64,000 bases of DNA from Nitrospirota bacterium (GTDB lineage: Bacteria; Nitrospirota; Thermodesulfovibrionia; Thermodesulfovibrionales; UBA6898): positions 124,001 through 188,000 of the forward strand of contig JACRMT010000005.1 in NCBI GenBank assembly GCA_016214855.1, read 5' to 3'. The notes beneath the pieces were generated by a model, which searched no databases, was not told where the DNA came from, and was given only the letters and a program-made list of their open reading frames with translations. The position numbers were made by a program, and so were the translations under genes. Below are positions 1 to 64,000 of the stretch, piece by piece. Position 1 is the stretch's first letter, and each line of letters starts with the position of its first letter.

Positions 1-1
1 G

Positions 2-109
2 TGCGGTACTCATGAAGGCAGCAGGCCGCTGAAAGGGCTGTTTACCCAGGCCCCTGCGCTCCGTAGGTATAATCTGAAAATGAATGAGTGGTGTGGCACC
101 ATTGCATAA
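2..109 (+). CDS. possible 3' end of a gene cut by the window edge
   Basis: An open frame without stops runs from the window edge to TAA at 107-109, and the next gene's ATG follows immediately (TAAATG). The 35 visible residues, ending NEWCGTIA, match no family I recognise. It may be the tail of an upstream gene that is translationally coupled to the next one, or chance. The fragment is too short to decide. Confidence 0.3.
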   Translation, partial: CGTHEGSRPLKGLFTQAPALRRYNLKMNEWCGTIA

Positions 110-490
110 ATGAAAAAGACAATAATGTACGTGGAACTCAAATCGGGATTTAATGACAATGGCCCAGCGTGGATCGGCTACATTGCATATTCCAAATCCG
201 GACAGACATTTTACTTCAACGGCAAGGCATTCAAAAAAGGCTCGGGAATAAGCGGAAATTATTATGATCTGGAGACCGGAGAAGAATACTGGATATCAGG
301 AGTAAAAAAGAATCGACAGGACAGACACTGGACAGGTTCAGGCAAAGTAATGATAGATAAGAACTGCATAGATGAATACCTGAGAATTATCGGAAAAAGC
401 AATTTAGACGAAAGACATTTTGAAATTGTGTCACTCGAGCCTTCAGCATCGTCCAAGGAATTTCATGAAGTCGAAAATAGAAAACTATAA
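110..490 (+). CDS. small hypothetical cytosolic protein, cassette-like gene 1
   Basis: This encodes 126 residues with no signal peptide or membrane segment. The sequence is rich in charged and aromatic residues (YVELKSG near the N-terminus, then a FYFNGKAFKK block around residues 34-43). I recall similar short uncharacterised proteins in other bacteria but cannot assign a function. The gene is AT-rich compared with the chromosome downstream. No convincing ribosome-binding site precedes the ATG, which abuts the stop of the preceding open frame. Its stop codon lies in the first bases of an attC-like spacer (485-635), the usual arrangement of an integron gene cassette. Confidence 0.75.
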   Translation: MKKTIMYVELKSGFNDNGPAWIGYIAYSKSGQTFYFNGKAFKKGSGISGNYYDLETGEEYWISGVKKNRQDRHWTGSGKVMIDKNCIDEYLRIIGKSNLDERHFEIVSLEPSASSKEFHEVENRKL

Positions 491-635
491 CAACGGCGTC
501 AACCAGACGCGGAATAACCGCTTTTGGTTTTTATCTTTGGTTTTTTCCCGCGCTGGTTACGCCCGGCGTTCTCCGCTCGCTTCGCGAGCATTCGCGCCGC
601 TGCGGTTTCCGCTCAATTCCGCCATTGTGGATAAT
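485..635 (+). repeat. attC-like recombination site 1
   Basis: The spacer opens with TATAACAACG followed by a perfect hairpin GCGTC-AACCA-GACGC, then GGAATAACCGC. It contains a second hairpin, GCTCGCTTCGCGAGC, near 577. It ends CCGCCATTGTGG, which can pair with the opening AACAACGGCG with mismatches. The same opening block recurs after the third gene (2180). A long imperfect palindrome directly behind a short gene is the hallmark of integron attC sites; the terminal GTTRRRY core is degenerate here. Confidence 0.6.
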
Positions 636-642
636 AAAATAA

Positions 643-900
643 ATGTATTTTACTGAATTAATACTACCAATAATTCTCTATGGTATTCTCTGGGGTGCGT
701 TCCATTTCTGGGGCTACAGTAAAACAATTCAGAAAGTAAAGACAAATCCTGAAAAATACTCAAAATTCACCATACTCATCTGCCAGAGACTTACTCTTTT
801 TCCGAAAATTGTAATATCATTCCTCACGGCCGTTTTGATCCCGTTTCTCGTGATTGCCATAATCAATCTAATCTCATTTCTATTGGGTTTAATGATGTGA
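643..900 (+). CDS. small two-helix membrane protein, cassette-like gene 2
   Basis: This encodes 85 residues with two hydrophobic stretches, about residues 5-24 and 55-82, separated by a basic loop (KTIQKVKTNPEKYSK). It is likely a small inner-membrane protein of unknown function. The gene is AT-rich, on the same strand as its neighbours, and sits between two attC-like spacers. No clear Shine-Dalgarno sequence precedes the ATG, and cassette genes often lack their own promoter. I recognise no family. Confidence 0.6.
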   Translation: MYFTELILPIILYGILWGAFHFWGYSKTIQKVKTNPEKYSKFTILICQRLTLFPKIVISFLTAVLIPFLVIAIINLISFLLGLMM

Positions 901-907
901 AAACATT

Positions 908-990
908 CCACAACAAGCAAATCAACCCGATGCAGAATTGCGTCGGTCGGTTTTCGCAGGCCGCTTGCCTGCGCAGGTTATTTAAGTCGT
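908..990 (+). repeat. attC-like recombination site 2 (short)
   Basis: The spacer begins CCACAACAAGC, continues with ATCAACCCGAT and a wobble hairpin GATGCAGAATTGCGTC, then CGCAGG...CCTGCG near 955-976. It ends GGTTATTTAAG. It follows the same plan as the spacers at 485 and 2180 (AACAA, hairpin, long stem) but is shorter and more diverged. Confidence 0.45.
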
Positions 991-999
991 AAACATAAA

Positions 1000-2172
1000 A
1001 TGATAAAGAAAATACTACAACAAACATTTGCCGCCAGCCTTCTACTTTTTTCAATTGGCTGTGCCTCAACCAGTGGCCGTGTCCCCCATCCGCCGACATA
1101 CAATGATTTTATTAAACTACAAACGCCAAATTACGACGAAATGAATGCCGAGTTTTTCCTGCGCCGCATTGAGTTAATGAACTGCATTTCTGCCTGCGAC
1201 AACTCAGAAGGAAAAGAAATCGGATCAACAGAGCAACGCAAGAAAGAATGTATTAAGAACAAAGAAGATGAACAAACTATAAAAGAGATACTTCAGAATT
1301 TGCAGTTCAAGGAAGCTATGCAGCTTACCGAAGAAGAAATCAACAGGATTCGGCGTTTAAACAATTCACACACAATCATAGGAGCTGCTATACAAACCGA
1401 GACAGACAATTCTCTCGGCACTGTGCTTCTGGAATCCGTAACCGCATCGGAAAGGCCATCGGCGGTCGCCCTGTTATCCTTAATCGACCGCTATTTTGCT
1501 TCCAAGGAAATTGCAGGCAGCAATCTAACGGCAAAGTTGCAGGAAACCATTATGAAACTGCTTCAAGCAGCTCCAGATAATGCTCTTTCCTATTATCTCA
1601 ACGGCTACAGATTGCAAAATGAAAAGAAAGCGAATGATGCGCTAATACAAATACAAGAGGGTAATGCAAGAAAATTTACCAACTACTCTAAAGAAAGATT
1701 TTATGGAGTAGTAGAAGCAGTAGAGTCGGTAGGCTATTCTCAGTTTACTGCACGCCAACATGCAATAAATTTTGCCAGTCCTGCGGAACTCTACTCTCAA
1801 TTACTCAAAGCGTGCAAGGCGCTCATCTCAACAGGCAAAAAGGAAGCTGCGAAAAAGGAATGTCTCAGCATGGGCGAGAAAATTGAATCATCGAGTCTGA
1901 CTACCTTTGAGAAACTTCAAGGGCTGATGATTCAGAGTCTTGCATATAGAGACTCTACTGATCCGAACGATATCGAACTCATGGGTAAAATCAGTGACAA
2001 GCAGAGAGGAACTCTGGAGAACAGCCCAAAATTACTAAAAATACCTTTCAGCGAAATCCCGGAGACCGTATGGCTGCAATATTTTGAAATATACGTTTCA
2101 AAGGATGAAAAGGCGGCAGGCTCATTTATCGAAGACTATTATTCAAAAACAGGACAAGGACACGGCAAATAA
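1000..2172 (+). CDS. hypothetical lipoprotein, cassette-like gene 3
   Basis: This encodes 390 residues. The N-terminus is a type II signal peptide: MIKK, a hydrophobic core at 9-18 and the lipobox FSIGC with the lipidated cysteine near residue 21. The mature part is hydrophilic and largely helical by composition, with a possible tetratricopeptide-like section around 170-310 (LLQAAPDNALSYYLNGYRL). It is probably anchored to a membrane and faces the periplasm. No family was recognised. It is AT-rich, follows an attC-like spacer and is followed by the best-preserved one. At 1.2 kb it is large for a cassette gene. Confidence 0.75.
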   Translation: MIKKILQQTFAASLLLFSIGCASTSGRVPHPPTYNDFIKLQTPNYDEMNAEFFLRRIELMNCISACDNSEGKEIGSTEQRKKECIKNKEDEQTIKEILQNLQFKEAMQLTEEEINRIRRLNNSHTIIGAAIQTETDNSLGTVLLESVTASERPSAVALLSLIDRYFASKEIAGSNLTAKLQETIMKLLQAAPDNALSYYLNGYRLQNEKKANDALIQIQEGNARKFTNYSKERFYGVVEAVESVGYSQFTARQHAINFASPAELYSQLLKACKALISTGKKEAAKKECLSMGEKIESSSLTTFEKLQGLMIQSLAYRDSTDPNDIELMGKISDKQRGTLENSPKLLKIPFSEIPETVWLQYFEIYVSKDEKAAGSFIEDYYSKTGQGHGK

Positions 2173-2179
2173 AGAAAAT

Positions 2180-2312
2180 GTTTAACAAAAGCGTCCACAC
2201 CGACGCGGAATAACGCTGGTTTGTTTTTGGCAAAGGTACTTGCCCGCGCGGGTGAGGCACGGTCGTTCCCCTTTCGCTTCGCTCGGAGGGAAGGCGACGT
2301 TTCACTAAACGC
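2180..2312 (+). repeat. attC-like recombination site 3
   Basis: This is the best preserved of the three. It opens with GTTTAAC, which fits the RYYYAAC core, then AAAAGCGTC and the hairpin GCGTC-CACACC-GACGC followed by GGAATAACGC, nearly the same block as at 485. The far end reads GACGTTTCACTAAAC and pairs with the opening GTTTAACAAAAGCGTC with few mismatches. It lies between the lipoprotein stop and the next gene. Confidence 0.6.
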
Positions 2313-2342
2313 TGTCAGATTACAACAACCACAGGAGGAAGA

Positions 2343-3128
2343 ATGAAGACGATTATAACAAAGCCCATGAATCGAAGACTGTGGATTCGACGAATCGCGA
2401 CTGTGCTGTTTATTGGATGTATATTTTCCGTCATTGGCGCGCCGACATTTGCGGCGGACGGTGTGTCAACCGAGGCGGGTCCGGAAGGTCCGGCCCAGAC
2501 TGCCTATGCCCCGGACACCGGGGTTGGACCGGTGATCATTGTCATTTCAGGGCAGAGTGGCCCCAATTCATATCAGAGTTATGCTGCAGCGCTGGCTAAG
2601 CTTGGCTACTACGCGGTTCTCCTCACCGGCAAGGATATCCTTAACCCTGAACTTACGGGCGAGGCCAATTTGAAGAAGGCAATTGATCGGGCGCAGCGAT
2701 CCCCCCATGCCATACGGGGTAAAACTGCGGTGATCGGATTTTCTCTGGGCGGAGGCGGCGCACTCTATAACGCAGCGCCGCTATCGGAGCTCGTTTCGGT
2801 GGTGGTGGCCTATTACCCGTACACCAAGACCTGGGCTAACAAGATGGGCTGGTTTGTCAAGCGCTTCCAGGTTCCGGTCCTGGTGCTTGCGGCGCAGCTC
2901 GACCGGTATATGGACTGCTGCGTGGTCGAATCGATGCAGGCCATGGAAGCTGCCGCGAAGCAGAACGGAAAACAATTCGAACTCGTGGCATACCCCGAAG
3001 CGAACCATGGCTTTAATCTGCAAACAGGTGCCAAAGGAGTGCCTGCCGGAACCTATCGTCGCGAAGACGACCGCGACGCATGGCGTCGCACTGTCGAAAT
3101 GCTCAAGCTGTACCATCCGTTGCCGTAG
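2343..3128 (+). CDS. exported dienelactone-hydrolase-like alpha/beta hydrolase
   Basis: This encodes 261 residues. An N-terminal signal peptide (basic residues 12-17, hydrophobic 19-33, Ala-rich end near 38) suggests export to the periplasm. The alpha/beta hydrolase triad is visible: Ser134 in GFSLGG, Asp187 in AQLDRY and His222 in NHGFN. The acid-His spacing fits the dienelactone hydrolase family, though the nucleophile is Ser rather than Cys. The substrate is unknown. A strong ribosome-binding site (AGGAGGAAG) precedes the ATG. The gene is GC-rich, unlike the three cassette-like genes before it. It could be the last cassette or the first chromosomal gene; I see no attC-like site after it. 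Confidence 0.85.
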   Translation: MKTIITKPMNRRLWIRRIATVLFIGCIFSVIGAPTFAADGVSTEAGPEGPAQTAYAPDTGVGPVIIVISGQSGPNSYQSYAAALAKLGYYAVLLTGKDILNPELTGEANLKKAIDRAQRSPHAIRGKTAVIGFSLGGGGALYNAAPLSELVSVVVAYYPYTKTWANKMGWFVKRFQVPVLVLAAQLDRYMDCCVVESMQAMEAAAKQNGKQFELVAYPEANHGFNLQTGAKGVPAGTYRREDDRDAWRRTVEMLKLYHPLP

Positions 3129-3277
3129 AGGTCAGCCATGCGGCAGGTTGCCGGATTCACCCGGCCGTTAGAACTGCCTCGATCAAAATTAATGCTGCGA
3201 CCTTAGCAATCGGGACGAGATAGAGATCGGCCATAAAAGACTTGGAAGACGGTGAAGAGGAACGGATATAAGCCGGT

Positions 3278-4795
3278 TCACCGTGCAAAAAACGGAGCAT
3301 GATTCGAGGTGAAGACCGGGACTTCCTGTTTCAGGATAGCTGATATTGCCGGATGCCGCTTGAATTCCCTGTCGAGGAATAACCTCACCTTCTTTCTGTC
3401 CCACCCTTGAGGATGCAGAAAATCGGCGTAGAGTGAGAGGTCTCCCTCGGAGAAAGTTCGGCTCGATAGAGCAGCAGAGGCTTTGCCGCAGATCGGCATA
3501 TTGAATATTGCAAGGTTAAGATAATTAATGCAGTCACTGTGCTGCGCTGTGAATTCAAGTGTCTTTTTTGCCGACGCCTCTGTCTCGACCGGCGTGCCGA
3601 AAAGAAGATATACGTAGGTGGCTATCCCTGCTTTTTTGAGGTTCCTGAGCACGCGGGAGGTCGTTTCAATGTTTATGCCTTTATCAAGTGCATCGAGGAC
3701 CTTCTGGTCTCCTGACTCTATTCCCAGTTTAAGCATTACGCAGCCGGACCTTTTCAGGGCAGCACAAAAAGCCGGATCTGCCAATTGAGTACTCACCCGT
3801 GCGAAGCCGTACCAGGGCGCGGCCGGTCTTTCCGTGCAGAGAGCTTCAAGAAGGGCAGGGCTTATGGCATTATCGAGCAAATGAATGAGGGACGGATCGT
3901 GCCTTGCTGCCAATTCTTTCAGATCCCCGATCACCTGTCCGGGCGGAATGGGGATGTAAGAATTTTTTTCAGCCTCCTCCGGGCAGAAATCGCAGCGGTT
4001 CCAGTAGCAGCCTGAAGAGGCGCTGTAAGGAAGAATGAACCCGGGCGACAGATATTGATGAAGGGGAAGAGACGAATAGTCCGGGCGCGGCAGGTGTCTG
4101 TCCTGAGTATCAATGCCGAGGAGAGACAGAAGCTGAAATTCACCTGGCCCTGCAACAACATGGTCCACCAGACCGGCAAACGGCTCCTGCCATGCGAGGT
4201 TCTTCATCCAGGAGGTTACCAGTCCGCCGCCCAGGACCACCTTCACAGAAGGAAATTCCCGGCGCATGAAGCCGATCATCGAAAACGTGCATAATGCCTG
4301 ACTCAGATAGTTCAGTGATATGCCCGCCGCAGAAGGCGCTTTTTTATCGAAAAGCTCCCGCAGCCTCGATGAAAAATAGGGATAAAAAGGGTTCAGTTCA
4401 GGCCTGTCTGCTGCGGCCAGAAGATCTCTGCTTCTAACCGGAGAGAGGGCCAGGTCTGAGTAATCCGCAAGACCTGCAGTTACGCCGGCCGGGCTTGTTG
4501 CACTGAGAACCCTGCTGATATCCTTAACCGCTCTTTTGTACCGATCGGGATGCCGGTAAAGACGGGGATCTCTCAGGGCGGAACTATTCCTGTCGCAATT
4601 CCTGAATGCCCTTTTTGTCCAGGCACTGTCAGATCCGGAGGGGAGGGGCAGGCCGAGGCGATAGAGAAGACCCTCAAGATTTGCATCCAGCAGGGCATGG
4701 GCAACACCGTGTCGGTTGAGCATGCCCGACAAGCGGGTAATGCCTGCCGGAGGTTCGCAGGGTTTGGCAACAGGCGGATAGATGAGGAGGATCAA
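3278..4795 (-). CDS. radical SAM protein with N-terminal B12-binding-like region
   Basis: This encodes 505 residues. The start MILLIYPPVAKPCEPPAGI and the stretch VVLGGGLVTSW near 187 resemble the Rossmann-type cobalamin-binding domain of B12-radical SAM enzymes. The Fe-S cysteines are at about 263, 268 and 271 in GCYWNRCDFC, giving CX4CX2C instead of the canonical CX3CX2C. This variant occurs in some radical SAM subfamilies. Downstream motifs (KLGIESGDQKVLDALDKGI; YVYLLFGTPVETE) are typical of the radical SAM barrel. The substrate is unknown. The start lies 15 bases after the stop of the diguanylate cyclase gene, so the two are probably co-transcribed. Confidence 0.85.
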   Translation of the reverse strand: MILLIYPPVAKPCEPPAGITRLSGMLNRHGVAHALLDANLEGLLYRLGLPLPSGSDSAWTKRAFRNCDRNSSALRDPRLYRHPDRYKRAVKDISRVLSATSPAGVTAGLADYSDLALSPVRSRDLLAAADRPELNPFYPYFSSRLRELFDKKAPSAAGISLNYLSQALCTFSMIGFMRREFPSVKVVLGGGLVTSWMKNLAWQEPFAGLVDHVVAGPGEFQLLSLLGIDTQDRHLPRPDYSSLPLHQYLSPGFILPYSASSGCYWNRCDFCPEEAEKNSYIPIPPGQVIGDLKELAARHDPSLIHLLDNAISPALLEALCTERPAAPWYGFARVSTQLADPAFCAALKRSGCVMLKLGIESGDQKVLDALDKGINIETTSRVLRNLKKAGIATYVYLLFGTPVETEASAKKTLEFTAQHSDCINYLNLAIFNMPICGKASAALSSRTFSEGDLSLYADFLHPQGWDRKKVRLFLDREFKRHPAISAILKQEVPVFTSNHAPFFAR

Positions 4796-4810
4796 GGCGA
4801 TGCCGGTAAA

Positions 4811-5551
4811 TTATTTCTTTTTCTTTTTATTTCGATACATCTTTTTGTCAGCTTCATTAAGCACATCAACGAGGTCTTTGCCGGACTCCCAGACCGAGCA
4901 GCCGATGCTCAGGGAAAGGCTGTAATCGAAGCTCGAATAGGCAGAGTTCCAGTCAGAGAGATGCTCCTCAATACGCTGAAAAAGAGCCCCATTCTCCGTG
5001 CAGGTCTGCATGGGAGTGACGATCAGGAACTCGTCTCCGCCGTACCTGCAGAGAAAATCGGATTTTCTTGCACACTTTTTCAGGAGATCTGCACATTCAC
5101 GCAGTACACCGTCGCCATGCAGGTGGCCATAGGTATCGTTGATATACTTAAAACCGTCGACATCGATTATGATAAACGAAAGTTTTTCGTTGAGCCGTTC
5201 AGCCTTTTTGATGTCCCTCACGATGGTCTCATTAAAAAAATTCCTGTTGTACAATCCGGTCAGAAGGTCTCTTGTCGCAAGCTTTCTCAGCCTCGTCTGT
5301 GATGCCTTCAGATTTCTGACCAGCATGCCGAGATGGTCGTAGATCTCGGAAATAAGCGTCTGGTAAACGATGTCTCCTGTCCGGCCTCGCTGTCCTGCAT
5401 GCCTGTGCACCTCATCGGCTATTTCCTTCTTTACCGTATCGATCATCTTGTCCCAGGATTCGTCGGTCTCGTGCACCGAAAGATCGATGAGGACCTTGAG
5501 GTCCGTTGAAAGTTGTTTTAGTGCGTCATGGAGCTGGTTGTGGTCTGTCAT
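4811..5551 (-). CDS. GGDEF-domain diguanylate cyclase
   Basis: This encodes about 246 residues from the preferred start MTDHNQ; an AGGA lies about 13 bases upstream, and a TTG eight codons earlier lacks a site. The N-terminal 90 residues are helical with no recognised sensor domain. The C-terminal half is a complete GGDEF domain with TRDLLTGLYNR and the active site RYGGDEF. RKSD five residues before it matches the inhibitory I-site RxxD. It should make cyclic di-GMP from GTP in the cytosol with product inhibition. It lies back to back with a PilZ gene at 5654, which suggests a local signal-receptor pair. The radical SAM gene follows on the same strand. Confidence 0.93.
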   Translation of the reverse strand: MTDHNQLHDALKQLSTDLKVLIDLSVHETDESWDKMIDTVKKEIADEVHRHAGQRGRTGDIVYQTLISEIYDHLGMLVRNLKASQTRLRKLATRDLLTGLYNRNFFNETIVRDIKKAERLNEKLSFIIIDVDGFKYINDTYGHLHGDGVLRECADLLKKCARKSDFLCRYGGDEFLIVTPMQTCTENGALFQRIEEHLSDWNSAYSSFDYSLSLSIGCSVWESGKDLVDVLNEADKKMYRNKKKKK

Positions 5552-5653
5552 TGGGGGATTCCATTCCTGTTTCAAAAGTAAGAAATTTTACCATACTATG
5601 CAGGGGAAAAAGGGCAGAACAACAAAGGGGTAAGGTATACTAAAAAAAGTGCC

Positions 5654-6334
5654 ATGAAGAAAGTCATTATGCCCCAGGACATCTACGAGCTTCTCCGGCC
5701 CGAGCAGAGCTTTCTCAGCAGGGTTGACGTGAGCGTACGAACGGCAGCTTCCAACAGCCTGACACTTGCCCTGCACCGGGCTGAAAGGGCTGACCTCATC
5801 ATCGCATACCTTGATACGGGGGAGACGGGCGGAGAGGAACTCTGCAGGCAGATACGGGACGATGCCGGGACGCGCGCGGTCTCGATACTGCTCATCTGCC
5901 GGGCACAGGACCCGGAGATCGAACGCTGCGTCAGCTGCAATGCCAATGCCTATATAACCATGCCGGTCGTTTCTGCCGTATTGCTGCAGGAGGCGCATCG
6001 CATGCTGAATATCGCTCCCCGCAAGGCCTGCCGGATTCCGGTGAAGATCAGACTGGTATGTCAGACGCGGGGCAAACGATTTACCGGCATGATCGAGGAT
6101 ATCAGCATTGCAGGGCTCTTCTTCAGGTCTTCCGGTGTAATGCCCGAAGGCGCCACGGTCCATTGCACCTTCGCCATAGCAGACAGCCGGCAGCTGACCG
6201 TCCCCGGTGAGATTGTGCGAGTCCTGCCTGACAAGCCGGGGGCCGGTTATGGGGTTAGTTTCTTCGATATCAGTACCGAGGCAGTATCTGCGATCAGGCG
6301 TTTTTCAGGACCGGATAACGCTGATCAGACCTGA
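5654..6334 (+). CDS. pseudoreceiver-PilZ protein, likely c-di-GMP receptor
   Basis: This encodes 226 residues. Residues 1-118 resemble a response-regulator receiver fold, but the expected phosphoacceptor region reads ADLIIAYLDTG and the N-terminal acidic pair is missing, so phosphorylation is doubtful. Residues 120-215 form a PilZ domain with R123 and R127 (RKACR) and D149-x-S-x-x-G154 (DISIAG), the residues that bind c-di-GMP in the family. It is divergently transcribed from the diguanylate cyclase gene, about 100 bases away. The output is unknown; there is no motility or synthase gene next to it. Confidence 0.85.
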   Translation: MKKVIMPQDIYELLRPEQSFLSRVDVSVRTAASNSLTLALHRAERADLIIAYLDTGETGGEELCRQIRDDAGTRAVSILLICRAQDPEIERCVSCNANAYITMPVVSAVLLQEAHRMLNIAPRKACRIPVKIRLVCQTRGKRFTGMIEDISIAGLFFRSSGVMPEGATVHCTFAIADSRQLTVPGEIVRVLPDKPGAGYGVSFFDISTEAVSAIRRFSGPDNADQT

Positions 6335-6344
6335 ACGGTCCTGT

Positions 6345-6371
6345 AGAGTTCAGAACTGTGATCTGAACTCT
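6345..6371. terminator. perfect inverted repeat between convergent genes
   Basis: The 10-base arms AGAGTTCAGA and TCTGAACTCT enclose a 7-base loop. They lie 11 bases after the stop of the PilZ gene and overlap the last codons of the convergent YceH-type gene. The position suits a bidirectional terminator, but no T-run follows on either side, so intrinsic termination is only possible. Confidence 0.4.
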
Positions 6372-7006
6372 GCGAAGGCCTGCTTCAGCTCTTTCAGCTC
6401 TGTTCTCAATTTTTCGATCTCTTCCTCCAGCAAGCTGAGGCGTTCATCACTCCTGAGCGGCAACGCTGACGGTGCATCGGATTGGTCTGCATCGGACGCA
6501 GCAGTACTCCTGCTGCCGGACAGAAGGTGCATGAATCTCCGCTCTTTTCTCCCGGCTTCTCTCGGCAGTTGGATGACCAGTGCCGGAGCGTGTTCTGTCA
6601 GTCCCCTGAGAGTTTCGTCCATTTTATCAAGGTTCTCAAAGGGGGTCATCCTTTCGGCACGGGAACGCAGCTCTCCGGCTGTCTGGGGACCGCGCAGCAT
6701 CAGCTCGCAAAGCACTACCATTTCCGGTTTTGACAGATCAAATTTGTCCAGGATGGTATGCAGATATTTGTCGACGCGGCTGCCTGCCGTGAGCGTTTTT
6801 CGCGCAAGACCTTTTGACTGCAGCCTGTCCAGCGCCTCCTGTACAATGGTCTCCTCGTATGAGACCATTGGATTGCGGTTGGACTTCTGATTGCAGGCAT
6901 TGGTCAGACTGTTCAGGGACAAGGGATAATACTCAGGTGTTGTCAGCTCCTTTTCGATAAGGCAGCCAAGAATGCGTATCTCTCTGTCGTCAAGAACTGG
7001 ATCCAT
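6350..7006 (-). CDS. YceH-family (DUF480) protein
   Basis: This encodes 218 residues. The N-terminus (DDREIRILGCLIEKELTTPE, then YYPLSLNSLTNACNQKSNR) is the characteristic start of the YceH/DUF480 family, a tandem winged-helix protein of unknown function. The C-terminal 40 residues form a predicted coiled coil (SLLEEEIEKLRTELKELKQA), as usual for the family. A strong site (GGAGGAGAT) precedes the ATG. It lies 38 bases downstream of the tex stop and may share its transcript. Confidence 0.9.
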   Translation of the reverse strand: MDPVLDDREIRILGCLIEKELTTPEYYPLSLNSLTNACNQKSNRNPMVSYEETIVQEALDRLQSKGLARKTLTAGSRVDKYLHTILDKFDLSKPEMVVLCELMLRGPQTAGELRSRAERMTPFENLDKMDETLRGLTEHAPALVIQLPREAGRKERRFMHLLSGSRSTAASDADQSDAPSALPLRSDERLSLLEEEIEKLRTELKELKQAFAEFRSQF

Positions 7007-7044
7007 ATCTCCTCCTGCATGCGGGTTTTAAAGAATATGATACA

Positions 7045-9312
7045 TCATTTTTTTCTGAGCGCTTCATAAAAGGGATTATTTGAGAACTGCGCAGGTTTCC
7101 TGTCCTCTTTTTTGCGTGTTTTCTCAGACCTCGGCAATGGTTTTGCAGCTTCTTTTTTTGCAGCACCCTCATTGTTTGCGTGAGCGCTCTTCATCGAGAG
7201 CGAAATGCGCTTTCTCTGCAGATCGATCTCCAGCACCGTGACCGTCACCTTCTGATGCACCTTCACGACATCTCCCGGATTCTTCACAAACCTGTCTGCA
7301 AGCTCGCTGATATGCACAAGACCGTCCTGATGGACCCCTATGTCAACAAAGACACCAAAGGCAGCTATGTTCGTAACGATGCCCGGCAGCTTCATGCCCG
7401 GTGTCAGGTCCTCAACCTTCTGTACATTCTCTGCAAAGTTGAATGACTCGAACTGCTCCCTTGGGTCGCGCCCTGGTTTAGCCAGCTCGGACATGATATC
7501 GTTCAGGGTCGGCAGGCCTGCCGTATCGGTCACATAGAGGGAAAGGTCTATCCTTTTCCTGAGACCATCGTCTTTCATCAGGTCAACCACCGAGCATCCG
7601 AGGTCCCGTGCCATGGTATCGACAATATGATAGCTTTCCGGATGCACGGCTGATCCGTCCAGAGGGTTTTCAGCGTCCCGTATGCGGAGGAAACCTGTTG
7701 CCTGTTCAAAGGCCTTCGGCCCCAGACGGGGGATCTTTTTCAGTTCTTCCCGTGACCTGAACGGGCCGTGTTCGTTCCGGTATTCAACGATGCCTTTTGC
7801 AAGCTGAGGCCCGAGGCCTGATACATAGGTGAGGAGCTGTCTGCTTGCGGTATTTACTTCCACGCCAACGCCGTTGACGCAGCTGCTGACAACGTCATCG
7901 AGACTCTTCTTCAGTGCGGTCTGATCCACATCATGCTGGTATTGTCCTACACCAATGGATTTTGGATCGATCTTCACGAGTTCCGCAAGAGGGTCTGTGA
8001 GACGACGGCCGATCGAGACCGATCCCCTGACCGTCAGATCAAGGTCAGGGAATTCCTCCCTCGCCACCTCTGACGCAGAGTAGATGGATGCACCGCTTTC
8101 ATTCACCATAACAATGTTTATGCCGGATGCAAGACCGAGCCCTCTGACAAAGGCTTCTGTCTCCCTCCCTGCAGTGCCGTTTCCTATGGCGATTGCCTCG
8201 ATGTTGAAGCGGCTGCAGAGGTCTTTGATCTTTGTGCCTGCCTCACCGATGCCTTTTTCTGAGAAGTGGGGATAGATGGTGTCATTATGAAGAAGCTTCC
8301 CCTGCTGATCGAGACAGACCACTTTGCAGCCTGTCCTGAAGCCGGGGTCGATAGCCAGTACGTTTTTCCTGCCCAGAGGAGGGGAGAGCAGGAGTTGCCT
8401 CAAGTTCTCGACAAAAACACGAATTGCCTCTTCGTCAGCTCTTTTCTTGGCAGCAAGGCGGATCTCGCCTTCCATGGAAGAGGTGAGCAGTCTCTTATAG
8501 CTGTCATGCAGAGCAAGCTTCACCTGTTCAGATGTTGATGTAACTCCTTTTATGAAGACTTCTTCGAGCAGGCTGAGAGCCTTGTCTTCAGGCGGTGTTA
8601 TGCGCATGATCAGAAAACCTTCAGTTTCTCCGCGGCGAATGGCAAGTATCCTGTGTGAAGGGGCCTTTGCTATCGGTTCTTCCCAGTCAAAATAGTCACG
8701 GTATTTGTTTGCTTCCTCTTCTTTGCCGGACATGACCTTTGACCGCAGTATGCCCTTTGCTGCAAAGAGCTCCCGCAGCCACTGCAGTGCCCTCGGGTCC
8801 TCGCTTATCCATTCCGCAATAATGTCCCGCGATCCTGCAAGGGCTTCTTCGACAGATGAAACGCCTTTTTCTGCATCCAGATAGGATGTTGCCGCTGCTT
8901 CAATATCCATTTCTTCCTGCGCAAACAGGGCGGCCGCAAGAGGTTCGAGCCCCTTTTCCTTTGCCATCATCGCCCGTGTGCGGCGCTTGGGTCTGAACGG
9001 CAGATAAATATCCTCCAGCACGGTCAGAGAATCTGCTCCGTCGACTTTAGTCTTTAATTCGTCTGTGAGCAGGCTCCGCTCTTCCAAAGACTTCAGGATC
9101 GCTTCCCGCCGCTTGTCCAGTTCCCTGAGCTGCTCCAGCCTGTCCCTGATAGCAGCAACAGCCACCTCGTCAAGGCTTCCGGTCGCCTCCTTGCGGTACC
9201 GGGAGATAAAAGGGACCGTTGATCCGTCGTCGAGCAGAGCTCCTGTTGCCTTTACCTGTGCGGGCGCTATGCCAAGCTCTTTTGCGATTATTAGTAAATG
9301 TGATTCTTTCAT
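7045..9312 (-). CDS. tex: Tex-family RNA-binding transcription accessory protein
   Basis: This encodes 755 residues, the usual Tex length. In order: helical Tex N-domain (1-180; SRYRKEATGSLDE, LPFRPKRRTRA), YqgF/RNase H-like domain (about 320-450; VLAIDPGFRTGCK), helix-hairpin-helix pair (about 490-560; YVSGLGPQLAKGIVEYRN, IPRLGPKAFEQATGF) and C-terminal S1 domain (about 640-712; GIVTNIAAFGVFVDIGVHQDG). Tex binds nucleic acid in the cytosol and affects transcription and stress tolerance in several bacteria. After the S1 domain comes a basic low-complexity tail (KKEAAKPLPRSEKTRKKEDRK). The helicase gene lies immediately upstream. Confidence 0.97.
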   Translation of the reverse strand: MKESHLLIIAKELGIAPAQVKATGALLDDGSTVPFISRYRKEATGSLDEVAVAAIRDRLEQLRELDKRREAILKSLEERSLLTDELKTKVDGADSLTVLEDIYLPFRPKRRTRAMMAKEKGLEPLAAALFAQEEMDIEAAATSYLDAEKGVSSVEEALAGSRDIIAEWISEDPRALQWLRELFAAKGILRSKVMSGKEEEANKYRDYFDWEEPIAKAPSHRILAIRRGETEGFLIMRITPPEDKALSLLEEVFIKGVTSTSEQVKLALHDSYKRLLTSSMEGEIRLAAKKRADEEAIRVFVENLRQLLLSPPLGRKNVLAIDPGFRTGCKVVCLDQQGKLLHNDTIYPHFSEKGIGEAGTKIKDLCSRFNIEAIAIGNGTAGRETEAFVRGLGLASGINIVMVNESGASIYSASEVAREEFPDLDLTVRGSVSIGRRLTDPLAELVKIDPKSIGVGQYQHDVDQTALKKSLDDVVSSCVNGVGVEVNTASRQLLTYVSGLGPQLAKGIVEYRNEHGPFRSREELKKIPRLGPKAFEQATGFLRIRDAENPLDGSAVHPESYHIVDTMARDLGCSVVDLMKDDGLRKRIDLSLYVTDTAGLPTLNDIMSELAKPGRDPREQFESFNFAENVQKVEDLTPGMKLPGIVTNIAAFGVFVDIGVHQDGLVHISELADRFVKNPGDVVKVHQKVTVTVLEIDLQRKRISLSMKSAHANNEGAAKKEAAKPLPRSEKTRKKEDRKPAQFSNNPFYEALRKK

Positions 9313-9339
9313 CCAGTTCCCTTCATATCAGGTTGATAC

Positions 9340-11361
9340 TCATTTTCCAATCATGGCGCGTATGTTCGCAAAGCACTTTTTGGCATAGAGCTCTTCCTCT
9401 TCAGGGGAAAGTTTCTCGAAACGATCGAGCTTTTTTATGACCTCCTCATCAAGCTCCTCAAGGAAGCGTGAGGGGACAGAAGGCGCGTCTTTTCCGTATT
9501 TCGTTCTCTGGTTCGTATAGGTGATAAACAGCTCGTGCATGGCCCGCGTTATCCCTACATAGAAAAGCCTTCTTTCCTCCTCGAGCCCTTCTATGGTGTC
9601 GGCAGATTTCTTGTGCGGCAGAATATCCTCTTCAGCGCCTGCAATGAATACGACCGGGAACTCAAGGCCTTTTGAGGAGTGGAATGATATGAGCGTAACG
9701 CCGTACCCGCCTTTCTCCTCTTTTTCGTCCATCAGGTCTGTAAGCGCCATGGTCTCGAGAAACCCATGAAGAGAGGGTGATACTTCAGAGGATTCATAGT
9801 GCCGGAGGGATTCGACAAAGCCGTCCAGGTTTTCCATCTTCCTGAAGGACACCTCAGGTGTTTTATAAAGTTCACTGATGTAGTCACGGTAGTTGACCTC
9901 ATCAATAAGGGCCCTGAGAGTCTTGTCCATTTCCCTTCCTTTTCTGAACATATCGCGATATCGCCCAAGCAGACCGAAAAGGGCATTGGCTGATGACGCA
10001 GGTTTTGGGCCGAGACCGGGCACCTCGATTGCTTTGCCAAAGGCATCGAGAAGGCTCAGGGCATGGGCGCGGCTGAATTCGGAAAGGAGCCCCAGTGCAG
10101 AAGGGCCCAGACCGCGTTTCGGCGCATTTGCCGCACGGAGAAGGCTCAGGTCGTCAGAAGGATTGGCGATGATCTTGAGGTACGCTGCGAGGTCTTTTAT
10201 CTCCTTGTTCTCGAAATAGCTTGTCCCTCCTACCACCGAATAGGGTATGCGCTGTTTTCTGAGCGCCTCTTCAAAGGGTTTGGAAAAAATATTGGCCCGG
10301 TAGATCACGGCGAAATGCTCGTAAGGAGTATTCTTTTCGAGCCTGATCGTCGAGATTCTGTCTACGATCCAGGCTGCCTCGTCCTCTGTGTCCCGCGCCT
10401 TCAGGATATTGACCTTTGGGCCGTCGCCTCTTTCCGACCAGAGGGATTTCTCCATTCTCTTTTTGTTGTTCTTGATTACGCTGTTTGCGGCGGTCAGGAT
10501 ATTGCCGAAGGAGCGGTAGTTCTGCTCAAGCCTCACAATGACCGTTCCGGGGAAATCCTTCTCGAAATGGAGGATATTGCCGAGGCTGGCTCCCCGCCAT
10601 CCATATATGGACTGATCGTCATCGCCGACAACGCAGAGGTTTTTTCTGTCGCCGGCAAGAAGCTTGATGAAATTGTATTGGACCCGGTTCGTGTCCTGGT
10701 ATTCGTCCACCATGATATAGCGGAACATATTCTGATACTGCGCAAGCACATCAGGATGCTCTTTGAAGAGCTTCAGGGTAAGCAGGAGAAGGTCGTCGAA
10801 ATCGAGTGCGTTCAGCGATTTGAGTGCGTCGAGGTAACGGGGATAGAGCATGGCCGATGCCTCTTCAAGCGGATTATCTGACGGGCCTGTCTCAACAGGA
10901 ACGAAATCGTTCTTTGTCCTGCTGATCCTTTCGAGAATATTTTCGGGCTTGAAGCTCTTGTCGTAGAATTTAATATCAGAAAGGATGTTCCGCAGAAGCG
11001 AGACCTGCTCGGACGTATCATAAATGGTGAAGTCTTTGCGGTACCCGAGATGCTCGATCTCACGCCGCAGTATTCTCAGGCAGAGAGAGTGAAACGTGGA
11101 GATCACCGGTGTGCCGGTTTCTCCCTTGAGCATGGATTTGACCCGCTCCCGCATCTCTTTTGCCGCTTTGTTGGTGAAGGTGACCGCAAGCACAGATCCA
11201 GCCCTGCTGATCCCTGTCTTTATCAGGTATGCAGTCCTCATCGTGATGACCCGCGTCTTGCCTGAACCGGCGCCGGCGAGGATGAGAAGAGGGCCGTCGG
11301 TCTGCATGACCGCTTCCTCCTGCCGGCGATTGAGCCGCGCAATTTCTTTATATATATCCAT
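9340..11361 (-). CDS. UvrD/Rep-family ATP-dependent DNA helicase
   Basis: This encodes 673 residues and is a superfamily 1A helicase. Motifs visible: Q-motif and Walker A (LNRRQEEAVMQTDGP; GAGSGKTRVIT), motif II DEYQDTN, motif III GDDDQSIYGWRGA, motif IV (LEQNYRS), and motifs V-VI (SFHSSKGLEFPVVF, EEERRLFYVGITRA). It unwinds DNA 3' to 5' in repair or fork restart. At 673 residues it is nearer Rep/PcrA than UvrD in length. Its stop lies 27 bases before the tex start, so the three genes down to YceH may form one unit. The 175 bases upstream hold no gene I can see. Confidence 0.95.
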   Translation of the reverse strand: MDIYKEIARLNRRQEEAVMQTDGPLLILAGAGSGKTRVITMRTAYLIKTGISRAGSVLAVTFTNKAAKEMRERVKSMLKGETGTPVISTFHSLCLRILRREIEHLGYRKDFTIYDTSEQVSLLRNILSDIKFYDKSFKPENILERISRTKNDFVPVETGPSDNPLEEASAMLYPRYLDALKSLNALDFDDLLLLTLKLFKEHPDVLAQYQNMFRYIMVDEYQDTNRVQYNFIKLLAGDRKNLCVVGDDDQSIYGWRGASLGNILHFEKDFPGTVIVRLEQNYRSFGNILTAANSVIKNNKKRMEKSLWSERGDGPKVNILKARDTEDEAAWIVDRISTIRLEKNTPYEHFAVIYRANIFSKPFEEALRKQRIPYSVVGGTSYFENKEIKDLAAYLKIIANPSDDLSLLRAANAPKRGLGPSALGLLSEFSRAHALSLLDAFGKAIEVPGLGPKPASSANALFGLLGRYRDMFRKGREMDKTLRALIDEVNYRDYISELYKTPEVSFRKMENLDGFVESLRHYESSEVSPSLHGFLETMALTDLMDEKEEKGGYGVTLISFHSSKGLEFPVVFIAGAEEDILPHKKSADTIEGLEEERRLFYVGITRAMHELFITYTNQRTKYGKDAPSVPSRFLEELDEEVIKKLDRFEKLSPEEEELYAKKCFANIRAMIGK

Positions 11362-11536
11362 CGTGACTTTTTAGTTCCTCTGAACTTTTTTCCGAAGCTG
11401 ATCCGGATCCTTGTTACATGGGGCGAGAGATAGTTAATGCCTACAGGCCGCCGGGGAAAAACATCTGACCATCTATATTACCGGGCGAAAAACAAGAAGG
11501 CAACAAAGGGCGCAGGGAGCGGGCTCGCAGGCGTGG

Positions 11537-12205
11537 TTACGCTATCTCCTGAAAGATATCCGGCCTGTCAGTTGCAATGCCGTCAACGCCTTTTGCGATG
11601 TACGCCTCTGCTTCTTCTGTTGTATTGATTGTCCAGACAATCACCTTCAGATCGTTCTTATGGGCCTTTTCGATATCTTTTGTATGAACGAACCGGTAAA
11701 GAGGGACAAGATACTGAGCTTGAAGTTTCATGGCTGTTTCTATCGGGTTCCTGAATTTCGTATAGATCAGTCCGGTCTCGAGCTCCCTGTCCAGCTTTCG
11801 AACAGCGGCAAGAGCCTCTTCATGGAAAGAAACGATAATGACCCTGTCTTTCAGTTTCGCCCTGTTCACCTCATCAAGAACTCTCTTTTCCTGTCCGGTC
11901 TCCTTTAATTCCACCAGGATCTTTTCGACCTTTTTCCCGATATAGCCCAATGCTTCTTTGAGAGAAGGTATTCTGTCCCCTGTTGCCTGCCTGAGCTGCT
12001 TCAGTGTTGCCTCGTTTATCAACAGGTCAATGCCGAATACCCTTTTCAGGTTATCATCGTGGCATACGATCAGTTCTCTGTCCTTTGACTGGCGGACATC
12101 GAGTTCTATCGCATTGGCGCCAAGCTCAACAGCTTTCTTAAAGCTCCCGATCGTATTTTCGACCTCATATGCCCGTGCACCCCGGTGGCCTGTTTTGAGG
12201 AACAT
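11537..12205 (-). CDS. glycerophosphodiester phosphodiesterase
   Basis: This encodes 222 residues of the GDPD family. The catalytic signature HRGARAYEVENTIGSF with ANAIELDVRQSKD and VCHDDNLKR supplies the two histidines and the metal-binding acidic residues. It hydrolyses glycerophosphodiesters to glycerol-3-phosphate and an alcohol. No signal peptide is visible, so it is cytosolic. The start lies two bases after the stop of the DUF1499 gene, so the two are almost certainly co-translated. Confidence 0.93.
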   Translation of the reverse strand: MFLKTGHRGARAYEVENTIGSFKKAVELGANAIELDVRQSKDRELIVCHDDNLKRVFGIDLLINEATLKQLRQATGDRIPSLKEALGYIGKKVEKILVELKETGQEKRVLDEVNRAKLKDRVIIVSFHEEALAAVRKLDRELETGLIYTKFRNPIETAMKLQAQYLVPLYRFVHTKDIEKAHKNDLKVIVWTINTTEEAEAYIAKGVDGIATDRPDIFQEIA

Positions 12206-12207
12206 TG

Positions 12208-12954
12208 CTATGTGTCTTTCCTCAGGGCGGTCAGATATCTGCGTATCCTGTCTGCATTTGCCCCGACATCGCTCCTGCCGACGCGTGATAACGAACGCAG
12301 ATCGACGCGGCTGCCATTACCCTGAGCAGTGATGCGGATCACGATATCGTCCTTGAACCCGAACCAGAAGGTCGTATCTGTTGCCTCGATACGCCCATTT
12401 GCAGGATCAACGCTGACGATTTCCCATCCCAAAGTCTGGACTGCTGAGAGGGCCTTTTCAAAGGTCCGGGCAGGGGGTACATTCAGCAGCAGCGGTGCAA
12501 TGTCAGGATATGCCTTTTTCTGCTGGAGAGCGATCTCAGGGCCTCCGTATTCAGCCGGGTTCAGGGCCGCCTTGCGCATGCTGAGGACAATATCGAATTT
12601 GGGCGGATCTTCCGTGTCGGTCGTGATGTCATGGATAGCCGGGACACTGCGGGCAATGAGATACACGCGAAACGGAACAATGACTGCAGCAATACTGATG
12701 ATGCCTGCGAGCATAAACAGGGAAAGGCTGCTCCCCTGTCCCCGGGAATAGGCAAAAATACAGCCGATGACTGCAGCTGCTGCGACTGCGAGTTCAGCAT
12801 ATGCAGACCATCTCAGAAGCGAAAGCCCTGTCCGAAAGCCCCACCAGCCGAACCGCGTGCCGAGGCCTGACACTGCAGTGGTGAGGACGAGGGCAGCGGC
12901 AAGGACAAGGCTGCAGACAGCAACGAAAGGCAGAGTTCTGTTCGTATCGATCAT
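12208..12954 (-). CDS. DUF1499-domain membrane protein
   Basis: This encodes 248 residues. The first ~110 residues carry three hydrophobic helices (about 8-30, 48-68, 78-100). Residues about 130-245 match the DUF1499 pattern (YPDIAPLLLNVPPARTFEKAL, GWEIVSVDPANGRIEATDTTFWFGFKDDIVIR, SRVGRSDVGANADRIRRYLTAL). The function of DUF1499 is unknown; homologues occur next to lipid or envelope genes, and coupling to GDPD here fits that. Confidence 0.85.
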   Translation of the reverse strand: MIDTNRTLPFVAVCSLVLAAALVLTTAVSGLGTRFGWWGFRTGLSLLRWSAYAELAVAAAAVIGCIFAYSRGQGSSLSLFMLAGIISIAAVIVPFRVYLIARSVPAIHDITTDTEDPPKFDIVLSMRKAALNPAEYGGPEIALQQKKAYPDIAPLLLNVPPARTFEKALSAVQTLGWEIVSVDPANGRIEATDTTFWFGFKDDIVIRITAQGNGSRVDLRSLSRVGRSDVGANADRIRRYLTALRKDT

Positions 12955-12994
12955 CTTAGTTTCAGTATAGCAGAATATTTCTCTCTGCCAAGGT

Positions 12995-13360
12995 TCAGTG
13001 TTTAGGGTCTGGCGGGGTCGTCTTTGCAGCGAAGAAAAGTCCGAGAGATATCAGCAGCGTAATAACTGTTATGGTGAATGCCAGAGTTTGTCCGTGCCAG
13101 AGGCTGCTGAACCAGCGCAAGAACTCATCAGCAGCAACACTGTATTTGCCGCCATAGACCTGCAGATCATGCCTGTACATCCTGGAGTCTTCCGGCATGA
13201 TCGGATAGGCCTGTCCATCAACTATGGTATAGCCCACGGCAGCCTTCGGATCATCCCCGGCTGTCAGGTAAATGACGATGGAACCGGCCAGGCCCAGCAG
13301 CAGTACGAGTGCGGCTATGAGGTAAAGGCGTTTCTCCTGATCCAGGGTTTTCCAGAACAT
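12995..13360 (-). CDS. hypothetical two-helix membrane protein
   Basis: This encodes 121 residues with a membrane helix at about 13-33, a soluble loop of ~60 residues (YTIVDGQAYPIMPEDSRMYRHDL, VAADEFLRWFSSLW) and a second helix at about 90-111. The ends face the cytosol and the loop the periplasm if the basic N-terminus stays inside. I recognise no family. It is 46 bases downstream of the prohibitin-like gene and may share its transcript, suggesting a membrane role. Confidence 0.6.
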   Translation of the reverse strand: MFWKTLDQEKRLYLIAALVLLLGLAGSIVIYLTAGDDPKAAVGYTIVDGQAYPIMPEDSRMYRHDLQVYGGKYSVAADEFLRWFSSLWHGQTLAFTITVITLLISLGLFFAAKTTPPDPKH

Positions 13361-13406
13361 GGTAATAGTCAGTCCGGCTCTGATCTCTTATGCTCTGTGA
13401 TCTGCC

Positions 13407-14261
13407 TTATTCCAATGACTTTATGTCTATGAAGGGGACAGCACCTGAACTCACCTTCGGCATATGGCCGTCCCACTTTTCTATGGCCTTGATAGATGCC
13501 TCGATTTTTCTAAGCTGTATGAGCTGGGGCGTGACATTTTCTTTCTGGAGCCTCAATGATTCTGCCTCTGCTTTGGCGCTGGCGATCTTCTGGTCAGCCT
13601 CAATCTTTATCCTTTCGAGGTCCCGCTGTGCCTTCAGGGCGAGCTGCTCAGCGGTCTGCTTCGACTCGATCGCAGCCTCGAACTGCTGTGAGAACCTGAA
13701 GTTTACGATTGAAAAATCGTCCACCACAATATCATAGGTAATGAGCCGCTGTTTGAGCAGGTCCTTGATCTCGTTGCGCACCTTCTCGCGCTGTGTGATA
13801 AGCTCGACTGCCGTGTATCGGGCAGTGATGGCCTTGACCACCTCCTGGACAGCAGGGTCTATTACCCGTTCCTTGAACGAGACGCCGATGGTCTGATAGA
13901 TCTTGTTTACCTTATCAGGCGACGAGTGATAGTTCACTGCTATGGTTGATTTCGTGTCCTGCAGGTCTTTTGAGACAGATTCTGCGTCTGTCTGGGATTT
14001 CTGAATGCGCACATCTATCATGATCACCTTCTGCATGAAGGGCACACGCAGATGCAGTCCTTCTCCGAGCACGGCGTCCTGAACCGCCCCAAAATTGAGT
14101 ACAACGCCTCTCTCTCCGGCGCTCACCACCACAAAAGGATTCAGGATCCGGATTGCGAACCAGAGCGCTATCACGATGGCTGCAATGAGTGCGAGCTTTT
14201 TCCCTCTGCCGCCGAATTTCTTTGCATTTTCTGCCAAGGCATCTACATTAATTTCTTTCAT
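13407..14261 (-). CDS. prohibitin/HflC-type SPFH-domain membrane protein
   Basis: This encodes 284 residues. There is one N-terminal membrane helix (about 22-42), then an SPFH domain starting VVSAGERGVVLNFGAVQDAVLGEGLHLRVPF, and a helical, coiled-coil C-terminal part (about 175-255; FEAAIESKQTAEQLALKAQRDLERIKIEADQKIASAKAEAESL). This is the prohibitin architecture. These proteins form large rings on the inner membrane that scaffold or control proteases such as FtsH. No protease partner or second SPFH gene is adjacent, so it is probably homo-oligomeric. Confidence 0.9.
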   Translation of the reverse strand: MKEINVDALAENAKKFGGRGKKLALIAAIVIALWFAIRILNPFVVVSAGERGVVLNFGAVQDAVLGEGLHLRVPFMQKVIMIDVRIQKSQTDAESVSKDLQDTKSTIAVNYHSSPDKVNKIYQTIGVSFKERVIDPAVQEVVKAITARYTAVELITQREKVRNEIKDLLKQRLITYDIVVDDFSIVNFRFSQQFEAAIESKQTAEQLALKAQRDLERIKIEADQKIASAKAEAESLRLQKENVTPQLIQLRKIEASIKAIEKWDGHMPKVSSGAVPFIDIKSLE

Positions 14262-14377
14262 CTGTTACCCCCCCCTCTGTTATTTTTTCCTCAGGCAATA
14301 GTGGCATGATATCACGTTGCAGGAGAAATTACGAATGGATTTTTGCGCTCAGGAGGACGGTCATTGAGCTGCCATTG

Positions 14378-14761
14378 CTATCTCAAATAGTGCTGGACCG
14401 GTTTAATGACTCCGCTCTTCACCAGCAGGACCATGAGAGCTGTGTAGCAGAGCGATATGGCGATGTCCTTTGCCAAATGCTTTCCGGTATAGCGGACCTT
14501 TTCGTGGTTATTTTTCGAGAGAGTCCTTGTAATTCCTTTCTGGAGCAGCACAAAGCCCAGAATATTGGTCATGAGATATGAGCCGGCAAAGGCGGGCAGA
14601 AAGAGATGGGGATACAAAAAGCTGACCAGCCATGCGCAGGCATATGCGATCGGGATGTTAACGTATGCATCGTTCCACCACGAAAGCGGAGACAGCATAT
14701 ATCCTATGCAGGCTATGGTGCTGCCCTTCAGTTTATCATAATAATGATTCAGATCGTTCAT
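14378..14761 (-). CDS. hypothetical polytopic membrane protein
   Basis: This encodes 127 residues with three probable membrane segments (about 32-52, 53-75, 98-117) and a hydrophilic basic loop (TRTLSKNNHEKVRYTGKH). I recognise no family. It is transcribed toward the prohibitin-like gene and is divergent from the small gene at 14901. Confidence 0.6.
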   Translation of the reverse strand: MNDLNHYYDKLKGSTIACIGYMLSPLSWWNDAYVNIPIAYACAWLVSFLYPHLFLPAFAGSYLMTNILGFVLLQKGITRTLSKNNHEKVRYTGKHLAKDIAISLCYTALMVLLVKSGVIKPVQHYLR

Positions 14762-14900
14762 GGGGTCTCGCTGCTTTTGGACAGTTTACCCTTTTTATGA
14801 CGCGGATTCAATCGGCGGCGTTGAGCGCCGGAGATCTCCTCATCTTTTGTCAGCTGGCAGTTGTTCGTGGTATTCTATACTGCTTTTTCGGGAGATCAGG

Positions 14901-15128
14901 ATGAAAATATCACAATACGTCATATGGCTGGGAATAGCGACTGCGGCAGGGACTGCGCTGGGTATGCTGTCTGACCGGAGACATCCGGCTAAAGGGAGTC
15001 TGCTGGGAGCAACAGCCGGCATGGTTGCCGGTTCTGTTGCGGCCGGTGTTTATGAATATATCTCGTCTGAAAAAGTTCCTTACTACTCGACAGAATCATC
15101 GCTGTACGACGATATCGACGCAGTATAA
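14901..15128 (+). CDS. small YtxH-like membrane protein
   Basis: This encodes 75 residues from ATG at 14901, preceded by GGAGATCAGG as ribosome-binding site. An upstream ATG in the same frame has no such site. The N-terminal half is a Gly/Ala-rich hydrophobic segment (VIWLGIATAAGTALGML, then LLGATAGMVAGSVAAGVY), resembling YtxH or glycine-zipper proteins. The acidic C-terminus is probably exposed. The function is unknown. It is followed by a strong terminator hairpin. Confidence 0.6.
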   Translation: MKISQYVIWLGIATAAGTALGMLSDRRHPAKGSLLGATAGMVAGSVAAGVYEYISSEKVPYYSTESSLYDDIDAV

Positions 15129-15145
15129 TTTTCTCCGGATGCCAT

Positions 15146-15180
15146 AAAAAAGGCTCCTCATGTTCCCATGGGAGCCTTTT
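15146..15180. terminator. bidirectional intrinsic terminator
   Basis: The arms AAAAGGCTCC and GGGAGCCTTTT enclose a short loop containing TGTTCCCA. The A-run on one side and T-run on the other make it work in both directions. It sits between the small plus-strand gene and the convergent DsrE gene. Confidence 0.85.
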
Positions 15181-15201
15181 CCTGTTTATAGCGCCTGATG
15201 C

Positions 15202-15588
15202 TTAGAGGCTGAGAGAGAAGGGCACATATCCCTGAAGGAGCAGTTCCCCGAGATAGGAACTGGATTTGATCTCAGCTCCCTCGATCAGGTTCTCCGGGGT
15301 GAGGCCATAGCCGGGCATGAAGGCGTGGCAGACGTAGAACTTTACGCCGAAATCGATCAGCAGTTCGAGCATCTCTCCGAAATTGACCTGCTTGCCCTCA
15401 AACTCCATCGAGATATTCTCGACAACACCTTTCTTGGCAAGCTGCACGCCCTCGCCGATCAGGAATATCGCGACCTCAGATTCGTCCGAAAATGCCTTGA
15501 TGTTCGAAGCGATCTTCATAATGCCCAGGACTTCAATGGGGTTGGTGGTTGTGTGCGATAAGGTAAAAACGAATTTCTTGTCTGACAT
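15202..15588 (-). CDS. DsrE-family protein
   Basis: This encodes about 128 residues from the ATG at 15588, which has a near-perfect site (AAGGAGG, 5 bases away). The sequence KKFVFTLSHTTTNPIEVLGIMKIASN followed by VAIFLIGEGVQLAKKGV and FYVCHAFMPGYG is typical of the DsrE/DsrF-like sulfur-relay fold. A single cysteine (YVCHAF) sits where DsrE-type proteins often carry their reactive cysteine. It may handle sulfane sulfur, but no dsr genes are nearby. A consensus promoter lies just upstream, and the shared terminator at 15146 ends the gene. Confidence 0.85.
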   Translation of the reverse strand: MSDKKFVFTLSHTTTNPIEVLGIMKIASNIKAFSDESEVAIFLIGEGVQLAKKGVVENISMEFEGKQVNFGEMLELLIDFGVKFYVCHAFMPGYGLTPENLIEGAEIKSSSYLGELLLQGYVPFSLSL

Positions 15589-15624
15589 GGATGCCTCCTT
15601 GTTTAATAGTTGCAATGTTTAGAT

Positions 15625-15652
15625 ATTATATCAAACTGTCTCTTGTTGTCAA
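15625..15652 (-). promoter_or_regulatory. sigma70-type promoter of the DsrE gene
   Basis: On the minus strand, TTGACA (15652-15647) and TATAAT (15630-15625) are separated by 16 bases. Both boxes match the consensus exactly. They lie 37-64 bases upstream of the DsrE ATG, with a strong ribosome-binding site between. Confidence 0.75.
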
Positions 15653-15655
15653 TTG

Positions 15656-15685
15656 GTGACTAAATGTGACTAAATGTGACTAAAG
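15656..15685. repeat. three tandem copies of a 10-mer
   Basis: GTGACTAAAT is repeated three times (the last ends AAG), directly behind the -35 box of the DsrE promoter. It could be a binding site array upstream of that promoter or a simple tandem repeat. Confidence 0.6.
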
Positions 15686-15776
15686 CACCTGCTTCAATGC
15701 CTAAAGCCAACTGCAAGAGCCTTAGGCTCACCTGCTGCCGGTGCCTTTATTTCGGCAAGACGTATTGCAGCTGCTG

Positions 15777-17141
15777 CTATGCGTTGGAGGGATCGGGTTT
15801 GGCAGAGGGCGCCGGTTTTCTGCTGTCCCTCTTCTGTTGGTCAGGCCTGCGGCGGTTTTCCGAGCTTCTGGAGCCGCTGCTCCTGCTGCCTGAGCCGGAT
15901 GCATGTCTTTTTGCGCCTTTGTCAGCAGGTCTTTTCCCGTGAGGAGAGGGAGACCCTTTTTTTGCAGAAGGCTGATGCAGTGAAACTCTCTTGTAATCGG
16001 TAACGATCAGGTCATCGGTCACCGGCACCGACGGTATCTTCTTCCTGATATACTCTTCTATGTCGTGAAGCGACAGCACATAATTTTCACAGGCCAGGCT
16101 GATCGCCTTGCCGCCCGCTCCTGCACGTGCGGTCCTGCCGATGCGGTGGACATAATCCTCAGAGTCCTGGGGAAGATCATAATTGATCACATGGGTGATC
16201 CCATCGACATGCAGGCCCCTGCTGGCAACGTCGGTTGCGATCAGAATGGAAAGGTCTCCGCTCTTAAAGCGGTTGAGCACCTTTATCCGCTTGTCCTGAG
16301 GCAGGTCACCGGTGATGGCTGCAGCAGCATGCCCATTGGCGTTCAGCATGGTCTTCAGCTTGTCAGCCGTGGATTTCATGTTGCAGAAGATGATATAGTG
16401 GCCGCCTGCTTCCCGCTTCAGCAGTCCAAGGAGCAGACCGAACTTCTCCTCCCTGCTCACATGATAGAGTTCCTGCTCGATAATATCGACCGTCATCTGC
16501 TCGGGCGTCACGGAAAAGCGCTCGGGGTTGTTCATATGCTCATAGCAGAGCTCCATGACGCGATGCGAAAGAGTTGCTGAAAAGAGCATGGACTGGCGCT
16601 CGTTGTACGGCGCCATTCTCCTGAGCATGAACCGGAGGTCTGCGATAAAGCCCATGTCGAACATGCGGTCAGCCTCGTCAATGACCAGGTACTCGGTTTT
16701 TTTCAGGCTGTAGACCTTCTGCTTCAGATAGTCGATGAGACGGCCCGGTGTACCGATCAGCATATCAACGCCCTTTGCGATGTCATCTCTCTGCTTCAGA
16801 TAATCAATGCCGCCGTATGCAGAGACGATCCTGAACCCTGCAAAGCTGCCCAGCAGTTTTGCCTCTGCCTCTATCTGAACGACCAGTTCGCGGGTGGGGG
16901 CAATAACGAGGGCTCGCGGGGAAGGGCCCGGTGACGGAGCAGGCATGGACAGCATTCTTGAGAATACCGAGATCAGAAATGCAGCGGTCTTGCCGGTGCC
17001 GGTCTGCGCCTGGGCTGCAATATCTCGGCCTTTCAGGGCCTCAGGCAGGGTCAATGACTGGACCGGCGTGCATGTAGAAAATCCTGCAGCTCTTATTCCT
17101 TCAAGGACCTTTGGATGGATATCCAGTTCATCAAAACGCAT
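15777..17141 (-). CDS. DEAD-box RNA helicase, RhlE-like
   Basis: This encodes 454 residues. All main motifs are present: Q-motif (GFSTCTPVQSLTLPEALKG), Walker A (AQTGTGKTAAF), PTRELV, DEAD (VIDEADRMFDMGF), SAT (LFSATLSH), and motifs IV-VI (IIFCNMKST, IATDVASRGLHVDGI, HRIGRTARAG). The C-terminal ~75 residues are a basic, Ser/Gly/Arg-rich tail (SGSRSSGSRSSENRRR), typical of RhlE proteins and probably RNA-binding. It acts in ribosome assembly or RNA turnover. It lies 100 bases downstream of the pseudoreceiver/SPOR gene on the same strand. Confidence 0.95.
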   Translation of the reverse strand: MRFDELDIHPKVLEGIRAAGFSTCTPVQSLTLPEALKGRDIAAQAQTGTGKTAAFLISVFSRMLSMPAPSPGPSPRALVIAPTRELVVQIEAEAKLLGSFAGFRIVSAYGGIDYLKQRDDIAKGVDMLIGTPGRLIDYLKQKVYSLKKTEYLVIDEADRMFDMGFIADLRFMLRRMAPYNERQSMLFSATLSHRVMELCYEHMNNPERFSVTPEQMTVDIIEQELYHVSREEKFGLLLGLLKREAGGHYIIFCNMKSTADKLKTMLNANGHAAAAITGDLPQDKRIKVLNRFKSGDLSILIATDVASRGLHVDGITHVINYDLPQDSEDYVHRIGRTARAGAGGKAISLACENYVLSLHDIEEYIRKKIPSVPVTDDLIVTDYKRVSLHQPSAKKGSPSPHGKRPADKGAKRHASGSGSRSSGSRSSENRRRPDQQKRDSRKPAPSAKPDPSNA

Positions 17142-17241
17142 ACCCTTATACTCTACATCATGTCTGTTCCGAAATACAGGTCTGTTTGGCTGTTTGTGCT
17201 GCCCAACCCCTCATGGTCCGCGGCTGCCTGCACAGAGCTGA

Positions 17242-18483
17242 TCACTCGGTGAAGATCGTGGTCTTGATCTGTTCTTTTGTCTGGATCTCACCTGCCAGCT
17301 TTATTGCGGCCTTCCTGTCCGAAAAATTGCCGATGAGGACCCTGATGATCGGAGACTTGTCCTTGGTAACGCCTTTCTGTGCAGAGGCCTCGTACCCTTT
17401 TGCCTTCAGCTTTTTGACCAGTGCGGCAGCGATCTCTTCGGTCTTGAAGGCGCCGGCCTGCACTGCATACATCGGCTTTTTCGATGCCGGGACAGGCTGG
17501 CTGGCTGCAGGTGCAGCGGGAGCCGGTGCCGGTTCAGGGGCCTTGGCTGGCGCAGGGGGCGCGGTAACAGGTGCAGCAGGCTCCGGAGCAACAGCAGGAG
17601 GAGCTGAGGGAGCACTGGCAGCTTCTTTCTGCTCGGGCGCAGCAGGCGTGACAGCTTTCTTAACCTCACGCGCAGCCGGTTTCTGCGTCGGCATGAAATA
17701 TTGATATGCAAAAAAACCGCCGCCGCCCAATACTGCGAGGATCAGCAGGCCGATCAGCCAGGGAAGCAGGGAAGGCTTCTGTGCTCTGCCCCGCCGGTAA
17801 GTCCGGCTTGGCAGGGGCTGTCTTACCGGCGCGGGTTTTGGTTCGTCATCTTCCCAGGGGAATTCCTCCTCCACGGCACGCGCGGCCTCCGGTGTTTTTT
17901 TGAGAGGTGTTTCCTGCTCTGCAGGAGGCTTATTCATGGAGAGTGGTTCATCGGCAGCGGGCGGCTCATTCCGGACCAGAAGTCCCTCATCTGCAGCAGA
18001 AGGCTCATCCATGACCATAGGCTTCTCAACAGCAAGCGGCTCATCGAATGCAGACACCTCTTCATTCGGCATGAATGCTCCCCTGTCCGATTCCGGTTCG
18101 GCCTGTGGCCTGGCAGAGGCGAGCACAGAGCTGGTCTTTGCGATCAATTCCTCGCCGGTAAAATTAGGTCTGAGGAAATCGACAATGCCGTAATACTCGG
18201 TATACTGCGGTTCAACCTTGCCTTTCAGTGCGGCCAGCAGCACAATCGGGACATGCTGAAGTTTTGCGATGCCGTGGATCGTCCGGCACGGCTGAAAGCC
18301 CGCAGCATTTGCGGAAAGCGGTTTTATGTAGATGAGAGAGGGGTTGAGTTTACCGGCCATTTCATCGGTCACAACATGACTGACACCCGAAAATACCAGA
18401 TACCCCTCAGCCTCGAGCGTGGAAGTGATCTTCTGGTCTGTCTCATGGTCTGCGTCAACGACAAGAATAGTTTCGTCTGCCAT
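17242..18483 (-). CDS. pseudoreceiver, membrane helix and SPOR-domain protein
   Basis: This encodes 413 residues. Residues 1-125 are a receiver-like domain (TILVVDADHETDQKI), but the usual phosphoacceptor strand reads SLIYIKPLSA with no aspartate, so it is probably not phosphorylated. An acidic/proline linker (130-225) follows, then a single membrane helix (about 241-260; LPWLIGLLILAVLGGGGFF). Next come a periplasmic Pro/Ala-rich stretch (275-335) and a C-terminal SPOR domain (about 337-413; YAVQAGAFKTEEIAAAL, RVLIGNFSDRKAAIKL). SPOR domains bind glycan strands stripped of peptide by amidases, and an amidase gene lies two genes upstream. A MamK-like actin lies between them. The protein could link cytosolic actin to septal peptidoglycan. 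Confidence 0.85.
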   Translation of the reverse strand: MADETILVVDADHETDQKITSTLEAEGYLVFSGVSHVVTDEMAGKLNPSLIYIKPLSANAAGFQPCRTIHGIAKLQHVPIVLLAALKGKVEPQYTEYYGIVDFLRPNFTGEELIAKTSSVLASARPQAEPESDRGAFMPNEEVSAFDEPLAVEKPMVMDEPSAADEGLLVRNEPPAADEPLSMNKPPAEQETPLKKTPEAARAVEEEFPWEDDEPKPAPVRQPLPSRTYRRGRAQKPSLLPWLIGLLILAVLGGGGFFAYQYFMPTQKPAAREVKKAVTPAAPEQKEAASAPSAPPAVAPEPAAPVTAPPAPAKAPEPAPAPAAPAASQPVPASKKPMYAVQAGAFKTEEIAAALVKKLKAKGYEASAQKGVTKDKSPIIRVLIGNFSDRKAAIKLAGEIQTKEQIKTTIFTE

Positions 18484-18541
18484 GTCTTACCTCATTTCTG
18501 GATTTTGGTCTACAGCGTCAGTGCAGGATGCCTGTGTGCCC

Positions 18542-19570
18542 CTACAGTTTTTCCCAATACTTTGCCGGCATATCGGTAGCGAGCTTCAGCGCCCCGTCAG
18601 AACCTGCGAAGAGCGGGTCTTTGACGCGGGTGACCTTGCAGGCCCCGTATTCCTTGAGCGCATCCTGCAGGTATTCGTCAATGCCCCTGATCAGGCTGCC
18701 GCCGCCTGCCATGACGATATTGTTCTTGATCTTCATCTGAAACTCGGGGTCGAACCGGGCGATCATCTCTGTCGTGGTATCCACGAGGGCCGGCAGGATG
18801 CTTTCGCAGGCGCGGCGCACCTCGTTCTTGATGTCATGCATGACCGGCTTGCCGTCAACCGGGAGTTCAACGCGGATATCTTCGTCGAGCGTCCGCACAA
18901 AACTGAACTTTTCCTTGAACTGGCGCACCATGTTCTTGTTGAACCTCGAATTCGGATATTTTTCGATCAAATAATTGAAGAGCTGCTCGTCAATATAATC
19001 GCCTGCGGTGAAGATGGTCTTCTGGTCCTCTTCCGAAGGGATCGTCCCGTGCATGATGCAGAAGTCGGTTGTCCCGGCGCCTATATCGATGACCAGGGCG
19101 TTGTTCAGCAGGTTCATGCCGTACGCGATCGCAAAGGGCTCGGTCACGACCATAAGGGCCTGCACGTGCTCTGCAACAGCCCGCCTGATGGCAAGCTTGT
19201 TCACCTTCAGCGAATCCGAGGGCACGCCGACAACCGCGTGGATCTGTTTGCCCGGCTCGGATTTGGCCAGGTCGATCAGGTGGCGGATGATCTCCTTGAC
19301 CGCTCGCTCGCTGCTTTCGATACCCTCCTTGATAATGCCCCGTTCGAGCGGCCGGCAGAGGTCAAGGGAAAGCCGGTGCTGCAGGGCCTCTTCTCCGAAG
19401 AGCACGGGTTTGCCGATGACCTGCTCGGCGATAAAATCCTTCGGCCAACCGACATAACTCTCGATCCATTCCCGTTTGCCGTTGCTCGCAGAGATCGCGC
19501 TCCGGGACGTGCCGAGATCGATACCTACAAACAGTACATTTTCCTGATTCTGCTCATCGTTTTGCTTCAT
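18542..19570 (-). CDS. MamK-like bacterial actin
   Basis: This encodes about 342 residues from ATG 19570 (AAGGAGACC upstream), which overlaps the amidase stop by 17 bases. The actin-fold signatures are clear: phosphate 1 VGIDLGTSRSAI, phosphate 2 LVIDIGAGTTDFCI and adenosine motif IVMAGGGSLIRGI. From memory, several stretches resemble MamK of magnetotactic bacteria more than MreB or ParM (VGWPKDFI; IHAVVGVPSDSLKVNK; VVTEPFAIAYG; the C-terminal YWEKL). MamK forms filaments that align magnetosomes. No magnetosome gene is in this window, so magnetotaxis is not implied. Context with amidase and SPOR suggests a role in envelope organisation. Confidence 0.85.
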   Translation of the reverse strand: MKQNDEQNQENVLFVGIDLGTSRSAISASNGKREWIESYVGWPKDFIAEQVIGKPVLFGEEALQHRLSLDLCRPLERGIIKEGIESSERAVKEIIRHLIDLAKSEPGKQIHAVVGVPSDSLKVNKLAIRRAVAEHVQALMVVTEPFAIAYGMNLLNNALVIDIGAGTTDFCIMHGTIPSEEDQKTIFTAGDYIDEQLFNYLIEKYPNSRFNKNMVRQFKEKFSFVRTLDEDIRVELPVDGKPVMHDIKNEVRRACESILPALVDTTTEMIARFDPEFQMKIKNNIVMAGGGSLIRGIDEYLQDALKEYGACKVTRVKDPLFAGSDGALKLATDMPAKYWEKL

Positions 19571-20564
19571 GCGTAAGGTCTCCTTTATTGAGATAATCAA
19601 ATATTCCGAGTGCAAGGGAGCGGGCGATATATTCGCGGTGGCCTTCCTGCTGCAGCTCTTTTTCTTCCTCCCGGTTGCTCATGCACGAAACCTCCGCAAG
19701 CACGGAAGGCACCTCCAAGCCAAGGAGCACGACGAACGGGGCCCTCTTCACCCCGAAGTCCTGGATGCTGCTGTTTTGCTTCCTGCTGTACCGGACCATG
19801 TTCGACTGGATCGATTCTGCGAACTCCCTTGATTCCTGAAGCTTCATGGTCTTGCCGAGTTTTTCGACGATGGCCCTGAAATCGCTCAGGCCCTGTTCCG
19901 ATCCCGCGTTCTCCTGTTCAGCGAGCCTGAGGATATTGGCGTCCGTGGAAGGTCCGAAGTAATACGTTTCGATTATGTTGATCGGTTTCTGCGGCAGGTA
20001 ATTGATATGCACGGAGATGAACAGGTCGGCCTTTGCCGTTTTTGCCAGCTCAACGCGTCTGTTCAACGATACGGCAGAGTCATCTTCCCTGGTCATCAGG
20101 ATACGGTAGTTGCCTTTGGCCTCAAGGTGCTGACGCAGCCTCCGGGCGATGTCGAGCGTAATATCTTTTTCCTTGGTGCCCATCTTCCCGACTGTCCCTG
20201 AATCAGAGCCACCATGGCCTGCGTCGATCATGATTGTCTTGATCTTCAGGCCGAACATGCGGCTGAGAGCTACATTGCCGGAACCTGCCACAGAGTTCAG
20301 TTCAGCCGGGTTCGGTACTCCTTCCGGGGCCGGCGGGGGCAAGGCCGGGGCCATGTTCATCATCGCTGTCTGCGCGGTCAGTTCTGTGGGCGAGAACGAG
20401 ATATTCACATGCCGGCCGTTCACCAATACGGCGATAATGCAGAGCAGGGCTGCAATAAGATATTTCTTCCCGAGGTACAGCCGGCGCTTTGTCAGAAGAG
20501 AACGGCCCTGTCCGAGCATGACAAGATTATCCTCATACACGCTCCGGAGGATCTCCCGCCGCAT
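19554..20564 (-). CDS. N-acetylmuramoyl-L-alanine amidase (AmiC-type)
   Basis: This encodes about 336 residues from ATG 20564, which has AAAGGAAC eight bases upstream; an ATG 23 codons earlier has no site. An N-terminal membrane anchor (about 32-51; KKYLIAALLCIIAVLV) is preceded by a 30-residue cytosolic segment. The Amidase_3 domain (about 115-330) has the zinc ligands in IDAGHGGSDSGTVG, the acid in KEKDITLDIARRL, VHINYLP, and the catalytic Glu in PSVLAEVSCMSN. It cleaves peptide stems from peptidoglycan. It lacks an AMIN domain, so targeting must come from partners. It is the first gene of the operon with the MamK-like actin and SPOR protein. Confidence 0.92.
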   Translation of the reverse strand: MRREILRSVYEDNLVMLGQGRSLLTKRRLYLGKKYLIAALLCIIAVLVNGRHVNISFSPTELTAQTAMMNMAPALPPPAPEGVPNPAELNSVAGSGNVALSRMFGLKIKTIMIDAGHGGSDSGTVGKMGTKEKDITLDIARRLRQHLEAKGNYRILMTREDDSAVSLNRRVELAKTAKADLFISVHINYLPQKPINIIETYYFGPSTDANILRLAEQENAGSEQGLSDFRAIVEKLGKTMKLQESREFAESIQSNMVRYSRKQNSSIQDFGVKRAPFVVLLGLEVPSVLAEVSCMSNREEEKELQQEGHREYIARSLALGIFDYLNKGDLTHEAKR

Positions 20565-20713
20565 CTTGAGTTCCTTTCTTCTGGGGAAAAAAGTGATCAT
20601 AATACTGTACAACTTTAGCAATTTGTGCGCCAAAACTCAATGTTTTCAGTCATTTTTTCGAATAAGGATCATATTGGCAACCGTATCGGAGATAATTCGG
20701 ATATAATATCGGC

Positions 20714-21184
20714 ATGCGGGCGGTATTTACCCAATGTTATATTCTGCTCCTTTCTCTCTGGGTCGGCGGCATCTTTCTCTTCACCTTTGTTGTCACGCCG
20801 GTGATCTTCAGATCCTATGGCAAGGACATGGCCGGTGAGATCGTGGGAAAGCTCTTTCCGTCCTATTTCCTTTTTTCCGTTGTTGTTTCTGTCCTTTCTC
20901 TTGTCTTTTTTCTGATAGCGTTTCAGAACAGGGCTGTTTCCGGTCATACCCTGTCCCTTCTCCTTTTGACAGCGGCTGTAGTGCTGTCGCTGTATGTGAG
21001 TGTGAGGCTGCATCCGGAGATCAAAAAGGTCAAGCAGGAGATCGCATCTTTTGAAAAGACCTCTCCTGATGATCAGCTCAGAAAGAAGTTCCGGGCTCTG
21101 CATGGACAGAGCGCAATTCTCAATCTCCTCATACTGGCAGACGGCATTGCATTGCTGGTCATCAGTTCCCGTCTCAAGACATAA
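20714..21184 (+). CDS. DUF4149-type membrane protein
   Basis: This encodes 156 residues with four membrane helices (about 8-30, 48-69, 78-97, 132-152). The motif SLWVGGIFLFTFVVTPVIF near the N-terminus and LHGQSAILNLLIL near the C-terminus fit the DUF4149/TMEM205-like family of unknown function. A TATAAT at 20702-20707 lies only seven bases before the ATG, so a leaderless transcript is conceivable. The gene is divergent from the amidase operon and almost abuts the DUF2207 gene downstream. Confidence 0.8.
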   Translation: MRAVFTQCYILLLSLWVGGIFLFTFVVTPVIFRSYGKDMAGEIVGKLFPSYFLFSVVVSVLSLVFFLIAFQNRAVSGHTLSLLLLTAAVVLSLYVSVRLHPEIKKVKQEIASFEKTSPDDQLRKKFRALHGQSAILNLLILADGIALLVISSRLKT

Positions 21185-21188
21185 CGGC

Positions 21189-23156
21189 ATGAAGACCTTC
21201 CTGCTTTCCCTGCTCCTCATCCTCTGTCTGCTTATCCCGCTTGCGCAGGCGGATGAGCGTATCCTCAGCTTTCAGAGCGATATCACGGTGCATGAGGATG
21301 CCCACCTGATCGTGAAAGAGACCATACTTGTGCTCAGTGAAGGGAAGAAGATCAGGCACGGCATATACAGGGATTTTCCTCAACGCTATGAAGAGGCCTC
21401 AGGGAAGATAAGGAAGGTAGGGTTCCGTGTGGTCGGGGTGAAGAGGGGCGGAAGGCCTGAATCATATGTTACAAAGGATAATGAGAATGGGATCAGGGTC
21501 TACATGGGGGACGATGCAATCACCCTTGCTCCCGGGACCTATGAGTTTGAACTGACCTATGCGACAGACCATCAGCTCGGCTTTTTTGACGATTATGACG
21601 AGCTGTACTGGAATGTAACAGGGAATGGGTGGGAGTTCTCTATTGATAAGGCCGCTGCTGAAATACATCTGCCCGGAGATGCAGGACGTCATATCCTCAG
21701 GACTGCAGGATATACAGGAGCTCAGGGTTCGAAAGACCAGAACTTCACGAGTGAGCGTGCCGGGGACGGCACGGTCAGATTCAAGACCACCGATACGCTC
21801 TCTTATTCTGAAGGCCTTACCGTGGCGGTCGCCTGGCCAAAGGGTTATGTCAGGCAGGAAGGCCCGCCCGAGCTGATAGAGCCTCTTACGGATATGGACA
21901 GGTTCATTAACAGCATCAGGCCCGGGAGCCCGACCGGGATGTTTCTTGCCCTTGCCGGACTGCTTCTGCTTGCGGGCTATTACGGGATCGTATGGATGCT
22001 CGTCGGCAAGGACCCTGAGTCAGGCACTATAATGGTCCTTTATGAGCCCCCTGCAAAACTTTCTCCTGCGGTGATGAGGTTCATATCGCGGATGGGGTAT
22101 GACAACAAGGCCTTTACTGCAGCGCTTATCGATCTTGCGGTAAAGGGACTGATCACGATACAGGATGATGACGGGGAATATACGGTCAGAAAGAAGGCAG
22201 GTGCGGAAACGGGCCTTTCGCCCGAGGAGAGCAAACTGTACCGCCGTCTCTTCAGTGCAGGCGCAGCACTTAAGCTCGAGCAGAAGAACCATAGCCATAT
22301 CAGGGCAGCGCTTACCGAGGTTGAGGAATATCTGAAGCTGAAGTGCGAGCGGATCTTTTTTGTTACCAACAGGAACTATTTTGTTATCGGTCTTCTCCTG
22401 ACAGCGACCTTCCTGCTCGTGAGCGGTATCAGCTCTGCGATCGACAAGGGCGGCCTTCCGGTGTTCCTGTTTATCGGCATCTGGCTTACGGGCTGGAGCG
22501 CAGGCGTTATCGTGCTGCTTAAACAGGTAGTTTCCCAATGGAAGATGGTCATTTCGTCCCGGGGCTGGAGCAGATTGGGAAATGTCGGAGCTGCCGTATT
22601 CATCACCTGCTTTACCCTGCCTTTTCTGGGCGGTGAGGGCTTTGGCATGTACATCCTGGCAATGAGCACCTCCTATGTGATGCCGCTGTTCCTTCTTGCG
22701 GCAATGGCAGTCAATTATATCTTCTTTAACCTCCTGAAGGCGCCGACACGTGCAGGCAGAAAAATGCTCGATGAGATAGAAGGCTTCAAGCGGTTTCTTG
22801 CTGCAACGGAACAGGACAGACTGAATACCATGCACCCTGCAGACCGCACCCCTCAGCTGTTCGAAAAATTCCTGCCCTATGCCCTTGCACTGGATGTTGA
22901 GCAGCAGTGGGCAGAGCAGTTCTCGGGGGTCATAGACAAGGCCTCTGCTGCCGGCGGGACAGGTCAGTATCGTCCTGTCTGGTATTCCGGCTCTTCGGCG
23001 GGGTCTTTTGGCGCAGCAGCCTTTGCCTCTTCTCTTGGCGACTCGTTCTCTCATGCGATATCGTCGTCATCAACAGCCCCGGGTTCAAGTTCCGGCAGTG
23101 GCGGCGGCGGTTCTTCAGGCGGCGGTGGCGGCGGAGGAGGAGGGGGCGGATGGTAG
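21189..23156 (+). CDS. DUF2207 (YciQ-like) membrane protein with Gly-rich tail
   Basis: This encodes about 655 residues from ATG 21189. This start begins a clean signal peptide (MKTFLLSLLLILCLLIPLAQADE); an in-frame upstream ATG is inside the previous gene. The periplasmic N-terminal domain (about 24-235) is the DUF2207 beta domain (RILSFQSDITVHEDAHLIVKE, HGIYRDFP, LYWNVTGNGW). Membrane helices follow at about 245-265, then 420-500 and 510-550. A cytosolic segment (MLDEIEGFKRFL, PYALALDVEQQWAEQF) precedes a Ser/Gly tail ending in 13 near-continuous glycines. The family is widespread and its function is unknown. Confidence 0.88.
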   Translation: MKTFLLSLLLILCLLIPLAQADERILSFQSDITVHEDAHLIVKETILVLSEGKKIRHGIYRDFPQRYEEASGKIRKVGFRVVGVKRGGRPESYVTKDNENGIRVYMGDDAITLAPGTYEFELTYATDHQLGFFDDYDELYWNVTGNGWEFSIDKAAAEIHLPGDAGRHILRTAGYTGAQGSKDQNFTSERAGDGTVRFKTTDTLSYSEGLTVAVAWPKGYVRQEGPPELIEPLTDMDRFINSIRPGSPTGMFLALAGLLLLAGYYGIVWMLVGKDPESGTIMVLYEPPAKLSPAVMRFISRMGYDNKAFTAALIDLAVKGLITIQDDDGEYTVRKKAGAETGLSPEESKLYRRLFSAGAALKLEQKNHSHIRAALTEVEEYLKLKCERIFFVTNRNYFVIGLLLTATFLLVSGISSAIDKGGLPVFLFIGIWLTGWSAGVIVLLKQVVSQWKMVISSRGWSRLGNVGAAVFITCFTLPFLGGEGFGMYILAMSTSYVMPLFLLAAMAVNYIFFNLLKAPTRAGRKMLDEIEGFKRFLAATEQDRLNTMHPADRTPQLFEKFLPYALALDVEQQWAEQFSGVIDKASAAGGTGQYRPVWYSGSSAGSFGAAAFASSLGDSFSHAISSSSTAPGSSSGSGGGGSSGGGGGGGGGGGW

Positions 23157-23197
23157 GCCTAAAGGTGTTGTCCGCAAGATAAGCGAGCGAACTATCG

Positions 23198-24010
23198 TCA
23201 GATCGTGAACGAAACTTCCTGCCTGTTAAACGGGCACTGAAATCTCAGGGATACTGCTGTAAGCTTCATCCCTTCTTTGTTCTTGTTCCCTCTGCCGTAT
23301 TTCGGGTCACCGATCACCGGAAAGCCTGTCATCTCGAAGTGGCGGCGGATCTGATGCAGACGGCCTGTGCGGATGAAGGCAGAAACGAGCGTGCTGTTCT
23401 GCTGCGGATCGTATGATATCACCTCATATTCTGTGACAGCTTCTTTATTGTCAAGCGGCAGATTGATGACACCCTTATTGCCCTGCGTCTCAAGATTTCC
23501 GAGGACCTCAACGCGGTATTCCTTGGTGATCAGCTTTTTCTGGAAGAGCTCGGAAAACCGCGCTGCAGCTTCCCTGCTGTGTGCAATGATCATGATGCCG
23601 TCTGCCTCCCTGTCCAGGCGGTGCACCAGAAAGACCTGCCTCAGCGTCTGAAAATGGAGTTCTGCCTGCCTCAGGAGCGAACAATGGTCGCCGAACATGG
23701 TGCCCTGGGCCATGAGGCCTGACGGCTTGAACCATACGCTGTAATATCCCTGATCGCTCACCAGCCTTGGCTCCGGCGGCTTGAGCGAAAGCAGCTTCTC
23801 GTCATAATGTATCTCAACATGGTCGTGGGGCGAGAGCACGGTCGTTGCCTTCCTGAGACGCTTCATGCTGCCTTTTCGTTTTACCCAGACAGCGCCTTTG
23901 GTCATCGCATCCTTGATCCTGCTCTTCGAAAGTCCGGTCCTGAGCGCAAGGATATCTGCTGCCTGAGACGGCGGGTTCGTGCCTGTTGTCTTGATAACTA
24001 TCTTTTCCAT
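23198..24010 (-). CDS. RluA-family pseudouridine synthase
   Basis: This encodes 270 residues. An S4-like RNA-binding segment at about 18-75 (GLSKSRIKDAMTKGAVWVKRKG) precedes the synthase domain. The catalytic motif HRLDREADGIMIIA carries the aspartate, and RTGRLHQIRRHFEMTGFPVIGDPKYG is the conserved C-terminal block. It isomerises uridine in rRNA or tRNA; the target cannot be told from sequence. It converges on the DUF2207 gene. Confidence 0.92.
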   Translation of the reverse strand: MEKIVIKTTGTNPPSQAADILALRTGLSKSRIKDAMTKGAVWVKRKGSMKRLRKATTVLSPHDHVEIHYDEKLLSLKPPEPRLVSDQGYYSVWFKPSGLMAQGTMFGDHCSLLRQAELHFQTLRQVFLVHRLDREADGIMIIAHSREAAARFSELFQKKLITKEYRVEVLGNLETQGNKGVINLPLDNKEAVTEYEVISYDPQQNSTLVSAFIRTGRLHQIRRHFEMTGFPVIGDPKYGRGNKNKEGMKLTAVSLRFQCPFNRQEVSFTI

Positions 24011-24172
24011 CGTCTTCGTATTATAAAGGGAATAAGCAGATAAAGGGGGCAGGGGGAGTTATGAAGCCCCGGTAATTGATGGGCTGCCTTTAGGGATGAT
24101 TGTCTTTTCCCTGGATTTTATTGTACGCTGTACTTCACAGAAGAGCTTGTAACAACAGAGGATCCGCCGTCT

Positions 24173-25789
24173 ATGACTGTTTTATATCAAGAATATTTCG
24201 GACTGAAAGAACCGCCGTTTTCGATCGCTCCTGACCCCCGTTATCTGTTCATGAGTGAACAGCACCGGGAGGCGCTGGCACACCTTACCTTTGGCATCCG
24301 AAGCGACGGCGGATTTATTCTCCTGACCGGCGATGTCGGCACGGGAAAGACCACGGTATCGCGCTGTCTTCTCGACCAGATGCCGCCTGACACGCATATC
24401 GCTTTTGTGCTCAACCCAAGGCTGTCGGTAGAGGAACTGCTTGCCGTGGTCTGTGATGAGCTCCGCATCCCGTATCCTGAAGGCGCGGTAAGCAACAAAG
24501 TGTTCATTGACCGCATCAATGATTTTCTGCTTGCCTCCTGTGCAAAGGGTCATAAGACCGTGCTGATCATGGAAGAGGCCCAGAACCTCAGCCCTGATGT
24601 GCTGGAGCAGGTGCGGCTGCTTACGAACCTGGAGACGAATCAGTATAAACTGCTCCAGATCATCCTGCTGGGGCAGCCTGAGCTGAAGGAAATGCTGGCA
24701 CGACCGGGCATGAGCCAGCTGGAGCAGAGGATCACTGCCCGGTATCACCTCGGGCCTCTTTCAAAAAATGATGTGAAAGATTATGTCGTGCATCGCCTTG
24801 CCATTGGCGGTGTTGACCGTCAGCTGTTCCCTCCGTCGCTCATGCCAATGCTCTATCAGCTGAGCCGCGGCGTGCCGCGGTTGATCAACCTGATCTGTGA
24901 CCGCTCATTGCTTGGTGCGTATGTTCAGGGCAAAGACAAGATTGACAGGGCCACGTTAAAGAAGGCGGCTCAGGAGGTTTTTGGAAGGGTTGAAGAGGGT
25001 GGGCCGCGCCTTAAGGTCATCGGCCGGATTGTTGCAGGCATAGTTCTGTTTGCTGCGGTGGCTGCGGTCGCAGCGTTTTCGTATCAGCAGGTCTTCTTTC
25101 AGCCTGAGCCTCAGCCGGTCAGGGAAGTTCAGATCCAGGAAAAGCCGCAGCCGGCGCCCCCTGTCACTATTCAGTGGCCGCCTGGGCAGCCCCTTGACCG
25201 AAGCGAAGAGATGGCATATCAGGAACTGTTCAGACAGTGGGGTTCTTCCTATAAGGTCGTTGGGATGAAGGCTGTCTGCAGACAGGCGGCAAGTGAAGGA
25301 CTGCAGTGTCTTAAGGGCTTAAGCGATCTAAAACGGCTGATAGAACTGAACAGACCTTCTGTCCTTAAGCTTTTTGATGATAAGGGGAACAGTTTTTATG
25401 CCCTGCTCAGATCTGTGCGCGGGCAGAACGCTACGCTCCATCTTGCTGACCGCGATCTGACCGTCGATGTCAGGGAGCTTGAGAAGAAATGGCTTGGTGA
25501 ATATGTCCTGTTCTGGAAGGTCCCGCCTTCGTGGCGCGGTGAGATCCGGCCCGGAGAGACCGGCCGGCATCTGCAGTGGTTTACAGCGCTCATGGCGAAA
25601 AAAACAGGAGACAGCCGTTTTGCCCTGAAGAGGACCTATGACGAAGAGATCGTGAATGAGATAAAACGCTTCCAGCTTGAGGAAGGCCTTGTGCCTGATG
25701 GTGTTGTCGGCTCGCAGACCGTGATCCATCTGCATTCCCGCTATGGTGAAGGGGAGCCTCTTCTCAGCAGGGGCAGCGAAGGGATCTGA
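24173..25789 (+). CDS. GspA/ExeA-type ATPase with peptidoglycan-binding domain
   Basis: This encodes 538 residues. The N-terminal AAA ATPase starts YFGLKEPPFSIAPDPRYLFMSE, with Walker A GDVGTGKTTVSR (about 53-64) and Walker B-like VLIMEEAQNLSPD. A single membrane helix (about 286-305) leads to a periplasmic Pro-rich region. The C-terminus (about 470-530; IVNEIKRFQLEEGLVPDGVVGSQTV) is a peptidoglycan-binding domain. In Aeromonas-type systems ExeA with ExeB opens peptidoglycan for secretin assembly. The start of the next gene is two bases after its stop. Confidence 0.9.
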   Translation: MTVLYQEYFGLKEPPFSIAPDPRYLFMSEQHREALAHLTFGIRSDGGFILLTGDVGTGKTTVSRCLLDQMPPDTHIAFVLNPRLSVEELLAVVCDELRIPYPEGAVSNKVFIDRINDFLLASCAKGHKTVLIMEEAQNLSPDVLEQVRLLTNLETNQYKLLQIILLGQPELKEMLARPGMSQLEQRITARYHLGPLSKNDVKDYVVHRLAIGGVDRQLFPPSLMPMLYQLSRGVPRLINLICDRSLLGAYVQGKDKIDRATLKKAAQEVFGRVEEGGPRLKVIGRIVAGIVLFAAVAAVAAFSYQQVFFQPEPQPVREVQIQEKPQPAPPVTIQWPPGQPLDRSEEMAYQELFRQWGSSYKVVGMKAVCRQAASEGLQCLKGLSDLKRLIELNRPSVLKLFDDKGNSFYALLRSVRGQNATLHLADRDLTVDVRELEKKWLGEYVLFWKVPPSWRGEIRPGETGRHLQWFTALMAKKTGDSRFALKRTYDEEIVNEIKRFQLEEGLVPDGVVGSQTVIHLHSRYGEGEPLLSRGSEGI

Positions 25790-25791
25790 CC

Positions 25792-26538
25792 ATGTCCTAT
25801 ATCCTGGATGCACTCAAGAAGCTCGAAAAAGAACGGAGGAGGGGGCTGATCCCGGGCCTCAGTGAACAGGACTCTGTGGTGGATTATTCCCAGCGAAGGG
25901 CTGTATGGCCGTATCTTCTTGCCTCATTTCTTCTTCTCGGTGCAGGCGTAATGATCGCGTGGTTCGTCCTGGCACCGTCAAAAGAGAGAGCTCACCGGGA
26001 TACGGCAAAGACTGTAAGAACAGTCAGTCAGGACCTGCCGAAGAAGACGGACACTGCCGCGGTTGTCCTGCCGCCGGCCCAGCCTGTGCCTGACGTCAGG
26101 AGCGAGATCAAAACGCCTGTCATAAAGAATGACAAGGTCCAGGAAAAACCGGAAAAAGTGGTTGCAGGAAAGAGCGACCTGAACAAAACACCTGTTGTTC
26201 CTGTAGAGCAGACCCCAATAAGCAGCAAGGAACAGGGAGCAGTGAGCGAACCGGCACAGACAGAGCCAAAAGGCGAAACTCCTGCGGAGCTTCCGGTCAG
26301 GGATAAGCTCTATAAGTTCTCTGAACTTCCGCCGTCAGTAAGGGACAGCCTCAAAAAGTTCTTTTCGATCACAGCCTATATGTATTCGTCCATCCCTGCA
26401 GAGCGCATGGTACGCATCAATGATCACATGATGCGGGAAGGACAGGTGCTGGACCCCGGCATCAGGATCGAAGAGATCACTGTTGACGGTGTGATCCTTT
26501 CGTATAAGAAGTTCCGCTTTTTTGTCAGCGTAAAGTAA
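25792..26538 (+). CDS. GspB-type secretion accessory protein
   Basis: This encodes 248 residues. MSYILDALKKLEKERRRG at the N-terminus is the signature of GspB/ExeB proteins. One membrane helix (about 42-63) is followed by a Lys/Pro-rich periplasmic linker (70-170). The C-terminal domain (about 180-248; FSITAYMYSSIPAERMVRINDHMMREGQVL, IRIEEITVDGVILSYKKFRFFV) fits the GspB domain. It should form an inner-membrane complex with the preceding ATPase. No secretin or other general secretion gene is in the window. Confidence 0.88.
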   Translation: MSYILDALKKLEKERRRGLIPGLSEQDSVVDYSQRRAVWPYLLASFLLLGAGVMIAWFVLAPSKERAHRDTAKTVRTVSQDLPKKTDTAAVVLPPAQPVPDVRSEIKTPVIKNDKVQEKPEKVVAGKSDLNKTPVVPVEQTPISSKEQGAVSEPAQTEPKGETPAELPVRDKLYKFSELPPSVRDSLKKFFSITAYMYSSIPAERMVRINDHMMREGQVLDPGIRIEEITVDGVILSYKKFRFFVSVK

Positions 26539-26572
26539 GCTGCATGAGCAAATCTTAAGTGTATTGCAGAGT

Positions 26573-26592
26573 GTTCCGAAGGCTTTCGGGAC
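26573..26592. terminator. weak hairpin after the GspA/GspB pair
   Basis: The arms GTTCCGAA and TTCGGGAC (one G-T pair) enclose a four-base loop, 35 bases after the GspB stop. There is no T-run, so termination is uncertain. Confidence 0.3.
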
Positions 26593-26640
26593 CATGACAA
26601 CCTGATTAATTGAATATCGCGTAAATGCAGATTCAGAAGA

Positions 26641-26670
26641 AAGCTTGCCAGCCTGCAAGCTTGCAGGCAT
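26641..26670. repeat. AGCTTGC-type short repeat at the WecA 3' end
   Basis: The sequence carries AAGCTTGCCAGCCTGC followed by AAGCTTGCAGGC, immediately after the WecA-like stop. Variants of the same AGCTTGC/CAAGCT unit occur at 31018-31040, 35228-35262 and 51088-51120, each at or inside a polysaccharide gene. Confidence 0.6.
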
Positions 26671-26672
26671 TT

Positions 26673-27752
26673 CTATCTCTCTATTGTCCCTGCACGAAGC
26701 CGGGCATTCCTCTTCCGCCTGAGCAGCACATTCCTGACGAAAAAAGATGCGATGAAATAGAGGAAGAAATAGGCAAGGAACAGGAAGAACAGGTAGTATT
26801 CCGGCATTTCCAGCAGCGTGCCTGCAACAGCGATAGACGAAAATGCAGCAGACATGCAGAGCATGATCGCGACCGTCTGTCGTTTGCTGAACCCGAACTT
26901 CAGCAGCACATGATGCAGGTGTGTCTTGTCAGGATAGAAAGGGCTCCTGCCTTTTATCAGCCGCTTGGTCATGACGGTCAACGTGTCAACAATAGGAACT
27001 GTAAGGATCAGCAGGGGCGCCACAGGCCGGGCTATGCTGTTCTGCTCCTGCGTCAGGGCAATAGATACAAAGGCAGCAGAGAAGCCCAGGAAGAGGCTTC
27101 CCGCATCTCCCATAAAAAGGCGGGAGGGATGCCAGTTGTATCTCATGAAGGCCGCGAGCGCGCCTGAAATAGCCATGCAGAGCAGCATGAGATCCCGGTG
27201 ATGGTCGATATACCCGAGATAAGCGAATGAGATAAAGGCTATGAGCGATACGCCTCCTGCAAGACCGTCAACGCCGTCGATCATGTTCATTGCATTGATC
27301 ACTCCCACAAAACCGATCACGGTCATCGGCAGTGACAGGGCAGGGAAGTCGATATCCCCGAGATGAAGCAGATCACCAAACGTATGAAGAGAAACATTAT
27401 TGCTGAAGTATACGACCAGGACAGCCGACAATATCTGGGCAGCGAACTTCATCCTGTGATGCACTTCCCTGAAATCATCGAAAAAGCCTATCACCACAAG
27501 CAGGATCGCGCCGGCATAATAGCCCCTCATGTGGGTGAGTGGCAGAAAAAGAAGGCAGCCGAAGGCAACACCCAGAGACATGCCAAGGCCCCCGACCAGC
27601 GGCTTGGCAACAGCATGCATCTTGCGGCGGTTCGGAAGGTCGACCAGTCCCACCTCAGCGGCAAGGCGGGCGAACCTCGGCAGTATGAACATGGTGACAG
27701 CGCACGGTATCAGAAATATCAACAGCTCGGTAAGTATCGCGGGCATCTCCAC
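26673..27752 (-). CDS. WecA/MraY-type polyprenyl-phosphate sugar-1-phosphate transferase
   Basis: This encodes 359 residues, polytopic with about ten membrane helices. Family motifs are present: VDLPNRRKMHAVAKPLVGGLG, GFFDDFREVHHRMKF, the catalytic NAMNMIDGVDGLAGG and FMGDAGSLFLGF, with HLHHVLLKFGFS near the C-terminus, typical of WecA rather than MraY. It transfers a HexNAc-1-phosphate from UDP-sugar to undecaprenyl phosphate, starting a surface glycan. It is the first enzyme of the polysaccharide region in map order and converges on GspB. Confidence 0.93.
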   Translation of the reverse strand: MEMPAILTELLIFLIPCAVTMFILPRFARLAAEVGLVDLPNRRKMHAVAKPLVGGLGMSLGVAFGCLLFLPLTHMRGYYAGAILLVVIGFFDDFREVHHRMKFAAQILSAVLVVYFSNNVSLHTFGDLLHLGDIDFPALSLPMTVIGFVGVINAMNMIDGVDGLAGGVSLIAFISFAYLGYIDHHRDLMLLCMAISGALAAFMRYNWHPSRLFMGDAGSLFLGFSAAFVSIALTQEQNSIARPVAPLLILTVPIVDTLTVMTKRLIKGRSPFYPDKTHLHHVLLKFGFSKRQTVAIMLCMSAAFSSIAVAGTLLEMPEYYLFFLFLAYFFLYFIASFFVRNVLLRRKRNARLRAGTIER

Positions 27753-27798
27753 TCCAGGATTTTTCTATTCTATGAATAACATCCCGAAAAAACAAGCA

Positions 27799-29151
27799 TT
27801 ATGGCCTGCTGTCAAGCATTGCGAGGATCTCGGCTGTCTTGTCACGCATCAGCAGTTCATCCCCTCTGGATTCGACATTTAAGCGGACAACCGGCTCTGT
27901 GTTTGAACTTCTCAGGTTAAAACGCCATGACCGGAACTCCATGCTGAGGCCGTCCGTGCGGTCTGTTGAAACAGCATCCCTGCGGTAGTGCTCCTCTATG
28001 GTTCTGATCGCGCCTTCAGGATCGGACAGCGTTCTGTTGATCTCGCCGCTTGCAGGGAACATCGCCATCCGCTCACTGACGAGTGCCGAGAGGGATCTTT
28101 CTGTTCTGCATATGATCCCGGCAACAAGGAGCCAGGGTATCATGCCGCTGTCGCAGTATGCAAAGTCCCTGAAATAGTGATGGGCCGACATCTCACCGCC
28201 GTACACCGCATCTTCGGCGCGCATCCGTTCCTTGATAAAGGCATGCCCGGTTTTGGACAGCATTGGGATGCCGCCGGCCTTTTTCACGATATCGATTGTG
28301 TTCCAGGTCAGCCGGGGATCGTGAATGATCCGCGCTCCCGGGTGTGCTGCAAGCAATGCCCGGGCAAGGAGCCCGACAAGGTAATAGCCCTCGATGAACC
28401 TGCCTTTTTCATCAAAGAAGAAGCAGCGGTCAAAGTCACCGTCCCAGGCAATGCCGATATCTGCACTATGAGCCTTCACTGCCTCGGCTGTTGCTGCCCG
28501 GTTCTCAGGCAGGAGCGGATTGGGAATGCCGTTGGGGAATCTGCCGTCAGGTTCGTGCTGCACCTTGATGAAGCTGAAAGGGAGATGCTTTTCCAGGAGA
28601 TCAATGACAGGGCCTGCAGATCCGTTGCCCGGGTTCACCACGATCCGCAGAGGTCTCAATACCTTTTTATCTGCATAACCGAGCAGATGGTCAATATAGT
28701 CGCTGCGGTGAGCAAGGGGATAGACGCTGCCTTTGCCGGGCGCTGCAGTGAATTTGTTCTGCTCCGCCAATTCCCTGATCTCACGGAGGCCGGTATCGTT
28801 GCTCACCGGCTTTGCTGCGTCCCGCACAAGTTTCATGCCGTTATAGTCAGCAGGATTATGGCTGGCAGTCACCATGATGCCGCCGTCCATCCTGAACCGG
28901 AACGTGCTGAAGTAAACCTCTTCTGTGCCGCAGACCCCGATATCATGAACATCATTGCCTGAGTCAAGCAGACCCTTTGTGAGGGCTGCGGTCAGGGATG
29001 CACTCGACAGCCTGATGTCCCGTCCTATGACCACACGCCTTGTCTTCAGAAATTCGGCATAGGCCCTGCCTATGCGATAGGCAATATCCTCATTCAGCTC
29101 ATCCGGAACCCTTCCCCGTATATCGTATGCTTTAAAGCAGGTCAGCATCAT
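27799..29151 (-). CDS. phosphomannomutase/phosphoglucomutase
   Basis: This encodes 450 residues of the alpha-D-phosphohexomutase family. Visible are the N-terminal [16 protein letters not shown], the active-site phosphoserine loop [13 protein letters not shown] (Ser near 97), the metal loop [12 protein letters not shown], the sugar-binding [12 protein letters not shown] and the C-terminal phosphate-binding [15 protein letters not shown]. It converts mannose-6-phosphate to mannose-1-phosphate (or the glucose pair), feeding the ManC reaction encoded upstream on the same strand. Confidence 0.95.
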
Positions 29152-29159
29152 AGAGATAG

Positions 29160-29351
29160 CAGGTTGAGGTTAAGGCTAAGGCTGAGGATAAAGCTGAGGA
29201 TAAAGCTGAGAGAATTGAATGATGAGATTACGGAAAATGCCACTATAATAGCCTCCTATTTATACTCTTTCGCATGATTTCCGCTTTTGTTTTTCATAGC
29301 CTGAATCTTATCTTGTGTCCACTCTCAACCTTAACCTTGACCTTAGCCTCT
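29160..29351. repeat. repeat element with imperfect terminal inverted repeats
   Basis: The left end is built from GGTTGAGGTTAAGGCTAAGG-type hexamers and the right end carries the inverse (CTCAACCTTAACCTTGACC). The ~190-base unit lies between the phosphomannomutase start and the manC 3' end; its right end supplies the manC stop codon. The same GGTTAAGG-type unit occurs inside manC (around 30375) and at both ends of an insertion in the GDP-fucose synthase gene (31378-31502). Confidence 0.65.
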
Positions 29352-30883
29352 CTTCTTTATTGACCTTCCGTACTCATCTTTGAACCGCACAATGTCATCC
29401 TCGCCAAGGTACGTGCCGGACTGCACTTCGATCAGCTCAAGGGGTATCCTGCCCGGGTTTTCCAGCCGGTGTTTTACGCCGAGGGGGATATAGGTTGACT
29501 CATTTTCTCCTACAGTCATCACGTCTTTGCCGCGTGTAACACGTGCTGTGCCCTTTACCACGATCCAGTGTTCAGCCCTGTGCCTATGCTTCTGAAGCGA
29601 AAGGCGCGCCCCGGGGTTAACGGTGATGCGCTTCACCTGGAAACGGTCAGCGCTGTCAATGCACTCGTATGTTCCCCAGGGCCTGTTCACCCTGAGATGC
29701 AGCAGAGCCTCATCGCGTTTCTGTTTTTTGAGCTCTTCGACGATATGCTTCACCTTCTGGGCCTCGTCCTTATGCGTGACGAGCACGGCATCAGAGGTCT
29801 CGACGATAATGCAGTCTTTCATGCCGATAGCGGCCACAAGCCTTTCGCCCGCATATATGAACGAGTTTTTCAGATCATGAGCTATCACATCACCGGAAAA
29901 GGCATTGCCCTGCCTGTCCTTTGGCAGCACTTCCCATAACGATGCCCAGGAGCCCACATCACTCCACCCTGCGTCAAGAGGGATCACGACAGCAGACTCT
30001 GTCTTTTCCATAACCGCATAGTCGATCGAATCACCGGGACATTTTGAAAAGGCTTTTTTGTCCAGCCTCAGGAAATCAAGGTCTTTCACTGAATGCTTCA
30101 AGGCCTTTTCAGCTGCCCTGAGCATTTCAGGGGCGTGGCGTTTCAGCTCCTTCAGATATGCAGATGCCCTGAACATGAACATGCCGCTGTTCCAGAGATA
30201 GTTGCCTGACTGCACGAAAGACTTTGCCTTTGCAGGCGAGGGCTTTTCTTCAAAACGGGCAACTTGAAAGACAGTAATGGGTGATGAGTGATGGGTGAAG
30301 CGTGAGGCGTGAATCGTAAATCGTGAATCGTGATGAGTGCTTCTTTGCCTTCAACCTTTCGCCTTTTGCCCTTAACCTCAACCTTAGCCTTAACCTGTAT
30401 TTCCTTGCCTTTTTTTATATACCCGTATCCGGTCTCAGGAGATCCCGGCTCAATACCGAAGGTGATAAGTTTTCCCTCTATCGCATAGTTCACGCCTTCT
30501 GCAACAGCAGCCCGGAACGCTGCCGTATCCCTGATAACATGATCAGCCGGGAGGACGAGGAGCAGGGGATCTTTCCCTATTGACAAGGCATGAAGCGCAG
30601 CAACAGCAACAGCAGGTGCAGTGTTCCTGCCGACAGGCTCGAGTATAAGGGCTGACGGTGCAGCATTGATCTGCTGCAGCTGCTCAGCGATCATGAAACG
30701 GTGGTTTTCATTGGCAACGATGAGCGGCTTAGTGATATCAGGGATGCCTGACAGCCTTGCTATTGTTGCCTGCAGCATGGTGCTTTTTCCGACAAGAGGC
30801 AGAAGCTGCTTTGGATAGAGCTCCCGGGAAAGCGGCCAGAGCCGTGTGCCGGACCCGCCGGAAAGGATAACAGGGACTATCAT
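29343..30883 (-). pseudogene. manC: mannose-1-phosphate guanylyltransferase/mannose-6-phosphate isomerase, interrupted by a repeat insertion
   Basis: Two overlapping frames together make one ManC/AlgA-type bifunctional enzyme. The first (30883 to 30152) has the pyrophosphorylase signature [20 protein letters not shown] and reads through [11 protein letters not shown]. It then enters a repeat of about 130 bases and continues in the wrong frame. The rest ([27 protein letters not shown]) and the C-terminal isomerase cupin (RPWGTYECID; LSLQKHRHRAEHWIVVKGTARV) lie in another frame ending at 29343. The intact enzyme makes GDP-mannose, the precursor for Gmd and the fucose synthase nearby. As written the gene is broken. 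The insertion contains 7-base tandem units, so a change in copy number could restore the frame. Confidence 0.88.
30272..30400. repeat. heptamer-repeat insertion inside manC
   Basis: From about 30275, roughly ten 7-base units run in series (GTAATGG, GTGATGA, GTGATGG, GTGAAGC, GTGAGGC, GTGAATC, GTAAATC, GTGAATC, GTGATGA). Beyond 30345 come CCTTAACCTCAACCTTAGCC-type units. The block separates two conserved parts of the enzyme and shifts the frame. Confidence 0.8.
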
Positions 30884-31015
30884 TTAGACACCTTGCAGAT
30901 GTGTAGAAGCGTAGAAGTGTTAATGCGTCTTTCTGTTTTGCTGTTTATCAGCATCTGGTTTTCCTGCCTTTGCTTAAATTGCCGGTTCGCATTCACGCCT
31001 GTCCGCTTTCACGCT
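30884..31015. repeat. intergenic repeat-rich spacer
   Basis: Between manC and the fucose synthase gene there is no gene. It contains degenerate 7- to 9-mers (GTAGAAGCGTAGAAGTG near 30902; ATTCACGCC and TTTCACGCT near 30990-31012) of the family seen throughout this locus. Confidence 0.5.
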
Positions 31016-32128
31016 TTATAGCTTGCCAGCTTGTAAGCTATTAACGTACCATTCATACGTTTTTCTGATGCCGTCTTCAAGAGCTGTTTTTGGTTCCCAG
31101 CCGAGCGCCTTGAGCCTCGATATATCAAGGAGCTTCCTTGGCGTGCCGTCCGGCCTGGTTCTGTCCCATACTATTGCCCCTTCAAAACCGACTATCTTTC
31201 TTATCATCTCAGCAAGGTCTTTGATGGTCAGGTCAGAACCTGTGCCCACATTCACGAATTCTCCGATCTGCGCTGCATTGTACCGCTCCATAAGAAAAAC
31301 GCAGGCGTCGGCAAGGTCGTCAACATGCAGGAACTCGCGGCAGGGCGAGCCTGTGCCCCAGAGCGTTACGGCAGAAGAATCGCAGGCCGAGGTCGAGGTT
31401 AAGGTTGAGGAAACAGGCACAGCCTCTTCACTGGTGTCTGCCATCATTTCCTTGCTCTTCATCTTAACCTCAGCCTTAACCTTGACCTTTTCTTTATCCT
31501 GCCTTTTTTTCGCTTCATGGAACTTTCTTATCATTGCCGGCAGCACATGGGAGTTCTGAAGATCGAAATTATCATGGGGTCCGTACAGGTTTGTCGGCAT
31601 GACAGAGATAAAGTTCGTGCCATACTGCTCGTTATAGTATAGGCAGAGCTTGATCGCTGCGATCTTCGCAACTGCATAGGGTTCATTCGTCGGTTCGAGG
31701 GTCCCGGTGAGAAGGTGCTCCTCTTTCATCGGCTGGGGCGCGAGCTTCGGATAGATGCAGGACGAGCCGAGGTTAAGCAGTTTTTTTGCATTGAACCTGT
31801 ATGCCGCGTGGATCACGTTCGACGCGATCATGATATTTTCGTAGATAAAATCAGCCTTATACGTGCTGTTGGCCAGAATGCCGCCGACCTTTGCTGCTGC
31901 CAGAAAAATATATTCAGGCTGCTCTTTTTCAAAAAAGGCCTCAACATCAGCCTGCCGGGTGAGATCGAGCCTGATGAACGTGACTCGTGATTCGTAATTC
32001 GTGACAGGTTCTTTGCTGAAGCAGTTCGCGATGATATTTTCATATCCGGCTGCAAGCAGCCGTTTAATGATCGCTGTGCCCACCATGCCGGTCCCCCCGG
32101 CTACGAAGATCTTAGATGTAGGATTCAT
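31016..32128 (-). CDS. fcl: GDP-L-fucose synthase with in-frame repeat insertions
   Basis: This encodes about 370 residues from ATG 32128 (TGGAGCC just upstream; a TTG six codons earlier is less likely). It is an extended short-chain dehydrogenase: VAGGTGMVGTAIIKRLL, LAAAKVGGILAN, LGSSCIYPKLAPQPMKEEHLLTG, and the YAVAKIAAIKLC catalytic Tyr/Lys. It epimerises and reduces GDP-4-keto-6-deoxymannose to GDP-fucose. Family members are about 310-320 residues; the excess comes from two insertions, VTNYESRV near 40 and a Lys/Glu/Ser-rich block of ~42 residues near 215-257. Both are encoded by repeats and keep the frame. The C-terminus (LQAGKL) is also repeat-encoded. Confidence 0.92.
   Translation of the reverse strand: MNPTSKIFVAGGTGMVGTAIIKRLLAAGYENIIANCFSKEPVTNYESRVTFIRLDLTRQADVEAFFEKEQPEYIFLAAAKVGGILANSTYKADFIYENIMIASNVIHAAYRFNAKKLLNLGSSCIYPKLAPQPMKEEHLLTGTLEPTNEPYAVAKIAAIKLCLYYNEQYGTNFISVMPTNLYGPHDNFDLQNSHVLPAMIRKFHEAKKRQDKEKVKVKAEVKMKSKEMMADTSEEAVPVSSTLTSTSACDSSAVTLWGTGSPCREFLHVDDLADACVFLMERYNAAQIGEFVNVGTGSDLTIKDLAEMIRKIVGFEGAIVWDRTRPDGTPRKLLDISRLKALGWEPKTALEDGIRKTYEWYVNSLQAGKL
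31378..31502. repeat. in-frame insertion with inverted ends inside the fucose synthase gene
   Basis: The ends GGTCGAGGTTAAGGTTGAGG and the inverse of GGTCAAGGTTAAGGCTGAGG match at 17 of 20 bases, so the ~125-base unit can fold on itself. It encodes a charged block absent from the conserved family and leaves the reading frame intact. Confidence 0.75.
31979..32006. repeat. four tandem heptamers inside the fucose synthase gene
   Basis: CGTGACT, CGTGATT, CGTAATT and CGTGACA stand in series, 28 bases in total. They encode the VTNYESRVT stretch near residue 40, where family members have a shorter loop. Confidence 0.7.
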
Positions 32129-32147
32129 TGGCTCCAGTATGCACAAT

Positions 32148-32716
32148 GCAGTAAGCAGTAAGCAGATTTACATCATAAAAACAGAAAGAATCATGCAATA
32201 TATCGATCATAATGTAAGAACACGCGCTATCTTTTGCAGAACTTTTCATGTTTGTCAATCATACCAAAAAGCATTCGATTAAGTTCGTCATATCTGGATT
32301 TAAGCTCTTTGTGAACTTCTGGTGTAAGATATCCGGCATCTTTTGACATGTCAATCCAGACCTCTGTTTCGCCTGCTTCTCCTGCCGAATCCACAACCTT
32401 GCTAACGAACATTTTGGGGTATAGTCGTTTCTTCCATGCTTCGGCCAGGTTAGCAGGAACACTTCTTGACGATCTTCGTATCTGGTCAGTGAGCGAATAT
32501 CTTTCTTCTTTTGGAAAGGTTTTCGTAATCTCAAAAATATCCATGGCTAAGGCATATGCCATCTGATAAGCTTTCAGATCCTTATATCCGTTATATATCA
32601 TCTAATCTTTTCTGTCATGCGCTTTCTATTTTGTTTTCTCGCCACTTTCCTTTTGTAGTATGAGAGCTTACTGGTTACTACCTACTGCCTACTACCCACT
32701 GCCCACTGTCTACTCT
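32148..32716. mobile_element. putative element: four-helix-bundle gene between inverted heptamer repeats
   Basis: The left edge has GCAGTAA twice and GCAG (32148-32165). The right edge (32671-32716) is built from CTACTGC/CCACTGC units, the inverse of the same motif (GCAGTAG, GCAGTGG). The only gene between is the 124-residue four-helix-bundle protein. The unit sits between two genes of one pathway (gmd and fcl) that otherwise would be adjacent. It looks like an insertion, but no target duplication was identified. Confidence 0.45.
32227..32601 (-). CDS. four-helix-bundle protein (S23/IVP family)
   Basis: This encodes 124 residues: DLKAYQMAYALAMDIFEITKTFPKEERYSLTDQIRRSSRSVPANLAEAW and WIDMSKDAGYL are the hallmark of the small four-helix-bundle family first known from 23S rRNA intervening sequences. 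It forms pentameric bundles in known structures; its function is unsettled. It interrupts the GDP-sugar gene order and is flanked by inverted heptamer repeats, so it is probably cargo of a small insertion rather than part of the pathway. Confidence 0.92.
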   Translation of the reverse strand: MIYNGYKDLKAYQMAYALAMDIFEITKTFPKEERYSLTDQIRRSSRSVPANLAEAWKKRLYPKMFVSKVVDSAGEAGETEVWIDMSKDAGYLTPEVHKELKSRYDELNRMLFGMIDKHEKFCKR

Positions 32717-32728
32717 GTCTATTTATCT

Positions 32729-33904
32729 TCACTCATGGTATCTCATGATCTTAAAGCCTTTGCCTTTGCAGAACTGGTCCTTTTCAGCCTCTTTCAGGTC
32801 TTCGCATACCATTTCTGAAACGAGCTGCTTAAACGTGATCTCGGGTTTCCAGCCCAGTTTCTTCCTGGCCTTTGAAGCATCTCCCAGCAGGGTCTCAACC
32901 TCGGTCGGCCTGAAATACCGCGGATCTATCTCCACCACAACGTCTCCCGGCTGAAGGCCGTGATGGGTGATGAGTGATGGGTGATGAGTATCTGAGCGGT
33001 CTTTACTGCCTACTGCCTTCTGCTTACTGCTTACTTTACTTACGATGCCCTTTTCTTTTACTCCCTTGCCTGTCCAGGTTATACCGATGCCGACCTCTTT
33101 GAATGCAAGCTCGACAAAATTCCGAACTGAATACTGCCTGCCTGTTGCAATCACATAGTCATCCGGCTGTTTCTGCTGCAGCACGAGCCACATGGCCTTT
33201 ACATAGTCTTTTGCATGGCCCCAGTCCCTTTTTGCATCGATATTGCCGAGATAGATCTTTTTCTGAAGGCCGAGACAGATGCGGGCAACTGCCCGGGTGA
33301 TCTTTCTGGTCACGAAGGTCTCGCCCCGGACCGGCGATTCATGGTTAAAGAGAATGCCATTACTTGCGTGCATGGCGTATGCCTCGCGGTAATTCACCGT
33401 GATCCAGTATGAATAGAGCTTGGCAACCGCGTACGGGCTTCGCGGATAAAAGGGCGTTGTCTCTTTCTGGGGCGTCTCCTGAACCTTGCCGTACAGTTCG
33501 CTTGTGGAGGCCTGATAGAACTTCACCTTTTTCGTCATGGTTAAAATGCGCAGGGCTTCAAGGAGTCTGAGCGTGCCGAGCGCATCGGCATTTGCCGTAT
33601 ATTCAGGCGTTTCAAACGACACATGCACATGCGACTGGGCAGCAAGGTTGTATATCTCGTCCGGCTGTGTCTCCTGAATGATGCGAATGAGGTTGGTCGA
33701 ATCAGTAAGGTCGCCGTAATGAAGTTTGAACCCGGTTTTCTTTTCGTGGGGGTCCTGATAGAGGTGGTCGATCCTCTGCGTGTTGAAGAGCGACGAACGG
33801 CGCTTGATGCCGTGGACCATGTATCCCTTGTTCAGGAGGAGTTCGGCCAGATATGCCCCGTCCTGCCCGGTGATCCCTGTAATGAGTGCGGTCTTCTGTT
33901 TCAT
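32729..33904 (-). CDS. gmd: GDP-mannose 4,6-dehydratase with in-frame repeat insertion
   Basis: This encodes 391 residues. Signatures: [57 protein letters not shown], the catalytic [39 protein letters not shown] and [16 protein letters not shown]. It converts GDP-mannose to GDP-4-keto-6-deoxymannose for the fucose synthase downstream. It is about 25-30 residues longer than typical because of a Ser/Lys/His-rich insertion near 290-318 ([19 protein letters not shown]), repeat-encoded and in frame, just before [16 protein letters not shown] plausible promoter lies at 33942-33971. Confidence 0.95.
32955..33048. repeat. in-frame heptamer insertion inside gmd
   Basis: One half is GTGATGG/GTGATGA units (32960-32988), the same heptamer as in manC. 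The other half is CTACTGC, CTTCTGC and CTTACTG units (33006-33035), the same motif as the borders of the four-helix-bundle element. It adds about 30 codons in a surface region of a highly conserved enzyme. Confidence 0.75.
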
Positions 33905-33941
33905 CGGTTTCCCCTTTAAGGCTGCGTATATACTGACGGAT

Positions 33942-33971
33942 ATTATACTTTGAGCGGATATGAATCGTCAC
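33942..33971 (-). promoter_or_regulatory. putative sigma70 promoter for gmd
   Basis: On the minus strand, a consensus TATAAT (33947-33942) lies 18 bases behind GTGACG (33971-33966), a 4 of 6 match to the -35 box. The -10 box is 38 bases before the gmd ATG. Confidence 0.45.
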
Positions 33972-34130
33972 GCTTCATGGCAAAGGCAGAGATGAAGATG
34001 GCCAAGGGTTATGGCTACAGGGATGAGGCAGGCTATAGGCTTATGGCTAAAGGTAGCAGCCCTTCTCCGTATGTACTCAGCACTCTTCACGAATTACGCT
34101 TTACGCTTCACGGCCTTTCCCTGCTTTGGG
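33955..34130. repeat. repeat-rich spacer upstream of gmd
   Basis: There is no credible gene. It contains GAATCGTCACGCTTC near 33962, purine-rich ATGGCTACAGG/ATGGCTAAAGG units (34010-34060) and heptamers GAATTACGCTTTACGCTTCACG (34089-34110). A spurious open frame runs through it only because the repeats lack stops. Confidence 0.5.
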
Positions 34131-34137
34131 GCCTTTA

Positions 34138-35481
34138 TCACGCCTTTATGATCTTCTTATTTACAATCCCGGCCTTATGAAAGGCATTTCGCGTATCAAT
34201 GATGCAGGCAGCATAGCGTGCGATGAACGGATAGTCGTACGCAGAGTGGTCGGTCAGAAGCAGCACAATATCAGCTTTTTTCAGCGCTGCAGGCGTCAGT
34301 TTTTTCGATTTCATATCAATATCAGGATAGTGGCGGTGTCCTCTGCATAGGGGGACCAGGGGATCGTTATATTCCACTCTGGCGCCCTTTTCCTTCAGAA
34401 GCTGCATAATGCGCAGGGACGGTGACTCCCTCTGATCGTCTATATCCTTCTTGTACGCAACCCCCAGGACCAATATCCCGGCCTTGTTGATGCTCTTTCC
34501 TTTTTGGTTCAGGGTCTCGATCGTCTTCTGCACCACATAATACGGCATGCTGGTATTGATCTCGCCTGCCAATTCGATGAAGCGTGTTGAGAAATCATAC
34601 TCCCGGGCCTTCCAGGTGAGATAAAAAGGATCGATCGGTATGCAGTGGCCGCCAAGGCCGGGGCCGGGGTAGAAGGCCTGGAACCCGAATGGCTTTGTTT
34701 TTGCCGCCTCGATCACCTCCCAGATGTCGATATCCATCTTGTCAAAGAGCATCTTCATCTCATTTACCAGGGCGATATTGACCGAGCGGTAGATATTTTC
34801 GAGAAGCTTTGCCGCCTCTGCGACCTTTGGCGATGAGACGGGAACTGTCTTTGTAACAACCTTGTCATACAGGGCCTTTGCAGCCCTGAGGCATTGCGTT
34901 GAATAGCCGCCGACCACCTTCGGGATGGTTGAGGTCGAAAAGTCCCTGTTGTTGGGGTCTTCGCGCTCAGGGGAAAAGGCGAGATAGAAATCCTTCCCGG
35001 CCTTCAGTCCTTTTTCTTCAAGTATGCGCCGCAGGTCCTCATCCGTGGTGCCGGGATAGGTGGTCGATTCCAGAACCACAAGCTGGCCTTTTCTGAGATG
35101 CCGGGCTATGGCGCGGCCGGTGTTAAAGACATAGGTCATGTCAGGTTCGCGATTTTTGTTCAGCGGCGTAGGAACGCAGATGATAATGCAGTCCATGTTC
35201 GACAACCGGGCAAAATCGGTTGTCGGCTGGAAAGCTGAGGAGCTTGCAGGCTGGCCGGCCCTCGTATCCTTTCTGCAGATAGCTGCAATAGTTTCACTCG
35301 GGATATGTTTTATATAGCTCCTGCCCTTGTTCAGAAGATCGATCTTTTTCTGATCTATATCAAACCCGGTGACCTTAAATCCGGCCCTGCAGAACTCGAT
35401 AATGAGCGGCAGGCCGACATACCCGAGCCCGATAACGCCTATCCGAGCCTTGTTATTCTTTATCTTATCCAGAAGTTCCAT
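34138..35481 (-). CDS. nucleotide-sugar dehydrogenase (UDP-HexNAc 6-dehydrogenase type)
   Basis: This encodes 447 residues of the UDP-glucose/GDP-mannose dehydrogenase family. GVIGLGYVGLPLIIEFCRAGF binds NAD, VPTPLNKNREPDMTYV and VLESTTYPGTTDEDL are family blocks. KPFGFQAFYPGPGLGGHCIPIDPFYL is the active-site region of the WbpA/TviB subgroup, although the catalytic Cys loop in GGHCIPIDP is common to all. It makes a UDP-uronic acid. A short repeat-derived stretch (TRAGQPASSSAF) is inserted near 72-84. It lies upstream of gmd on the same strand and its start overlaps the vapC stop by 17 bases. Confidence 0.93.
   Translation of the reverse strand: MELLDKIKNNKARIGVIGLGYVGLPLIIEFCRAGFKVTGFDIDQKKIDLLNKGRSYIKHIPSETIAAICRKDTRAGQPASSSAFQPTTDFARLSNMDCIIICVPTPLNKNREPDMTYVFNTGRAIARHLRKGQLVVLESTTYPGTTDEDLRRILEEKGLKAGKDFYLAFSPEREDPNNRDFSTSTIPKVVGGYSTQCLRAAKALYDKVVTKTVPVSSPKVAEAAKLLENIYRSVNIALVNEMKMLFDKMDIDIWEVIEAAKTKPFGFQAFYPGPGLGGHCIPIDPFYLTWKAREYDFSTRFIELAGEINTSMPYYVVQKTIETLNQKGKSINKAGILVLGVAYKKDIDDQRESPSLRIMQLLKEKGARVEYNDPLVPLCRGHRHYPDIDMKSKKLTPAALKKADIVLLLTDHSAYDYPFIARYAACIIDTRNAFHKAGIVNKKIIKA
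35223..35265. repeat. AGCTTGC-type repeat inside the dehydrogenase gene
   Basis: The block GGAAAGCTGAGGAGCTTGC followed by AGGCTGGCCGGCC encodes the RAGQPASSSAF stretch in frame. It is the same unit type as at 26641, 31018 and 51088. Confidence 0.55.
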
Positions 35482-35920
35482 GCATTACCCCCGTTGAAAT
35501 GCTGACAATTTGATCTATAGATCGCTTTTCGATTCTAATGCCTTCAATCTTGTCGAAGTCCCGCGCATTTGCAGTGACAATGGTGTAATCCATGGAAAGC
35601 GCAGTTGCCGCTATGATGAGGTCGTGGGCTCCAACACGTACGCCCTTTTTTGCCAACGTTGCCCAGAGCCGCGCATAGATGCGAGCTACTGCGGTGTCGA
35701 AAGGAAATGCCGGGAAAAGTTCTATGACCTTTTCAACGAATGCCAGCCTTTTTGTCTTGCGTGATTCGGTGTCTGCGCGTTCAACCCCATGCAGAAGCCC
35801 GGCAACGGTAACAACGCTTATGCCAAAAGGTTCATCTTCACGACCGCGAACAAGCGTATCTATATCGTCCGCGTTGCGTTCAAGCGAGATGATCTCGCTG
35901 GTGTCGAAGATCACTCCCAT
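35465..35920 (-). CDS. VapC-type PIN-domain toxin
   Basis: This encodes 151 residues. PIN-domain acidic residues are in place: FDTSEIISLE at the N-terminus, VVTVAGLLHGVERA, GAHDLIIAATALSMDYTIVTANARDFDKIEGI. It is an RNase toxin by family. Its start overlaps the antitoxin stop by 10 bases, the usual coupling, and its stop overlaps the start of the sugar dehydrogenase. This pair appears intact. Confidence 0.92.
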   Translation of the reverse strand: MGVIFDTSEIISLERNADDIDTLVRGREDEPFGISVVTVAGLLHGVERADTESRKTKRLAFVEKVIELFPAFPFDTAVARIYARLWATLAKKGVRVGAHDLIIAATALSMDYTIVTANARDFDKIEGIRIEKRSIDQIVSISTGVMHGTSG

Positions 35921-36192
35921 GAGCTGCTATCAGGCATTGCAGGTTGATCATGGCACAGGTCATTAATATCGCGCGCAAACTGCAGACTATCGTCGCCGAG
36001 GCGGGGAAGATTCTTAATGAGAAGCCGAAGCTCGCCCATGGTCCGAAGAGTTCCTATTGATTCAACAGGCACGATCGCAGCCGTCGGTTTGCCCCCCCTC
36101 ATCACGGTAAAGGAATCTCTTTTATATTTTACAGAGTTCAGTATATCCGAGAACTCACGCGCAGCATCTGTTGCATTAATCGTTTTTATCAT
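35911..36192 (-). CDS. Phd/YefM-type VapB antitoxin
   Basis: This encodes 93 residues: INATDAAREFSDILNSVKYKRDSFTVMRGGKPTAAIVPVE is a typical Phd/YefM DNA-binding N-terminus, with an acidic, Trp-ended C-terminal tail that should cover the toxin. It should repress its own promoter together with the toxin; an inverted repeat over the -10 box (36207-36231) is a likely operator. Confidence 0.9.
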   Translation of the reverse strand: MIKTINATDAAREFSDILNSVKYKRDSFTVMRGGKPTAAIVPVESIGTLRTMGELRLLIKNLPRLGDDSLQFARDINDLCHDQPAMPDSSSWE

Positions 36193-36206
36193 ACAAATAT
36201 CCTCTC

Positions 36207-36231
36207 TGATAATCTGATTATAATATTATCA
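36207..36231 (-). promoter_or_regulatory. vapBC promoter/operator
   Basis: Inverted arms TGATAAT and ATTATCA are 11 bases apart, and a minus-strand TATAAT (36222-36217) lies between them, 25 bases upstream of the antitoxin ATG. Binding there would block the promoter, the usual autoregulation of such pairs. Confidence 0.6.
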
Positions 36232-36263
36232 TATATTAATCTACTATGGGCCATTCATCCTGT

Positions 36264-36292
36264 CAATATTACTCGACCAAAGAGTAATATTG
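36264..36292. repeat. perfect 11-base inverted repeat
   Basis: CAATATTACTC and GAGTAATATTG enclose a 7-base loop, 72 bases upstream of the vapB start. It could be a second operator, a terminator for something lost, or the end of an old insertion. Confidence 0.5.
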
Positions 36293-36406
36293 CTCAATGA
36301 GATGAGTAACTGTGCAGGTCATATGCAAGCCCTTGGTCTCATGTCTTTTCATACAAGTAATGAATAGTTATCAAGAATAGATCAGTCTCAATAACTTGTC
36401 AGATCA

Positions 36407-36617
36407 TCATATCCCGAACGCTCCCCATACGCGATGGGTCGATTTTTCGGCAAAGCTATCGAAGGTGATGACATCCACCGAAATAGAGGGATTTCGTTCC
36501 CGGAAGCCGGCATAAGTGGCGGGGGAAAATGTCTCCGGATTTGCTTTTATCTCAAAACCGTACTGCCCCAGCACCACAAAATCCAGCTCTGTTTTGTCCT
36601 GTGTTCTCCAAAAACAA
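36407..36617 (-). pseudogene. 3' fragment of a DUF4143-type ATPase gene
   Basis: It is nearly identical to 42901-43108, the C-terminal ~70 codons of the intact ATPase at 42901-44142, including the 3' flank TGTCAGATCATCATATCC. It has no ATPase domain. It ends upstream directly at a REP unit (36621). Confidence 0.85.
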
Positions 36618-36620
36618 ATG

Positions 36621-36667
36621 TCATTATAATCCCTGCACCTCCGGGGTGCAAGGATTTGGGTTAGGGG
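36621..36667 (+). repeat. REP-like palindrome, copy 1
   Basis: The unit is CATTATAATC, then CTGCACC-TCCGG-GGTGCAAG, then GATTTGGGTTAGGGGG. The 8-base arms CTTGCACC and GGTGCAAG (one mismatch here) form a hairpin with loop TCCGG. This copy is followed by GGCTCTCAGC and then the 3' end of a nucleotidyltransferase gene. Confidence 0.85.
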
Positions 36668-36703
36668 GCTTGGCTCTCAGCTTTTGAACTCACACTTCAC
36701 GTT

Positions 36704-37827
36704 TTACAGTCTCTTTGTTTTCTTGAACAGCATGATGAAGGGATTCAGGAGGTAATAGGGGAGTGTCCTGAGGGAGCTCTGGGGGAGGTTGTACCTGAGG
36801 CGGATCTCGGCTGAAGAAGGGAATATCCTGCGAAGGAGGACCCTGAAGATATCGAGCGGGGAGTCAAGAAGGGCAAGAAGCACTGCCATTCTGAGGTGGG
36901 GTTTGACATCCTGACGAAACAGGCCCTTGATGACATACCGTTTGAGAAAAGCATACCCGATCAGATTTCTCTGCGTTATCTCATTTGGGATATCGATGCC
37001 GGATGCATCATGCATGAGCTTCAGGGTGAACAGCGCAAGCCTCTTCATCTTCAGATGATCGGCAGAGGCCATGAACTTATCCCAGTCGAACTTCCGGCTC
37101 AGAAGCGCCGGCATGAGCACCGCATGGTGAAGCGGCATAAAGCCCTTGGAATACAGCCTGAATATCAGATACAGAAGATACTTTTCATTTGAAAGACAGG
37201 GGAGTGCCGCGCCCCGGAAAATCATCTCTTCTGCATCTTTCCACCAGTATGCAGAGGATGCCTCAAAATACCTTCTCACCAGGTTCCAGTGCAGCTCCAG
37301 CACATGCGCGCCCTTATGCAGGTGGAGGTGATAGACGCCTGCCAACTGGTCCTGCTCACCAATCCCTTTGCTGAGATCATATCCGGCTGCAATAAGGGTC
37401 TCCCGTGCCGTATCCAGATCGTCCCTCCGGACCAGCAGATCTATATCCGAGGTGGGGTACAGGCCCATATCGCCAAGCAGGGTCTCTGCTGCAAAAGAAC
37501 CTTTGAGCGGGATGGAGTTTATCCCATCCCTGCGCAGGATATCGATCAGGTGCAGGGTCTCTTCGAGATGAGCTGCATTTCTTTGTAAGGTCGCTATATA
37601 GTGCTTCTCAGCCGTTCCGTGATCAGAGCAGGAACGATCTGGATCGAAGCAAGGTTTTTATAGAGAAGCGGCGTCACCTGGTTCAGGGTTGCCAGTTGGA
37701 TCAGCCGGTCATAGTCGAGCGGCCTTGCTGTGTCGGACAGGATTGTCTGAACCTCCTGCATCACCATATCAGATGGCACAGGTTGAGAAATGAGGAGAAC
37801 AATACGCTCTTCAGGAGATAACTTCAT
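36704..37827 (-). pseudogene. frameshifted nucleotidyltransferase-family protein
   Basis: This is a paralogue of the intact 377-residue gene at 46671-47804. The start MKLSPEERIVLLISQP (37827) reads well until LRSTI near 37594; a one-base loss there moves the rest (HYIATLQRNAAHLEET, then MGLYPTSDIDLLVRRDD) into another frame, which runs to 36704. Placing one base back restores the full alignment with the paralogue. The Asp-x-Asp of SDIDLLV is the catalytic pair of this nucleotidyltransferase fold, often found in capsule loci. It is probably inactive unless the shift is a sequencing error. Confidence 0.85.
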
Positions 37828-37880
37828 GGGGGTATTGTGTAATCCTCGCACCACTTCAAGGCCGAAGGGACTGCACTTCT

Positions 37881-38312
37881 TCACAGTGGTCGGGTAAAAC
37901 TCATGCCTACGTGGGAGAAATGATCATCTTCGGTGAGGATTAAGGGAATCCCTTGTCCTTTCATGACAAGCATAGATGTAAGATCAGTAAATGATATCCC
38001 TGGTTTATCATGGAGTTTCAGCCGTAACTGTATCGCTTTTTCAAATACCTTCGGGGAAACCGGGACTATTTCAACATATCCCTGTGTGCATGCTAACTGA
38101 ATCAAGCGTAATGCGTCAGCCGCGGACTTTCCCGCAACACGTTTAAACAAGAGAGTGAACGTTTCATCAAGAACATAGTCAGATGTGTATATTTTGCCAC
38201 CATGCAGACGGAACTTTCGATAAAAAGTATTTACTTCTTTATGGCGGGGCTCACGTTTATTGTAAAGTACGATCCAACCCCATGTGTCAATGAAGAGCCT
38301 ATCCGGCATCAA
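37881..38312 (-). CDS. PIN-domain toxin
   Basis: This encodes 143 residues. DRLFIDTWGWIVLYNKRE, SDYVLDETFTLLF and SFTDLTSMLVMKGQGIPLILTEDDHFSHVG carry the four acidic PIN residues. It overlaps the preceding antitoxin by 4 bases, so the two are coupled. It appears intact. Confidence 0.9.
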   Translation of the reverse strand: MMPDRLFIDTWGWIVLYNKREPRHKEVNTFYRKFRLHGGKIYTSDYVLDETFTLLFKRVAGKSAADALRLIQLACTQGYVEIVPVSPKVFEKAIQLRLKLHDKPGISFTDLTSMLVMKGQGIPLILTEDDHFSHVGMSFTRPL

Positions 38313-38551
38313 CCGTACAGTTCCTCATCAATCGCACAGGAGAAAGGCTTAATGCTGATCTTTCCAATCAGCTTCAAAATGGGATCTTTTTCTGGAACAA
38401 GACGCTTGACCGACGTTGATGACCCGATTTGATGGCGTTTGGTCAGAATAAACTCAGTAAAGTCCAGTATCTCCTGCAGATCATCTGCGGAGAGCTTGCT
38501 TAAGTGCTGAACCACCTGCTTTTTGTAAGAAAGGGATTTCGCTGCCTGCAT
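38309..38551 (-). CDS. antitoxin partner of the PIN toxin
   Basis: This encodes 80 residues: VVQHLSKLSADDLQEILDFTEFILTKRHQ is a short helical motif seen in small DUF2281-like antitoxins, followed by a basic/hydrophobic tail. Its function is inferred from the overlap with the PIN gene and its size. GGAGGC lies upstream of the ATG. Confidence 0.75.
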   Translation of the reverse strand: MQAAKSLSYKKQVVQHLSKLSADDLQEILDFTEFILTKRHQIGSSTSVKRLVPEKDPILKLIGKISIKPFSCAIDEELYG

Positions 38552-38622
38552 CTTATTGCCTCCTTGTCAATGCGCTATTATATCAAATTGACGCAGAACT
38601 CATCATAAAAGTTTGGTCATGG

Positions 38623-38670
38623 CTTCACATCGCCCGTGTAAAAATCAAAGACAGCGCCGGGCATGTATCC
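38623..38670 (-). pseudogene. scrap of a WecG/TagA-type glycosyltransferase
   Basis: The sixteen codons read GAVFDFYTGDVK, the same conserved stretch as in the longer fragment at 45780-46124. There is nothing else of the gene here. The degenerate sequence GCACTCCAGGGTGGGAGG at 38699 resembles a decayed REP unit. Confidence 0.6.
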
Positions 38671-38744
38671 ATGATCTTCAGGGACTCTTGGCCCTGTGCA
38701 CTCCAGGGTGGGAGGATTCGGGCTTTTACGGGGCCAAAGGAAAA

Positions 38745-38960
38745 TTACCTGAATTTCAGGAAGTCGTCCAAAGAGATGCCGCTTTTCTTATCAGTCCTCG
38801 CAATAATCCAGGGGCTAATTCGTTATGATTAGGAATTGAAAGAGTGGGTCTTGATTGATGATAGAGTATCATGTGGCTGCCGGTCTGATGATCCACAGTA
38901 ACCAAACTGCTCAAAGATCCTGACTGTATCCTTTCCGGAAAGGTTGGAGAGCACCCCCAC
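38745..38960 (-). pseudogene. hicA: HicA-type toxin, twice frameshifted
   Basis: The gene starts at GTG 38960 right after the hicB stop and reads LSGKDTVRIFEQFGY. It changes frame to VDHQTGSHMILYHQ and PNHNELAPGLLRGLIRK, and changes frame again to SGISLDDFLKFR before a TAA at 38747. Together these are the full HicA double-stranded-RNA-binding-like fold, including the catalytic His of QTGSH. Two one-base changes destroy it. Confidence 0.85.
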
Positions 38961-39179
38961 CTAAACAGTAACCTCTCCCAAAAAGACTTCTTGTTCTTCG
39001 TGACGGACCAGCCTTCCGTGTTTTTCCTCTACAAACAGCCATCCCTTTATTGCATCTCTTACGTTTTGGAGTGCCTCATCCATAGTCTTACCCTGGCTCA
39101 TGCAGCCGACGAGGTCAGGAACATCCACAACATAGCCATCATAATCGGTGTCATGGGTAATAACGACCTTGAATCTCAT
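38961..39179 (-). CDS. hicB: HicB-family antitoxin
   Basis: This encodes 72 residues from ATG 39179, with AGGAGG at the correct distance; longer frames read into repeat DNA. FKVVITHDTDYDGYVVDVPDLVGCMSQGKTMDEALQNVRDAIKGWL is the HicB RNase H-like fold. It lacks a separate C-terminal DNA-binding domain, as in short HicB proteins. The cognate toxin gene right downstream is broken, so this antitoxin is now an orphan. Confidence 0.9.
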   Translation of the reverse strand: MRFKVVITHDTDYDGYVVDVPDLVGCMSQGKTMDEALQNVRDAIKGWLFVEEKHGRLVRHEEQEVFLGEVTV

Positions 39180-39231
39180 AGCAAACCTCCTCGCAGATAT
39201 TTCTTTTGTTAGTATATCACATCTGCACCTG

Positions 39232-39320
39232 CGCCTCGTGTCTCTACGCTTCATCCTCCCCGGCGAAACCGCCTGTGGCGGGCGCATTACGCATCACGCA
39301 TTACGCATTACGCATCACGG
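39232..39320. repeat. heptamer repeat block (GCATTAC/GCATCAC)
   Basis: Around 39287-39318 there are GCATTAC, GCATCAC, GCATTAC, GCATTAC and GCATCAC units in series, preceded by CGTGTCTCTACGCTTC. It belongs to the same class as the blocks inside manC and gmd. It lies between hicB and a glycosyltransferase scrap. Confidence 0.75.
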
Positions 39321-39327
39321 CCTCTAA

Positions 39328-39447
39328 AGATGACACGGAGGAGGAAGGAGGGGTTTGATATGAAATTGCGGTACCAGAGGCGGCGGGGTTCGCGGAGCAG
39401 GCGGGGCAGCCATTCAAGCCCCAGTTTCTGAAATACAGGATGGGAAC
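39328..39447 (-). pseudogene. 3' fragment of a WecG/TagA-type gene
   Basis: The codons read RSHPVFQKLGLEWLPRLL and REPRRLWYRNFISNPSF, nearly identical to the end of the fragment at 45780. The upstream edge is fused directly to a PIN-domain gene near 39447. Confidence 0.8.
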
Positions 39448-39677
39448 GCTTCAGTGCGAAGCAATTGCACAAAATTCTGAAGTTCTGCATCGGAAGCAGC
39501 AAGGCGTTTTCTGATCTTGGGATAAGCCAGAACTCTGGAGATCTCGTCGCAGATGGCATCGGACATCAGCAACAAAACCTTTTCGTCCTTGACCATATTG
39601 ATAATCCTGTCCGGGTTGGAGCCTGAGATGAGAAGAGCGCTGATAAGCTGATTGGTATCCAGAACGATTCGGATCAT
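39447..39677 (-). pseudogene. PIN-domain toxin cut by a glycosyltransferase fragment
   Basis: About 77 codons (IRIVLDTNQLISALLISGSNPDRI; LLMSDAICDEISRVLAYPKIRKRL) match the N-terminal half of COG1569-type PIN toxins, which usually run to ~140 residues. The second acidic half is missing; the frame runs instead into the WecG fragment and stops. It is most likely inactive. Confidence 0.8.
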
Positions 39678-39933
39678 CGCCGTGCGGCGGTCAGGGCATC
39701 TGAAATATCCTCATCAACAGGGGTGGAACGATCCGCAGTTTCCTGCAGAGAGCTGTATAATCTGAAAAATTCTTCACGCTTACCTTCATGTTCAGATACT
39801 TCTCAATCGGAATGATAGCCACCAGCGGTTTGCCGGAACGCTCAACAATATACTCATCATCCTTGAGAGAAACCTCGTTCATTACCTGTCCGAGATTCTG
39901 TCGTGCTTTGATGGCTGATACCGTTTTTAACAT
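39674..39933 (-). pseudogene. Phd/YefM antitoxin with a C-terminal frameshift
   Basis: It starts at ATG 39933 and reads LKTVSAIKARQNLGQVMNEVSLKDDEYIVERSGKPLVAIIPIEKY. After YLNMK the frame slips. In the next frame a natural tail follows (KREEFFRLYSSLQETADRS, DEDISDALTAARR), whose TGA overlaps the ATG of the PIN gene. The DNA-binding half could still be made. Confidence 0.75.
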
Positions 39934-40064
39934 AGCACCTCCTATGACCATTATGGTTGATATGATTACACTGGTTATTAGTTGATGGGGTCAAGGGGAA
40001 GCTTACAGTGTGATAGAAATTTTATAGCACCTGTGCTCCAAGCTTTTTTGTGTCTCTCATGTCA

Positions 40065-40090
40065 TCCTTGCACCTCCGGGGTGCAGGCAA
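40065..40090 (+). repeat. REP-like palindrome, copy 2 (core only)
   Basis: CCTTGCACC-TCCGG-GGTGCAGG is present without the usual leader and G-rich tail. It is followed by CAAATGGGAGGCTGG and the end of a broken RAYT gene, the same order as at 42075. Confidence 0.8.
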
Positions 40091-40109
40091 ATGGGAGGCT
40101 GGAGATGAT

Positions 40110-40404
40110 TTACTCCAGATGCAGGGATTTCATATGGGCAAGAGAGCGCTGATATTCCTTTTGATCGAGCACAAAATCGCGGTAAGCAGAGCGGCTCCGA
40201 AACAGCCCCTCATCCCGAACACACAACGCATCTTTGGTTTCGTCCACATAGTACATTGCCCATGAAGGCCGAAATACCATTGCCCTTACGCTGCTGCAGT
40301 GCAATATGCAGGTGTGTCGGCATGATGCAGTACGAAATGCAGTAGCCTGCTATGCTCTTGGTAAAAACGTGATAGAAAGCATCGGTGGATAAATGATCTC
40401 TTTT
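40110..40404 (-). pseudogene. RAYT transposase copy with internal deletions
   Basis: It consists of three pieces of the intact gene at 42122-42769 joined together: the C-terminal 45 codons, a middle block containing MPTHLHI and an N-terminal block (HVFTKSIAGYCI). The pieces between are missing. It joins directly to an ATPase fragment at about 40404. Confidence 0.85.
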
Positions 40405-40548
40405 TCATCCACCGAAATAGAGGGATTCCGTTCCCGGAAGCTGGCATAGGTGGCGGGGGAAAATGTCTCCGGATTTGCTTTTATCTCAAAACCGTACTGC
40501 CCCAGCACCACAAAATCCAGCTCTGTTTTATCCTGTGTTCTCCAAAAA
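40404..40548 (-). pseudogene. DUF4143-type ATPase 3' fragment, second copy
   Basis: It is nearly identical to 42967-43108 of the intact ATPase gene. Both of its edges are abrupt junctions: to RAYT sequence on the left and to the 3' end of a different ATPase gene on the right. Confidence 0.85.
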
Positions 40549-40550
40549 CC

Positions 40551-41720
40551 TTATTCCTTGCCTTTTGTGACTTCTGCAGCCAATGCCGCCAGTGGAATAG
40601 CCTCTGTGTCGGGCGCGAGCCGGTAGCGTTCGACGCCAGGATACACAACAAACTTTTTCGCAGGAGACATATCTGCACAGGCAGCGTAAAACCCGCGCTC
40701 CAGCTTCGGACTGAGGCTGCGTTTTATCTCGATGGCCCAGAGAGTTCCATCCGGCCATGACAGCAGCAAATCTACTTCGGCTCCTCCTCCGGTACGATAG
40801 AAAAAGCCCTGAACCTGCCCCATTCCGGCGGCAAGCAGATTTTCAATCACAAAACACTCCCAGCTTTGTCCAACTACCGGGTGGGCAAGCAGGCTTTCCT
40901 TGTCAGGTATAGCAAGCAAAGCATGAACAAGGCCGCTATCACGCACATACACCTTGGGTGACTTCACCTGTCTCTTGCCAATATTGGCATGCCAGGGCTG
41001 AAGACGTCTCACCAGCATCAGATCAACAAGGAGATCCAGATAGCTATTGACCGTTTTTACATCGATACCAAGATTGCGGGAGAATTGAGCCGTGTTCAGC
41101 AGACTACCCTGATTGTGTGCCAACATGACCCAGAAGCGACGCAATGTTTCCGCGGCAATTCGAGGACCAAACTGTGGGATATCTCTTTCAAGGTAGGTAC
41201 GGATAAAATCCTGTCTCCAGCGCAGACTCAGCCCGGCATCCTGGGCAAGCAGACTTTCCGGGAACCCGCCGGCTACCCAAAGATTTTCTGATGCCAGTTC
41301 GCCGGTCTCCAATATATGAAAAGGGGATAGTTCAAGGTACGCTATGCGCCCTGCCAATGTTTCGCCGGACTGTTTCAGCAGATCAAGTGAAGCAGAGCCC
41401 AGCAGCAGGTAACGCCCGGCACGCTGGCCGTCGCGACGCCCCTGGTCAATGAGACCTCGCAGAACTGGAAACAGTCCAGGGACGCGATGCACCTCATCGA
41501 AAATTATCAGCCTGTCTATATGATCTGCAAGATACAGCTCTGGCTGAAGAAGTTTGGCACGATCCTTCTCTGATTCAAGGTCGAGATAAAGTGCATTGAG
41601 CTTTCGCCCTATTTCAAGAGCCAGCGTGGTCTTGCCCACCTGGCGAGGCCCAAGCAGGGCAACAGCAGGAGAGTATGCAAGCGCTTCTGCTATTTTTGGA
41701 TACAGCAGACGGTATATCAT
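40551..41720 (-). CDS. AAA-type ATPase with DUF4143 domain (1)
   Basis: This encodes about 389 residues from MIYRLLYPKIAEAL (41720). Walker A LLGPRQVGKTTLAL near 22, Walker B LIIFDEVHRVPGLFPVL, sensor LLLGSASLDLL, and a C-terminal DUF4143 domain (WECFVIENLLAAG; FFYRTGGGAEVDLLLSWPDGTLWAIEIKRS). The C-terminal ExK-like core (VDLLL...IEIKRS) resembles a PD-(D/E)xK nuclease fold. This family is common in genomic islands and its function is unclear. It differs clearly from the second ATPase at 42901, so it is not a recent duplicate. Confidence 0.9.
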   Translation of the reverse strand: MIYRLLYPKIAEALAYSPAVALLGPRQVGKTTLALEIGRKLNALYLDLESEKDRAKLLQPELYLADHIDRLIIFDEVHRVPGLFPVLRGLIDQGRRDGQRAGRYLLLGSASLDLLKQSGETLAGRIAYLELSPFHILETGELASENLWVAGGFPESLLAQDAGLSLRWRQDFIRTYLERDIPQFGPRIAAETLRRFWVMLAHNQGSLLNTAQFSRNLGIDVKTVNSYLDLLVDLMLVRRLQPWHANIGKRQVKSPKVYVRDSGLVHALLAIPDKESLLAHPVVGQSWECFVIENLLAAGMGQVQGFFYRTGGGAEVDLLLSWPDGTLWAIEIKRSLSPKLERGFYAACADMSPAKKFVVYPGVERYRLAPDTEAIPLAALAAEVTKGKE

Positions 41721-41867
41721 ATATGCAATTATGGAATATAACTCCCTGAATTGCAAGGATAAGGCGACAAGATGGCTGGTAACGTGCTGTTCACTATTCG
41801 CTATCAATACAAAATGCAAAATTATATTAACACAGGGTCTTCACGACATCCTTGCCAAAAGATTTCT

Positions 41868-41991
41868 TTAGCTCAAGTTGGAGAGATTCTTACCCGCTTC
41901 GATCTGCAAAAGAAAATCGTATCCTAACCCCTGCCGCTTATCCTCATACCGTGAAAAAGTTTCTGTCAGATCAACTTCTGCTTCCGGCCTG
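41868..41991 (-). pseudogene. ParE/RelE-type toxin fragment
   Basis: About 40 codons (PEAEVDLTETFSRYEDKRQG and LGYDFLLQIEAG) match the first part of ParE-type toxins, then diverge and stop at 41868. The start and the C-terminal half are missing. On the right it is joined to a nucleotidyltransferase scrap. Confidence 0.65.
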
Positions 41992-41993
41992 AT

Positions 41994-42072
41994 GATGAAG
42001 GGATTCAGGAGGTAATAGGGGAGAGTCCTGAGGGAGCTCTGGGGGAGGTTGTACCTGAGGCGGATCTCGGCA
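41994..42072 (-). pseudogene. scrap of the nucleotidyltransferase gene
   Basis: The sequence is almost identical to 36731-36811 and 46697-46777, near the 3' end of the two nucleotidyltransferase paralogues (LRYNLPQSSLRTLPYY). It lies between the ParE fragment and a REP core. Confidence 0.85.
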
Positions 42073-42074
42073 GG

Positions 42075-42099
42075 AATCCTTGCACCTCCGGGGTGCAGG
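42075..42099 (+). repeat. REP-like palindrome, copy 3 (core only)
   Basis: AATCCTTGCACC-TCCGG-GGTGCAGG lies 20 bases downstream of the RAYT stop codon. Together with copy 4 just upstream of the start it brackets the transposase gene. Confidence 0.85.
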
Positions 42100-42121
42100 C
42101 AAATGGGAGGCTGGAGATGAT

Positions 42122-42769
42122 TTACTCCAGATGCAGGGATTTCATATGGGCAAGAGAGCGCTGATATTCCTTTTGATCGAGCACAAAATCGCGGTAAGCA
42201 GAGCGGCTCCGAAAAAGCCCCTCATCCCGAACACACAACGCATCTTTGGTTTCGTCCACATACTCTCTATAGGAGGAATATTTCCATTGATCAGGGTCTT
42301 CGCACAAGTGTTCAGTTACCGGGTTCAGATGGATATATCGCGTAAGATGGCTTAGTTGCTCGTTGCTTTCGACCGGAACGTGTTTGAATCTGCTCTGCCA
42401 TAAGGGTCCTTTTCTGCCGGAGCGTGTATTAAAGTATCGGGTGTAGCTGTTCAGCACATTGCCCATGAAGGCCGAAATACCATTGCCCTTACGCTGCTGC
42501 AGTGCAATATGCAGGTGTGTCGGCATGATGCAGTACGAAATGACATCAACAAGCAGATCCCTTGTCAGGCAGTATTTACTAAAAAACAGCTCTTTGTCCT
42601 GTAGTGATATATATGAGGAAAACCTGGTCGGGGGTTTTTCCAGGCGGTAATACTTGATGAGGTTGATCATGCGGGCATAGTCCTGGTCGTCCCTGAATAT
42701 GCAGTAGCCTGCTATGCTCTTGGTAAAAACGTGATAGAAAGCATCGGTGGATAAATGATCTCTTTTCAT
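42122..42769 (-). CDS. REP-associated tyrosine transposase (RAYT, HUH/Y1 family)
   Basis: This encodes about 215 residues from ATG 42769. The HUH pair is in CIMPTHLHIALQQ (near 98), and the probable nucleophilic tyrosine lies in LNSYTRYFNTRSGRKGPLW. VPVESNEQLSHLTRYIHLNPVTEHL is the usual conserved block of Y1-type transposases. RAYTs cut and join single-stranded DNA at REP palindromes and are thought to spread them. REP copy 4 lies 7 bases upstream of the start and copy 3 lies 23 bases downstream of the stop, a classic RAYT plus REP arrangement. It is the only intact mobility gene I see in the window. Confidence 0.92.
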   Translation of the reverse strand: MKRDHLSTDAFYHVFTKSIAGYCIFRDDQDYARMINLIKYYRLEKPPTRFSSYISLQDKELFFSKYCLTRDLLVDVISYCIMPTHLHIALQQRKGNGISAFMGNVLNSYTRYFNTRSGRKGPLWQSRFKHVPVESNEQLSHLTRYIHLNPVTEHLCEDPDQWKYSSYREYVDETKDALCVRDEGLFRSRSAYRDFVLDQKEYQRSLAHMKSLHLE

Positions 42770-42775
42770 GCAAAT

Positions 42776-42822
42776 CATTATAATCATTGCACCTCCGGGG
42801 TGCAAGGATTTGGGTTAGGGGG
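42776..42822 (+). repeat. REP-like palindrome, copy 4
   Basis: The full unit is CATTATAATC, then ATTGCACC-TCCGG-GGTGCAAG and GATTTGGGTTAGGGGG. It lies immediately upstream of the RAYT start and may overlap its promoter. Confidence 0.88.
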
Positions 42823-42825
42823 TTA

Positions 42826-42886
42826 GTTTTTGACGGATGACACGGAGGAGGAAGGAGGGGTTTGATATGAAATTGCGGTACCAGAT
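42826..42886 (-). pseudogene. WecG/TagA 3' scrap
   Basis: The sequence matches 45788-45850, the last ~20 codons of the WecG fragment (ending QKLTP), and stops abruptly at 42886 against the 3' flank of the ATPase gene. Confidence 0.8.
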
Positions 42887-42900
42887 CACTTGTCAGATCA

Positions 42901-44142
42901 TCATATCCCGAACGCTCCCCATACGCGATGGGTCGATTTTTCGGCAAAGTTATCGAAGGTGACGACATCCACCGAGATAGAGGGATTCCGTTCCCGGAAG
43001 CTGGCATAGGTGGCGGGGGAAAATGTCTCCGGATTTGCTTTTATCTCAAAACCGTACTGCCCCAGCACCACAAAATCCAGCTCTGTTTTATCCTGTGTTC
43101 TCCAAAAACAGATATCTTCATTCGCAACATGTGTGCTTAATTGTCTGAAACAGAGGTTTTCAAGAAAAGCTCCCCGGTCACTGCGAAGACGAAAATCACG
43201 AAAATCCCCTACGAGATAATTCCGCATTCCCATATCGGCAAAGTAAAGCTTCGGCATCTTGGTTAGTTCTTTACGGACATTGGTGTGGAAAGGTTTTATC
43301 ATCACGGCATGAAATGACTTTTGCAGCACATACAGATAATTATCGATTGCCTGTACTGAAACCCCGATGGATTTTGATAGTTCATTGCGATTCATGAGTG
43401 AACCGACTTGCGCAGCAAGCATCTTGATCATCATGAAATAAGGTTCCGGATGTCTAATCCGCGACTCTAAAATATCCTTTTTTACCGAGGAGTTGATCAG
43501 GTCTTCCAATATCAGAAGCTTTTCAGCTTCATCGGTTGCAAGCACTACCGCCGGATACCCGCCGAAGCGGGAAAATTCGATAAAGAGCCGCACCAGTTCA
43601 TCCCGTTGCAGCAAGGGGAGTTGCGACATTGCAGTAAAATTATCCGGAGAAAAGCGTGTTGGGAGCAGGTTTGCCAGATCTTCGCGCAGTTTGAACAGCA
43701 GAAACTCACTGAAAGAGAGGGTTGGCAGATGAAAAAGGCGTTTGCGTCCGGCAAGGGAGTCCGTGAATTTTTCGTCAATATAAAATGCCGAAGAGCCGGT
43801 TACCACCAGTTTCAGCCGAGTCCGATATTCATCAAAGAGGAGTTTCAGGAAATTTGAGGGGTTGTCCAGATATTGGATCTCATCAATAAACACCGTAGCC
43901 CGTTCACCTTCGGGGGGCAGAGGCAGGATTGAAAAGATGTTTTCAGGTGCCTGGTTAAGCAAAGCCACATATTCAAGGCGTTCCAGATTGATGAAATGTG
44001 CCGTATTTCCGTGCTGCAGGCAATCCTTGTAAAGCTGACGCAGAATGGTTGTTTTGCCGGTCTGCCTGGCACCAACAATCACCAGGATCAAATCGCTTGC
44101 CATTGCATCGCTTATGGGATTATAAAGGCTCCTATTTGTCAT
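42901..44142 (-). CDS. AAA-type ATPase with DUF4143 domain (2)
   Basis: This encodes 413 residues: Walker A IVGARQTGKTTILRQL near 22-37, Walker B TVFIDEIQYLDNPSNFLKLL, LVVTGSSAFYID, and the C-terminal DUF4143 region ending FWRTQDKTELDFVVLGQYGFEIKANPE. It is intact. Its 3' ~200 bases have been copied to 36407-36617 and 40404-40548, and its flank is joined to a glycosyltransferase scrap. Its function is unknown; this family is frequent in variable genome regions. Confidence 0.9.
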   Translation of the reverse strand: MTNRSLYNPISDAMASDLILVIVGARQTGKTTILRQLYKDCLQHGNTAHFINLERLEYVALLNQAPENIFSILPLPPEGERATVFIDEIQYLDNPSNFLKLLFDEYRTRLKLVVTGSSAFYIDEKFTDSLAGRKRLFHLPTLSFSEFLLFKLREDLANLLPTRFSPDNFTAMSQLPLLQRDELVRLFIEFSRFGGYPAVVLATDEAEKLLILEDLINSSVKKDILESRIRHPEPYFMMIKMLAAQVGSLMNRNELSKSIGVSVQAIDNYLYVLQKSFHAVMIKPFHTNVRKELTKMPKLYFADMGMRNYLVGDFRDFRLRSDRGAFLENLCFRQLSTHVANEDICFWRTQDKTELDFVVLGQYGFEIKANPETFSPATYASFRERNPSISVDVVTFDNFAEKSTHRVWGAFGI

Positions 44143-44223
44143 GCATTAATAATAACCGATATTTAACGTTTAGTAAACTAAAATAAGCAAAGAATATAAG
44201 GCTGGCAAAGTGGATAGCATTGT

Positions 44224-44270
44224 CATTATAATCATTGCACCTCCGGGGTGCAAGGATTTGGGTTAGGGGG
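44224..44270 (+). repeat. REP-like palindrome, copy 5
   Basis: This is a full unit with leader CATTATAATC, hairpin ATTGCACC-TCCGG-GGTGCAAG and the G-rich tail. The tail read on the minus strand gives the stop codon of the truncated toxin at 44263. Confidence 0.88.
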
Positions 44271-44412
44271 TTAGTTTTTGGCGGATAAGATGTCCTTGAA
44301 AGGATTCAGTGAACTGAACAGCCCTTTCATGCCAACTGTCGCCCCCATCTGCAAGAGCATACAGAAACCCGGTATCAGCGACAACCGGCCCTCTTATGCG
44401 CGCTTTTTCCAA
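44263..44412 (-). pseudogene. VapC-type toxin truncated at a REP unit
   Basis: From a TTG at 44412 it reads EKARIRGPVVADTGFLYAL and WHERAVQF, the N-terminal PIN strand with the first catalytic Asp. After HLI it runs into RQKLTP and a stop, exactly the tail of the WecG fragment at 45780. About 100 codons of the toxin are gone. Confidence 0.8.
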
Positions 44413-44621
44413 AGCAGCTCCTCGTGCCTTTCCGCTACATTTTTTCTGCCGCTTTTCCCTATTGCAACAAAGCTCAATTTTCTGCCATCGGGTCGCTTCT
44501 TTTCAAGATATAATGACATTGCTTCTCTGACCGTCTCAGCAAGACTTTTGCTTTCACGACGGGATACGGACTTCAGCTCCTCAATCATGGAGTCGTCAGC
44601 AAAAATAGTTGTTCTTTTCAT
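44394..44621 (-). CDS. CopG/RHH-type antitoxin
   Basis: This encodes 75 residues: MKRTTIFADDSMIEELKSVSRRESKSLAETVREAMSLYL is a ribbon-helix-helix fold, and a basic C-terminal tail follows. The start overlaps nothing upstream; the stop overlaps the beginning of the truncated VapC. Two palindromes directly upstream (44646-44670) are likely operators. Its toxin is broken, so it is an orphan antitoxin. Confidence 0.85.
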   Translation of the reverse strand: MKRTTIFADDSMIEELKSVSRRESKSLAETVREAMSLYLEKKRPDGRKLSFVAIGKSGRKNVAERHEELLWKKRA

Positions 44622-44645
44622 GTAAACCTCCTCGCATATTTTATG

Positions 44646-44670
44646 GCATATATATGCTATATGATATCAT
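44646..44670. promoter_or_regulatory. operator palindromes of the CopG antitoxin gene
   Basis: The perfect palindromes GCATATATATGC (44646-44657) and ATGATATCAT (44661-44670) lie 25-49 bases upstream of the ATG. Paired palindromes at this place are typical of RHH autorepression. Confidence 0.6.
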
Positions 44671-44880
44671 AATTAGGCAGTTCACGGGGATTAATGCTTA
44701 ACCTGCCGCGCAGGACAAGAGGCCAGCGTGACCTGTTCGGCTTGCACAGCCGAAGCAGGCATCTGTAAAGCAGTGCGGTAATCTTTTCGCCTAACAGTGA
44801 CTGCCCGTGAATACGATATTTCGGTTCAAGCCGGAAAGATATCATTTTGAGGTGAACTGTGTTCAATAAGAGCGAAATGT
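44671..44880. other. gene remnant or non-coding stretch, unrecognised
   Basis: A minus-strand frame without stops (EPKYRIHGQSLLGEKIT, LLYRCLLRLCKPNRSRW) runs through it but has no start or recognisable family. It probably derives from a lost gene. It ends at AGAGCGAAATGT, the extended leader of REP copy 6. Confidence 0.4.
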
Positions 44881-44927
44881 CATTATAATCCTTGCACCTC
44901 CGGGGTGCAAGGATTTGGGTTAGGGGG
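44881..44927 (+). repeat. REP-like palindrome, copy 6
   Basis: This is a full unit with perfect arms CTTGCACC and GGTGCAAG, preceded by AGCGAAATGT and followed by the WecG-type 3' scrap GACGGATGACACGGAGGAG (44936-44956). Confidence 0.9.
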
Positions 44928-44975
44928 TTAGTTTTTGACGGATGACACGGAGGAGACGGGGCGATGCCTGCGCTA

Positions 44976-45350
44976 TTAAGCCGTAGAGATCCATTTTGCG
45001 CGCTTCTCAGAAAGGATGACAAGGTGATTCTTAAATAAATGCCCACTATGGGAGCTTAAAAAGGGAATGAGGAGATTAATGATCTTTTCCGAAGTCGTCG
45101 GATGGACTTTTATGCGAACTACTCCGGGATGAATGCTCAGAGGAAGCACTGTCCAATCGCCAAAATGTTCATCAAGGGTTATCAGAATGCGGCTATCATC
45201 AATAGCTTTCCGCAGGATCTGAGCATCATCTGATCGGGCATCCCCTGTTTCCGAAGCCCGTATGACATCGTGACCGTCACCGCGCAGAGCTTCAGCAAGA
45301 TCGAGATGGAACATCTGGTCGAGATAGAGTCTTAGAGGCTCAGGCGCCAA
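44976..45350 (-). CDS. DUF5615 PIN-like toxin
   Basis: This encodes 124 residues: LRLYLDQMFHLDLAEALRGDGHDVIRASETGDARSDDAQIL and ILITLDEHFGDWTVLPL fit the DUF5615/Mut7-C-like PIN fold with acidic residues in DQMF and DEHFGDW. It partners with the DUF433 protein whose gene overlaps its start by 11 bases. It is apparently intact. Confidence 0.88.
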   Translation of the reverse strand: MAPEPLRLYLDQMFHLDLAEALRGDGHDVIRASETGDARSDDAQILRKAIDDSRILITLDEHFGDWTVLPLSIHPGVVRIKVHPTTSEKIINLLIPFLSSHSGHLFKNHLVILSEKRAKWISTA

Positions 45351-45570
45351 TGGTCTCTAACTCGGAATGGTCGAGGGATGCCTTTGCATACATGAGCGCA
45401 GCATGGATATCTTCCCTCTTGAGCTCAGGGTAGCCTTCAAGGATGGACTCCCACGATGCTCCTTCTGCTATCTGCTCAAGAATGACGGTTATCGGAATGC
45501 GGGTACCCTTGATTACCGGTTTTCCATTACAAACCCTTGGGCTAAGTTCAATGCGGCTATCGTCATCCAT
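45340..45570 (-). CDS. DUF433 antitoxin
   Basis: This encodes 76 residues: IELSPRVCNGKPVIKGTRIPITVILEQIAEGASWESILEGYPEL is the DUF433 helix-turn-helix domain. In this family it is the antitoxin and repressor for DUF5615 toxins. A minus-strand TATAAT lies about 30 bases upstream. Confidence 0.9.
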   Translation of the reverse strand: MDDDSRIELSPRVCNGKPVIKGTRIPITVILEQIAEGASWESILEGYPELKREDIHAALMYAKASLDHSELETIGA

Positions 45571-45740
45571 ATCTGACTCCTTTCACGCGATTATTTTCAT
45601 TATAGCATAGTTAGAGAGAGCGCTCTTTGCCATTGGAGGTGTGCGCATCTACGAACTGATACCTTATCCGCCCCAGCGGCTTTACTTCCATTACCTCTAC
45701 GCTTCCACGACTTACGTCTTTACGCCGTTAAGCGAAATGT

Positions 45741-45787
45741 CATTATAATCCCTGCACCTCCGGGGTGCAAGGATTTGGGTTAGGGGG
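45741..45787 (+). repeat. REP-like palindrome, copy 7
   Basis: This is a full unit with leader AAGCGAAATGTCATTATAAT and one mismatch in the left arm (CCTGCACC). Its tail provides the stop codon of the WecG fragment on the minus strand. Confidence 0.88.
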
Positions 45788-46124
45788 TTAGTTTTTGACG
45801 GATGACACGGAGGAGGAAGGAGGGGTTTGATATGAAATTGCGGTACCAGAGGCGGCGGGGTTCGCGGAGGAGACGGGGCAGCCATTCAAGCCCCAGTTTC
45901 TGAAATACAGGATGGGAACGCTTCACATTGCCTGTGTAGAAATCAAAGACAGCGCCGATTGCACCGATGAATTTTACCTTAAGCCGGTGTCTGTTCTGAT
46001 ATATCCATTTTTCCTGCTTCGGTGCAGTCATGCCGACCCAGAGCACATCCGGCGCTGCAAGATTAATTGCCTCCACCATCAGTCTATTGTAGGATAAGTT
46101 CGGTTTTTGCGTATTGTTCAACAA
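45780..46124 (-). pseudogene. C-terminal half of a WecG/TagA/CpsF glycosyltransferase
   Basis: About 110 codons read NLAAPDVLWVGMTAPKQEKW, FIGAIGAVFDFYTGNV and KLGLEWLPRLLREPRRLW, the conserved C-terminal half of the family (whole protein ~250 residues). The N-terminal acceptor and substrate part is missing; upstream it joins a truncated toxin at about 46095. The end RQKLTP and its stop come from the REP unit. It is the longest of five copies or scraps. Confidence 0.88.
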
Positions 46125-46161
46125 TTCCTGTAAGGTCTTTCAGATACTCAGTTATGAACAT
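46084..46161 (-). pseudogene. 5' end of a TumE/DUF6516-like toxin
   Basis: ATG 46161 begins MFITEYLKDLTGIVEQYAKT, typical of the start of DUF6516 toxins, and after ELIL the frame runs into foreign sequence and stops. It overlaps the antitoxin-like gene by 14 bases, as coupled pairs do. The assignment rests on ~22 residues. Confidence 0.5.
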
Positions 46162-46441
46162 ACTCAATACTTTTCAATTTCTGGATATCCTCAATTATGC
46201 GCTTGCGCAATTGCAATTCCCCTGACCACTGAACATATTCTTCATCTCCTCCATGCAGATCATCAGCTGAGGCATCTTTGAGAAAGACATCAGAAGCAAT
46301 GTTATGCCGCTCTTCGAGCTGGCTTATTATCTTGTCTGTTTTGTTCAATGCCAACGCAAGTCTGCTCAGCTCCGCCAAGACGGCTGTTCTGACCAGTTCA
46401 GCACTTTCCTCCCGATCCGATATGATTTTGACATTGCTCAT
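46148..46441 (-). CDS. probable antitoxin of the truncated TumE-like toxin
   Basis: This encodes 97 residues, helical and acidic (ESAELVRTAVLAELSRLALALNK, ISQLEERHNIASDVF). No DNA-binding motif is obvious. Its overlap with a toxin-like start, its length and the company of other pairs suggest an antitoxin. It is intact while the toxin is cut. Confidence 0.55.
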   Translation of the reverse strand: MSNVKIISDREESAELVRTAVLAELSRLALALNKTDKIISQLEERHNIASDVFLKDASADDLHGGDEEYVQWSGELQLRKRIIEDIQKLKSIEYVHN

Positions 46442-46468
46442 AGTCGCCTCCTCTTCGCTTGCTTTCCT

Positions 46469-46582
46469 TCAGGATAATATAGCTTTTTTAAATATATCCA
46501 TCAACATTTTAAAATTGTGCTCAGCAGTGTATTTGGTCTGAAACTCAGCATGGGCATTCCTGGCGAATGTGCCCGACAAGCG
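46469..46582 (-). pseudogene. 3' fragment of a family 1/4 glycosyltransferase
   Basis: The codons read ARNAHAEFQTKYTAEHNFKM and LMDIFKKAILS before a stop, resembling the C-terminal tail of group 1 glycosyltransferases. It begins right at the extended leader of REP copy 8. Confidence 0.65.
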
Positions 46583-46588
46583 AAATGT

Positions 46589-46635
46589 CATTATAATCAT
46601 TGCACCTCCGGGGTGCAATGATTTGGGTTAGGGGG
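46589..46635 (+). repeat. REP-like palindrome, copy 8
   Basis: This is a full unit preceded by AAGCGAAATGT. The arms are ATTGCACC and GGTGCAAT, a compensatory change that keeps pairing. It is followed by GGCTCTCAGC and the 3' end of the intact nucleotidyltransferase, the same flank as copy 1. Confidence 0.9.
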
Positions 46636-46670
46636 CTCGGCTCTCAGCTTTTGAACTCACACTTCACGCT

Positions 46671-47804
46671 TTACGGCCTCTTTGTTTTTTTGAACAGCAT
46701 GATGAAGGGATTCAGGATGTAATAGGGGAGAGTCCTGAGGGAGCTCTGGGGGAGGTTGTACCTGAGGCGGATCTCGGCTGAAGAAGGGAATATCCTGCGA
46801 AGGAGGATCCTGAATATATCGACAGGGGACTCAAGAAGGATCAAAAACATGACCATTCTGAGACGAGAATTCACCGGAGGCTTGAAAAATCCTGTAATGA
46901 CCTTATCTTTAAGAATGGCATAGCCAAGCATCCGGTTGCACTGGAAAGCTTCCGGGATCTGTATAAAAAAAATATCATGCAGGAGATTTATGGTAAAGTT
47001 TGCGAGTCGTTCCATCTTTAATGCCCTGGCAGATCTCATAAACGTCCCCCAGTCAAAGGCGACATCCTGCCTGGAAATTACAATAAGGGGAAGCATGAAA
47101 AACCGGAGCGGCAGAAAGCCATGGGAAAATAACCGCGAGATCAGATAGAGAAGATGTTTCTCATTTGACAGCTGAAAGAACTTTTGTTCGCGATATTCGA
47201 TCTCCTTCAGATCCTCCCACCAGTAATCTGGATCAGCACTGAAGTAGCGCTTCACCAGGTTCCAGTGCAGTTCCAGCACAGTGTTATCTCTGTAAAAGCG
47301 GAGGTGATAGGAAGCTGTCAACTGGTCCTGCTCACCAATCCCTTTGCTGAGATCATAGCCGGCTGCAATAAGGGTTTTCTGTGCAACATGCAGATCATCC
47401 CACTGGACAAACAGATCTAAATCAGAAGTGGGGTAAAGACCCATATCGCCAAGCAGGGTCTCGGCTGCAAAAGAACCCTTCAGAGGGATGGAGTTTATCC
47501 CAGCCCTGCGCAAGATATCAATGAGCTGCAAGGTCTTTTCAAGATGGTCTGCATTTCGCTGGATGTTCATTATGTAGTGTGTCATCAGCCGCTGCATGAC
47601 TTCATGAGGAACGATCTGAAAAGTTGAAAGGTTTTTATAAAGCAGCGGCGTCACCTGGTTCAGGTTAGCCTGCTGGATCAACCGGTTATAGTCGAGCGGC
47701 CTTGCTGTGTCGGACAGAAGGGTCTGAACCTCCTGCATCACCATATCAGATGGCATAGGCTGGGAGAGGAGGAGAACAATACGCTCTTCAGGAGATAACT
47801 TCAT
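46671..47804 (-). CDS. nucleotidyltransferase-family protein (intact paralogue)
   Basis: This encodes 377 residues, full length. The conserved core is HYIMNIQRNADHLEKTLQLI, INSIPLKGSFAAETLLGD and GLYPTSDLDLFVQWDD, where SDLDLFV holds the catalytic Asp pair. The helical remainder ends LRYNLPQSSLRTLPYYILNP. Members of this putative nucleotidyltransferase family are common in polysaccharide loci; the substrate is not known. The frameshifted copy at 36704 and the scrap at 41994 derive from the same ancestor. Confidence 0.88.
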   Translation of the reverse strand: MKLSPEERIVLLLSQPMPSDMVMQEVQTLLSDTARPLDYNRLIQQANLNQVTPLLYKNLSTFQIVPHEVMQRLMTHYIMNIQRNADHLEKTLQLIDILRRAGINSIPLKGSFAAETLLGDMGLYPTSDLDLFVQWDDLHVAQKTLIAAGYDLSKGIGEQDQLTASYHLRFYRDNTVLELHWNLVKRYFSADPDYWWEDLKEIEYREQKFFQLSNEKHLLYLISRLFSHGFLPLRFFMLPLIVISRQDVAFDWGTFMRSARALKMERLANFTINLLHDIFFIQIPEAFQCNRMLGYAILKDKVITGFFKPPVNSRLRMVMFLILLESPVDIFRILLRRIFPSSAEIRLRYNLPQSSLRTLPYYILNPFIMLFKKTKRP

Positions 47805-47853
47805 AGGAGTATTGTAGCAGCAAGCTGAATGTGTCCGGCAAGAGACACGTTAG

Positions 47854-47888
47854 GATAATCATTGCAGCACCGGGGTGGAGGGATTCGG
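47854..47888 (+). repeat. degenerate REP unit, copy 9
   Basis: ATAATCATTGCAGCACC is followed by GGGGTGGAGGGATTCGG. The arms no longer pair well, but order and spacing follow the REP unit. It lies behind the gene at 47920. Confidence 0.5.
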
Positions 47889-47919
47889 AGATGAAGCTAA
47901 GTGGCCAAAAACGACAGCG

Positions 47920-48198
47920 TTACCAGTGTTTCTCGATCGCTTTTTGAAGCAGGGCCTGCATCCAACCTGAGATGTTTTCAGTCTGGTACAATCGGCCCAT
48001 GACATCCCTCGCCCGGCCTGCATCGATGAGGGCCTCCTTTGCAGAAAGAACTGCCTGTTCAAGAAGCGCTTCAAGTGCGGCGTCATCAGTTTCATAGAGG
48101 TCAAGGTGATCAACAAGCTGATCCTTTTCTTTATCTGCGAGTCTGTAAAAAAGATAGCCCTCCTTTTTTGAGAGCTGCTCTATGCCAAAGGTGAGCAT
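47920..48198 (-). CDS. small hypothetical acidic protein coupled to the CapD-type gene
   Basis: This encodes 92 residues: LSKKEGYLFYRLADKEKDQLVDHLDLYETDDAALEALLEQAVLS. It is helical, acidic, without membrane segment. Its start overlaps the stop of the CapD-type dehydratase by 19 bases, so translation is probably coupled. I recognise no family. Confidence 0.6.
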   Translation of the reverse strand: MLTFGIEQLSKKEGYLFYRLADKEKDQLVDHLDLYETDDAALEALLEQAVLSAKEALIDAGRARDVMGRLYQTENISGWMQALLQKAIEKHW

Positions 48199-50138
48199 TG
48201 TGCCTGCGGGGTATTCTGACGGTAGTTCGGGACGATCTTCTGAAGGGTGGGGATCACCTCATCAACTGCATTCTCTTTGATAATGCGTTCGAATTCATCA
48301 ATATGGCACTGCAGTGCCTGGTAGCTGGGAATATATGATGGGATCGCTGCACGTATCTTCTCGTGAGGCGTAGCTGTTGCCAGTTCTGTTTCGTCGAACA
48401 GCTCCTCATATAACTTTTCCCCGGGTCTCAGACCGATAAACTCTATCTGTATATCTTCATACGGCACCATGCCGGAGAGTCTTATGATGTTTTCGGCAAG
48501 CTCCACGATCCTTATCTGGTCGCCCATCTCGAGAACGAAGATGTCACCGCCCTTGCCCAGGGCTGCGGAGATAAGCACCAGCTGAACTGCTTCTGGTATG
48601 AGCATGAAAAACCGCTTTATGTCAGGGTGGGTTACCGTGATCGGGCCACCGTTTCGCAACTGCTCCCTGAAGGTATTGACAACGCTGCCATTGCTCCCCA
48701 GAACATTGCCGAACCGCACGGTCGTGAACTTTGTTGAAGAACTATCGTTTATACAGAGGCCCAGGAACTCTGTCACACGTTTCGTTGCACCCATCACATT
48801 GGACGGGTTGACCGCCTTGTCAGTAGAAATCGTCACAAAGCTCGCCGTCCCGTATTGCGAAGCTGCCTGTATCAGATTTCGCGTGCCGAAGATGTTGTTC
48901 TTCACCGCCTCAAGAGCATTCAGTTCCATGAGCGGCACATGTTTGTGCGCAGCAGCATGGAACACCACCTGGGGTCTGAACTCGGAGAAGAGTGCGGCAA
49001 CCGATGCGGCATCCCGCATATCGCCGACAACAGTCACTATAACGGGTAATGTATGAGGGGTAATGGGTGAAGGGGTCTGTGCGTTGCTCTTTGCTCTTTG
49101 CTCTTTGCTCCTCAGTTCCATATCAATAGCGAAAAGCCCATTTTCATAGCGGTCAAAAAGTACAAGTTTTTGCGGACCATAAAGCATGATCTGCCTGCAG
49201 AGTTCAGAGCCGATCGAGCCGCCCGCGCCGGTAACCAGCACAGTTTTGCCTTTGATATGAGCATATACCTCCTCGATATCCGTGCGTATCTGCTCCCTCT
49301 GGAGAAGGTCTTCAAGAGACAGCGGCCTGATATGAGAGACGGTCACATTCCCCTCAACAATATCATGCAGACCGGGAAGGGTCTTTACCGGAAGGTTAAA
49401 CTGCTTGCAGTATTCATAAACCTCCCGAATGACCTTTGCGCTCATTGCAGGTAGCGCGATCAGGATCTCATCCGGTTGGTGTTGCGCCACCACTGCGGCT
49501 ATTCGCTCTCTTGGGCCGAAGATCGGCAGACCGTGGATCTGCATCCCGCGCTTGTGCAGATCGTCATCGATAAACCCGATCGGTTCTATGTTATAACGGG
49601 CATTGTTCAGCATATCCCGCACGATCATCTCACCGGCATCTCCCGCACCAATAATAAGTACTTTTTTTGAAGAGACCTGCTTCTCAAGATATTCGCGGAA
49701 AACCCTGAAACCGAGCCTTGTGCCGCCTGAGATCATCAGGAGCAGCAGACCGTCAAGAATATAAATGGACCGAGGATAGTGTGTATCGTTCAGAATGAGT
49801 CTGACCAGAACAAAGAAAAGGCCGCTTCCAAGAAGGATTGTCCAGACGAGCTTGACAAGATCCCGGACACTCGAATATTTCCAGAGGTCCTTGTACAGGC
49901 CAAAGCCTGTGTACATGGCAAGACGGATCGCGAGCAGGGCAGGAAGATAGCCGATGAAATTTGAGAACTGGTCGTTATGCGATAGTGGGGAAATAAACCC
50001 GTCGAACCTGAGAACAAAGGCAAAGTAATTCGCTGCAGCGACCTGCAGCAGATGAAGTAGAGCGACCATAATCCGCCTATAGCGGAATATCGCATTTCTG
50101 AGAAATGTGTAGATTTTTGTAGTAAGAAGTTGCCCCAT
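48180..50138 (-). CDS. CapD/FlaA1/PglF-type membrane-bound UDP-HexNAc 4,6-dehydratase
   Basis: This encodes 652 residues. Four N-terminal membrane helices (about 20-130) precede a CoA-binding-like Rossmann segment (KKVLIIGAGDAGEMIVRDML) and the dehydratase domain (VLVTGAGGSIGSELCRQI; STDKAVNPSNVMGATKR). Met replaces the usual catalytic Tyr, as in WbpM and PglF. It makes UDP-4-keto-6-deoxy-GlcNAc, the substrate for the DegT aminotransferase at 51116. A repeat-derived in-frame insertion (SKEQRAKSNAQTPSPITPH) sits near 345-363. Confidence 0.94.
   Translation of the reverse strand: MGQLLTTKIYTFLRNAIFRYRRIMVALLHLLQVAAANYFAFVLRFDGFISPLSHNDQFSNFIGYLPALLAIRLAMYTGFGLYKDLWKYSSVRDLVKLVWTILLGSGLFFVLVRLILNDTHYPRSIYILDGLLLLMISGGTRLGFRVFREYLEKQVSSKKVLIIGAGDAGEMIVRDMLNNARYNIEPIGFIDDDLHKRGMQIHGLPIFGPRERIAAVVAQHQPDEILIALPAMSAKVIREVYEYCKQFNLPVKTLPGLHDIVEGNVTVSHIRPLSLEDLLQREQIRTDIEEVYAHIKGKTVLVTGAGGSIGSELCRQIMLYGPQKLVLFDRYENGLFAIDMELRSKEQRAKSNAQTPSPITPHTLPVIVTVVGDMRDAASVAALFSEFRPQVVFHAAAHKHVPLMELNALEAVKNNIFGTRNLIQAASQYGTASFVTISTDKAVNPSNVMGATKRVTEFLGLCINDSSSTKFTTVRFGNVLGSNGSVVNTFREQLRNGGPITVTHPDIKRFFMLIPEAVQLVLISAALGKGGDIFVLEMGDQIRIVELAENIIRLSGMVPYEDIQIEFIGLRPGEKLYEELFDETELATATPHEKIRAAIPSYIPSYQALQCHIDEFERIIKENAVDEVIPTLQKIVPNYRQNTPQAQCSPLA
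49040..49115. repeat. in-frame heptamer insertion inside the CapD-type gene
   Basis: GGGTAATG/GGGTGAAGG units are followed by TTGCTCT three times and TTGCTCC (about 49083-49111). They code for a basic, Pro-rich stretch absent from the family consensus. Confidence 0.75.
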
Positions 50139-50336
50139 TTTTGTCCGTTACCTGCTTCTTCTTTCGTATGTTACAGGCATATCCAATGAGAATAATTTAC
50201 CAGAAAAAGAGCTGCCATTACAAATTAAAGGGCTTGGTTGATAAAAGGAGGAAACCTGACAGGTCTGCACTACTGAATTTCCTTCTTAATAAAATCGATA
50301 AGGGCATTGTCAATCCAAAGGCCTGGGTGCTGTCAG
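50139..50336. other. intergenic region
   Basis: Between the CapD-type gene and the VanZ gene I see no gene, repeat or clear terminator. It may hold the promoter of the 48-50 kb transcript. Confidence 0.4.
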
Positions 50337-50735
50337 TCAGAAATACCCGGCTATTTTTCGGTCGATATGTTCCAACGTATTCACCAGGGGAGTTTTTGAA
50401 ACAATAAATCCGATAGAGACGCCCATACAATTCGCGAACATATCGTAATAAGAAAAGGTCCGGTACCCGGACATCCCCTGAAGATACTCAAGAACGATAC
50501 CCATGAGAACAAAAAAACCGGCAATGAACCATCCAATACGAGAATTAATAATCAACTGGGCAAAGTAGAACATCAGAATAGCGTACGCAATGATATGGCC
50601 CGGCTTAAGATCATTTTCGATCTGCAGATAATCCAGGAACGTATCGGTCAGCGATAAATATATAACTGCCGCTACCAGCGCCATGCCAATAAACAGCCAT
50701 AATAATTTAAGTTTCAAGGGACGAAATATATTCAT
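50337..50735 (-). CDS. VanZ-family membrane protein
   Basis: This encodes 132 residues with four membrane helices (about 10-28, 46-62, 66-84, 100-116). GHIIAYAILMFYFAQL and IVLEYLQGMSGYRTFSYYDMFANCMGVSIGF are the VanZ-like core. The family is often found in polysaccharide loci; its biochemical role is unclear. Confidence 0.88.
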   Translation of the reverse strand: MNIFRPLKLKLLWLFIGMALVAAVIYLSLTDTFLDYLQIENDLKPGHIIAYAILMFYFAQLIINSRIGWFIAGFFVLMGIVLEYLQGMSGYRTFSYYDMFANCMGVSIGFIVSKTPLVNTLEHIDRKIAGYF

Positions 50736-50754
50736 TCAGGGCTAACAAGGAGTA

Positions 50755-50830
50755 AATTGCGAAGCGTAAGGTATGAGGTGTAAGAAGCAGGGAGTAAGGA
50801 GTAAAAACATGTCAATCATCACTTCCTCTA
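50755..50830. repeat. heptamer repeat block (AGGAGTA type)
   Basis: GAAGCGTAAGGTATGAGG is followed by GGGAGTAAGGAGTAAAAAC and its inverse TTTACTCCTTCTC at 50837. It lies between VanZ and a broken sugar transferase and abuts the latter's 3' end. Confidence 0.6.
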
Positions 50831-51068
50831 ATGCTTTACTCCTTCTCGTTTTACCACCTTGAAGAAGGTGCGGAAGAGGATCTTGATATCAAGGGCAAAG
50901 GATCGGTGCTTCAGATAATACGCGTCAAAATCGACCTTAACCGGTATCGGCAGTTCATCGCGGCCGTTAATCTGCGCCCAGCCGGTGAGGCCCGGAGTCA
51001 GTCGATGGATGCCCTTATTGGTTCGCAGTTCGATCAGATCGTCCTGATTGAAGAGGGCAGGGCGGAGA
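50828..51068 (-). pseudogene. 3' remnant of a WcaJ/EpsE-type sugar transferase
   Basis: Eighty codons (RPALFNQDDLIELRTNKGI, LTPGLTGWAQINGRDELPIP, FDAYYLKHRSFALDIKIL) are the conserved C-terminal part of polyprenyl-phosphate hexose-1-phosphate transferases. The membrane anchor and catalytic start are absent. It resembles, but is not a copy of, the intact transferase at 52652. Confidence 0.9.
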
Positions 51069-51071
51069 GTT

Positions 51072-51122
51072 TACAGATTTGTACTTACATATCAGCTTGC
51101 CTGCTTGTTAGCTTGTTAGCTT
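51072..51122. repeat. AGCTTGTT tandem repeat at the aminotransferase 3' end
   Basis: AGCTTGCCTGCTTGTTAGC is followed by TTGTTAGCTTGTCAGC. The units run into the last codons of the aminotransferase gene and supply its stop (TAA in TTAGC, minus strand). Confidence 0.65.
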
Positions 51123-52252
51123 GTCAGCCTTCTGATTGTCTCAACGATTCTCTCTAAATCAATTTCTGTCATCGCTGTGCCGGAAGGCAAACATAACCCT
51201 CGGGCGAAGAGGTCTTCGCAGACGCTGCCACCGCGCATAGGCGCACCTTTGAAGACCGGCTGCAGATGCATCGGCTTCCAGACAGGGCGAGACTCGATAT
51301 TCTCTTTTTCGAGGGTCTGCCGAACTGCCTCGCGATCAGCACCGAAAACTTCTGGTGTGACCAGAATGACAGTCAGCCAGCGGGTGGCCCGTCCGTAAGA
51401 GGCCTCAGGCATGAATTCTATTCCTGGAATTTCAGATAGGGCCTTACGGTAATAGTCACATATCCAGCGCTTTCTTTCTACCCGCTCATTAAGAACTTGC
51501 AGCTGGCCTCGGCCAATAGCAGCCACAATGTTGCTCATCCGGTAGTTGTAGCCTATCTGCGTATGCTCGTAATGAGGGGCTGCATCCCGCGCCTGATGGG
51601 AAAGGAATTTTGCCTTTTCTATGAGCGCAGCATCGTCAGAGGCCAGCATGCCTCCGCCGGATGTGGTGATGATCTTGTTTCCATTGAAGGAATAGACTGT
51701 AAAGGCTGCACCGCGTCCTGCCTGCCGATCCTTATACGTTGCCCCAAGGGCCTCTGCAGAGTCTGAGACCACAGGGATACTATACTGATTGCAGCTATCG
51801 AGTATCCGGTCTATATCAGCAGCCTGCCCCAGGATGTCTGCGGTAATGACCGCCTTCGGCAGTCGCCCCTGCTTATTTCTGAATGTCAGCTCTTCCTTCA
51901 GCAGATCGGGGTCAATATTCCACGAATCCCTGTCAGAATCGATGAAAGAAAGCGTTCCACCCAGAAAGGTGACTGGGCTGACGCCGCCAATGAAGGTAAA
52001 AGAAGGCGCGATAACTTCATCGCCCGGGCCAACCCCCAGCAGGCGCAGGGCAAGATGCAGGGCAGCCGTGCCGCTCGAGACGGCAAGTGAATGGGGAATA
52101 CCGATTAGCGCAGAAAATTCCTTTTCAAATGCATCAACGTGCGGCCCTAATGGCGCGATATAGTTGCTTTCAAAGGCCTGTTTGACAAATTCAAGCTCCT
52201 GTCCGCCCATGTGGGGAGGGGAGAGGAAGATGCGTTTATGGTTATTCGACAT
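51116..52252 (-). CDS. DegT/DnrJ-type aminotransferase (PglE-like)
   Basis: This encodes 378 residues, PLP-dependent: FLSPPHMGGQELEFVKQAFESNYIAPLGPHVDAFE, the SSGTAALHLALRLLGVGPGDEVI cofactor region, VVSDSAEALGATY with the PLP-binding Asp, and the Schiff-base lysine in SFNGNKIITTSGGG. It probably aminates the 4-keto sugar made by the CapD-type enzyme, giving a UDP-4-amino-sugar. It overlaps the acyltransferase gene upstream by 11 bases. Confidence 0.93.
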   Translation of the reverse strand: MSNNHKRIFLSPPHMGGQELEFVKQAFESNYIAPLGPHVDAFEKEFSALIGIPHSLAVSSGTAALHLALRLLGVGPGDEVIAPSFTFIGGVSPVTFLGGTLSFIDSDRDSWNIDPDLLKEELTFRNKQGRLPKAVITADILGQAADIDRILDSCNQYSIPVVSDSAEALGATYKDRQAGRGAAFTVYSFNGNKIITTSGGGMLASDDAALIEKAKFLSHQARDAAPHYEHTQIGYNYRMSNIVAAIGRGQLQVLNERVERKRWICDYYRKALSEIPGIEFMPEASYGRATRWLTVILVTPEVFGADREAVRQTLEKENIESRPVWKPMHLQPVFKGAPMRGGSVCEDLFARGLCLPSGTAMTEIDLERIVETIRRLTS

Positions 52253-52655
52253 TCTTCTTTTTGCGTTTTTTTACAACTTTAGCCGGAACACCAACTGCCG
52301 TTGCATTGTCAGGGATATTCTTATTCACAAAGCTGAAGGCCCCTATTACAGCATTTTCGCCAACAGTCACTCCGGGCATTATGACACTGTGGCTGCCGAT
52401 CTTACAGTTTTTCTTTAATAGAACCTGCCCGATTTTATTGTCAATGGTAGAAATGGAATAGATTGAACAGTGCGAGCCGAGCTGCACATAATCTTCTATA
52501 ACAACGCCGTGCTTTGCATTAATATAAGTAAATGCGCCGATGTCGGTTTTATATCCGAGTTTAAGATTGTCCTTGTGCTGGATCAGCCAGTTGTATTTGG
52601 TCAATTTCCCGTCCTTGATAACCGGCGGCTTCCAGTCTTTGAATCTCTCGCTCAT
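52242..52655 (-). CDS. left-handed beta-helix acyltransferase
   Basis: This encodes 137 residues of hexapeptide repeats ([47 protein letters not shown]) ending [22 protein letters not shown]. It is shorter than PglD and lacks its N-terminal Rossmann domain. Context suggests N- or O-acetylation of the amino sugar. It overlaps both neighbours. Confidence 0.88.
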
Positions 52656-53272
52656 ATTTCTTTTTTGCTCCCTTTAAATTTTTCCATTGTAGCATGTCCC
52701 TCATGACTAATACCCTCCCGTTTAAGCACACTTAAAATTGTAAGCCCTAATATCTTCAAGTCAAGCCAAAGGGAGCGATTGTCAACATACCAGACATCAA
52801 GATCAAACTTCTCCTCCCAGCTGATTGCATTCCTGCCGTTAACCTGTGCCCATCCTGTTATGCCGGGTTTAACCTCGTGACGACGTGCCTGTTTGGGCGA
52901 ATACAAAGGGAGATATTCCATCAGAAGCGGTCGTGGACCGACCAGGCTCATATCACCTTTAAGGACATTCAGCAGTTCAGGCAGTTCATCAAGGCTTGAT
53001 GCTCTCAGAAACTTCCCAAAGGTTGTAAGTCTTTGCTCATCGGGGAGAGAGTTGCCCTGAGCGTCAACCTGCATAGTCATGGTCCTGAACTTATAGATCT
53101 GAAATGGGACGCCATTCAAACCAGGTCTTTCCTGCGAAAAAAAAACCGGAGAACCGAGACGAATTCTTACAAATAAGGCAATGAACAGCAGTATGGGAAA
53201 AATAAGAAACCCGCCTGTCATCAGCAGACACAGGTCGAATATCCGCTTACTCGCGATTGATTTTATGCTCAT
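52652..53272 (-). CDS. PglC-type initiating sugar-phosphate transferase
   Basis: This encodes 206 residues: one re-entrant membrane helix (about 12-32), [22 protein letters not shown], the catalytic region [25 protein letters not shown], and [29 protein letters not shown]. It is the short monotopic class like PglC and transfers the phosphosugar to undecaprenyl phosphate. It overlaps the glycosyltransferase gene upstream by 26 bases. Confidence 0.94.
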
Positions 53273-54413
53273 AATATTCTAAAAATGACTTGACCAACAG
53301 GTCTTTCGAAAAATATTTTTCGGCTCTCTGACGCGCATTATTGCCCATCATATTGGTTTTCTCCCTGTCTGTCATGAGCATTTTCAAGCAATTGTACAGC
53401 TCTGCCACATTCTGTCTTTCGTGTAACAGGCCGGTTATTCCATCAACAATTGCATCTGATATTCCGTAAATATTTGACCCAATTGAAGGAATACCTGATG
53501 CAGCCGCCTCAATAATTACTGAACCAAATCCCTCCCGATGACTCGGCAGACAAAAAACGTCTGCAGCCGCCATATACTTTTCAGGGACATCTGTGTAACC
53601 TTTATAAATTATTCTTCTCGTGTCGATATTGTCACATGATATTTCATCCTTCAAAATACCTTTTTCATCCGGGCCGACAAGGAGGAGATAGGCGTTATGG
53701 TATTCAGCAGACAACTGTTTAAATGCCCTGAGCAATTCCGGAATGCCTTTTTCCCTATTAAGCCGTCCCAGAAATAAAAAAAGAAACGCCTCCGGGGGAA
53801 CACCTATTTCCATTCTTATGGTGCTTCTCGCAGCACTGTCGGGATGAAAGCGCTGAATATCTACACCACTTATCGAACCCTGGGCAAGGACTGATGAGTT
53901 CTTTTCATAGATAACCCTCTCGCTTAATAAAAAAGCCCGTTGAGATACACTATCGACCAGAACATCTGTCGAGCAATAGTAAATTATTCTATCAAACATC
54001 TTTAAAAACCAGCGAAAAAAGCCGGTCCTCGTCGCCCATACCTGTCCGGTAAACGTATGGAACCGCAAGGGAATTCCTGCCGCCAGTGCCGATACCATAG
54101 CCAGCAAACCGGCCTTTGGCGTTACCGAATGCACTATGTCGAAGCGTTCCTTTCGAAACAGATCATAGAGTGCTTTCAGCGCCCGCAGATCTTTCAGGGG
54201 AGATATACTTCTCTCAATCGGAATGTGCAACGACCCGACATTGGGCAATTGAAGCCGGCTCATACGTTCTCCCGCATAGTTTGCGACAACAACCACCTTA
54301 TGATGAGCACTCAATGCCTCTATATAACTCAGCAGAAAACTCGTTATCGTCAAGGGCGACGAAACAACAAAACAGATTTTTGGGGTCAATCGGTCTTCCC
54401 TGTCAACGGTCAT
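53247..54413 (-). CDS. family 4 glycosyltransferase
   Basis: This encodes 388 residues, GT-B fold. The donor-binding domain has [64 protein letters not shown]. The N-terminus ([22 protein letters not shown]) resembles PglA/EpsD-type enzymes. It probably adds the second sugar after the PglC-type enzyme. It overlaps the LamG-like gene by 11 bases. Confidence 0.92.
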
Positions 54414-56529
54414 GCGTTATCTCATACACGGCAACACCAAGCGGTGGCAGCTTTATAAAAACAGCCCCGCGTCTGAGCCGGATATTTTTTTGGCTGCATT
54501 CATCAAAGAGACAATTTCCTGTTGAGTCGGTCATACCCTCAACAGTCAGCTCCCCCTCTGTCTTGCGTCTTGAGTCACTGGCGATAAAGAGATATGTCTT
54601 GCCCTCCGCCTCTTTGATTGAGGCGTGAAGGGCGTTGTTCCGGGGTGAAAAAACAGCCCTCTTCCCTGAATTAGGTATTAGCAGGATTGGCTCAAGACTT
54701 TTCAATTCTCTCATTACCGTGCGAAGCACTTCGACGTCCTGCGGGTGTTCCTTCGTGTACCAGCCACTCTTTTTGTCCAGCCGGTCATCCCATGCGTAAA
54801 TGCCAAGCCCATTAGCCCCTGAAATGACAGCCAGATAGGCCATGCTTCTCAATTCCTCAATTGACGGCCGCTTATCTCCATATTGGTCCAGAATAGTCCA
54901 TACCGGCTTTAAACCGGCAACAGCCCTGACTGCAGCCTTCGTGGCATCAGCTACATGACGAAGAGAGACATTGGGCAATGGATAGGGATCACAGGCAAGA
55001 ATATCGGCCCCTTCTGCAGTCTCTGCAAACCTTGTCTCATTGTTCTGGGTGCAATACACCGGGCCGTCAGGAGCCAGTAATTTGACGACATTGTAGCTCT
55101 CCTGGACCTTCTCAAGTGAACCCCACGGCTCGTCGAAGCCGGACCATGCCAAGAGGGCCGGATGATCCTTAAAAAGGGGTACTCTGTTGAGATTCCCGAA
55201 TACCGTGTTCCCCTCTATCATAAGATACACCTTCTGCTTTAGCGCTTCGTCCAGGCATGTTTTGATATCTGCCATGGTTTTTTCGTTGGTACCTCCAATA
55301 CCCATGAACCCAAGACTCGGGCCCCTCGGTGCGATAATATTAAAACCCATTCCTGCAAGTTCCTCGTAATCTTCGGGGAAGGCATGATAGATCATCAGAG
55401 GGAATAGTTTTCTCCTGTTTACCGAAATAGATTTATCGGGATTTATCCCTACTTTGCCCGACGGAGTAACGTTAGAAATCCTCACGGTTTTTGAAAATAT
55501 CATCTCATTGCCGGCATAGGATTTGACACTCAGCGTATGGAGGGCCCCTTTCCATTTCGGGGCCTCAATATCGATGATCTTTCTCTCATATGAATCGAGA
55601 GCCACTCTCTTCACTACCTTGCTCGCACCGTTAGGCGCCTCCAGGAGGATCGCAATATCAAGCGGCAGTTTGAGTTTGCGGTCAATATGGTCTACAACTA
55701 TTGCGATCTTGCCCTCATAGGGCAATTGGTGCACATACGCCTCCATTGGCGGCACGGATCCCATCGGACGGACACCTCTTGAAAGCCTGATCTCTGCAAC
55801 GCAGACGTTCCTCATATCGCGCAGGAATTCAAGCGGCCGGGCCGGTTCTGTCAGTAGCGGAGCAGGCTCTGTTCTTGCGAGGTACCGGGTCCTGTCAAGG
55901 CCGCCGTCAATCCACGAGCGGATGACCTTCATATCCTGGTCATAAGTGACTGCTACATGGACCCACTGGTTGGCAGGGATGCTCATGGCTCCATAAAAGG
56001 CTTCGCCTCCGACAGGATAGTATTTGTATTGCATAAACGAAGTCGTCGCGACGTTCTCTGTCGGAAAACTCATCCATGAGTTGTTTAATTTATAGTCCTT
56101 GATAGCAAAGGCAAAGGAACCCATCTTAAGCGCCAGCAAGCCACCCTGATTGATGCTGCTTCCCTCCTCAAGATAAAGCCGGGCCTCAAGGGTAAAGCCT
56201 CCATTAAAGCTGATTTTGCCACCATCTTCAACGGTAATCCCGTTGCCTATGCTGTCACCGAATTTCAGGCACTTGCCGAATCTCAGATCACTGACAACCT
56301 CACCTCCATTGACCACGGGCTGGAATCCGCCTCTCCTGTCCACCAGCCTGTTTTCAGTCTGATCAACTTCAAGCAGGAAGAGGGTCTGATCATTCTGGCC
56401 TGAAGCGGCATGCGCTATCGTGTAGCCTGGAAAGATGAGAAGAGCGATAAAGGCAGATAAAGCCGTCAGGAGTAAAAGCAGCGCTTCTAACATCCCATCA
56501 GCTCGGGTTTTCATTTTGACCATCTTCAT
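54403..56529 (-). CDS. large exported protein with LamG-like and TIM-barrel-like parts
   Basis: This encodes 708 residues with an N-terminal hydrophobic export segment (about 13-40). Residues ~50-250 resemble a LamG/concanavalin-type sandwich (NGGFTLEARLYLEEGSS, ANQWVHVAVTYDQDMKVIRSWIDGGLD). Residues ~370-640 look like a glycoside-hydrolase barrel (AWSGFDEPWGSLEKVQESYNVVKLL, ILACDPYPLPNVSLRHV, GANGLGIYAWDDRLD), with Glu of DEPWG a possible catalytic acid. No known family was assigned. Inside the operon it may trim, modify or bind the polysaccharide outside the cytosol. Confidence 0.75.
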   Translation of the reverse strand: MKMVKMKTRADGMLEALLLLLTALSAFIALLIFPGYTIAHAASGQNDQTLFLLEVDQTENRLVDRRGGFQPVVNGGEVVSDLRFGKCLKFGDSIGNGITVEDGGKISFNGGFTLEARLYLEEGSSINQGGLLALKMGSFAFAIKDYKLNNSWMSFPTENVATTSFMQYKYYPVGGEAFYGAMSIPANQWVHVAVTYDQDMKVIRSWIDGGLDRTRYLARTEPAPLLTEPARPLEFLRDMRNVCVAEIRLSRGVRPMGSVPPMEAYVHQLPYEGKIAIVVDHIDRKLKLPLDIAILLEAPNGASKVVKRVALDSYERKIIDIEAPKWKGALHTLSVKSYAGNEMIFSKTVRISNVTPSGKVGINPDKSISVNRRKLFPLMIYHAFPEDYEELAGMGFNIIAPRGPSLGFMGIGGTNEKTMADIKTCLDEALKQKVYLMIEGNTVFGNLNRVPLFKDHPALLAWSGFDEPWGSLEKVQESYNVVKLLAPDGPVYCTQNNETRFAETAEGADILACDPYPLPNVSLRHVADATKAAVRAVAGLKPVWTILDQYGDKRPSIEELRSMAYLAVISGANGLGIYAWDDRLDKKSGWYTKEHPQDVEVLRTVMRELKSLEPILLIPNSGKRAVFSPRNNALHASIKEAEGKTYLFIASDSRRKTEGELTVEGMTDSTGNCLFDECSQKNIRLRRGAVFIKLPPLGVAVYEITHDR

Positions 56530-56539
56530 ATATGCTTTC

Positions 56540-57427
56540 TTAGTCCAGGCCCGGCACCCTGGTAGCGAGCACCTGCGCGATTTCCGACTGTATCTTTTCC
56601 AGCATCTGAGGGTCGCTTATATTTCTGTTCCGTCCCTTTGCTGCAGCAAGCGGCAATAACCCAAACAAGGCAGCCACCCGCAGTGCGTTGCTGCGCGCAT
56701 GAGATCGTAACAATTCCAATACTGTTTTGCCGATACCGAGTGAAGCGGGACCGTATTGCCTTATCAAACGTCTTAAGACAGAGTGAGAAGCGATCACCTT
56801 TTCCAGAGAGAGCCCGCTTTCTTCGCGACAGAAATAGAGGGGCTCGCTGATCATATGGACATTTTCCGCTCTCAGCTGCCCCTGATGATAGGTGCGGCAC
56901 CAGAGCTCAGCGTCCTGTGACCGCGGACAGTTGAGGTCGTAGGGATTTCGCCTGAACCAGGACCTGCGGCCAAGCAGAGGAGCGTGGGCTATCGCCTGCC
57001 CTCTTAACAGCCCTATCATGTCGATAAATCCGGAACCACCCCGATACCCGACAGGTTGATTGTCTGCAGAGAGCATAGCCATGCCGGAGGTAACGATCTG
57101 TATTTTGGGATCAGACATGAACCGGAGCTGTTTAAGAAAACGGGAAGGGGACATCATGTCGTCCGCATCCATGCGGCTGATAAGATCATATTTTGCCTCT
57201 GAGACAATCTGGTTGAGCCTGGCCGGGAGCCTCAGGTTCATCCCATCAGAAACAACACGGACCCGAGGGTCCTTAACCGATCTTGCCAGCTCAAGCGATC
57301 GATCGGATGAACCGTCGTCCATCAGGATCAGTTCCCAATCTTCATACGTCTGTGCAAAGACAGAACGGACGGCACCCGGCAGTGTGGCTTCGTTATTGTA
57401 AAAAGGAATTCCTATCGTGATCGGCAT
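56540..57427 (-). CDS. family 2 glycosyltransferase
   Basis: This encodes 295 residues, GT-A fold: ITIGIPFYNNEATLPGAVRSVFAQTYEDWELILMDDGSSDRSLEL, then SRMDADDMMSPSRFLKQL with the DxD metal site. FRRNPYDLNCPRSQDAELWCRTY is the acceptor-side block. It transfers a sugar to the growing repeat unit; donor and linkage unknown. Confidence 0.93.
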   Translation of the reverse strand: MPITIGIPFYNNEATLPGAVRSVFAQTYEDWELILMDDGSSDRSLELARSVKDPRVRVVSDGMNLRLPARLNQIVSEAKYDLISRMDADDMMSPSRFLKQLRFMSDPKIQIVTSGMAMLSADNQPVGYRGGSGFIDMIGLLRGQAIAHAPLLGRRSWFRRNPYDLNCPRSQDAELWCRTYHQGQLRAENVHMISEPLYFCREESGLSLEKVIASHSVLRRLIRQYGPASLGIGKTVLELLRSHARSNALRVAALFGLLPLAAAKGRNRNISDPQMLEKIQSEIAQVLATRVPGLD

Positions 57428-57481
57428 AGTCAGTTCTGTCCCGGGATTTCCAGAAATAGCTTAATCACTGCATATACATGG

Positions 57482-58567
57482 TTAAATCCCTATCCTGCTG
57501 ACCCATTCTGCAAGGGCAGGATTAAAGGTATAGGGAACCATATTGCTGAACCTGGTAAGGCTCATGCCATAATACATCAAGTAGAGCGGCACAAAATAAA
57601 AGAGGAATATCGGTCTTTGCCTGTTCCTGATATTTTGATAGACAATCGGCCATAGCAGTATTTCGCTCAGGGTAAAATACCAGCCTAAGCGACGAATGCC
57701 CGAAGCGCTCGTTTCCAGGATTGCCGACGCAATGGCGATGACCGTCGCCAGCAAGAACATATTCAGCAAGGCATCGTATTTGTCGCGGTCCACAACAACA
57801 AACCTCTTGAACATAAGGAAGAAGGCACACAATGTGCTGGTGAACGCCAGTGAAAGCAGGCCTAAGCCCTCTTCTGAGGCTTCACCGTATTGACCATAGC
57901 GCGGGTCGATGTATTGGCCTATTTCAATAAAGTATTCGAAAAAGAGAACCCCCACGATCCCTGACAGGAGAATAATGAAGTATATTCGCGGCGTGCTTTT
58001 TCGCGTAATAAGAAAGTAGGCCGGCAGTGCAATGAGGACGCTTTTATGAAAGAAATAGGCTGCTGCTACTACAAGAAGATACAGCCAGAACTTTCGTCTA
58101 TAGATTGCTCCTATAGACAGAAAATAGATTGAATTTGCCAGCCCGTGTCTAATGCCATTATATGAGACAAATAAATAGCCGGCCACGAGCAGCACAAAAA
58201 AAGAGAGCTCCGGTCCTGAGGAATATTTTCGAATCACCCAGACAAAGCATGAAGTAACAACCATGGCAATCAGGAAAAAGAGGGCCATGTAATTGTCTGA
58301 AATAAAATGCGCTGTCCAGGCCAGGATGAAAAACCCGGGTTCCAGTGGTATCTCAAAGATGTCTGAGAATTCCCTCAGGTGCTCGAACCATCGGACATAA
58401 TTCCCTGAGTCTGTGCCTACATAGCTGCTGCGCAGACCGGCAACGATGACCATTGCGGCAAGTGCAATAAAATACAGGATGCTCAGTGGCAGCCTCGCTG
58501 CAGTCAACCTATGGGCAAAATAAATTGAAGTTATTACGATCAGAAGAAGGACAAAATAAATGATCAT
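57482..58567 (-). CDS. EpsG-family polysaccharide polymerase-like membrane protein
   Basis: This encodes about 361 residues from ATG 58567 (CGGAGGAG upstream). It has about ten membrane helices. GLRSSYVGTDSGNYVRWFEHLREF and SYNGIRHGLANSIYFLSIGAIYRRKFWLYLL fit the EpsG family, thought to polymerise exopolysaccharide repeats (Wzy-like). No Wzx flippase is in the window. Confidence 0.88.
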   Translation of the reverse strand: MIIYFVLLLIVITSIYFAHRLTAARLPLSILYFIALAAMVIVAGLRSSYVGTDSGNYVRWFEHLREFSDIFEIPLEPGFFILAWTAHFISDNYMALFFLIAMVVTSCFVWVIRKYSSGPELSFFVLLVAGYLFVSYNGIRHGLANSIYFLSIGAIYRRKFWLYLLVVAAAYFFHKSVLIALPAYFLITRKSTPRIYFIILLSGIVGVLFFEYFIEIGQYIDPRYGQYGEASEEGLGLLSLAFTSTLCAFFLMFKRFVVVDRDKYDALLNMFLLATVIAIASAILETSASGIRRLGWYFTLSEILLWPIVYQNIRNRQRPIFLFYFVPLYLMYYGMSLTRFSNMVPYTFNPALAEWVSRIGI

Positions 58568-58616
58568 GACTCCTCCGGAAATATCAGGGCATCGGGCAGT
58601 TCCATGGGGCAATTCA

Positions 58617-59831
58617 TCATGTTACTGCCAGTCGCTTTTTATAGGTATCCACTAAATTGTTCAACGATGACTCGATCGAAAACGGACTATTTCGCACAAG
58701 AGCGGTCCCCTCGGCCACGGCAATCCTTTTTCGGATAGCCATTTCAACGCTGTCTGCCCATACAGAGGGGGGGGCCGTCAGCGGAACGGTTATTACACGG
58801 CCTGAAAAGTATTCGGTATAATCCCGGGTAATCGTATCGGAACAGACCGTACAGAGTCCGCTTGCCACCGCCTCGAGACCTACAACAGGCAGGCCTTCAA
58901 AAAGGGAGGGAAGTAAATGGACATCGAACCCGTGGACCATGAGAGAAGGAACATCGTCGCAGAGACCGGGCAGAAGGACCCGATTATCGAGTCCAAGCGA
59001 TTCTGCTTCCTCTTTCAGATAGGGACGTCGGGGCCCGTCTCCGGCCAGGCAAAGAATATATCTTTCATCTCTCCCGGCCAGTTCCCGAAAGATCTGCAAA
59101 AGAAGGGCATGGTTCTTCTGCGGCGTTAGGTCCATACTCCCCACATGGCCGATAACAACCGCATCTTCAGGGATCCCAAACATTTTTCGGAATTCCTGCC
59201 GCGTCCATCTGTCTTTGCTGCAGCCGAACTGGTCGGTCGGGACGCCACAGTAAATTGGCTTGCAGCGGGGATCTGATTTCCAGTGACGCCCCATGAAGTG
59301 CTGTCCCGCGTCGCTGCTGCAGGCCACAATATCTGTTGCATTCCTGAGGGTCAGAAAACGGTCCCACGTCTTAAAGCGCCAACGCCGCACCTGCATCTCG
59401 ATTCCCTTCTTGCCCCGTGCTATTTGGGTATTGTGGCAATGAGCGACGCGGACAGGAACTCCGGCAGCAGCCGCCTCTTTCATCGCATCACCAAAAAACT
59501 CATCACCATGAACGTGAAACACATCGTAATTATTTTCTCCCAGAACACGCTTAAGAAAATGAGGGGCCTTCCCCAGGCCGACCATATCCAGCCTCTTTTG
59601 GACCCTGCTCCTTACCGGATGATAGTATATCCGGCAGCCGTATTTCTTCGCCTCATCTTCGTAGGCTCCGTTTGGCATGCCGAGGATAAAGTCAATTTGC
59701 AGTTCTTCGGAACGCTGGCGCAGGATGTTCATGAGCCACGTCTCTATGCCGCCACGATTCAGACTTCCTACACTTTGCAGAACGCGGATTGGCTGCTTCA
59801 GCATGACCTGTCTCTCCGGCGATTCAGGCAT
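58617..59831 (-). CDS. family 4 glycosyltransferase (EpsF-like)
   Basis: This encodes 404 residues. VLQSVGSLNRGGIETWLMNIL at the N-terminus and GFDVHLLPSLFEGLPVVGLEAVASGLCTVCSD at the donor site are typical of the EpsF-like subgroup. FHVHGDEFFGDAMKEAAAAGVPVRVAHCHNTQ is the acceptor domain. It overlaps the asnB gene by 8 bases. Confidence 0.93.
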   Translation of the reverse strand: MPESPERQVMLKQPIRVLQSVGSLNRGGIETWLMNILRQRSEELQIDFILGMPNGAYEDEAKKYGCRIYYHPVRSRVQKRLDMVGLGKAPHFLKRVLGENNYDVFHVHGDEFFGDAMKEAAAAGVPVRVAHCHNTQIARGKKGIEMQVRRWRFKTWDRFLTLRNATDIVACSSDAGQHFMGRHWKSDPRCKPIYCGVPTDQFGCSKDRWTRQEFRKMFGIPEDAVVIGHVGSMDLTPQKNHALLLQIFRELAGRDERYILCLAGDGPRRPYLKEEAESLGLDNRVLLPGLCDDVPSLMVHGFDVHLLPSLFEGLPVVGLEAVASGLCTVCSDTITRDYTEYFSGRVITVPLTAPPSVWADSVEMAIRKRIAVAEGTALVRNSPFSIESSLNNLVDTYKKRLAVT

Positions 59832-61713
59832 CGATCCACTCGCGATGCCATAGTTCGAGGATGAGGAGGGCCCAGAGTTGTGCCGCGTGGTCCTGCCGGC
59901 CGCTTATGTGTTCGTTCAGTATCCCTGTAACGGCAGAGGTATCAAAAATGCCGCGTTGCACAGTTCGACGGTCAGTCAGGACTTCGCGCGCGAAATTTGC
60001 CAGTGGTCCGCGCAGCCAGTGGACTATCGGGACGCCAAAACCCATTTTTGACCGGCTCTGGACTTCTTTTGGCAGAAATCGGCGAAACGTGTCCACCAGA
60101 ATGCGTTTAGTGCGTTCTCCTCGCAGCTTATAGTCTATCGGCATCCTGGTAGCGAGTTCAACAACCCGATAGTCCAGAAAGGGCTGCCTGCATTCGAGGC
60201 CATGAGCCATGGATGCGATGTCGACCTTTGTCATCAAATCGCAGGGCAGATACGTTATCAGGTCGGTAAGCATGGCTGATGTAACAGGATCACGCTTATT
60301 GCTCATCCGCATGGCTTCGTGAATAAAGGTGGAGGAATCGAACAGCCCCAGAGTCTCAGAAAACGCACCGGTATAAAGAGCCTTACGCTCCGCAGCCTTG
60401 CATAGCGATATCATCGATACGTAGAGTTCCCGGGGCGACTGGTCAATCACCCCTAAAAAACGCTTGAGGCGTCTCAGAAACGAGCGTTTGTGCGGTGAAA
60501 CGGGGATATGCTGCCAAAGCCGCGAACCAAGCAGGGTCCTGACGAAGGCCGGGAGTCGCTCTAATGCCTTACTCAGCCTTATCGCCTGATACCGGTGATA
60601 GCCTGCGAACAGCTCATCGCCCGCATCACCTGTCAATGCAACCGTGACATGTTGTTTCGTGAGTTTCGAGACATACCACGTCGGAATCGCGGAACTGTCG
60701 GCAAACGGCTCGTCGTAATGCCAGATCAGCTGTGGCAGGATCTCCAGCGCCTGCGGTTCGACAATAAACACTTCATGCTTTACGCCAAGATGCTGCGCAA
60801 CACTCCTTGCATACCTGGTTTCATCAAATTCTGCAATCGGAGAGCCGATAGAAAATGTATGAACCGTTTTATTGCTCAGTTCCTGCATCAGTCCGACGAT
60901 GATGCTGGAGTCGATTCCGCCGGAAAGAAACGCACCAAGGGGCACCTCGCTCTGCATCCTCAGCCGCACGGAATCGGTCATCGCTTCAGCGAGACGCTCT
61001 GACCATTGGGCTTTAGTGGTGACATTGTCCTGGAGATTATAGTCCGGAGTCCAGTACTGCTGAATATTCAGGCTCCCATTTTCCCATGTTGCGCACGCGC
61101 CTGGCGGCAGTTTTGCGATTCCCTCATAAATCGTCATGGGATGGGGCACATACATGTAGGTGAGATAGGAATCTATGGCTTTTGGGTCTACACGCCTGGG
61201 CACATTATCAAGCTCAACGATCCCCTTTAACTCACTGGCAAAGACGATACGATCGTTATTTGCATAGTAAAAAAGCGGTTTTTTCCCAAAGCGATCACGG
61301 GCCAGAACAAGCCTCTCATGGCGAGAGTCCCAGATGGCCAATGAGAACATGCCGTTTAGCTGTCCGAAGGCACCCAGCCCGGCTTCTTCATAGAGATGGA
61401 TGATTACCTCGGTATCGGTGTCCGTACGGAAACGATGCCCTGAGGCCTTGAGCCTCTGCTTCAACTCCCTATAGTTATAAATTTCTCCGTTGAAAACAAT
61501 AACAATGGTGTCGTCTTCGTTCGCAATAGGCTGTCGTCCGCTATCAATACCGATAATGGAAAGCCGCCTGTGCCCAAGTGCAACCGACCTGTCCATATAG
61601 GTACCGGACTGGTCTGGTCCCCGGTGAGTGAGCTGCGACGTCATGCGGACCAACGTTTCAAGGTCTATTGCCCAGGCAGGATTCGACCAGGCAGTACCAA
61701 CTATTCCGCACAT
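59824..61713 (-). CDS. asnB: glutamine-dependent asparagine synthase-like amidotransferase
   Basis: This encodes 629 residues. Cys2 of MCGIVGTAW is the class II glutaminase nucleophile, with RHRRLSIIG-like and NGEIYNYRELK blocks. The synthetase part has the PP-loop LSGGIDSSIIVGLM and TGDAGDELFAGYHRYQ. Such genes in capsule loci may amidate uronic acids rather than make asparagine; the uronic acid could come from the dehydrogenase at 34138. The full length suggests an active enzyme. Confidence 0.93.
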   Translation of the reverse strand: MCGIVGTAWSNPAWAIDLETLVRMTSQLTHRGPDQSGTYMDRSVALGHRRLSIIGIDSGRQPIANEDDTIVIVFNGEIYNYRELKQRLKASGHRFRTDTDTEVIIHLYEEAGLGAFGQLNGMFSLAIWDSRHERLVLARDRFGKKPLFYYANNDRIVFASELKGIVELDNVPRRVDPKAIDSYLTYMYVPHPMTIYEGIAKLPPGACATWENGSLNIQQYWTPDYNLQDNVTTKAQWSERLAEAMTDSVRLRMQSEVPLGAFLSGGIDSSIIVGLMQELSNKTVHTFSIGSPIAEFDETRYARSVAQHLGVKHEVFIVEPQALEILPQLIWHYDEPFADSSAIPTWYVSKLTKQHVTVALTGDAGDELFAGYHRYQAIRLSKALERLPAFVRTLLGSRLWQHIPVSPHKRSFLRRLKRFLGVIDQSPRELYVSMISLCKAAERKALYTGAFSETLGLFDSSTFIHEAMRMSNKRDPVTSAMLTDLITYLPCDLMTKVDIASMAHGLECRQPFLDYRVVELATRMPIDYKLRGERTKRILVDTFRRFLPKEVQSRSKMGFGVPIVHWLRGPLANFAREVLTDRRTVQRGIFDTSAVTGILNEHISGRQDHAAQLWALLILELWHREWIDA

Positions 61714-61778
61714 TTGAATTTTCTTCTTTTCTTAATCATGGGCCTGCTTATCTCCGACCCTGTCAGATCTGTCAGGCA

Positions 61779-62618
61779 TCATTGCAAGGAACTCCTTGAG
61801 CCGATAAGCGTGTCCCGAATCCAGGGAGAGTTATCGTCTTTGCGCTGCTGCAGAATAAACCCTTCGTCCCTCAGAAATTCACGCACAAAATCGAGGGTGC
61901 GATAGCTGTCACTATGGCCGAGATCTGCTATCCAGTCGTGGCAGGCTATTGCAACATTTCTGACACAGCTGAATCTGCGCCGGAAGCCTGAAAGCGCCAG
62001 CCGCTCCGCTCCCTCTATGTTCATTTTCAGCAGGTCGATACGGCTGATGTCGTTTGACTCGACAAAGTCATCAAGGGTGATGGCATCAACGTTGATCGAT
62101 TGTTCACCTTCATTTATGAAAATGGAATTGCGAACATGGGCCTCTGCATCGGCAATTGCTATCGTGCCGGGCATGTCTGATACGGCAGCAGCAATTACCT
62201 TTACCTGCATCAGACCGCTCCTCTGAACAGTCTTGGTCAGGCATCGGGCTGTCCCCGGATTGGCCTCGAAGGAGAAGACTCTGCCTTGACTGCCGACATA
62301 CCCTGCAAAGACGACTGTATCCTCACCTATACCTGCCCCGACGTCGACAACAACGTCGCCCGGGCCCGGAACATACCCGGCAAACCAGTAGTCAGCAACG
62401 CGCGCGCGCATCTTCCGGAGGTCCGTACGGTGCGGCACAGGGCTGACAATTACACCGTCGGACTGCGCGTTTACGTAGTCGCCATCCTGGTCGATTGTTA
62501 ATTTTATCAATCGCAGGCCGGCAATGCTGCGTATCGCAGACACAAGGGATCTGCCGGCAGAGCCGCTTTCAAAGATATGAGATTCCAGCGTATAGAGAGA
62601 TTGAATGAAATTATTCAT
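61779..62618 (-). CDS. FkbM-family methyltransferase
   Basis: This encodes 279 residues. DVVVDVGAGIGEDTVVFAGYVGSQGRVFSFEANPGT is the SAM-binding motif, and ISRIDLLKMNIEGAERLAL is the FkbM signature. It probably O-methylates a sugar of the polysaccharide. It is coupled to the next glycosyltransferase gene by a 4-base overlap. Confidence 0.93.
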   Translation of the reverse strand: MNNFIQSLYTLESHIFESGSAGRSLVSAIRSIAGLRLIKLTIDQDGDYVNAQSDGVIVSPVPHRTDLRKMRARVADYWFAGYVPGPGDVVVDVGAGIGEDTVVFAGYVGSQGRVFSFEANPGTARCLTKTVQRSGLMQVKVIAAAVSDMPGTIAIADAEAHVRNSIFINEGEQSINVDAITLDDFVESNDISRIDLLKMNIEGAERLALSGFRRRFSCVRNVAIACHDWIADLGHSDSYRTLDFVREFLRDEGFILQQRKDDNSPWIRDTLIGSRSSLQ

Positions 62619-63634
62619 GTATATTCTTCAGCCTTTCGTTTCAGTCTTCTGTACCCGGCCCTTGCAAACAACCAGAGACCATGTCGGATTTTGGCAACGC
62701 GGGAACCCTGTAAGGCCTTAAAGAATGCCCTTGTCTTCCAGCTCAATGGATTGCCTGAATCTATATAGTCCAGATGTTCCTTTGCGAGGTGATCCTGAAT
62801 CAGGACCAATGCCCTCTCTTTATGGTCTGAGGCTATTGTATCGTAAAGCCAGCAAAACATTTCAAGTTGGGATTGTAAAAATAAATCACAATAGTCCTCA
62901 TAAAGTTTCCGGGAAATAAGAAATTCCCGAACCCTATCAAAAATCAGTATTCTGTCTGTTATTGACCAGTTTCTCCTATACGTAATTGAGGTTTTACGCT
63001 GGCGATAATAATAAAGCGGCTCCGGCAAAATGGCAATTTTTGAGGCCTGCGTTATGATTTGCCAGTGTACAGGAAGGTCTTCGTAGATAAGCCCTGCGGG
63101 GAACAGGATATGCAGCGAGCGTACTAAATCAGACCTGATGAGTTTGGTCCACGCAAAGGCATGGCATTTTAGCAGGGCGACCCTGTCTGTGGGGGCTATG
63201 GCAGTCAGGCGGGAGGACTGTTTACTGTTTTCTTTCAGGTCTTCCTGACGATAGAAAGCGGCATAGTCATAGATTACAAGATCGGCATTAGCTGCTTCGG
63301 CGCACTCGGCCGCTTTGCGGCAGAGATCCGTATCAGCAAAATCGTCTGAATCCATGAAAAGCATGTATTTCCCGGTGGCCTCTGCCATGCCAACATTGCG
63401 GGTAGTTGCTAATCCTTCATTCACCTGCTTGTCGATTACCTTGATCCGGTTATCTTTTGCCTCATATTCCCGAACGATGGAAAGTGATCCGTCTGTTGAA
63501 CAATCATTTACGCAGATAATCTCTATTTCACGCAGCGTCTGGTTGACAACAGAGTCAAGACAGTCGCGGAGATACGTTTCCACGTTATAAATGGGAATAA
63601 TTATGGAGATATGCGGGAAAGAAGCTGATTTCAT
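62615..63634 (-). CDS. family 2 glycosyltransferase
   Basis: This encodes 339 residues: ISIIIPIYNVETYLRDCLDSVVNQTLREIEIICVNDCSTDGSLSI and the DxD-type MLFMDSDDFADTDL. WTKLIRSDLVRSLHILFPAGLIYEDLPVHWQ is typical of capsule-type GT2 enzymes. It overlaps the pyruvyl transferase gene by one base. Confidence 0.94.
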   Translation of the reverse strand: MKSASFPHISIIIPIYNVETYLRDCLDSVVNQTLREIEIICVNDCSTDGSLSIVREYEAKDNRIKVIDKQVNEGLATTRNVGMAEATGKYMLFMDSDDFADTDLCRKAAECAEAANADLVIYDYAAFYRQEDLKENSKQSSRLTAIAPTDRVALLKCHAFAWTKLIRSDLVRSLHILFPAGLIYEDLPVHWQIITQASKIAILPEPLYYYRQRKTSITYRRNWSITDRILIFDRVREFLISRKLYEDYCDLFLQSQLEMFCWLYDTIASDHKERALVLIQDHLAKEHLDYIDSGNPLSWKTRAFFKALQGSRVAKIRHGLWLFARAGYRRLKRKAEEYT

Positions 63635-64000
63635 TATGATAGGCCTGTCACAATGCTCTTAAGTTTTTGATACTGTTCTGCAAGATCAGGCAATGTAATC
63701 TTTGCAATATCTAAATCCTTTAGTGTCGCGACCATGTCAATTGTCTTTTCCGCATTAATTTGATTTTGAAATGTAATGTGTGGGAGGGAGCGAAGCCAGG
63801 CCTCGTACGTTGCTCGTATCTTATGGTTGGCACTCGGTATTGCGATGCAGGGGGTTCCGGTGATTGCAGCAAATATCATTCCGTGAAGACGATCGGTAAT
63901 AACTACCTGAACGCTCCTGAAGAGGTCCCACATTTTATGAAGCTCTGCTTCGCGCACCTGTAACGCAAGGCCGCTGCCGCCGATATGCGTGTCGGCTTCG
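63634..64000 (-). CDS. polysaccharide pyruvyl transferase family protein, partial
   Basis: The open frame continues past the window end; 121 C-terminal residues are visible. VQVVITDRLHGMIFAAITGTPCIAIPSANHKIRATYEAWL is the conserved C-terminal motif of CsaB/WcaK-type pyruvyl transferases (DRLHG). It adds pyruvate ketals to surface glycans. The start lies outside the window. Confidence 0.88.
   Translation of the reverse strand, partial: EADTHIGGSGLALQVREAELHKMWDLFRSVQVVITDRLHGMIFAAITGTPCIAIPSANHKIRATYEAWLRSLPHITFQNQINAEKTIDMVATLKDLDIAKITLPDLAEQYQKLKSIVTGLS

Follow-up and report, generated by a model that had tools for sequence, protein, structure and literature searches.

A MamK-family actin encoded with a membrane-anchored amidase: a candidate cytoskeleton-to-cell-wall module in Nitrospirota and other phyla

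What does an actin of the MamK family do in an operon with a peptidoglycan amidase and a membrane protein that carries a SPOR domain? This question is raised by a stretch of 64,000 nucleotides from a Nitrospirota bacterium (assembly GCA_016214855.1, contig JACRMT010000005.1, positions 124,001 to 188,000), which we refer to as the window. The amidase, actin and receiver-TM-SPOR genes form one operon on the minus strand, located where an earlier note on this DNA had placed it. We propose that the amidase and the actin could constitute a cytoskeleton-to-cell-wall module, in which a helix of the amidase would be docked on the actin filament and to which the SPOR protein would be an extra in Nitrospirota; drawing on sequence comparisons and predicted structures, we put the probability of this reading at roughly 0.6. 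The features of the locus are the following:

19554..20564, minus strand: actin-linked, signal-anchored N-acetylmuramoyl-L-alanine amidase of the AmiC/LytC type (Pfam Amidase_3, E 2.6e-45)
20517..20561, minus strand: candidate docking helix of the amidase, residues 2-16, conserved and predicted to be cytosolic (conservation and AF2 helix)
20526-20528, minus strand: codon of the invariant Asn13 of the amidase (Asn in 64/64 sequences of the 70% non-redundant set)
20409..20474, minus strand: TM helix of the amidase, residues 31-52, preceded by a basic stretch (AF2 and the basic-then-hydrophobic profile of the orthologues)
19587..20237, minus strand: Amidase_3 catalytic domain, residues 110-326 (Pfam, invariant residues, AF2 and Foldseek)
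18542..19570, minus strand: MamK-family actin-like ATPase, 342 residues (NF040964, 413.8 bits; MamK 5jyg, 298.7 bits)
17242..18483, minus strand: receiver-TM-SPOR protein, 413 residues (SPOR, E 2.2e-13; receiver-type matches to PhoB/OmpR models; AF2)
18112..18483, minus strand: pseudoreceiver domain, predicted cytosolic, residues 1-124 (AF2 fold; Foldseek matches to PhoB, CheY and RpaA receivers)
17248..17469, minus strand: SPOR domain, predicted periplasmic, residues 339-412, with a QxGxF motif (Pfam SPOR; motif residues invariant in orthologues)

The actin gene begins within the amidase gene, at an ATG at 19570 that has a GGAG ribosome-binding site, and the amidase TGA occupies 19556-19554, so that the two genes overlap, as the earlier note had described, by 17 nt. 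The SPOR gene starts 58 nt past the actin stop with a ribosome-binding site of its own, and a minus-strand scan, a kind of search that yields weak evidence, found no terminator-like sites between the three genes. For the amidase itself, the better ribosome-binding site (AAAGGA) precedes the ATG at 20564; several orthologues align from an upstream ATG at 20600, and with either start the cytosolic motif described below lies inside the protein.

The actin belongs to the MamK family and not to MreB or FtsA. It passes the cut-off of the NCBIfam MamK model (413.8 bits; cut-off 400) and stays far below those of the MreB models (89.9 and 77.3 bits; cut-offs 293 and 365.75), the solved Magnetospirillum MamK (5jyg/5ljv) can be aligned across its residues 6-342, and in phylogenies it branches with MamK rather than with MreB or BeeR. 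The earlier note's statement that the protein resembles MamK over its whole length thus holds, and a placement within MreB or FtsA-like families, which it had named as the result that would speak against it, was not found. The second match to the actin in the window genome is one MreB-like protein with 27% identity. BeeR, a Verrucomicrobiota actin that forms a three-stranded tube, is likewise a MamK relative from non-magnetotactic bacteria, with 25-30% identity to MamK and 30-50 additional, disordered residues at the N-terminus (PMC11929497); the window actin, in contrast, reaches 223 bits with the BeeR model, under its cut-off of 530, and has no such extension. Among acidobacterial matches, 24 of 26 score under the MamK cut-off of 400 bits.

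MamP served as the magnetosome marker gene. A MamK-family actin is present in 38 of 296 Nitrospirota genomes, 24 of them with the operon type and 14 with other MamKs, which are about 40-44% identical to the window actin and have no adjoining amidase. MamP was found in 13 of the 296 genomes, all within the group of 14, and all 24 operon genomes lack it; the fourteenth non-operon genome carries a MamP-like gene close to mamK. In the window genome, which is listed as 100% complete, MamP was not found, the best candidate being a PDZ-type match of 44 bits. Outside Nitrospirota, 14 of 15 genomes with relatives of the actin lack MamP, and the sole positive, an Omnitrophota genome, does not have the amidase pair. 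These data support a non-magnetosomal operon and agree with the earlier remark that no magnetosome genes lie around the locus. One might still regard the actin as a magnetosomal MamK left behind in lineages that lost their magnetosomes, and the same family does include magnetotactic relatives: in the genome G180, MamP-, MamM-, MamB- and MamA-like genes surround its own, different MamK. However, that MamK falls in another clade, the operon genomes are devoid of MamP, and the clade of the window actin covers several phyla with its amidase partner fixed. We consider a magnetosome remnant to be ruled out by the MamP distribution together with the tree, and accord it next to no probability.

All 42 of the 42 amidase-linked actins form one clade (support 100/100) apart from every magnetosomal MamK. 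The ATP-site residues are retained within this clade (E144 in 40/42, D162 in 42/42), and only a few positions, such as W42, V91, L139 and F170, distinguish its members from other MamKs, so that no obvious groove matching the amidase helix was found. In the unrooted tree, the magnetosomal MamKs do not form a single clade, non-magnetosomal members fall between them, and a forced grouping was rejected (AU p 0.0075). Either magnetosomes took up this actin repeatedly, or magnetosomal forms gave rise to wall-linked and other forms. The scatter would suit an ancestral wall role, with magnetosomes recruiting the actin later, a scenario compatible with our preferred explanation; against it stands the fact that the amidase-linked actins all sit in one nested clade, as does rooting with BeeR and MreB, which leaves a group of proteobacterial and Desulfobacterota MamKs outermost, though on long branches. 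We distrust this root, since the outgroup branches are very long, and we find an ancestral wall role unlikely. The abstract of PMC7203096 mentions MamK actin ancestors in Planctobacteria.

The association between the amidase and the actin extends well beyond Nitrospirota. A scan of GTDB genomes for relatives of the actin yielded 450 matches, the best 80 of which were read. Nearly every locus from Nitrospirota, Desulfobacterota, Gammaproteobacteria, Bacteroidota/Rhodothermota, Acidobacteriota and Aminicenantes has an amidase gene directly upstream of the actin gene and in the same orientation; a second sample, from Acidobacteriota, had the upstream amidase in 20 of 20 loci. The pair occurs in at least 90 loci, with 64 amidases left after removal of redundancy at 70%. 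Because the arrangement recurs across genomes and phyla, it is well above chance, and the possibility raised earlier that the gene order is unique to this genome does not apply. Between the amidase stop and the first ATP motif of the actin there are mostly 10-58 nt, which implies that the two genes overlap in most pair genomes. The distance matrices of the two proteins correlate with r 0.916 (0/2000 permutations), a value to which common species history contributes; some correlation is expected from common descent. A few actins from metagenome-assembled genomes labelled as other phyla (L043, L045 and L193) are placed within the Nitrospirota part of the actin tree, which may reflect transfer or misbinning. 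A divergent actin, L078, joins the clade in a quick tree, and the short stretch upstream of it holds no amidase. Our search of open-licence full texts found no description of the amidase-actin pair.

Outside its N-terminal tail, the amidase is ordinary. Its sequence and AF2 model predict a cytosolic tail, a single TM helix, a variable linker and a periplasmic Amidase_3 domain, in which the zinc-ligand residues H117, E132, H186 and E291 are invariant across 48 orthologues; Foldseek places E. coli AmiC (4bin) at the top, with AmiA and AmiB close behind. The unusual part is a conserved tail of about 30 residues ahead of the TM helix, which appears to replace a cleaved signal peptide and in which AF2 predicts a helix at residues 2-16 (pLDDT ~81-86). 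Alignment of 90 linked amidases, with conservation scored on the 70% non-redundant set, gave the helix consensus [KR]xx[IL]LxG[VA][YV]x[ED]N. Alignment position 25 is basic in 63/63 sequences, positions 28, 29, 32 and 33 are hydrophobic, position 35 is mostly acidic, and position 36, which corresponds to Asn13 counted from the ATG at 20564, is Asn in 64/64. By their spacing, positions 25, 28/29, 32/33 and 36 share one face of the helix. Mean relative entropy is 2.23 bits for the motif and 2.42 bits for the catalytic domain, compared with 1.02 bits for the basic/TM stretch and 0.94 bits for the periplasmic linker.

The presence of this motif follows that of the actin. A regular expression for it matches 79 of 90 linked amidases, as against 8 of 6094 other ORFs, including a frameshifted linked amidase; neither of the remaining two amidases in the window genome has it, nor does any of the 24 amidase paralogues sampled from relatives (0/24). 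Among 25 Nitrospirota genomes, a full-length, motif-bearing orthologue (55-59% identity) is found in 5/5 with the operon actin and in 0/20 without it, the match in these 20 being limited to the catalytic domain of AmiC-like paralogues. Among proteins encoded beside other MamK-family actins, no convincing docking motif was found. These are the traits expected of a helix that docks on the actin encoded beside it. Alternatively, it could serve in membrane targeting or export, or bind some other partner such as a division protein, with the two genes only co-regulated, and the helix is indeed amphipathic and adjoins the signal-anchor. Yet an invariant Asn flanked by an acidic residue does not suit simple membrane binding, these genomes export other amidases that have no such helix, the motif tracks the actin, and the gene overlap is maintained across phyla; we therefore judge co-regulation alone to be rather improbable.

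The third gene bears on a different version of the link. Its product is modelled by AF2 with a receiver fold at residues 1-124, a TM helix at 240-263 and a SPOR domain at 339-412, and it has orthologues at 22 other Nitrospirota loci. The phospho-acceptor Asp is gone in 22 of these 23 proteins, being replaced by Lys in the window protein, which makes signalling by phosphorylation unlikely; the predicted cytosolic domain is nonetheless strongly conserved (YGIVD, P79, G99). At the level of the family, the earlier note had read the protein correctly as a cytosolic pseudoreceiver joined through the membrane to a periplasmic SPOR domain. In the latter, Q342, G344 and F346 are invariant in the 22 orthologues, and Q342 and F346 correspond to Q270 and F274 of the RlpA site that binds glycan (PMC6895207). 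Receiver and SPOR searches were made with domain-only profiles, as full-length segments match Pro/Ala-rich linkers.

These features would suit a link between actin and wall that runs mainly through this protein, the amidase just making the glycan that the SPOR domain reads, as the earlier note had envisaged: the gene follows the actin gene in about 15 of 21 scorable Nitrospirota genomes, a strongly conserved pseudoreceiver is suited to protein binding, and SPOR domains bind the denuded glycan that amidases produce (PMC6895207). However, the SPOR gene follows the actin gene only in Nitrospirota and is absent beside the amidase-actin pair in other phyla, six Nitrospirota genomes with the pair have no adjoining one (G122, G184, G258, G272, G150 and G254), and related receiver-SPOR proteins are present in genomes without the actin. 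A SPOR-centred link is thus doubtful, and the SPOR protein is a non-obligatory, Nitrospirota-only addition and not part of the core. Of the linkage between cytoskeleton and wall suggested by the earlier note, the conserved amidase-actin pair stands, while the SPOR protein as a core element does not. The more likely link to the actin would be the cytosolic helix of the amidase itself, which that note does not mention.

For a module of amidase and docked filament, we envisage the following sequence of events. The actin would polymerise with ATP on the cytosolic side, while the amidase would be anchored in the inner membrane by its one uncleaved helix. Docking of its N-terminal cytosolic helix would then let the filament determine the sites at which the periplasmic domain removes peptide stems from peptidoglycan. 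The SPOR protein of Nitrospirota would probably bind the product of this reaction, peptide-free glycan, and report through the pseudoreceiver to the cytosol, providing feedback.

Several known systems share elements of this proposal. In E. coli division, FtsN is connected to FtsA. The third protein resembles FtsN in its predicted N-in, single-pass topology with a C-terminal SPOR domain, but it has a pseudoreceiver in place of the FtsN tail and scores 28.9 bits against the FtsN equivalog model, below the cut-off of 107.65. Bacterial actin reaches cell-wall amidases by a relay, for example FtsA-FtsEX-EnvC (PMC7343993, and partly general knowledge), so that in division, too, a cytosolic actin homologue acts on periplasmic amidases and a bitopic SPOR protein binds their product (PMC7343993, PMC6895207). 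Here, in contrast, the amidase itself is predicted to have both a membrane anchor and a cytosolic helix, which would make a relay unnecessary. In Sinorhizobium, the FtsN-like SPOR protein RgsS and AmiC cooperate in growth at the cell pole (PMC7822825), a similar partnership of SPOR protein and amidase although one without a MamK-type actin. Finally, in magnetotactic Alphaproteobacteria the genes of the MamK adaptors MamJ and the MamJ-like Mg-1g50 lie directly upstream of mamK (PMC10653835). The position of the amidase gene is comparable and offers a precedent for an adaptor encoded upstream of an actin of the same family, as judged by HMM and tree; in our case, however, the actin forms a separate clade, the partner is a membrane-anchored peptidoglycan amidase rather than a magnetosome adaptor, and magnetosome genes are absent.

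The amidase-actin pair may represent a widespread new class of wall-cytoskeleton system, in which MamK-family filaments of several phyla without magnetosomes carry a membrane-anchored amidase by a docking helix; magnetosome alignment would then be one of several cargo uses, with each lineage's adaptor encoded just upstream of the actin. We regard the case for this broader view as evenly balanced. A MamK annotation by HMM alone is, in any event, no evidence of magnetotaxis. If our proposal is true, a hydrolase plugged straight onto a filament would be a new and simple way to place wall cutting, of relevance to phyla in which the control of division and shape has hardly been studied, and the non-magnetic members of the MamK family would gain a concrete, testable function together with a short motif as a target for mutagenesis.

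In magnetosome clusters of the Nitrospirota type, a small protein is encoded directly 5' of mamK, the gene for the magnetosome actin. These small proteins have in common a segment of the type xEYxGLxxxSYxxRxG, and the gene occurs at L003, L004, L005, L006, L007, L008, L009, L012, L013, L014, L144 and L145 (L-numbers denote loci in other genomes with MamK-family actins related to that of the window). We regard its product as a candidate equivalent of MamJ, the MamK adaptor encoded immediately upstream of mamK.

Actins L094, L098, L105 and L107, from Omnitrophota and Planctomycetota, fall in one clade and are probably magnetosomal MamKs, given the presence of the magnetosome marker MamP in the genome of L107 and of a CDF gene near the L098 actin. 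Nitrospirota-like actins of the clade paired with an upstream amidase gene were also found in MAGs labelled or sampled as Acidobacteriota or Rokubacteria (L043, L045, L193), which may reflect transfer or misbinning.

Elsewhere in the window, the gene at 15202-15615 has a promoter-like site just upstream:

15625-15652, minus strand, perfect extended sigma-70 consensus (TTGACA-16-TATAAT, 12/12, with TG)

Four genomes of the Desulfobacterota sample encode MamK-family actins with no recognised magnetosome or amidase context (L149, L150, L151, L153), and three of the four have genes for coiled-coil-like proteins 5' of the actin. Planctomycetota, too, have MamK-family actins accompanied by neither amidase nor magnetosome genes (L086, L088, L089, L093, L112). 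Here, the protein encoded 5' of the actin carries the motif VRV[IL]xxxxIxxLVxxAV, in many cases with a coiled-coil-like stretch after it, and may be another adaptor of MamK-family actins.
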